Source: a virus. Taken from it: a stretch of DNA of 22,897 nt. Numbering within the stretch: the first letter of the stretch is position 1; the number at the start of each line of letters is the position of its first letter. The stretch spans positions 1-22,897 of IMG/VR virus record IMGVR_UViG_3300047491_000205. One strand, 5' to 3'. The position numbers and the translations under genes are program-made. The notes beneath the pieces are model-generated. The model did no database searches and was not told the origin of the DNA. It saw nothing but the letters and a program-made list of their open reading frames with translations. Positions 1 through 22,897 of the stretch are shown in pieces.

Positions 1-77
1 TTGATGATACCAAACTGCCAAGTGCGGTCAGTTTCATCATTATCCCAAACTTTTTTATCGTATTGAAAGAGTTTCAT
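1..77 (-). CDS. Partial hypothetical protein (N-terminus only)
   Basis: Only the first 25 codons lie in the window; the gene runs off the left edge. The readable start is MKLFQYDKKVWDNDE, followed by polar and aromatic residues ending TWQFGII. It is the first gene after the terminator-promoter cassette at 101-135, so it probably begins a new transcription unit. There is no strong ribosome binding site, although ATG is the first good start after the TATAAT at 101-106. I do not recognise the family and cannot judge function from this fragment. Confidence 0.55.
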   Translation of the reverse strand, partial: MKLFQYDKKVWDNDETDRTWQFGII

Positions 78-100
78 CAGATTTCTGTGTGTATGAAGTC

Positions 101-135
101 ATTATAAGGCAAAAGGAGCACCTGTGGGATGCTCC
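101..135 (-). terminator. Intrinsic terminator followed by a -10 element (cassette 1)
   Basis: Read on the minus strand, GGAGCA (135-130) pairs with TGCTCC (120-115). Two more C-G pairs lie inside the loop beyond a bulged T. A TTTT run follows at 114-111, then four bases, then TATAAT at 106-101. This both ends the small-gene operon to the right and places a -10 element just before the gene at 77. No good -35 is visible. The same hairpin-TTTT-N4-(-10) layout recurs on both sides of the helicase gene. Confidence 0.75.
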
Positions 136-147
136 TGTGCCAGTTCT

Positions 148-255
148 TCAAGTGTCCTTACACCGATGTAATGGAACACGAAGAAACTGAAAGAACCTTC
201 CAATATATCCTATTTGTGCTCCGCATTTAGGACAACAATATGATGGGTAGGTCAT
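148..255 (-). CDS. 35-residue Cys-rich mini-protein
   Basis: A very short gene, starting MTYPSYCCPKCG and ending in HRCKDT. It has C8-x2-C11 and H30-x-C32, the spacing of a small zinc knuckle or ribbon, so metal binding is plausible but inferred. Its ATG overlaps the stop of the preceding gene by four bases (ATGA), the junction used by most genes in this run, which is the main argument that it is real. It is the last gene before the terminator at 109-135. No family recognised. Confidence 0.6.
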   Translation of the reverse strand: MTYPSYCCPKCGAQIGYIGRFFQFLRVPLHRCKDT

Positions 256-422
256 TTCTTTTCTTTATGTGGGTCTTTACATTTACACCAAATCGTATGA
301 AGTTCATCAACACGATTTTCCCAAATCATAGTATCTACAATATAGTCATATGGGTTTTCATAAGTGTCTTCATACACTTCTCTAATGAGAATAGATTTAT
401 TTACTGATTGTGGGTATTTCAT
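252..422 (-). CDS. Hypothetical protein, 56 residues
   Basis: Begins MKYPQSVNKSILIREVYEDT and ends in a basic tail (DPHKEKK). It has a C46-x-C48 pair followed by H52. It overlaps its neighbours on both sides by ATGA, indicating translational coupling within the long small-gene operon. The acidic and aromatic middle is typical of compact phage early proteins. I do not recognise a family. Confidence 0.65.
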   Translation of the reverse strand: MKYPQSVNKSILIREVYEDTYENPYDYIVDTMIWENRVDELHTIWCKCKDPHKEKK

Positions 423-604
423 TTCAGTCCAATCAGTTTAGCAAAATCAGGAGTGATAGTAAGGTTCTGTTCTTTTACAAGATTACGAACTTCTTTGCGA
501 AGATGAAGATACTTGTCTCTGTATTCTGTGAGATACTTTTGTGCTTGGTTTTTATCTTCAAAGTCCTTTTGATGCTCATAGGTTCTGTCGTAGGTTCTCA
601 TCAT
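419..604 (-). CDS. Hypothetical protein, 61 residues, helical and charged
   Basis: Two consecutive ATG codons open the gene (MMRTYDRTYEHQ). The protein is rich in Lys, Glu, Asp and Gln and is probably almost entirely alpha-helical, possibly a short coiled coil over residues 10-50. ATGA overlaps link it to both neighbours. There is no membrane segment or cysteine motif, and no family is recognised. Confidence 0.7.
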   Translation of the reverse strand: MMRTYDRTYEHQKDFEDKNQAQKYLTEYRDKYLHLRKEVRNLVKEQNLTITPDFAKLIGLK

Positions 605-1158
605 ACATCAATCCATCTAAATCCCAAAAGTTTATTCATAAAGAACCTAACAACTACATTAGGTTTATCAGACATAAAATACTTCAAATACCCATTACCG
701 AAGGTATAATACCCGACTTCTTTACCACCTGATTTGATAATAAAACTATTAGTAAAACTATTTACACCAAGATTATTACCAAGAGTTAGTGTTTGTATTT
801 CTGGGAATTTTCCATTTTCACGAGCATACTCAAAGTTATCAAATATCTTATCAAATGCCCTTTCGTATTTACTGTCTGCGTATATTTTAGAACCATAAAA
901 GTTTCTTTTAGTATCCTCAATTAGTTTATCAATCTTCTCATCAAACTCTTGTGAGATTTCTTCTAATGATTTGCGTGGTAATTCAAATTTGAGTTCTTGT
1001 GGCTCGTTTGGAATTGTGAAGTATTCTTTGAGAAGTTCATACTGTTCGTTGTCTTCACTCGCATTAGAATACAAACCCATACACTCAAAGACATTCCTTA
1101 CATCTTTGATGGTTTTGAGTTTGCTTGTATCAAGTTTATGGTTTAGTCGTTCAGTCAT
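601..1158 (-). CDS. Hypothetical protein, 185 residues
   Basis: The frame is open upstream to a TTG, but ATG at 1158 (MTERLNHKLDTSKLKTIKDV) is chosen because it forms the usual ATGA overlap with the preceding stop. The N-terminal half is helical and acidic. The C-terminal half (about 120-185) alternates hydrophobic and Gly residues and looks like a small beta domain, with GNNLGVNSF, GGKEVGYYTFGNGY and a closing basic aromatic stretch. It is the largest of the unknown genes in the left part. I do not recognise it, and no catalytic motif stands out. Confidence 0.75.
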   Translation of the reverse strand: MTERLNHKLDTSKLKTIKDVRNVFECMGLYSNASEDNEQYELLKEYFTIPNEPQELKFELPRKSLEEISQEFDEKIDKLIEDTKRNFYGSKIYADSKYERAFDKIFDNFEYARENGKFPEIQTLTLGNNLGVNSFTNSFIIKSGGKEVGYYTFGNGYLKYFMSDKPNVVVRFFMNKLLGFRWIDV

Positions 1159-1373
1159 TTCACAAAAGCTCCAATAGCAGGAACATCTCCACAAATCTCA
1201 TTCACTCTTCCTACTGTTTGGTCTTTGAGTGCTTGACGACACTCCAAGTTCTTATTGTATGTTTGTTGGAATAATACTCGTTGTTGTTGAGCATCATAGG
1301 TGATGATACTACCAGCAACAATTATACCAAAAATCAAAGAAAAAATTGCCCAATCAAATCCTTCAAATTTCAT
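1155..1373 (-). CDS. Small single-pass membrane protein, 72 residues
   Basis: One clear transmembrane helix lies at about residues 7-26 (WAIFSLIFGIIVAGSIITY). A polar tail with two cysteines follows (C45 and C61), around the motifs ECRQALKDQ and NEICGDVP. The lack of a signal cleavage motif suggests an inner-membrane-anchored protein; the side on which the tail lies is not certain. ATGA overlaps on both sides put it in the same coupled operon. No function can be assigned. Confidence 0.75.
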   Translation of the reverse strand: MKFEGFDWAIFSLIFGIIVAGSIITYDAQQQRVLFQQTYNKNLECRQALKDQTVGRVNEICGDVPAIGAFVK

Positions 1374-1588
1374 AGTTTTTCAATCTCCTCACACAATTCT
1401 AAAAAATCAGAACACATAATCACACCAGGGCTTTGTTGGAGTTGGTTGATTACCTCACGAAGAACAGAAGCAATAATCTTTCTACTATCCTCATCCAAAT
1501 AAGTAGCAAAATCCTCCACAGGGGTCATTAGTGCTTTTGAGTATCCGTTGATGTAAGTATCCCAGATTTTTTGTGCTCGTTCAGTCAT
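1370..1588 (-). CDS. MTxxA-family small protein, copy 1 (72 residues)
   Basis: Begins MTERAQKIWDTYINGYSK. The opening resembles the next gene (MTNQAYQIWETFKAG) and a gene further upstream (MTDRAQAFMNAVWDL), and all three continue with a helical stretch in which hydrophobic residues recur every three to four positions. I read this as a small paralogue family, by eye only. The middle (SRKIIASVLREVINQL) is an amphipathic helix. It overlaps the preceding gene by one base (TAATG) and the following one by ATGA. Function unknown. Confidence 0.75.
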   Translation of the reverse strand: MTERAQKIWDTYINGYSKALMTPVEDFATYLDEDSRKIIASVLREVINQLQQSPGVIMCSDFLELCEEIEKL

Positions 1589-1794
1589 TAGAGTGCCTCC
1601 ACATCATAAGAAATACAATTTAGTTCTTCGGCAATATGAAGATGCCAAGGTTCATTCTCAAGCACTCCATCTCTATGAATGATAGAAGAAATCACACGAA
1701 TAGAAGATGCTAATGCTTGTTTCATATCCTCTGTGGGTTCATCTTTAAGACCTGCTTTGAATGTTTCCCAGATTTGGTATGCTTGGTTAGTCAT
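1588..1794 (-). CDS. MTxxA-family small protein, copy 2 (68 residues)
   Basis: Begins MTNQAYQIWETFKAGLKDEP, directly adjacent to and similar to the next gene. It has the same helical core (ALASSIRVISSII), followed by a His/Trp-containing segment (ENEPWHLHIAEEL). The adjacency suggests tandem duplication with strong divergence. It is joined to the preceding gene by ATGA and to the following one by TAATG. Probably cytoplasmic; no known motif. Confidence 0.75.
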   Translation of the reverse strand: MTNQAYQIWETFKAGLKDEPTEDMKQALASSIRVISSIIHRDGVLENEPWHLHIAEELNCISYDVEAL

Positions 1795-2051
1795 TTCAGT
1801 TCCTCTTCATCTTGTTCAATTTGAAAGATAGCATTTAGAAATTCCAGAGCATACTTACCTACGACCCAAGCATCTTTATCCTCAAAGAACCTATCACCTA
1901 TGGTTCTCATATCATAACACTCTTTGCCTTTATCAAAGAAAGCAATCACATAACAAATTTCTTCTACGGAACCATTGCGTTGAAACCACTTGACGAGTTC
2001 ATACTTGTTGTTGTATTTGCTCCAACGGAACTCTATGTTACGGAACCTCAT
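1791..2051 (-). CDS. Hypothetical protein, 86 residues
   Basis: Begins MRFRNIEFRWSKYNNKYELV, with a basic, aromatic N-terminus and an acidic C-terminus (EQDEEELK). The alternation suggests an alpha/beta fold: two or three strands (FRNIEFRW, KYELVKWF, ICYVIAFF) and a terminal helix (WVVGKYALEFLNAIFQIEQ). ATGA junctions lie on both sides. No family recognised. Confidence 0.75.
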   Translation of the reverse strand: MRFRNIEFRWSKYNNKYELVKWFQRNGSVEEICYVIAFFDKGKECYDMRTIGDRFFEDKDAWVVGKYALEFLNAIFQIEQDEEELK

Positions 2052-2221
2052 TCTTCTTCCTCCACAGGAAACATTGTAGCATACTCTTCGTCAGTTAGAG
2101 TGAGATACTGGACATCAGCATCTTGGTGTTCTTCGGCATACACCAACTGATAGTGAGCAAAGCTACTTTCAGAAGTGCTGGCGTATTCTACGATACCATC
2201 AACAAGGCATAAGTAATTCAT
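2048..2221 (-). CDS. Hypothetical acidic protein, 57 residues
   Basis: The start was chosen at ATG 2221 (MNYLCLVDGIVEYASTSESS), not at the TTG five codons earlier, because GGAGG lies seven bases upstream and the ATG overlaps the previous stop by one base. The protein is strongly acidic and ends in EEEE. It carries a short strand-helix pattern (FAHYQLVYAEEH, VQYLTLTDEEYATMF). Small acidic phage proteins sometimes mimic DNA or bind host enzymes, but nothing here proves that. Confidence 0.75.
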   Translation of the reverse strand: MNYLCLVDGIVEYASTSESSFAHYQLVYAEEHQDADVQYLTLTDEEYATMFPVEEEE

Positions 2222-2421
2222 TAGAGTACCTCCCAATCACATTCCCAATGACAATCGTTGCTTACATTTACCCAGAAGAAGTATTTCTGGTTCTCTGATG
2301 CGAGAAACAGCATACCATCACCTTTGTCCTGTTCTACAATACAGATAGGATTGTTGCCCATCATATTACACAGACGATTCTTCGCCTTGCTGCTTTTGGG
2401 TTTTACGGTTACTCTTCTCAT
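2221..2421 (-). CDS. Hypothetical protein, 66 residues
   Basis: Begins MRRVTVKPKSSKAKNRLCNM. The basic N-terminus (residues 1-20) overlaps the end of the preceding gene by 56 bases, which is long for this operon. The start is still supported by GGAG seven bases before the ATG. An alternative start at 2364 lies one base after the previous stop. The C-terminal part (CIVEQDKGDGMLFLASENQ, then KYFFWVNVSNDCHW) looks like a small beta-sheet domain. Family not recognised with certainty. Confidence 0.7.
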   Translation of the reverse strand: MRRVTVKPKSSKAKNRLCNMMGNNPICIVEQDKGDGMLFLASENQKYFFWVNVSNDCHWECDWEVL

Positions 2422-2638
2422 TTTGGATCTCCAGTTTCAGTTTGCGAATACCAGTAATAAAGTAAGCATAATCACGGGACTCGGTGACGATTTTCTCTTC
2501 ACCACAGACACCACACTTGCCCACCCAATTGGACGAACAACCGACCGAATAGACACCATAAGTGCTGCCGCAGTCCTTACAACTGGTGCCTGCTTGCTCA
2601 AGGCGTTTGAGCAGTGCTTTCTTCTCTTTGAGGTTCAT
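2366..2638 (-). CDS. Small zinc-ribbon-like protein, 90 residues
   Basis: ATG 2638 has AGGA seven bases upstream; a TTG two codons earlier is ignored. The protein has C20-x2-C23 and C42-x2-C45 with an extra C34 between. Two CxxC knuckles about 20 residues apart are the layout of a zinc ribbon. A Lys/Leu-rich helix precedes it (NLKEKKALLKRLEQ) and a basic, Gln-rich tail follows (KSNRKTQKQQ). Nucleic-acid or protein binding is the likely general role, by inference. It overlaps the preceding gene by 41 bases and the following one by 56. Confidence 0.75.
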   Translation of the reverse strand: MNLKEKKALLKRLEQAGTSCKDCGSTYGVYSVGCSSNWVGKCGVCGEEKIVTESRDYAYFITGIRKLKLEIQNEKSNRKTQKQQGEESSV

Positions 2639-2801
2639 CGCCAAGTCCTACGGGGAGTTGTTTGTCTATGAGGTAATCATACAGCATCTGGGCGAACCCG
2701 TAGTGGGGTCTTGTGCCAGTTTCTATACTGGTTGAGGTCGCCACGGCCCACATAATATCCAGGTCAAATTTTTTAGGTAGTGGTTTCATCTTCCTCTTCA
2801 T
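2598..2801 (-). CDS. Hypothetical protein, 67 residues
   Basis: Begins MKRKMKPLPKKFDLDIMWAV. A second ATG four codons later lies only three bases from a GAGG, so the first is kept. The central part (HYGFAQMLYDYLIDKQLPVG) is a probable helix and the end is polar (DEPQREESTAQTP). Base composition appears somewhat more GC-rich than in the neighbouring genes. It overlaps both neighbours (29 and 41 bases), in different frames. No function recognised. Confidence 0.65.
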   Translation of the reverse strand: MKRKMKPLPKKFDLDIMWAVATSTSIETGTRPHYGFAQMLYDYLIDKQLPVGLGDEPQREESTAQTP

Positions 2802-3060
2802 CTACTTTATTCAGATAATCCCAGTTCCAAGTACGAGAAAGAATATCAATATCAAACCCAAACTTATAAACCCAGAAAAGAATACTCAACAGACCATTAC
2901 TGCCAGAAGTTACTTGGAGATAAGGCCAACTTGGAAAGTCATTCCAACTTAGAGAAAACTGAAGCAAAGACCATTGAGATTTTATAGGTCTAATACTAAA
3001 AAGTTGGACATATACCTCGTGTCCAAAATCATATCTGTGTTTAAATTGAATGAGTTTCAT
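2773..3060 (-). CDS. Hypothetical aromatic-rich protein, 95 residues
   Basis: Begins MKLIQFKHRYDFGHEVYVQL. It is unusually rich in Trp, Phe and Tyr: WNDFPSWPYLQVTSG and FWVYKFGFDIDIL stand out, followed by RTWNWDY and a very acidic tail (DEEEDETTT). The pattern suggests a beta-rich fold with a hydrophobic hairpin near residues 57-75, perhaps membrane-associated but too short for a confident transmembrane call. ATGA links it to the preceding gene. Function unknown. Confidence 0.7.
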   Translation of the reverse strand: MKLIQFKHRYDFGHEVYVQLFSIRPIKSQWSLLQFSLSWNDFPSWPYLQVTSGSNGLLSILFWVYKFGFDIDILSRTWNWDYLNKVDEEEDETTT

Positions 3061-3251
3061 TGATTTAATTCCTGAATTAACTGCAAGATATCATTTTTAT
3101 CCAATACAATTCTACCATCCTGTGCTTGAAAAAACTGAATATTTTCTGCTGCAAGATGTAGAATAGCAGCAACTAACTTTTCTTCTGTATCTGCACCATT
3201 ATTGCGAAGATCCCATACTGCATTCATAAATGCTTGTGCTCTGTCGGTCAT
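3057..3251 (-). CDS. MTxxA-family small protein, copy 3 (64 residues)
   Basis: Begins MTDRAQAFMNAVWDLRNNG, closest in its first residues to the gene at 1370-1588 (MTERAQKIW). The rest is helical (EKLVAAILHLAAENIQFF), then KNDILQLIQELNQ. It is joined by ATGA to the 2OG oxygenase gene before it and to the aromatic-rich gene after it. I infer that it belongs to the same small paralogue family as copies 1 and 2. Function unknown. Confidence 0.75.
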   Translation of the reverse strand: MTDRAQAFMNAVWDLRNNGADTEEKLVAAILHLAAENIQFFQAQDGRIVLDKNDILQLIQELNQ

Positions 3252-3973
3252 TGTTCAGAAATGTCTACAAGGTAATCTTTATCAATGTCGTGATCAAGAA
3301 CGATCACATATCGGGGTGTTGAGAGTTCATTAATCACACAATGAGGAATGCGTCCATAGAAGAACATATATTCATTATTCTTAAAGTATTTTCGAACGTG
3401 ATAGTCTGGTGCTCCAAAACAAAGGTAAGAACCTTTACCCTCCTCAGGAATTACATCTAATCCCCATAGTCCTCTTATTATAGCATCATTTCCAACTTCT
3501 GGATCAGGGTCAATGTGCCACTTAATCTCCTTTCCAGGCGCAACAACCCCAATCCCCGCTCGTTTGGACAATCCCGCGTCACGAAGATACTTTGTAAGTT
3601 TTGGTAAAGTTTTAGAGTTTTGTGAATAACAAATCTCATCATTTATATTGGGGTATAATTTCATTCCAAAGTTATTTTCCAAAAACTCAAGATTATCAAG
3701 ATATGCTTGCTTAGTAATGTCAGAATTATCATTCATTTCAGCAAACAACCCAGCAATTTGCCAACCAGCATATGCCACGGTTCGATCACCAAGATATCCA
3801 GTATTACCGTGCCAATTAGTCCAAACAAGTTTATCTCTATTCTGAAGGAATTCTTCTCGAATCTCATCGAAGTTTTCTTCAATAATCTTTAATTTTGGAT
3901 TAATCTCTTCCAGAGTATAAAAACGGTTAATATTAATATCTCTGGAATCTTCAGGACAAATAAAGAGATTCAT
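3248..3973 (-). CDS. 2OG-Fe(II) oxygenase, aspartyl/asparaginyl beta-hydroxylase-like (B)
   Basis: Probably a non-haem iron dioxygenase that couples oxidation of 2-oxoglutarate to hydroxylation of a substrate, unknown here. The expected iron triad is visible: H153-x-D155 (in KWHIDPDPEV) and H211 (in IPHCVIN), with R221 ten residues later (in STPRYVIVLDH) to bind the 2OG carboxylate. The block RGLWGLDVIPEEGK between the ligands is shared with the next upstream gene, and the H-to-H distance is nearly equal (58 versus 59), so the two are tandem paralogues. The 241-residue length fits a single-domain soluble enzyme with no membrane anchor. ATGA overlaps on both sides. Confidence 0.8.
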   Translation of the reverse strand: MNLFICPEDSRDININRFYTLEEINPKLKIIEENFDEIREEFLQNRDKLVWTNWHGNTGYLGDRTVAYAGWQIAGLFAEMNDNSDITKQAYLDNLEFLENNFGMKLYPNINDEICYSQNSKTLPKLTKYLRDAGLSKRAGIGVVAPGKEIKWHIDPDPEVGNDAIIRGLWGLDVIPEEGKGSYLCFGAPDYHVRKYFKNNEYMFFYGRIPHCVINELSTPRYVIVLDHDIDKDYLVDISEQ

Positions 3974-4602
3974 ACTGGAACTAATTCGATAGGAACAAAT
4001 ACATCAACAGCAAGAACTGCTCTTGATTGTGTTAAATTATTTTCAACTCGATGAGTGGTTTTAGGCCAAAAGGCATAGATTTTATTATTTTTAAACTCTC
4101 TCGTTTCTACTTCACCCGTTTCATTATTCTTCATCTGAAAAATGGATGATTTTCCTTCTTCCTCAGGAACATCTAATCCCCATAAAGTTCTCAATGTTGG
4201 CGCACCCGTATGATAATCATCATCATTGTGCCAATCAAGAGAAATACCTGAATCAAGAATATTGATCCCACAAACACTTACATTACCAATTTTTCTTAAA
4301 GTTTGCACTAAAGTTGGCAAATATGGTCCATTAGCAGGATTAATAATATTATGTCCAAATACAGCAGCCATATGCCATCCATTTTTAGATGGATCTCGAT
4401 TTTCTGCTTTAATATAATTCATAATTGTAATAGGATACCCTTTCTGGTTTTCCTCAATATATGAATCTTGTTGTTTGGTAAAATCTTTATACTCTAGTTT
4501 ATCTTTACTGTCAAGATACTCCTGCCTTATTTTCATAAAATTATAAGATAGAAGTTCTAAACTTGGGCAGACTTCTCTATAATCAACAAACAATCCACTC
4601 AT
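3970..4602 (-). CDS. 2OG-Fe(II) oxygenase, aspartyl/asparaginyl beta-hydroxylase-like (A)
   Basis: The second member of a tandem pair with the gene downstream. Iron ligands H125-x-D127 (LDWHNDDDYH) and H184 (TTHRVENN) are visible, with the 2OG-binding R194 (QSRAVLAVDV) at the same +10 spacing as in the paralogue. The segment LWGLDVPEEEGKSS lies between the ligands. Length is 210 residues, with no signal or membrane segment. The substrate is unknown: the aspartyl/asparaginyl hydroxylase fold also includes enzymes that act on free amino acids or other small molecules. It lies two bases after the preceding stop and overlaps the next gene by ATGA. Confidence 0.8.
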   Translation of the reverse strand: MSGLFVDYREVCPSLELLSYNFMKIRQEYLDSKDKLEYKDFTKQQDSYIEENQKGYPITIMNYIKAENRDPSKNGWHMAAVFGHNIINPANGPYLPTLVQTLRKIGNVSVCGINILDSGISLDWHNDDDYHTGAPTLRTLWGLDVPEEEGKSSIFQMKNNETGEVETREFKNNKIYAFWPKTTHRVENNLTQSRAVLAVDVFVPIELVPV

Positions 4603-4604
4603 TC

Positions 4605-4808
4605 TTAGTAAGGCAAAGACTTGAGACCATCAAGAACTTCTTGAAAACGTTCAGCACGACTCTTGTGGTGCTCTACATTCTCCTCAAGCACACCAACAAT
4701 ATCGTCCAGGACAACATCCAGAGACGCATCAGTATCAAAGTATTGTTGGATGGCTTCGGCAAGATACCGCCGCCGACTCCATTCCATACTATAGGGTTTG
4801 TAGTCCAT
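4605..4808 (-). CDS. Hypothetical protein, 67 residues
   Basis: The frame is open to an ATG at 4859, but that codon lies inside the -35 box of the promoter at 4831-4859, so a transcript from that promoter could not include it. ATG 4808 (MDYKPYSMEWSRRRYLAEAI) is therefore preferred. The protein is helical, with a basic N-terminus and an acidic middle (TDASLDVVLDDIVGVLEEN). It is the first gene after a perfect sigma70 promoter and is followed two bases later by the oxygenase pair, which it may lead as an early operon. No family assigned. Confidence 0.75.
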   Translation of the reverse strand: MDYKPYSMEWSRRRYLAEAIQQYFDTDASLDVVLDDIVGVLEENVEHHKSRAERFQEVLDGLKSLPY

Positions 4809-4814
4809 AATAAT

Positions 4815-4842
4815 GGGTGTATATGGGTGTATTATAGGGTGT
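4815..4842 (-). repeat. Three phased direct repeats (ACACCC) over a promoter
   Basis: The hexamer ACACCC (minus strand; GGGTGT on plus) occurs at 4837-4842, 4825-4830 and 4815-4820. The spacings are 12 and 10 bases, about one helical turn. The copies straddle the -10 box and predicted start site of the sigma70 promoter, which suggests an operator-like array on one face of the DNA. It may also be chance in low-complexity sequence. Confidence 0.45.
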
Positions 4843-4859
4843 TTATTCTTGGTTGTCAA
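4831..4859 (-). promoter_or_regulatory. Perfect sigma70 promoter
   Basis: TTGACA (4859-4854), a 17-base spacer and TATAAT (4836-4831): every consensus position matches. The -35 box lies in the last codons of the upstream gene (Leu-Asp-Asn...). The predicted start near 4824 fits translation from ATG 4808. It is probably an early promoter read by host RNA polymerase, driving the 67-residue gene and the oxygenase pair. Confidence 0.85.
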
Positions 4860-4998
4860 GCTTTTTCAGATAATCAATCCACCACTGAGGGTCTTTTTCA
4901 TACTTCCAGTTAGGAACTTCCAATCCTCTCTCAAAGTACCACTCAAATAATGCTTGATCTATTTTATCAGCAATTTCAGTCTGCCTCATTCTCCTCAT
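4843..4998 (-). CDS. Hypothetical protein, 51 residues (start uncertain)
   Basis: The frame is open from ATG 5061 (MSEKIPNENT...), but that would overlap the preceding gene by 86 bases, and no ribosome binding site precedes it. ATG 4998 (MRRMRQTEIADKIDQALFEW) has GGAG six bases upstream and cuts the overlap to 23, so it is preferred. The C-terminus is Trp-rich (VPNWKYEKDPQWWIDYLKKL). Its last codons contain the -35 box of the promoter at 4831-4859. No family assigned. Confidence 0.65.
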   Translation of the reverse strand: MRRMRQTEIADKIDQALFEWYFERGLEVPNWKYEKDPQWWIDYLKKLDNQE

Positions 4999-5167
4999 CA
5001 GTGTCTCCATATGGGTTTTCCACATAGGGTCCGTGTTCTCGTTTGGAATCTTCTCGGACATAATTGACTTCTGATACGCTAGAGGACAACCATACAGATA
5101 CTTTCATAATAACATATATAACCGCCAATGGAAGAAAACAAAGTGAAAGTATTACGGCGTGTTTCAT
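4976..5167 (-). CDS. Small single-pass membrane protein, 63 residues
   Basis: A hydrophobic helix at about residues 3-27 (HAVILSLCFLPLAVIYVIMK) begins right after the start and could act as a membrane anchor or signal. An acidic tail with SKREHGPYVENPYGDTDEEN follows. It is probably an inner-membrane protein with a 35-residue soluble tail. Its ATG overlaps the preceding stop (ATGA), and its 3' end is shared in another frame with the next gene. Function unknown; cysteine in the helix at residue 10. Confidence 0.7.
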   Translation of the reverse strand: MKHAVILSLCFLPLAVIYVIMKVSVWLSSSVSEVNYVREDSKREHGPYVENPYGDTDEENEAD

Positions 5168-5364
5168 TCTTCTATCTCAAAACACTTTTGGAATTTGTCT
5201 CTTAATTCATTCAGTTTTGTTTGATGCTGAAACTCCATAACATGATCTTTTATTTCTTTTTCTTCCTCTGTAAACTCCATACGGTATTTGAGTTTAATGT
5301 CAATTAGACGCACCATATCCATATAATGCTCTGGACTTTTATTGACAAACTCTTCGTATGTCAT
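5164..5364 (-). CDS. Hypothetical helical protein, 66 residues
   Basis: ATG 5364 (MTYEEFVNKSPEHYMDMVRL) is preferred over a TTG two codons earlier, which would overlap the previous stop. It is highly charged and almost certainly all helix (LKYRMEFTEEEKEIKDHVME). Length and composition fit a small dimeric coiled-coil protein. It is joined to its downstream neighbour by ATGA. No family recognised. Confidence 0.7.
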   Translation of the reverse strand: MTYEEFVNKSPEHYMDMVRLIDIKLKYRMEFTEEEKEIKDHVMEFQHQTKLNELRDKFQKCFEIEE

Positions 5365-5366
5365 TT

Positions 5367-5693
5367 TCAATCACGCTGACGCCAGTCTTCGGGTTTATCT
5401 CTACCCTCAGTCCACCAGTCAATCATATCATCAACATCATTAAATCCACGCTTACCAAATCGATCAAATCCAGTGCCACCAATATCAAGTTGATTTAAAA
5501 AATCATCCATATCTCCCTCTTGCATATCAGGATTTTCTGCTTTCCTTCTTGCTTGACGGAGCATTGTTCCCGCAGAACGATTTGCTTTCGCAAGTTTTTC
5601 TGCCCAAATCATATCTTCCAAACCTACCGCTTCATGTAAAGCAATCTTTCTGCAGATTTCTTCCAAGCGTAGGCGATATTGTGTAGAGAGCAT
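5367..5693 (-). CDS. Conserved-looking hypothetical protein, 108 residues
   Basis: ATG 5693 (MLSTQYRLRLEEICRKIALH) is chosen because GGAGG lies six bases upstream. Upstream in-frame codons back to 5774 would run into the preceding oxygenase gene. The first 60 residues form basic amphipathic helices (EDMIWAEKLAKANRSAGTML, then RQARRKAE). A Gly/Asp/Phe-rich part follows (FLNQLDIGGTGFDRFGKRGF) with an acidic WW-containing end. The style resembles small T4-like cyanophage proteins that I have seen without a function. A TAAATA late-type motif lies 21-26 bases upstream of the start. Confidence 0.75.
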   Translation of the reverse strand: MLSTQYRLRLEEICRKIALHEAVGLEDMIWAEKLAKANRSAGTMLRQARRKAENPDMQEGDMDDFLNQLDIGGTGFDRFGKRGFNDVDDMIDWWTEGRDKPEDWRQRD

Positions 5694-5713
5694 ATGCAGC
5701 CTCCATATAGGGT

Positions 5714-5721
5714 TATTTAGT
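5714..5721 (-). promoter_or_regulatory. Late-promoter-like motif ACTAAATA
   Basis: Minus-strand ACTAAATA sits in the 34-base gap before the 108-residue gene, 20 bases from its ATG. It shares the TAAATA core of the T4 late consensus TATAAATA and is identical to the motif upstream of the 1752-residue fibre gene. It is a candidate only, since a six-base AT-rich core will also occur by chance. Confidence 0.4.
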
Positions 5722-5727
5722 ATTTGA

Positions 5728-6282
5728 TCATTGAACTGACATATTCCAAGACACAATTTTTCTTGGAACATCACTTTTATTTGGTAACGTGTAATGATTT
5801 AACATTCCAGGAAAAAAGATAATAGATCCTTCTACAATGTCTGGAGGAGTAAAATACTCAGTTCCACCTCTTAATAGGTTGTTATAAGGTGATATAAAAT
5901 GCGTAGCAGTATGTATCTCAGGATCATAATCCAAATAACACACTACACTAATGCTAGCACCGTGATTATGGATTTCATGAAACATATTTTTATCTTGCTG
6001 CTGAAACCAAGCAAGAGTAACTTGACAATCATTTAATCCAGAAATTTCTCTGTACCTTCCAATTTCATCTTTAAAGAGAGTAGCGATTCTTTTACTAAGA
6101 TATTGAGATGATTCTGGCGCTTGTTCATAATATGTTGTCTTGATGTACTCAGTTTCTTTTAATTGCTGAGCCTTCATCATTGTGATCAAAAACTGCTTTT
6201 TTTCGATCCAATTGCTTGCCGAGATATGAATAAGAGGAATCCTAAACATATCAATGTAATAATCATTGTTTGTGTCTATCAT
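5728..6282 (-). CDS. 2OG-Fe(II) oxygenase, TIGR02466-like
   Basis: Probably a third iron/2-oxoglutarate dioxygenase, from a different subfamily than the pair downstream. The segment from F101, EIHNHGASISVVCYLD, holds the His-rich iron site (H105/H107). The distal ligand is H163 (GMLNHYTLPN), and R174 (VPRKIVSWNMS) would bind 2OG. The GSIIFFPGMLNH block is typical of the cupin-like core of such phage and bacterioplankton enzymes. It is a soluble protein of 184 residues. Its 5' end overlaps the preceding membrane-protein gene by 20 bases. The substrate is unknown, and no partner enzyme is adjacent. Confidence 0.78.
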   Translation of the reverse strand: MIDTNNDYYIDMFRIPLIHISASNWIEKKQFLITMMKAQQLKETEYIKTTYYEQAPESSQYLSKRIATLFKDEIGRYREISGLNDCQVTLAWFQQQDKNMFHEIHNHGASISVVCYLDYDPEIHTATHFISPYNNLLRGGTEYFTPPDIVEGSIIFFPGMLNHYTLPNKSDVPRKIVSWNMSVQ

Positions 6283-6505
6283 TTAATTCTTTTTCCAATT
6301 CTTTAGCAAGTTTCATCGAACGACGCCATATCATATATTTTACCACAGGATTTGCAGGATTGTGTAACAACCACCACTTCATCTTTTCATACTGAAATCT
6401 TATTAATCTTGTAATCAAAACTATTGCTGCTGCAACACTACTATCTGTTACAATCACATATGCAAGAACAGCAAATATAATAAAATATATGTATTGTGGA
6501 CTCAT
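6263..6505 (-). CDS. Small membrane protein, 80 residues
   Basis: ATG 6505 (MSPQYIYFIIFAVLAYVIVT) is chosen over a GTG three codons earlier, because the ATG overlaps the previous stop by one base (TGATG). Residues 5-21 and possibly 26-38 are hydrophobic, giving one long or two short membrane helices. A basic, helical cytoplasmic tail follows (MIWRRSMKLAKELEKELNDR). The positive tail points inward by the positive-inside rule. Function unknown. Confidence 0.72.
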   Translation of the reverse strand: MSPQYIYFIIFAVLAYVIVTDSSVAAAIVLITRLIRFQYEKMKWWLLHNPANPVVKYMIWRRSMKLAKELEKELNDRHKQ

Positions 6506-6699
6506 CAGTGCCACCGTAAACCATTTAGATATTCTAGCACAGTTTCTCGTATGTCCATCAACTCATGAAAACAACGTTGTTCATGAGCCGCTTGCCTTAA
6601 CTCACTATCTGGTTTATAAACACTCTCAATAAACAAATCTAAACCACGATTCCATTTGTCTTGTTTAGATTCATTATCATTAATTACATAGTCATCCAT
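6505..6699 (-). CDS. Hypothetical protein, 64 residues
   Basis: ATG 6699 (MDDYVINDNESKQDKWNRGL) has GGAG nine bases upstream; a TTG five codons earlier is part of that same ribosome binding site and is rejected. The protein is acidic and helical, with a His/Cys-containing middle (AAHEQRCFHELMDIRETVLE). A TAAATA motif formed by the preceding stop codon lies about 24 bases upstream. No family recognised. Confidence 0.7.
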   Translation of the reverse strand: MDDYVINDNESKQDKWNRGLDLFIESVYKPDSELRQAAHEQRCFHELMDIRETVLEYLNGLRWH

Positions 6700-6721
6700 T
6701 ATGGAAATCTCCAAATTTATT

Positions 6722-6729
6722 CTATTTAA
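6722..6729 (-). promoter_or_regulatory. Late-promoter-like motif GTTAAATA at a stop codon
   Basis: The stop TAA of the 87-residue gene is followed by ATA, making a TAAATA core. A GGAG and the next ATG follow within about 25 bases. This is one of four places in the window where the stop codon supplies the first half of the late-type motif. It is the weakest of the four by flanking match. Confidence 0.35.
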
Positions 6730-6989
6730 CCAAGAAACTCTTCCAGAGTTGCAGATCCTTTTTTAGATTTTTTAGTTTTAATTTGACGTTGAATGTATGT
6801 TCTGGCGGCAGAGTAGTTGTTTGCTAGATGAACCTGTTGTCCATTGTGAATGATGACAAACTTTTTAGAATTTATCATCGGAACTGCTGCCCACATTCCG
6901 TCTTTGGTAACATAACCTTGTGGATCTCCTGGGGTAGGATCAAGAACTCCAGGGCGATCAATAAAAGGTTTTTGGAATGCCTCGCTCAT
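6726..6989 (-). CDS. Hypothetical protein, 87 residues
   Basis: Begins MSEAFQKPFIDRPGVLDPTP. The first 30 residues are Pro/Gly-rich and probably extended. The rest forms a small domain (MWAAVPMINSKKFVIIHNGQ, then VHLANNYSAARTYIQRQIKT), followed by a Lys-rich stretch and a Leu-Phe tail. The basic linker KTKKSKKG could bind nucleic acid. It overlaps the preceding 46-residue gene by one base (TGATG). Family not recognised. Confidence 0.75.
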   Translation of the reverse strand: MSEAFQKPFIDRPGVLDPTPGDPQGYVTKDGMWAAVPMINSKKFVIIHNGQQVHLANNYSAARTYIQRQIKTKKSKKGSATLEEFLG

Positions 6990-7129
6990 CAGAATACTGC
7001 AGTGACACCAATTACCCTAGCACTCGGATTACGTGCCAGAGCAGTACGCTTGGCATCCTCATAATCACGTGCCTCAACAAACTCATCAAAGACCTTGCCA
7101 GCGACATAGAGTTGGACTTTGCAGCGCAT
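6989..7129 (-). CDS. Hypothetical protein, 46 residues, strong ribosome binding site
   Basis: A short gene starting MRCKVQLYVAGKVFDEFVEA. Its start is strongly supported by AGGAGG ten bases before the ATG and by the one-base overlap with the next gene. The predicted fold is beta-beta-alpha-beta: a strand pair (KVQLYVAGKVFDEFV), a helix (DYEDAKRTALAR) and a last strand (ARVIGVTAVF). It is the first gene after the terminator-promoter cassette downstream of the helicase. Function unknown. Confidence 0.75.
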   Translation of the reverse strand: MRCKVQLYVAGKVFDEFVEARDYEDAKRTALARNPSARVIGVTAVF

Positions 7130-7157
7130 TGGGGGAATTCCTCCTGATGTGTAGGTA

Positions 7158-7192
7158 GTTTAGCAGAAAACTCAGCGTTTGACAACGCTGAT
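7158..7192 (-). terminator. Terminator overlapping the helicase stop, then a -10-like box (cassette 2)
   Basis: On the minus strand TCAGCGTT (7192-7185), loop GTCA and AACGCTGA (7180-7173) form an eight-pair hairpin that includes the helicase stop codon. TTTT follows at 7171-7168, then CTGC, then TAAACT (7163-7158), a weak -10 with an upstream TG. Eleven bases (GTTTTCTGCTA) are identical to the cassette upstream of the helicase. Confidence 0.7.
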
Positions 7193-8407
7193 GGCAGGCA
7201 GACCCTGTTGGAACACGGTGTCCACCACCGCTTGGACCTTCTTAGCGGTGCTGATGCCCACAGAAGAGTAGACAGGGATGCAGACCAACCCAAAGGACTT
7301 GGTGTAGTCTGCAAGGGCGCCAGGGGCGATCCTGCCGCTGCTGAGACCCTCTGCGTCGTCCTTGTGCAGGCGAATGACCCGTCCGATGGTCTGAGAGATG
7401 CCGATGTAATCCATAGACCGCATAAACAGGACCGCTTCCAGACCAGACACGTTGATGCCCTCGCTCAGGATGCTGTGATGAAGAACCACAAACTTCTTAG
7501 AGTCATCCTTACCCCAAGCACTCAGAGTGTCAAAGAACACCTCACGGTTGACCTTCTGACCATCAATCACGGCACCAGTCTTGGACGTGATATACATCCA
7601 AGAGAAACCACGCTCCTCCAGTTGAGTGCAGAAATCAGTCTCAGAAACCAGGGAAATGATCTGTTTGGTTGCCTTGGAGCAAATCAGAACCTTGCCCACT
7701 TCCTGAGCATCAATAGTCTGAATCAGGTTCTCACAGTCAACATCAGCAACAATCTGACCCTTGGAGAGCATCTCAAACTGCTGCACCACAACCTTAGGAG
7801 GAACGATGAAACCACCGTCCACCAATTCAGGGGCAGGCACATTGCAGATCACGTTGCCATAAACGGCAGCATCATTCATGCCAGGTTTGGAAATAGTAGC
7901 AGAATGCTTAGGAGTAGCAGTGAAGAAATAGCAGCGGTCAGCAGAAGCAGCGAAGTGCTCCGTAGCAGGAAAAAAGTGACGCTGGACGCTGTTGTGTGCT
8001 TCATCAAAGTAAATGGTATCAACGTGAATGTCTGCCTGCTGCAGGCGCTGCAGGGAGTTGTAAGTGGTGAAGATCAGTTGATGCTTATAGGCACGACGGG
8101 ACCAGTTGTGAATCTCAGAAGGTTTGGTCGTGCTTTGGTGATGCGTCTCACCACTATGAACGTGCAGAACAGCAGCAGTCGTGATAAACTCAAGGAACTC
8201 ACTGGACAACTGCTCTGCCAGGAGGATGCGCGGCGCCACCACTACAATGGTCTTAGGAGCATCAGACTGAAACTCACGCAGGGCATCAAAGATGGCAATA
8301 TTGGTCTTGCCACCGCCAGTCGGAATGATCACCTGACCCTTGCGGTGCTGCAGCAGGGAATCCAGAGCACGGTGCTGGTGGGGACGGAGTTGAATCACTG
8401 ACCTCAT
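7172..8407 (-). CDS. Superfamily 2 DNA/RNA helicase (UvsW-like)
   Basis: A complete SF2 helicase of 411 residues. Motif I is PTGGGKTN at 29-36, motif II is DEAH at 135-138, motif III is TAT at 163-165, motif V lies around 312-328 (SILSEGINVSGLEAVLFM), and motif VI is QTIGRVIR at 339-346 with its arginine finger. An RPHQHRAL segment at 8-15 serves as a Q-like motif. It should use ATP to move along or unwind branched nucleic acids, as T4 UvsW does in recombination and replication restart. It is shorter than T4 UvsW (about 500 residues), so I call it UvsW-like only. It is far richer in G+C than its neighbours (40 of 60 bases at 7321-7380) and stands alone between two terminator-promoter cassettes. 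Confidence 0.88.
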   Translation of the reverse strand: MRSVIQLRPHQHRALDSLLQHRKGQVIIPTGGGKTNIAIFDALREFQSDAPKTIVVVAPRILLAEQLSSEFLEFITTAAVLHVHSGETHHQSTTKPSEIHNWSRRAYKHQLIFTTYNSLQRLQQADIHVDTIYFDEAHNSVQRHFFPATEHFAASADRCYFFTATPKHSATISKPGMNDAAVYGNVICNVPAPELVDGGFIVPPKVVVQQFEMLSKGQIVADVDCENLIQTIDAQEVGKVLICSKATKQIISLVSETDFCTQLEERGFSWMYITSKTGAVIDGQKVNREVFFDTLSAWGKDDSKKFVVLHHSILSEGINVSGLEAVLFMRSMDYIGISQTIGRVIRLHKDDAEGLSSGRIAPGALADYTKSFGLVCIPVYSSVGISTAKKVQAVVDTVFQQGLPAISVVKR

Positions 8408-8420
8408 TGCGTATAGGACT

Positions 8421-8426
8421 ATTATA
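8421..8426 (-). promoter_or_regulatory. Extended -10 promoter for the helicase
   Basis: TGCTATAAT on the minus strand gives a perfect -10 with the extended TGn element. It comes four bases after the TTTT of the terminator at 8431-8462. No recognisable -35 is present, because that position falls in the terminator stem. The predicted start leaves only a seven-base leader before ATG 8407. Confidence 0.65.
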
Positions 8427-8430
8427 GCAG

Positions 8431-8462
8431 AAAACCGCCCCTGGTGCGACCCAGTGGACGGT
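8431..8462 (-). terminator. Intrinsic terminator of the tail-fibre operon (cassette 3)
   Basis: Minus-strand ACCGTCC (8462-8456) pairs with GGGCGGT (8440-8434, one G-T pair). Inside it, CTGG pairs with CCAG around a six-base loop, with one bulged A. A TTTT run follows. The GC-rich stem plus T run directly downstream of the last fibre gene is a textbook rho-independent terminator. It is followed after four bases by the helicase -10. Confidence 0.8.
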
Positions 8463-8496
8463 TCTTTAAGTGTCCTAGTATCTCATCTCCAACCCA

Positions 8497-8532
8497 GACA
8501 AAGGTAGTCTAACAATAAAAGACTACTTTGTC
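8497..8532 (-). repeat. Second hairpin after the fibre operon
   Basis: GACAAAGTAGTC (8532-8521) and GACTACCTTTGTC (8509-8497) are inverted copies with one bulged base, around an 11-base AT-rich loop. There is no T run on either strand, so it is not a typical terminator. It could protect the 3' end of the fibre mRNA or pause polymerase before the true terminator 35 bases on. Confidence 0.6.
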
Positions 8533-8540
8533 AATCATTA

Positions 8541-8885
8541 TCAAGCAGGATTTATCTGAAGTGCTCCTGCATTACTTACAGATAATCTATATTTTGTGCC
8601 ATTTGCCGCAGTTAAAATCAAACCCTGAGATGTATTAATTCCAGCACGAATATCTCCACCAACAACATCCACAAAATATGCTGGAGTTGTACTTCCTACA
8701 CCAACATAATTTCCTGTTGTAGTGTCAATAACTAGATCAGAAACTATCTTACCACCAATACTTACATCAGTGCTGATAGCGACTGTGTTAGCATTAAGGT
8801 TTAAATTATTTGGACTCTGAAGCGTTGGTGATCCCGAAGATCCAATGAGGGTAAACTCTTTAACGCCAAATTTTTTATTTGCCAT
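8541..8885 (-). CDS. Small tail-fibre-like structural protein, 114 residues
   Basis: Begins MANKKFGVKEFTLIGSSGSP. It is rich in Ser, Thr, Asn, Gly and Val in short alternating strands. It carries the fibre motif GNYVGVGSTTPAYFVDVVGG, the same type as VGIGTSVPSEVLDVRG in the 978-residue protein. It is probably a virion protein, either a short fibre subunit or a cap/adaptor in the adhesin complex. It is the last gene of the fibre operon, 18 bases after the protease stop, with a TAAATA motif in between. No enzyme motif. Confidence 0.78.
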   Translation of the reverse strand: MANKKFGVKEFTLIGSSGSPTLQSPNNLNLNANTVAISTDVSIGGKIVSDLVIDTTTGNYVGVGSTTPAYFVDVVGGDIRAGINTSQGLILTAANGTKYRLSVSNAGALQINPA

Positions 8886-8900
8886 CTCAGTTTTTAAAAA

Positions 8901-8908
8901 TATTTAGG
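8901..8908 (-). promoter_or_regulatory. Late-promoter-like motif CCTAAATA at a stop codon
   Basis: The protease stop codon TAA plus ATA forms the TAAATA core 15 bases before the ATG of the 114-residue gene. In T4-like phages such cores are read by the late sigma factor gp55 with the gp45 clamp. It would allow the small fibre gene to be expressed separately from the large genes before it. Confidence 0.5.
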
Positions 8909-10943
8909 CTTTGATGGTTAATGGTCCAGATACAGTTAATCCATTGCCACGGAAAAAGTCAATAGCATCAGTCTTACCACCTTCTGGTAATTCGTAAATT
9001 ACAATACCTTCTCCACCCTCTAAACTATTTACATCAGACCAGTTGGAATCATTAGCAGTTACTGATTCTCTTCCATAATAAAACTGCTCTGGTTTTTGTC
9101 TCTGAAGACCTTTTTTAAGGTAGTTTCTAACTTCTCTCCAACTCCAGTCTCGATTATTAGATAATAAACAAGCAATCAATCCTGTGGCAACAGGACAAGC
9201 AGCACTAGTTCCACCAAATTTACCGTCATACATCGATGGAGTTCCACCTGTGTAAGTATCATATCTCAATCGATTGCTTCCATATCCAGAAGAACTATAC
9301 CATTGTGCTGTTAAAATACCGTCTGCTGGTGCATAACAATCGATTGAGTTACCCATATCACTATAATTAACCTTTCTCTCTAACCCAGAACCTGTAAATG
9401 AGTCATCCAGAGCACCAATATTAATTGCAGGATAAACATACTGTGCTGTTTTTCCTAAATGTTGAGGGAATCCTCTACGATTTGTTGTTGGATAAACAGA
9501 AATTCCAATGTTATAAAATGCACCATCAGTAACTGCTGCATTAGCAGTATCATTAAAGAAATTATTAAAGTCGGGATGATTTGGTTCGACTTGCTTTTGA
9601 TTGGAATTTCCCGCTGCAACAACAAAAATAACTCCAGCATTAATCATTTCTTCACCAGCAGCAGTCCAAGTATTGTCAATAAATTCTGATTTCATTCTAT
9701 TTCCAGAGTCTCCATAATATCCAACCCACTTCATAAATCCTGGTGCAGTATTAGTTGCATTAAGTGGACCAAGATTTTTATTTACATAAGCAACTCCAGA
9801 TTGAGTTCTATCAAGATTTAATCCAACTTGATAGTAGTAATATCCATTATTTGGCGGCGCAGAACGATAACCCCAACTATTGCTACTTACTGTTGGATCT
9901 TTAGTTCCATAAGTTGGATTGATTGGTTTTGAATTATGAAAAATTTTCATCATATCAAAATAGACACCAATACCAACACCATTGGTATTATAAACATTTA
10001 CAAACCACTTGTTTGCATTATAAGCCCAACCTTGTGTTCTACCATAAGTTGCAGCACAGCAAGGTGTTCCGTGATCGCCAACTGATCCTACAGAAGTATT
10101 TGATCCAGTACAGAATGATCTTGTATAACTGGAAGTAACTTGTACTGTCCCTATTCCGATAAAATCAAGTGATCGATTTGATGAATTTGACCACCACGTT
10201 TTTGCTTCTGATTCTGTTGGGACTGTAGAACCATCCCAACGAGTTGTAAGTCTAGTTCCAGGACTTGCATTAAACCAGGCAGGATCAATGTAATAAGGTG
10301 CGTCAAGAGCGAGATCCATAAGATCACAAGTGCCACCAAATAAATTTCCACCAACGTAGTCTGTTGGATTTACAGTTCCAGTTGCATTACTTTGGAATTC
10401 GACGTGCCCAAACCAACAACCATCATCACCAACAATAACATCCACATCAGGAGCTCCACCACTGTTTACTGTAATAGTGTCACTAATTACAGTATTAGCA
10501 GGTCCACCAGCCCAAGGATTATCTCTTTGAGTACATCTCAAAAGTTGATGACCTGTTCTACCCGCTTCTGCTGCGGTTGGTGAAGTTGGAAGATCTCCAC
10601 TATCATAAAAGTTTCTATAATTCTTTACTGAAGATGGAAGTCTTTCTCTTTCTGTTAGAGAAGTTGCATAAAGTTCCTCAGCAGGAGGCATAATTTCATC
10701 AAAGTAAGAATCATAATCTAGACTTACGAATCTCACTTTTGGATGATTTTTTAGAGAGGCAACTTCATCTTCATCAAGAAGATAGACTGCCCTAGTGTCA
10801 CTGTGATCTCTTATATTACCAACCTCAACCGCGTGGGAAGGTATATTATCTTCTAGTGTTCCATCTTGCGTCAAAACTTCGTGGATGTAAGTCCAATCTT
10901 CTGGAGTATAACATCCAACTTCGTATAACTTCTTCTCAGACAT
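8904..10943 (-). CDS. Subtilisin-like serine protease with propeptide (S8), tail operon
   Basis: A 679-residue subtilase with a full catalytic set: D173 (VIVGDDGCW), H291 (GDHGTPCCAA), oxyanion N446 (VVAAGNSNQ) and S580 (GGTSAACPVATG). Residues 38-80 (RAVYLLDEDEVASLKNHPKV) look like an inhibitor-I9 propeptide, so it is probably made as a zymogen. The gap between Asp and His is over 110 residues, much longer than in subtilisin. No secretion signal is seen. The last residues (LTVSGPLTIKA) resemble the beta repeats of the neighbouring fibre proteins, suggesting attachment to the virion. It starts four bases after the 978-residue gene. Possible roles are digestion of host surface proteins or processing of the fibres; both are inference. 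Confidence 0.88.
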   Translation of the reverse strand: MSEKKLYEVGCYTPEDWTYIHEVLTQDGTLEDNIPSHAVEVGNIRDHSDTRAVYLLDEDEVASLKNHPKVRFVSLDYDSYFDEIMPPAEELYATSLTERERLPSSVKNYRNFYDSGDLPTSPTAAEAGRTGHQLLRCTQRDNPWAGGPANTVISDTITVNSGGAPDVDVIVGDDGCWFGHVEFQSNATGTVNPTDYVGGNLFGGTCDLMDLALDAPYYIDPAWFNASPGTRLTTRWDGSTVPTESEAKTWWSNSSNRSLDFIGIGTVQVTSSYTRSFCTGSNTSVGSVGDHGTPCCAATYGRTQGWAYNANKWFVNVYNTNGVGIGVYFDMMKIFHNSKPINPTYGTKDPTVSSNSWGYRSAPPNNGYYYYQVGLNLDRTQSGVAYVNKNLGPLNATNTAPGFMKWVGYYGDSGNRMKSEFIDNTWTAAGEEMINAGVIFVVAAGNSNQKQVEPNHPDFNNFFNDTANAAVTDGAFYNIGISVYPTTNRRGFPQHLGKTAQYVYPAINIGALDDSFTGSGLERKVNYSDMGNSIDCYAPADGILTAQWYSSSGYGSNRLRYDTYTGGTPSMYDGKFGGTSAACPVATGLIACLLSNNRDWSWREVRNYLKKGLQRQKPEQFYYGRESVTANDSNWSDVNSLEGGEGIVIYELPEGGKTDAIDFFRGNGLTVSGPLTIKA

Positions 10944-10947
10944 AAGA

Positions 10948-13884
10948 TTACGTTCTAATTACGGTGTGACGAGTCCAAGTATAAGTTGTTACTCCAGAAA
11001 CGCCTGCCTCTGGTGTAACAAGTAAGCGGAAAAGACCAGCATCAATTGTTGATCCAATGGAAACGATTTGATTTGGTTCATACATTACAGCAAATTCTTG
11101 TGAGAATGCATTTGTTCCGTTATGCATACAAAGAACTTTCTGCGACTGAATATTTCCATTCCACTCAAAATATAATGTATATTCAGCAGTTCTAAAGTTA
11201 TAAGTAGAAACTCCAATGACATCAATCGATGTGGAAACACCCACGGATGCAGTAAATGTTGATGCTTTTGATTCGATACCAAAAGACTGAACCATAAACG
11301 AAGAAGTTAAAACATCAGTCTTAACACCAACTGCTTTAATCGTAGTAATTCCTACGTCACCACTTGCAGTAATACCCCAGGTTCCACCGATGCTAACTCC
11401 TCCGCCGCCAGTTGCATTAATTGTTGCAACACCACCAGCAATAGATGCTGTAATATTAGTACCAAAGTTAATAGTTGCCGCAGTACCAACTGGAGATCCA
11501 TCATCTTGGATAACAACACCAGAACCAGTTGCAACAACACCAGTTAGACCAGAACCATCACCAATGAATTGGTTTGCATATACTGTTCCCCAACGAAGCA
11601 AGGAAGTTCCAAGATCTCTAGTTAATGAAACATTTGGTACAATGCTGCTATCAACTCTTCCTGTAAATGTAACGGTATCTGATGTTGCATTTCCAAGATC
11701 TACGTCACCATTAAATGATGCTGTGCTAGTAACTGCCAATGTAGAACTTAATGTAGTTTGACCCGATACGCTAAGAGTATCATCAATAGTAGTTGTACCA
11801 CCAGCAGAATCGATTGTTAGATTACCAGTGGAAGTATCAATTTCATTATCACCTGCAATACCGATTCTAATATTATCAATTGTAGCTCCACCATTAGCAT
11901 CTAATAAACCATTAACTGTAGCTTGGTTAGAAACGGTCAGGTTTGTAAAAGCACCAGCAGAAGATCCTGGAATTGCAACCCAAGAAGATCCATCAAAGAA
12001 TTGGAATACTTTATCTGAAATATTATAAATTAAGGCACTTTCTTGAACAATTGAGTTCATTCCTGTTCTTTCTGCCGTTGTCAAAACTGGCATATAAGCA
12101 GGAGCTCTAACTGAAGCACTGTATTTTGCGTATCTCGCATCAATTGCACCAATAGGTAAATAACTTCCAATGCCAATTAGAGAATTAGTATTAACAAGTA
12201 AGTTACCTCTTTCAACTCTTAAAGCTCTATTCCATACTTGTAACGCACCAAGATCAATCTGTGATGCTGGAGTACCATCACCACCAACTCCATTATAAAT
12301 TGCAGTTGTACCGAATCCAACAACGCTATCTTTTGATGTAACTACATTACCCTCAACAAATACTTTATTGTTTTCACCAATTCCACCAGCAGTTACTCCA
12401 ATTCCCAATGCACCAAAAACTGCGGTTCCAGAAGAAGCATCAACTGCACAATTAGCACTTGAGGTATTAAACCCTACATTTCCTTGTATATTAACATTAT
12501 TAAGTGTGGTGATTCCTGAGTTAACATTGATGTTTTGTTGTAAAGGTGATGTAGGATCGCCTAAAATAACTCCACCAACTGCGATAGTTCCATTTGTAAA
12601 AATATTACCACCAAAGAAAGCATTCCCAGTAACTGTTGAAGTTCCAACAACATGAAGTTGTCTTTCTGGATTTGTTAATCCAATTCCCAAAGAACCATCA
12701 TAAGTTAAACACATCAATTCATCAAAGTTTTGACCATTTATCCATTGGAATCTACCAGTGTTAATTCCAGATGATCCAGCGTGTAGTAAGAAATTAAAGT
12801 TTCCTGGTGATTTATTATAAATGTCAAACTCACCAAGAGTATCTCCATATCTCAAGAATCCGCCTAGATTTCCTGTACCTCCAGTGATTGACTGAGCAAT
12901 TGAGATAATTGCTGGTCCCGAAGTAGAAGCAACTTCAACAAAAGTACTTCCTGCGTTTCCATTATCAATTTGTAAGTTTTTAGTTGGACTCGAAACACCG
13001 ATACCAACTCTTCTTGATACCCTAGCAGTAAATCCTGTTCCACCAGCACCAACATCAAATTGTCCACCAACAGTCGAAATACCTGGTATAGGAGTTGCAG
13101 CATCACCAGTAATCTCAATACTTAATGCTCTAATGCTTCTTGCACTTAAGAATCCGACAAAAATATCTGGTTCACCAATTAACGTTTGAGCTGTGCTCGC
13201 AATACCTATTACATTACCTTGTAAAGTTCCATCAAATCTGTTCCCAGCAGTAATAATTCCACTAATGTTTAGATTAGATGGAAAGCGATCATTATTAATA
13301 ATTGGAAGTCTATCATTACTTAAAGTTCCAACATCAATATTATCTGCATCCAACAACTGCAAATTAGACCCAAATCCAACGAAACTAAATGCGGTGAAAA
13401 TACCACTACTTACAATATCTCCCTGAGAATTAATACCAACACCAGTTTTACCTGCAATACCTGCCTGCCAAAGATTTGCCTGTCCAACTTGCAAAACAAA
13501 TCTTGGATCTCTCGTTGCAATACCAACATTTCCAACAGCATAAATGCTGGTAAATCCTAATCCAACATCAACATCTTGCCATTGAGATGTTGGTAGGTTG
13601 AGAAGAGTAGCACCATTTCCATAAAATTCTTTAGCGGTAATGATTCCGCTACTATTCATCGTAATCGCTGTTCCAGCAATTGTTAATTCTTTAACAGTCG
13701 CAATACCAACAGCGAAAAAATCTCTAGTTGTTGTAGTACCAACAACTTTAAGAGTGCCACGTACATCAAGAACTTCAGATGGAACCGAAGTTCCAATACC
13801 AACTAGACTACCTCTTACAATAAGATCATCATCATCGACCGCGATGCCATTTCTAAAGTTAAATGACTTCCTGATATTCGCCAT
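10948..13884 (-). CDS. Tail-fibre/adhesin-like structural protein, 978 residues
   Basis: Begins MANIRKSFNFRNGIAVDDDD. It is a long run of short Gly/Thr/Ser/Ile-rich beta repeats with recurrent motifs such as VGIGTSVPSEVLDVRG, VGIATRDPRFVLQVG and IGLTNPERQLHVVGT, typical of trimeric phage fibres. A block near residues 664-690 (RIGIAGDNEIDTSTGNLTI) is shared with the 1752-residue protein. The C-terminus after about 850 is a globular beta domain ending in TYTWTRHTVIRT that could be the receptor-binding tip. No chaperone domain is seen at its own end. It starts 13 bases after the upstream stop, with GATAAATA between. Confidence 0.85.
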   Translation of the reverse strand: MANIRKSFNFRNGIAVDDDDLIVRGSLVGIGTSVPSEVLDVRGTLKVVGTTTTRDFFAVGIATVKELTIAGTAITMNSSGIITAKEFYGNGATLLNLPTSQWQDVDVGLGFTSIYAVGNVGIATRDPRFVLQVGQANLWQAGIAGKTGVGINSQGDIVSSGIFTAFSFVGFGSNLQLLDADNIDVGTLSNDRLPIINNDRFPSNLNISGIITAGNRFDGTLQGNVIGIASTAQTLIGEPDIFVGFLSARSIRALSIEITGDAATPIPGISTVGGQFDVGAGGTGFTARVSRRVGIGVSSPTKNLQIDNGNAGSTFVEVASTSGPAIISIAQSITGGTGNLGGFLRYGDTLGEFDIYNKSPGNFNFLLHAGSSGINTGRFQWINGQNFDELMCLTYDGSLGIGLTNPERQLHVVGTSTVTGNAFFGGNIFTNGTIAVGGVILGDPTSPLQQNINVNSGITTLNNVNIQGNVGFNTSSANCAVDASSGTAVFGALGIGVTAGGIGENNKVFVEGNVVTSKDSVVGFGTTAIYNGVGGDGTPASQIDLGALQVWNRALRVERGNLLVNTNSLIGIGSYLPIGAIDARYAKYSASVRAPAYMPVLTTAERTGMNSIVQESALIYNISDKVFQFFDGSSWVAIPGSSAGAFTNLTVSNQATVNGLLDANGGATIDNIRIGIAGDNEIDTSTGNLTIDSAGGTTTIDDTLSVSGQTTLSSTLAVTSTASFNGDVDLGNATSDTVTFTGRVDSSIVPNVSLTRDLGTSLLRWGTVYANQFIGDGSGLTGVVATGSGVVIQDDGSPVGTAATINFGTNITASIAGGVATINATGGGGVSIGGTWGITASGDVGITTIKAVGVKTDVLTSSFMVQSFGIESKASTFTASVGVSTSIDVIGVSTYNFRTAEYTLYFEWNGNIQSQKVLCMHNGTNAFSQEFAVMYEPNQIVSIGSTIDAGLFRLLVTPEAGVSGVTTYTWTRHTVIRT

Positions 13885-13897
13885 CTTGTTTTTTTAG

Positions 13898-16800
13898 TTA
13901 TTTATCTGAGAGTTTTTCCTCTAGTTTCTCAACCTTAGCATTTAATTCTTTAATTGCTTCGATCAGAAGAGGAACAATTTTTTGATAATCAACAGCAAGA
14001 TAACCGTTGTCTCTTTCAGTAACAATTTGTGGAAGAACTTCCTTAATTTCTTGAGCGACAACACCTACATCTTCACCAGTATGATGTGACTTATCATTCC
14101 AAGTAAATGTATTACCACTAATCGACAATACTTTTGCAAGAGGATCGTCAATTGGTGTGATATTATCTTTTAGTCTATAGTCAGAACTATAGAATGCAGT
14201 GATGTCATCAGTAACACTGAGAATACCAGTAATTCTTGTGTGAGTTGTAATTGCAACAAGACTTCCAGTCGTTGCTCCGATACTTAGGTTTCCAGTCGAA
14301 GAGTTAATTGTATTAGGATCTAAAAGTCCAATCCTTACATTTCTAAATGTTGCACCTGTGCTACAGTTAACTACACCAACAAAAGTGCTAATACCAGTAA
14401 CAATCGAAGAACCAGCGATACCAATGTTTTCACCAATGAATACGTTACGATCAATTCCAACACCGCCATCAATAAGAACAGCACCAGTATCTTTGCTTAC
14501 AGATTGAGTGACATTAGTTACACTCAGTTCACTAGTAATTTTTAAAGTGTTGTCCATAATTGTTGGACCATTCACTTTAACTTCATTATTAAACGTTACT
14601 GGTCCATCAAATTGTGAAAGTGCGGTATTCGAGGAACCACCCTCAACACGAATTCTCTCCTTAACAAGAACTTCATCAAATACAACACTAAGTCTGGTTG
14701 TATCTTGCCCTCTTACGGTAGGAACTGGGATATCAAAGGTTGTTTGAGTACCAGAAGAAGATGAGTACTTGGTATTGCCGATGAAGAAGTCTCCATCGTT
14801 GTTCATACCAGTATAAGCGATGTTTCCACCTGCAGTTTCTTGAGCTTGTGCAAGATAACTTTCTTGTTCGGTAAGAGTTTTTACCTGAACCTGTGGTAAT
14901 CCAGTTGAATAGTTACCAGGACCATAACCAAGATACTCAAATGTGTGACCAGAAGCACGAACAACAGATGGTCTACGGAACTCAACAGCGATTGGTCTTA
15001 TTTTCTTGATTAAAGATCCAACTTGATGGTCTTCTCTTAGAGTTCCTAACTGACCTCTAGCAACTTGTAATTTATCATTATTAGTACCAGTCAAAGTAGA
15101 ACTGGTAACTCTCATTATTTCATTATCAATCTGAATATAAGAACCGACAGGGAATCTTGATGTTGTAGAAATTCCTGAAGTAATTTCTACCTTAAATGAT
15201 GTTTGAGTCGTAACCGTCTCATTTAATCTTAAAGTCTCATTAGCATAAACAGTAACTGTTCTTCCACCAAAATCTCCAGGATTTGCATTATTTGCAGAAT
15301 AGAATGACTTAAGGATATATGCAGGAGAAGTTAGACTTGATTGTGTAATTGCCGAGAAAGTGTTGACTCCAACTTTTTCTTTGACAAAGAAACTACCAAG
15401 ATTTGTATTACTTGCATTTCTAACAGTGAAAGAATTGCCAGCAAGTAGACCGTGAGCAGATGCACAAGTAAACGTAGTTATTCCCGTTGTCGTATCAAAA
15501 GTAGATGAAGTAACAGTAGGTGTTGGTCCAACGTGAATTAAATATTGACCAGGAACAAGTCTTGGATCGACACCAGCACGATGGTGAATTGCAATTTGAT
15601 TCTTTGCAGGGAAAGATGAAATTCTAAAATACCCACCAGAAGTTGTACCAATACCAGTAACTTGTACGGTATCACCAAGTGCTGAAGAAAGTCCAACAAT
15701 CGAAACTGTTATGCCAGCACCAACACCAGCGCCAATAACTGATGTATCAAAGTCAAGTTCTTCACCGTTTGTATAAGCCGAACCACCAGTAATAATATCA
15801 ACTGATGTAATTGTTCCACTAGAAATATTAACTTTTGCAGTGGCACCATCCCAAGTTGCTGTTCCGTTATTAAACAGTTTTACATTATAGAATGTGCCAT
15901 TATTGTATCCATTTCCACCAGCAAAACTTGCAACAGTTGCAATACCAGAAAGATTATGCTCTTTGCTTAAGGTTAAAGTAGAAATTCCAACAGATGTTGT
16001 AATACCAGTGATTCTTAATCCAAACCCAAGATCAGTTGTGAACTTATCAATTGTTTCTCTGGTAACACTGTTTCTTAAATCATTAGTTATAACAGCGCCA
16101 AGTGGACTTCTCTTTGCATAAGTTTTTGCTGTTGGTGGATTATCATCAATATTATCTTTATCTGATTGTGGATAAAAATCATTGATATTTTGACTATATT
16201 TAATGTCTGTAAATTCTTCTTCGATTGAATTATCAGAATTTAGTAGATATAATTGATAGATACCATCCTGAACTTGATAAATGTATGGTGTAATAACATC
16301 CTTACGATAAATGAAGATATTAGATCTTAAATCATTCCTTTCAAATCTTGGGAGATTGACATCTCGGGTGTTATTATCATTTAAATATGTACCTACACTA
16401 TGACCTAAACCATCAACATCGGTAGTATTATATTGGAATTGTTTGTCTGAAACTGCTGTAACCTCGAAAGTTCCATTAAAACCAATATTATCATCTGCAC
16501 CCAAATTAGTGGTGCTCTTAACTTTTTTAATGTTAACTCTATCACCTACTTTTAAATTGTGAGGAAGTTCAGTTAAGACAGTGACTGTTGGTGAAGAGTA
16601 TGTACACGTTGCAATTAAACCAGGATTTCTTTGGAAGTCGAAGTCTAAATCTGTAATGGTGTTTGTCGTTAGATCTAAATTCGCTCTAGGACCCGTGGAG
16701 CTGGATTCTTGAATAATAAATCCTTCGCTTGGATCTTTAGAGTTAAATGCTTCTTTAGGAATAACAACTTGTACTTTGTAAAGTTTGTCATCCAAACTTC

Positions 16801-19156
16801 TGGAATCATCAAAACGTTTTACATAAGCAACATCCGTTCTGACTGTTAAATTACCAACTCCTTCTGTTCTGAGTGCGTTGTAAATTTGGTTTCCAGAATT
16901 AACGTGAATAAACCAATTTCGATAAACAGGGTCATACTGAACAGGATGTCCAATATCTCCAGCTTGCTTATCTGAAACGGCACTTACGATTGATAAATTA
17001 GTTCCACCATAAATTGTAAGTGCCGTTCCATTGTCAGCATTTGTTTTTGATGATGCAATCTTGATTGTAGTATTGCTATCATAAATCGCATAATAAAGAG
17101 TATTTTCTACAAGATTTTCTGGAAGGTCTCCATTGTCACTAAAGATTCTAATACTTTCTCCCGTTTTAAGGTCGTGGAATCCGATAGTGAAGATATTATT
17201 TACATCAGGACCTGAGGTAACTCTATATTTCTTTTCTGAAATATTAGTTCCTGTTGCTTGAGTAGATCCTGCACCAATTGCTTCATTAACCATATAAATG
17301 GTTGCTTCACTAGTTGCAGCGCCAATGTTGACATATAACTTGTCATCATTTTTAGAACCAACGCGATATCCTTGAATAATTGTTGGTGGAATATCATCTT
17401 GAGCAGTAAATCCATAAAGATATAAATGACTACTAATACCAACAGCAGTTGTTAACCCAACATCCAATGAAATCCAATCAATGTCTGCAAGTTCACTAAC
17501 GATTGCTTTAGGTGGAACAATTGCTGTGATATATCCTTTGTCGTCTTTTGTAAATGCTTCTTTCTTAAATCCTTCAGCGTATAATGAGAATTGTCCGAAG
17601 TTTGAGTTCGAGTTAGTAATCGAAGCATCTGCTCCATTTACTGCATAAAAATGTTTATGGAATCCGATCGCAAAAACAGAAACAATCTGAATAACAGCAT
17701 CATTGGACTGTTTAATGTGTGCAGTTTGCCAACCTGGTCTATAAACAGCCTCAGAATCAAAGTGATAAACAGTATCAATATCTGTAGATGATGATCCTGC
17801 GGAAAGATCAGCTGCTGTTACCTTTGTAATATTAATTCCTTCATATTTTCTACTTGACTTGTTATACTTAACAAATGCACGGTCATCTTTTTGTAGCGAG
17901 ATAGCAGTAAACTGTGCAACAACCATTGAACGGAAACCATCTGCATTCTTTCCGTCAGCGTGCATCCCCTGCATACCCCATACAGAACGTAGCGATACGT
18001 TAAAGATGTAAGGGGATGCTCCAGAAACTGTATCAGTTTCAATCGTGATTGTTGCACCAGAAACTGGAGGTGCTGGATCTAAATTAATTCTAGGTGCTGG
18101 GAGAATATATGTAAATTGATTATCTGCTAAAACTTGTGTAACTTTAGTAGAAATATTGTAGTCTTCTACACCAACTCCTTTAATTTTAATCGGAGTTCCT
18201 GCAGTAAATCCGTGCTCTGTTGCTGTAGTTACTGTAATAACCGTTGTTGGAGTAAATCCGTCACCCGAAATAAGAGTTGAGATATTAATAGGGTCTGATG
18301 CAAATGCACCAACGATTTCCCATTCTGCTCTCTGCTTAGCGAAACCAAGAGGAAGTGCTGGATACTTTTGGTCAATATCTCTACCCGATCCTGTATTATA
18401 TGCGTTCGAAAGTTTCGCATAATACATATCAAGGTCGGTTAACTCAAAACCAGGAACCTTGTTTACACCATCAGCATACTCAAAACAAGTTAGTTTGTGG
18501 TGAGAGAATGTTGGTGTTGATTGGTTGTTTTCAGAAGAGTCTACAGGGTCTGTATAAACAAGACCTGTTTCTAGACCATCGAAGAAAGTAAACTGCCAGA
18601 AATAACAAGTACCAGTAATTCTAAAGATAGCACTATCTGGTGCATCGGGATCAGTAGGATTAGGTACATACTTAGGACGAATCTTAGTTTTTCTAAGATC
18701 AAGACCCACCAATGAAGTTCCTCTAGGAACAATAACACCACCATTAACACTATTAAACTTATAAAGCTGGTTGCTTGGATCAGTTAGATCAAATGAAGAT
18801 TCAAGAGATAAACCAAACTGCAATCCTGCAGGAGATTCTGAACCAGCGCCAGCGGATGGTGCAACTGCAATCGCAGATCCAGAAACGTTTTTAATTCTAT
18901 AACCAGGTCTGTTATCAATTACGTGTTCACCTGGAAAAAGAAGAATCGTAGTTTTTTCTACAAGATCGTTATTGCTACCTCTTAAATAAGAGAATCTCGC
19001 AGACTCAATAAGAGCTCTCTGAATCGTTTTAAAAGGTTTTGTAAGTGAGTTACCCTGATTATCAATGCTGTCTGTGGCATCAAGATCGCTTGGGTTTACA
19101 TAAAGAATACGACCTTCAGTATTCTTAATAAAATTCTCTAGTCTATTAAGAGGCAT
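13898..19156 (-). CDS. Giant beta-helix virion protein with C-terminal S74 chaperone, 1752 residues
   Basis: The N-terminus (ILYVNPSDLDATDS, SLTKPFKTIQRALIESA, then TTILLFPGEHVIDN) matches the opening of right-handed parallel beta-helix, pectate-lyase-like proteins. The middle is a long series of beta modules with 'GIGT' and 'TTVTTATEHGF' type repeats. The last 95 residues are an intramolecular chaperone of the endosialidase/S74 type: SDYRLKDNI with Ser1658 and Lys1663 in the catalytic spacing, then VGVVAQEIKEVLPQIV and a coiled coil (AIKELNAKVEKLEEKL). In that family the domain trimerises the fibre and then cuts itself off. It is the first and largest gene of the fibre operon, probably a side fibre or spike. 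It has no normal ribosome binding site; a 16-base palindrome lies there instead. Confidence 0.88.
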   Translation of the reverse strand: MPLNRLENFIKNTEGRILYVNPSDLDATDSIDNQGNSLTKPFKTIQRALIESARFSYLRGSNNDLVEKTTILLFPGEHVIDNRPGYRIKNVSGSAIAVAPSAGAGSESPAGLQFGLSLESSFDLTDPSNQLYKFNSVNGGVIVPRGTSLVGLDLRKTKIRPKYVPNPTDPDAPDSAIFRITGTCYFWQFTFFDGLETGLVYTDPVDSSENNQSTPTFSHHKLTCFEYADGVNKVPGFELTDLDMYYAKLSNAYNTGSGRDIDQKYPALPLGFAKQRAEWEIVGAFASDPINISTLISGDGFTPTTVITVTTATEHGFTAGTPIKIKGVGVEDYNISTKVTQVLADNQFTYILPAPRINLDPAPPVSGATITIETDTVSGASPYIFNVSLRSVWGMQGMHADGKNADGFRSMVVAQFTAISLQKDDRAFVKYNKSSRKYEGINITKVTAADLSAGSSSTDIDTVYHFDSEAVYRPGWQTAHIKQSNDAVIQIVSVFAIGFHKHFYAVNGADASITNSNSNFGQFSLYAEGFKKEAFTKDDKGYITAIVPPKAIVSELADIDWISLDVGLTTAVGISSHLYLYGFTAQDDIPPTIIQGYRVGSKNDDKLYVNIGAATSEATIYMVNEAIGAGSTQATGTNISEKKYRVTSGPDVNNIFTIGFHDLKTGESIRIFSDNGDLPENLVENTLYYAIYDSNTTIKIASSKTNADNGTALTIYGGTNLSIVSAVSDKQAGDIGHPVQYDPVYRNWFIHVNSGNQIYNALRTEGVGNLTVRTDVAYVKRFDDSRSLDDKLYKVQVVIPKEAFNSKDPSEGFIIQESSSTGPRANLDLTTNTITDLDFDFQRNPGLIATCTYSSPTVTVLTELPHNLKVGDRVNIKKVKSTTNLGADDNIGFNGTFEVTAVSDKQFQYNTTDVDGLGHSVGTYLNDNNTRDVNLPRFERNDLRSNIFIYRKDVITPYIYQVQDGIYQLYLLNSDNSIEEEFTDIKYSQNINDFYPQSDKDNIDDNPPTAKTYAKRSPLGAVITNDLRNSVTRETIDKFTTDLGFGLRITGITTSVGISTLTLSKEHNLSGIATVASFAGGNGYNNGTFYNVKLFNNGTATWDGATAKVNISSGTITSVDIITGGSAYTNGEELDFDTSVIGAGVGAGITVSIVGLSSALGDTVQVTGIGTTSGGYFRISSFPAKNQIAIHHRAGVDPRLVPGQYLIHVGPTPTVTSSTFDTTTGITTFTCASAHGLLAGNSFTVRNASNTNLGSFFVKEKVGVNTFSAITQSSLTSPAYILKSFYSANNANPGDFGGRTVTVYANETLRLNETVTTQTSFKVEITSGISTTSRFPVGSYIQIDNEIMRVTSSTLTGTNNDKLQVARGQLGTLREDHQVGSLIKKIRPIAVEFRRPSVVRASGHTFEYLGYGPGNYSTGLPQVQVKTLTEQESYLAQAQETAGGNIAYTGMNNDGDFFIGNTKYSSSSGTQTTFDIPVPTVRGQDTTRLSVVFDEVLVKERIRVEGGSSNTALSQFDGPVTFNNEVKVNGPTIMDNTLKITSELSVTNVTQSVSKDTGAVLIDGGVGIDRNVFIGENIGIAGSSIVTGISTFVGVVNCSTGATFRNVRIGLLDPNTINSSTGNLSIGATTGSLVAITTHTRITGILSVTDDITAFYSSDYRLKDNITPIDDPLAKVLSISGNTFTWNDKSHHTGEDVGVVAQEIKEVLPQIVTERDNGYLAVDYQKIVPLLIEAIKELNAKVEKLEEKLSDK
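13899..13906 (-). promoter_or_regulatory. Late-promoter-like motif GATAAATA
   Basis: Matches the T4 late consensus at seven of eight positions (GATAAATA versus TATAAATA), overlapping the last two codons of the 1752-residue gene. It lies 14 bases before the ATG of the 978-residue gene and could start a separate late transcript for the second fibre. Confidence 0.5.
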
Positions 19157-19161
19157 CGGAT

Positions 19162-19177
19162 TATATTGGCCAATATA
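19162..19177. repeat. 16-base perfect palindrome before the 1752-residue gene
   Basis: TATATTGGCCAATATA is a perfect two-fold palindrome, five bases upstream of ATG 19156, exactly where a ribosome binding site would be; no Shine-Dalgarno is visible. As DNA it is a possible operator for a dimeric protein. As RNA it would form only a weak six-pair AU stem. Confidence 0.6.
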
Positions 19178-19188
19178 TTTCTATGTTT

Positions 19189-19196
19189 TATTTAGT
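19189..19196 (-). promoter_or_regulatory. Late-promoter-like motif ACTAAATA at a stop codon
   Basis: The stop TAA of the 100-residue gene plus ATA forms the TAAATA core about 35 bases before the giant fibre gene. It is identical to the motif at 5714-5721. It is probably the entry point for late transcription of the fibre operon, which needs high expression. Confidence 0.5.
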
Positions 19197-19494
19197 TAGT
19201 CAAATCTTCCTCATCATACTCAATCACATCATCGGGCATATCTTCAGGATTTTCTAACTCAACTGGAAAAAAGCAAGGATGTGCCTCTTCATCTATCAAA
19301 TAGAAAGAGTTTCTGTACAAGTCTTCTGGTTCAAATGTTCGAAATTTATCTGCTTCTCTACAAAGATCTTGATCGTACAAATGACCTTCTGGTAGTTCAT
19401 CAAACGTAAATGGAATCTCGTTGATGAAATACATTTTCACGATCATACTGCCATCATTATACCAGCAGTATGCGTGAGTGATTTTGTAAGACAT
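19192..19494 (-). CDS. Hypothetical protein, 100 residues
   Basis: Begins MSYKITHAYCWYNDGSMIVK. The first half is aromatic with beta character (MIVKMYFINEIPFTFDELPE). The second half is strongly acidic (ELENPEDMPDDVIEYDEEDL). Cysteines at residues 10, 45 and 74 have no metal-site spacing. It is preceded by AATAAATA and followed by the giant fibre gene. It could be a small chaperone or assembly factor by position, but nothing in the sequence proves that. Confidence 0.72.
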   Translation of the reverse strand: MSYKITHAYCWYNDGSMIVKMYFINEIPFTFDELPEGHLYDQDLCREADKFRTFEPEDLYRNSFYLIDEEAHPCFFPVELENPEDMPDDVIEYDEEDLTN

Positions 19495-19514
19495 AGGAAA
19501 GTTCCCATATCTTA

Positions 19515-19522
19515 TATTTATT
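19515..19522 (-). promoter_or_regulatory. Late promoter motif AATAAATA at a stop codon
   Basis: AATAAATA matches the T4 late consensus at seven of eight positions. The stop codon of the HNH gene lies inside it. The ATG of the 100-residue gene is 20 bases downstream, a normal leader length. Confidence 0.6.
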
Positions 19523-19982
19523 TTTTGTTCTTACCCCTATAAGTATCAGTTTGAGCGTGGCAGTTGGGGCATAAAATACGAAGGTTTTCTAAACGATTAT
19601 CGTGGTGATTGCCGTTTATGTGGTCAAGTTCAATAGGTGCTGGTTTTCCATTCCATTTGGTTATACCACAACACTCACACTTATGTTGTTTAAGACCTTC
19701 TGATAATAGACGATTTTTTAGACGGAATGACTGAACTACTATATCTTCTTTCAAATATTCTTCAATAAGTTTTTTTGGTCCAAGAGTTTTACCTTTACTC
19801 CAACCCTGTCCGTTAGGTCCTGAAAGTAAACTAACTCCCAATTGCTTCATTCTGCTTTGAGCTACTTTATAATTTCCACCTGCTTCTTTTAATCCAAGTT
19901 TAAATAATACTTGCCTAATACTTGTTGAAGTTTTGACCGCTTCTACGAATTGTTCATCCGTATAGTTTCTAGGCATTGGCAT
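19518..19982 (-). CDS. HNH homing-type endonuclease, 154 residues
   Basis: The C-terminal half holds a zinc-bound HNH nuclease: C102/C105 (KCECCGITKW), the D120-H121 core (PIELDHINGNHHDNRLENLR), and CPNCH with C138, C141 and H142. The N-terminal half (NYTDEQFVEAVKTSTSIRQV, LFKLGLKEAGGN) looks like a helical DNA-binding region, as found in free-standing phage HNH endonucleases. It likely cuts DNA of competing phages at a related site and spreads itself. It follows the tRNA cluster, a usual insertion place, and has its own perfect late promoter. A start two codons later (MPRNYT) is possible. Confidence 0.88.
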   Translation of the reverse strand: MPMPRNYTDEQFVEAVKTSTSIRQVLFKLGLKEAGGNYKVAQSRMKQLGVSLLSGPNGQGWSKGKTLGPKKLIEEYLKEDIVVQSFRLKNRLLSEGLKQHKCECCGITKWNGKPAPIELDHINGNHHDNRLENLRILCPNCHAQTDTYRGKNKK

Positions 19983-20005
19983 ATTTAAACAGGCAATTGT
20001 ATAGT

Positions 20006-20013
20006 TATTTATA
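20006..20013 (-). promoter_or_regulatory. Perfect T4-type late promoter TATAAATA
   Basis: Minus-strand TATAAATA, all eight bases of the T4 late consensus, lies 23 bases upstream of the first HNH start codon and 22 bases after the first tRNA gene. This is a gene-specific late promoter for the endonuclease. Confidence 0.7.
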
Positions 20014-20035
20014 TGCCTTTTCCGTTATTTTTAAG

Positions 20036-20108
20036 TAGGCGTGAGTGGATTCGAACCACCGCTGGAGGACTTTTAAGGTCCCTGTCTCTTCCGCTGGACT
20101 ACACGCCC
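20036..20108 (-). tRNA. tRNA, anticodon UAA (Leu by anticodon), class I shape
   Basis: The 73 bases fold into a complete cloverleaf: acceptor GGGCGTG/CACGCCT (first pair G-U), anticodon stem GGGAC/GTCCT with loop CTTAAAA, T stem GGTGG/CCACT with loop TTCGAAT, and discriminator A. CCA is not encoded. The anticodon UAA reads the leucine codon UUA, which is useful for an AT-rich phage. However, the variable loop has only five bases (CCAGC), while bacterial leucine tRNAs have a long variable arm. The isotype is therefore uncertain. A near-perfect sigma70 promoter precedes it. Confidence 0.85.
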
Positions 20109-20120
20109 GTGTATGGGACC

Positions 20121-20149
20121 ATTATAACTCATAGAGTTGTAGTGGTCAA
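20121..20149 (-). promoter_or_regulatory. Sigma70 promoter between tRNA genes
   Basis: TTGACC (20149-20144, five of six), a 17-base spacer and a perfect TATAAT (20126-20121). It ends about 13 bases before the UAA tRNA and would transcribe it early, independently of the other two tRNAs. Confidence 0.75.
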
Positions 20150-20150
20150 G

Positions 20151-20224
20151 TGCTCGTTGAGAGAATCGAACTCTTCCTACGGCGCTTTATGAGAACGCTG
20201 CCTTCACCAGATGGCTAAACGAGC
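20151..20224 (-). tRNA. tRNA-Met (anticodon CAU), elongator type
   Basis: The 74-base cloverleaf has acceptor GCTCGTT/AACGAGC (all paired, so G1-C72), anticodon stem GCGTT/AGCGC with loop CTCATAA, T loop TTCGATT and discriminator A. The paired first position argues against an initiator tRNA. CAU could also mark an isoleucine tRNA modified with lysidine, which the sequence cannot exclude. One A-C mismatch opens the T stem. CCA is not encoded. It is separated from the next tRNA by two bases. Confidence 0.88.
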
Positions 20225-20226
20225 AA

Positions 20227-20314
20227 TACGAGTGCCTGGATTCGAACCAGGTCAAAGCCGCTAATCTGGCGGAAAGAGTTTATAAGACTCCTCTGACTAC
20301 CAAGTCTCACTCGC
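20227..20314 (-). tRNA. Atypical class II tRNA-like gene, loop CTTATAA (apparent anticodon UAU)
   Basis: The 88 bases have acceptor GCGAGTG/CACTCGT (first pair G-U), anticodon stem GGAGT/ACTCT, a long variable arm with stem CCGC/GCGG, and T stem CCTGG/CCAGG with loop TTCGAAT. The long arm marks the Leu/Ser/Tyr class, but the loop gives UAU, an isoleucine (AUA) anticodon. The D arm is short (GAC/GTC around TTGGTA), and position 8 is A rather than the conserved T. It may be a leucine tRNA changed at position 36, a decaying gene, or an odd functional tRNA. Confidence 0.7.
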
Positions 20315-20322
20315 TTCTGCGT

Positions 20323-20496
20323 TTATGATGCCTCGTTGTTTAACTCTGTGTGTATTCGTATGAGGTCATCATCCGCAGGCATCATAACTGCTGCTTTTCC
20401 ATCTTCGTCAATTATACCTAATCGCTCTCCGTTCTCAACACGTTCCATCAGTTCATCAAACCTCTCTTGAAACTCTTCCACAGTGAAAACTTCCAT
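20323..20496 (-). CDS. Phd/YefM-like antitoxin domain protein, 57 residues
   Basis: Begins MEVFTVEEFQERFDELMERV and continues ENGERLGIIDEDGKAAVMMP. This is the pattern of the Phd/YefM antitoxin N-terminal DNA-binding fold: an opening strand, a helix with LxxRVxxGE, then two strands ending AVxxP. Only this domain is present; the C-terminal toxin-neutralising part is nearly absent (about 14 residues). No toxin gene lies beside it: downstream come tRNAs, upstream an unrelated 66-residue gene. It may act as a repressor or as an anti-toxin decoy against host systems. It has stacked early and late promoters. Confidence 0.7.
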   Translation of the reverse strand: MEVFTVEEFQERFDELMERVENGERLGIIDEDGKAAVMMPADDDLIRIHTELNNEAS

Positions 20497-20511
20497 CCGT
20501 TTCTTTTTCGA

Positions 20512-20527
20512 TATTTATATTATAGCA
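20512..20527 (-). promoter_or_regulatory. Stacked early (TGCTATAAT) and late (TATAAATA) promoters
   Basis: Minus-strand TGCTATAAT (20527-20519) is an extended -10. It runs straight into a perfect T4-type late box TATAAATA (20519-20512), sharing one base. No good -35 is seen (TTGCAG at 17 bases). Together they could express the Phd-like gene throughout infection. Confidence 0.65.
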
Positions 20528-20728
20528 TCACTGCCCATAAACTGCAAGATCAGCATACTCAATCTGTTCGGGGTCCAGTTGAGCGGTGACAACTTCCAGC
20601 ACGTTCATAAACTCTTCGACAGTCTCACACTCAACAAGGCGCTCGCTGCCCTGATCGCTGAGAAGCAGGAAGGTGCGGGTGCATACATCAATCACAATGC
20701 CCTGAACGGTTTCTTGTGCGGTGCTCAT
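20528..20728 (-). CDS. Hypothetical protein, 66 residues
   Basis: Begins MSTAQETVQGIVIDVCTRTF. The fold looks like a small beta-sheet with a helix: strands GIVIDVC, TFLLLSDQG and ERLVEC, then helix VEEFMNVLEVVTAQL, ending IEYADLAVYGQ. It is acidic, soluble, and more GC-rich than the tail genes. It has a perfect sigma70 promoter. The GGAGGT in its leader is 17 bases before the ATG, further than usual, so the start or the ribosome site is uncertain. No family recognised. Confidence 0.72.
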   Translation of the reverse strand: MSTAQETVQGIVIDVCTRTFLLLSDQGSERLVECETVEEFMNVLEVVTAQLDPEQIEYADLAVYGQ

Positions 20729-20753
20729 CTGGTGTTCCGTTGATTACCTCCAT

Positions 20754-20782
20754 ATTATAGGGCGTCTTGGATCAGGTGTCAA
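20754..20782 (-). promoter_or_regulatory. Perfect sigma70 promoter
   Basis: TTGACA (20782-20777), a 17-base spacer and TATAAT (20759-20754), all consensus. As at 4831-4859, the -35 box falls in the final codons (Leu-Asp-Thr) of the upstream gene, and CCC precedes TATAATA. It lets host polymerase start an early transcript in the middle of a late-gene region. Confidence 0.85.
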
Positions 20783-21110
20783 GAGGTTTGGGGTGCTTCT
20801 CCTTTATTTTATCAATCTCACTCTTCCATCCCTCATATCCTTGATGATACAAAATATCCAATTGATCTTCTATTGATGGATATTCTTGTTTTCTCAATCT
20901 TTGATATTGATAACCATCTGCAATATCTTGCAGTCTTTTTATTTCTGCATTAATTTCTTCTTCCGAAGGTAATTCATACTCATCAGATTTAAAATTTTTT
21001 ATACTATCATAAGTATCTCCCACTTCCCAACTAGATCCAGGGCAAAGTGTGTGAAGAGCATCAGAAATTTCTATGTTTTTTCTTCTTAAAAAATTAATGT
21101 TGTAAGTCAT
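20772..21110 (-). CDS. Small tail-associated protein, 112 residues
   Basis: The C-terminal half carries RLRKQEYPSIEDQLDILYHQ (residues 71-90) followed by GYEGWKSEIDKIKEKHPKP. This 'EYPSIxDQLDxLYH...W' pattern is familiar from small proteins encoded just after tail-fibre genes in many phages. The first half is polar, with a helical acidic stretch (EEINAEIKRLQDIADGY). It overlaps the preceding fibre-like gene by ATGA, which supports a role in tail assembly or as a virion component. No enzymatic motif. Confidence 0.75.
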   Translation of the reverse strand: MTYNINFLRRKNIEISDALHTLCPGSSWEVGDTYDSIKNFKSDEYELPSEEEINAEIKRLQDIADGYQYQRLRKQEYPSIEDQLDILYHQGYEGWKSEIDKIKEKHPKPLDT

Positions 21111-22072
21111 ACTGCTACCTCAAAAATAACACCAGATGAAACCATTCTTTCATATGCATCTCCAGAATCACTAACTGTTCTGTTTAAATAGAAAGTAAAA
21201 TTACTGCCGCTCGAACTTCTAACCGCTGGAGCATAAGTTCTAGAAGACGTGGAACCTGCAATTTGACTATACATAATCAACCAATTACTTGGTGTACTGG
21301 ATTCATTTTGGTCGTAAAAAGCAGAAACATATCCATCATATCTATTGCTTGAAAGATTACTCTTACCCTCCTCTCCAGAAGTTGTGATTAAAGATCCGTC
21401 ACGATGAATAAGGAATACATTATCTTGATGAAGTTCTCCATTAACCATCCATTGAACTATAATTCTATTATTTGCATTTTTGGGTACAATAGTTATTCCT
21501 AAAGCAGAAACTGTTGTCCCATTTCCACTATTATTAGAAGCATATGTAGTTCTGGTATCAGATCTAAGATAAACAGTCTGTACAATCATTCCAGGAGCAT
21601 ATATACTCCCGACATCTAAACCAACTAATGAATTACCTGTTGGAATTCTGACACTAGTTCCTGCACCAACTCCCTGAAGATTAGTGACGTAAGCTGTTGC
21701 AATTCCTGTAGTTGTAATTCCTGCAGATGAAATTGTTGCTGATGCAATTGTTGCAGATGTAATTCCTGCGGATGCAATTCCCGCAGATGTGATTGTTGCT
21801 GATGTAGTTAAAGAAGTTGTAATCGTAGCAACTCCTACAGAGATTTCTGTTGACTGTAAGGAATTAATTGTAGAAATTCCAATACTCAGACCAATTCCAG
21901 AAGTATTACCAGATCTTAACGTTTCATCTAATGAAAATGCTTCACCAGGTGGAAGTTCTATAAGACCTCCACGTATTGTTCCAGCGACTTCTAAGTCTCC
22001 AGAAACACTAGCATTTCCAAAAGTTTGAGTGCCATTATTAAATAAGACTTGATCGTTAAAAACGTTTGACAT
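21107..22072 (-). CDS. Fibre-like structural protein with pentapeptide repeats, 321 residues
   Basis: Begins MSNVFNDQVLFNNGTQTFGN. Residues about 40-85 are fibre-like (VAGTIRGG, GIGLSIGISTINSLQ). About 87-127 are pentads of the form S-A-[TG]-I-x, which would form a thin trimeric beta shaft. From about 150 a globular beta domain follows, with RIIVQWMVNGELHQDNVFLI and FTFYLNRTVSDSGDAYERMV. This tip is similar in style to C1q/TNF-like or phage-tip jelly rolls, but I cannot name it. It overlaps the upstream gp5-like gene by one base, so it is probably a baseplate-attached short fibre. Confidence 0.8.
   Translation of the reverse strand: MSNVFNDQVLFNNGTQTFGNASVSGDLEVAGTIRGGLIELPPGEAFSLDETLRSGNTSGIGLSIGISTINSLQSTEISVGVATITTSLTTSATITSAGIASAGITSATIASATISSAGITTTGIATAYVTNLQGVGAGTSVRIPTGNSLVGLDVGSIYAPGMIVQTVYLRSDTRTTYASNNSGNGTTVSALGITIVPKNANNRIIVQWMVNGELHQDNVFLIHRDGSLITTSGEEGKSNLSSNRYDGYVSAFYDQNESSTPSNWLIMYSQIAGSTSSRTYAPAVRSSSGSNFTFYLNRTVSDSGDAYERMVSSGVIFEVAV
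21693..21812 (-). repeat. Eight 15-base tandem repeats inside the fibre gene
   Basis: Units such as GCAGATGTAATTCCT and GCTGATGCAATTGTT (plus strand) repeat every 15 bases, coding the S-A-x-I-x pentads. Divergence between copies is mostly at third positions. The repeats can change fibre length by slippage or recombination. Confidence 0.8.
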
Positions 22073-22614
22073 TAGAATGGACCACCACTAAATCCTTCTG
22101 CAACAGCATCTACATATGTCCCCTCAAAACAAATATCACCAAAAGTAGATCCTGGAGGTGCAAGATTTCCCATCAGAGCATCACAAGATGCTTCTTGCCC
22201 CTGAATTAAGAATCTACCACCTTGTTTGATATTGACATCTTTACCTGCAACAATATCAACATTTTCATCAGCATCAATTACAATATTTTTTGCACGGATT
22301 CTTACTGCGCCATTTTTTTCTGCAGTTATACAAATATCTCCGTTCTTTCCAACAATCGTAATATCTACACCAGTTGATTTTGCCTTTTGTCCAGCAACAA
22401 TCTCAACAGATCCATCATTATAGATTTTATAAATCCCACCCTCAGATAATCCAACAAGTGAAACATCTTTATTTTCAGTGACACCATAAAGAGTATAGAC
22501 TTCAGTTCCATTTGTCCCCATTTGGGGATTGTTTAGATCAATACGAAACTTAGGACCAAAAGAATTAATACTTCTTTGATGCCATTTTTGATTACTCTTA
22601 GGTCTTTCTGCCAT
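22072..22614 (-). CDS. gp5-like baseplate beta-helix protein, 180 residues
   Basis: Begins MAERPKSNQKWHQRSINSFG. Residues about 40-140 are short strands with octad-like spacing (VDITIVGKNGDICITAEKNG, AVRIRAKNIVIDADENVDIV, AGKDVNIKQGG), like the triple-stranded beta-helix spike of T4 gp5 and VgrG. The lysozyme domain of T4 gp5 is absent, as expected for a separate spike. A Gly-rich end (AEGFSGGPF) closes it. It likely forms the needle or hub tip of the baseplate. Its ATG follows directly on the stop of the preceding gene (TAAATG), and its stop overlaps the next ATG. Confidence 0.68.
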   Translation of the reverse strand: MAERPKSNQKWHQRSINSFGPKFRIDLNNPQMGTNGTEVYTLYGVTENKDVSLVGLSEGGIYKIYNDGSVEIVAGQKAKSTGVDITIVGKNGDICITAEKNGAVRIRAKNIVIDADENVDIVAGKDVNIKQGGRFLIQGQEASCDALMGNLAPPGSTFGDICFEGTYVDAVAEGFSGGPF

Positions 22615-22897
22615 TTATTTTAAGATACAATCGACGACGTTAATTACTTCACCTTGGAATTCTTGCTCTTCTATAAGAATTGGTCTCAGAAGTGCTCCAG
22701 ATCCATCAGATTTAATTCTAATTTCTGGGTCATCATCCAATCTGATAGTATTTAGAGGTAGAACACGAGTCACTCTTCCATCCAAAGTCTTAATTTGATA
22801 TCTGTTTCCAAATTTATCCAGTCCTTCATCATTATCACTATAACCATTTCCACCATCGAGAATAGAAACCCCATCAAGAATGTAGTTCCTTCTCCTA
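22615..22897 (-). CDS. Partial virion structural protein (C-terminus only)
   Basis: The last 93 residues of a gene that enters from the right. The text has ILDGVSILDGGNGYSDNDEG, YQIKTLDGRVTRVLPLNTI and KSDGSGALLRPILIEEQ, the GGxGYSxxD...GxGAxxRP pattern of beta-repeat domains in large cyanophage baseplate and fibre proteins. It ends with its TAA directly next to the ATG of the gp5-like gene. It probably encodes a baseplate component, but the fragment is too short to name. Confidence 0.7.
   Translation of the reverse strand, partial: RRRNYILDGVSILDGGNGYSDNDEGLDKFGNRYQIKTLDGRVTRVLPLNTIRLDDDPEIRIKSDGSGALLRPILIEEQEFQGEVINVVDCILK

Follow-up and report, generated by a model that had tools for sequence, protein, structure and literature searches.

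The window analysed here, a stretch of 22,897 nucleotides of viral DNA (IMG/VR record IMGVR_UViG_3300047491_000205), encodes a complete subtilisin-like serine protease embedded among tail fibre genes. Judged from its sequence and predicted structure, we favour with modest confidence that this subtilase is a zymogen held by a fibre, which would act as a tail component on protein at the host surface. The gene, its predicted domains and its active site residues are located as follows.

8904..10943, minus strand: subtilase coding sequence, 679 aa (P0001; PF00082, phrog_9158)
10704..10943, minus strand: I9-like propeptide domain, about aa 1-80, beta-alpha-beta-beta-alpha-beta by predicted fold, weak PF05922
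9099..10574, minus strand: catalytic S8 domain, about aa 124-615 (PF00082 match, AlphaFold, Foldseek)
10425..10427, minus strand: catalytic Asp173, invariant in 90/90 homologues
10071..10073, minus strand: catalytic His291, invariant in 89/89
9606..9608, minus strand: oxyanion Asn446, invariant in 89/89
9204..9206, minus strand: catalytic Ser580 (GGTSAACP), invariant in 87/87
8907..8951, minus strand: C-terminal tail, aa 665-679, ending GNGLTVSGPLTIKA, a recurrent motif and possible docking strand

The reading frame on the minus strand comprises 679 open codons; the plus strand of the same interval contains many stops. PF00082 was the sole Pfam match of the protein (E 1.3e-16, aa 173-612), scoring 61.2 bits against a cut-off of 21.8. 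The catalytic triad and the oxyanion Asn are exactly the residues named in the preliminary description of this DNA, and each is conserved in every homologue that reaches the respective position. Since this holds across 90 distinct homologues, chance is ruled out as an explanation of the active site. Only 24 of 643 alignment columns are invariant, these four positions among them, and dN/dS ranges from 0.08 to 0.27 in six pairs of close relatives, reflecting purifying selection; together with the invariant active site this indicates that the enzyme is real. From these sequence comparisons the window subtilase is probably under selection for activity. Loss of catalytic residues among homologues, proposed earlier, in combination with absence from virions, as a finding that would speak against the suggested role, was not observed in any homologue reaching the active site, and the invariance of the catalytic positions likewise rules out a catalytically dead homologue. 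A prohead protease of the T4 gp21 type was also rejected, as PF00082 alone matches and the head maturation protease of phage S-SCSM1 is a separate protein, gp040.

The AlphaFold model of the subtilase, built with 21 sequences, reached a pLDDT of 75.7 and a pTM of 0.83, with residues 86-108 and 133-160 poorly predicted. Foldseek comparison of this model to the PDB, a check suggested previously, retrieved 282 matches at E <= 0.001, of which the best 50 were subtilases or their complexes; S8 proteases were found throughout the matches listed, including unprocessed pro-subtilisin E (628 alignment columns) and ProN-Tk-SP (666). The protein thus belongs to MEROPS family S8 by a profile score above the curated cut-off, the Asp-His-Ser order with the oxyanion Asn, and the subtilisin fold. 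It shares this fold, residue order and oxyanion Asn as well as, by predicted fold, an I9-like N-terminal prodomain with cellular S8 subtilisins (pro-subtilisin E, proteinase K-like enzymes, ProN-Tk-SP), but is only 10-16% identical to them among the matches listed and differs in a long insertion between Asp and His, its viral structural context and the lack of a signal peptide. The latter, noted from the beginning, is deduced from a maximum hydropathy of 0.2 within the N-terminal 40 residues.

To the proposed I9-like propeptide, fold and sequence lent unequal support. When the first 87 residues were modelled alone (pLDDT 72.7) and compared with 350,542 PDB chains, the top four matches were pro-subtilisin E (two chains), the subtilisin BPN' propeptide and the subtilisin E propeptide, with E values of 0.02-0.04 and probabilities of 0.99-1.0. 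The PF05922 profile did not match the window protein and gave weak matches in 8 of 23 family members (best E 0.0087). The propeptide is therefore better supported by predicted fold than by sequence.

The protein is covered by the profile of PHROG 9158 (2e-100, aa 3-633), a family present in 47 phage records, all from cyanophages or marine viruses. Its members SSSM7_232 of S-SSM7 and PSSM2_297 of P-SSM2 constitute cluster T4-GC292, for which PF00082 is already noted in GenBank. The S-SSM7 protein is 42% identical to the window subtilase over its full length and the family likewise lies beside fibre genes, but it is catalogued as hypothetical protein or of unknown function, and no propeptide, partner domain or role has been assigned to it. 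Another S8 peptidase cluster, T4-GC518, occurs in P-HM1 and P-HM2 (Sullivan et al. 2010, PMC3037559). In IMG/VR, 344 of 369 pattern matches encode subtilase relatives, and the family is also found on contigs without known host. Compared to the subtilase, the neighbouring helicase is far more widespread, occurring in 430 records, 418 of them from cyanophages or marine viruses. As the window helicase is closest to that of S-SCSM1 (67%), the window most likely derives, by sequence relationship, from a Kyanoviridae-like virus of picocyanobacteria; psbA was present in 1 of 19 long contigs, which are fragments. A genome scan for cellular copies returned three contigs of bacterial metagenome-assembled genomes alone (L050-L052), probably viral DNA binned with bacteria. 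Two loci carry two tandem subtilases in one fibre cluster (L087:3695-5704 and 6001-8508; L127:2053-4110 and 6001-8121).

The genes surrounding the subtilase in the window are the following.

13898..19156, minus strand: large tail fibre gene, 1752 aa, with a C-terminal Peptidase_S74 chaperone domain (phrog_529, E 0; PF13884, 2.1e-13)
10948..13884, minus strand: fibre gene lying upstream of the subtilase (978 aa; tail protein family phrog_3269)
10951..11367, minus strand: C-terminal domain of this fibre, aa 840-978, which we propose as the subtilase partner (subtilase next downstream in 18 of 18 phage records that match below 1e-8)
8541..8885, minus strand: a 114 aa gene downstream, short and similar to the N-terminal part of long fibre genes of cyanophages

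The S74 chaperone-of-endosialidase module of the large fibre is self-cleaving in other phages. Stop codon of the 978 aa fibre gene and start codon of the subtilase are arranged as TAA-TCTT-ATG, in agreement with the 4-base gap originally reported. The placement between two fibre genes also holds, given the phrog_3269 tail protein upstream and the 57-64% identity that the 114 aa downstream product shares with P-SSM2_298 and S-SCSM1 gp143 at their N-termini. Similar to long fibre genes in their N-terminus alone, this short gene is possibly a shortened or split fibre.

An open frame lies upstream of the subtilase at 86 homologous loci. Gaps between the two are nearly all -17 to +22 bases, and most by far of these frames can be recognised, from their C-terminal type or a family match, as fibre-, baseplate- or tail-like. 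Among their C-termini, six types recur, besides one pair and several singletons; most type representatives match tail fibre or baseplate connector PHROGs, the representative from locus L010 being without a match. Public labels of the upstream fibre genes at loci L036, L037 and L002 are doubtful, e.g. 'flagellar hook-length control protein' and 'FhaB'. For the window type of C-terminal domain (about 100 residues), the phage collection gave 21 matches; a subtilase gene follows directly in all of the top 18 (E 2e-9 or better). Three matches were weak (E 1e-5 to 3e-4), two from S-SM2 records and one from AG-345-O18: in S-SM2 the distant relative is followed by another gene, and in AG-345-O18 it forms a free 123 aa gene before the terminase. 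Such distant relatives upstream of a terminase gene, once as a free 123 aa protein, lie in T4-like phages at L132:4069-4440 and L131:3720-5384. A second C-terminal domain, type B, also occurs in phages in which no subtilase was found. Linkage to the 978-residue gene, which the preliminary description proposed to look for in cyanomyoviruses, is hence real and mainly concerns its C-terminal domain of about 100 residues rather than the whole gene. From these sequence associations we interpret the end of the fibre as a docking site for which the protease is the partner; less probably, it may be the substrate instead.

The subtilase itself ends in a short beta-strand tail, described earlier as a fibre-like LTVSGPLTIKA motif, which proved to be recurrent. 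A strict G-x-L-x-I-x-G-L-x-I-like pattern was present in 41 of 83 complete homologues, compared to 2% of shuffled tails and 0.1% of internal windows; as the pattern was written after the tails had been seen, these figures are descriptive. The tail has low pLDDT in the monomer model.

In several relatives the protease is fused to other domains. S-SCSM1 gp144 (1411 aa, annotated as 'baseplate wedge subunit') combines S8 and Laminin_G_3 lectin domains in one chain, the protease occupying residues 175-547. It is the best viral structure match of the window subtilase (6.8e-27) and has the homologous subtilase part behind the same upstream fibre C-terminal domain in the same order, but carries lectin domains of its own and is a remote relative with about 25% identity. 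In S-TIM54, a single 2140 aa protein (L004:7998-14420) annotated as virion structural contains the same propeptide (50% identity) and subtilase as the window; it differs in having an alpha/beta-hydrolase esterase (BD-FAE, 7e-13) between these two parts and Ig domains after the protease. Furthermore, an inserted domain of about 190 residues immediately precedes Ser580 in 21 of 90 homologues. At locus L010 this insert resembles a domain of tail fibre proteins from phages of Stenotrophomonas and Xanthomonas and, likewise, a protein of S-SRM01 (35-44% identity). An intein or intron at the Ser motif, considered in view of split tblastn matches around residue ~567, was rejected, the insertion being in frame, free of stops and similar to a tail fibre domain. 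The C-terminal stretch of the ACG-2014e homologue shows a weak likeness to plastocyanin (0.029), and at L040:5386-7446, as well as in L039 and L041, a cupredoxin-like His...Cys...His...Met arrangement lies behind the subtilase, with Pfam Copper-bind at just 0.029.

The GenBank record of S-SCSM1 tags about 47 genes as 'virion protein', including gp144 and its upstream neighbour gp145, a number close to the 45 proteins identified for S-SCSM1 by mass spectrometry (PMC9602691). The tags cover non-structural proteins named in that study and omit several obvious structural genes; they therefore most likely mark detection by mass spectrometry. A stand-alone protease is not named in the published virion proteomes among openly licensed papers, and the report of 14 virion proteins for S-CREM1 is silent on whether its peptidase is one of them. 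The suggestion that the protease is virion-borne thus gained indirect support, all of it from relatives: the tagged gp144 fusion, the lectin, Ig and esterase fusions, and the strict fibre linkage.

The proposed mode of action starts with a zymogen whose I9-type N-terminal domain would aid folding and block the active site until autocleavage. Translated right after the fibre gene, the subtilase would become a tail component, probably held by the fibre C-terminal domain and perhaps attached via its own beta-strand tail. At the host surface it may cut an envelope protein, easing receptor access or penetration. Several points count against this reading: the virion tag belongs to a remote fused relative, the stand-alone protease is not named in the virion proteomes covered, the fibre linkage also fits a maturation protease, and the mature enzyme would need to be prevented from digesting its own fibres.

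The preliminary description had left a choice between degradation of host surface protein, for example an S-layer, and maturation of the fibres. In the latter case the subtilase would cut the neighbouring fibre, at its C-terminal domain or assembly region, inside the infected cell, and retention in the virion would be optional. Immediate linkage, likely co-translation with the fibre gene and the almost one-to-one co-occurrence of the window-type C-terminal domain with the subtilase are in line with such a role. However, the linked fibre C-termini belong to at least six unrelated types without a common domain to cut, the type-B domain also exists in phages without a detected subtilase, the S-SM2 relative of the window-type domain is followed by a different gene, and the subtilase is patchy (47 records, compared to 430 for the helicase). 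Moreover, fusions to lectin, Ig and esterase domains are not expected for a processing enzyme. Because of the unrelated fibre tips and the patchy distribution we favour degradation at the host surface and regard maturation, the main rival, as rather unlikely. None of the findings points to an S-layer in particular.

We give still less credence to a free enzyme, either released at lysis or intracellular, that lies near fibre genes by operon history alone. As a general class, phage proteases that attack host proteins are known, and the missing signal peptide would fit this scenario, but the linkage persists among highly divergent homologues and with several types of fibre, a fusion form (S-SCSM1 gp144) is tagged as virion protein, and the short beta-strand tail recurs. 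A catalytically idle structural or adhesin scaffold reusing the subtilase fold would accommodate the large insertions that a quarter of the homologues carry close to the active site. It appears very improbable in view of four invariant catalytic positions in an alignment with so few invariant columns.

Extending the preferred reading of a fibre-held, host-directed protease, we tentatively propose, at somewhat less than even confidence, an exchangeable tip unit that is widespread in aquatic T4-like viruses. Each of the fibres, their tips being unrelated, would serve as the dock for a protease that activates itself and removes envelope proteins of the host, and lectin, esterase, Ig or fibre adhesin domains, shuffled in even beside the catalytic Ser, would aim it. 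The proposed likeness is to the polysaccharide depolymerases of tailspikes, as tail enzymes acting at the host surface. The folds are unrelated and the likely target here is protein, not glycan.

The gene family itself is known; new are the proposed role, that of a zymogen protease docked on a fibre, and the exchange of modules, neither of which we found in openly licensed papers, where we also found no study of a cyanophage tail subtilase. To our knowledge, phage tail enzymes have nearly always been described as glycan depolymerases or peptidoglycan hydrolases. If the proposed role is true, protein joins the host-surface targets of phage tail enzymes, and the exchangeable tip unit would represent a protein-degrading counterpart of tailspike depolymerases. 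A testable role is thereby offered for PHROG 9158, a family of unknown function, and the test is practical because several isolated phages carry the subtilase. Such a protease could bear on the host range of the abundant marine phages of Synechococcus and Prochlorococcus.
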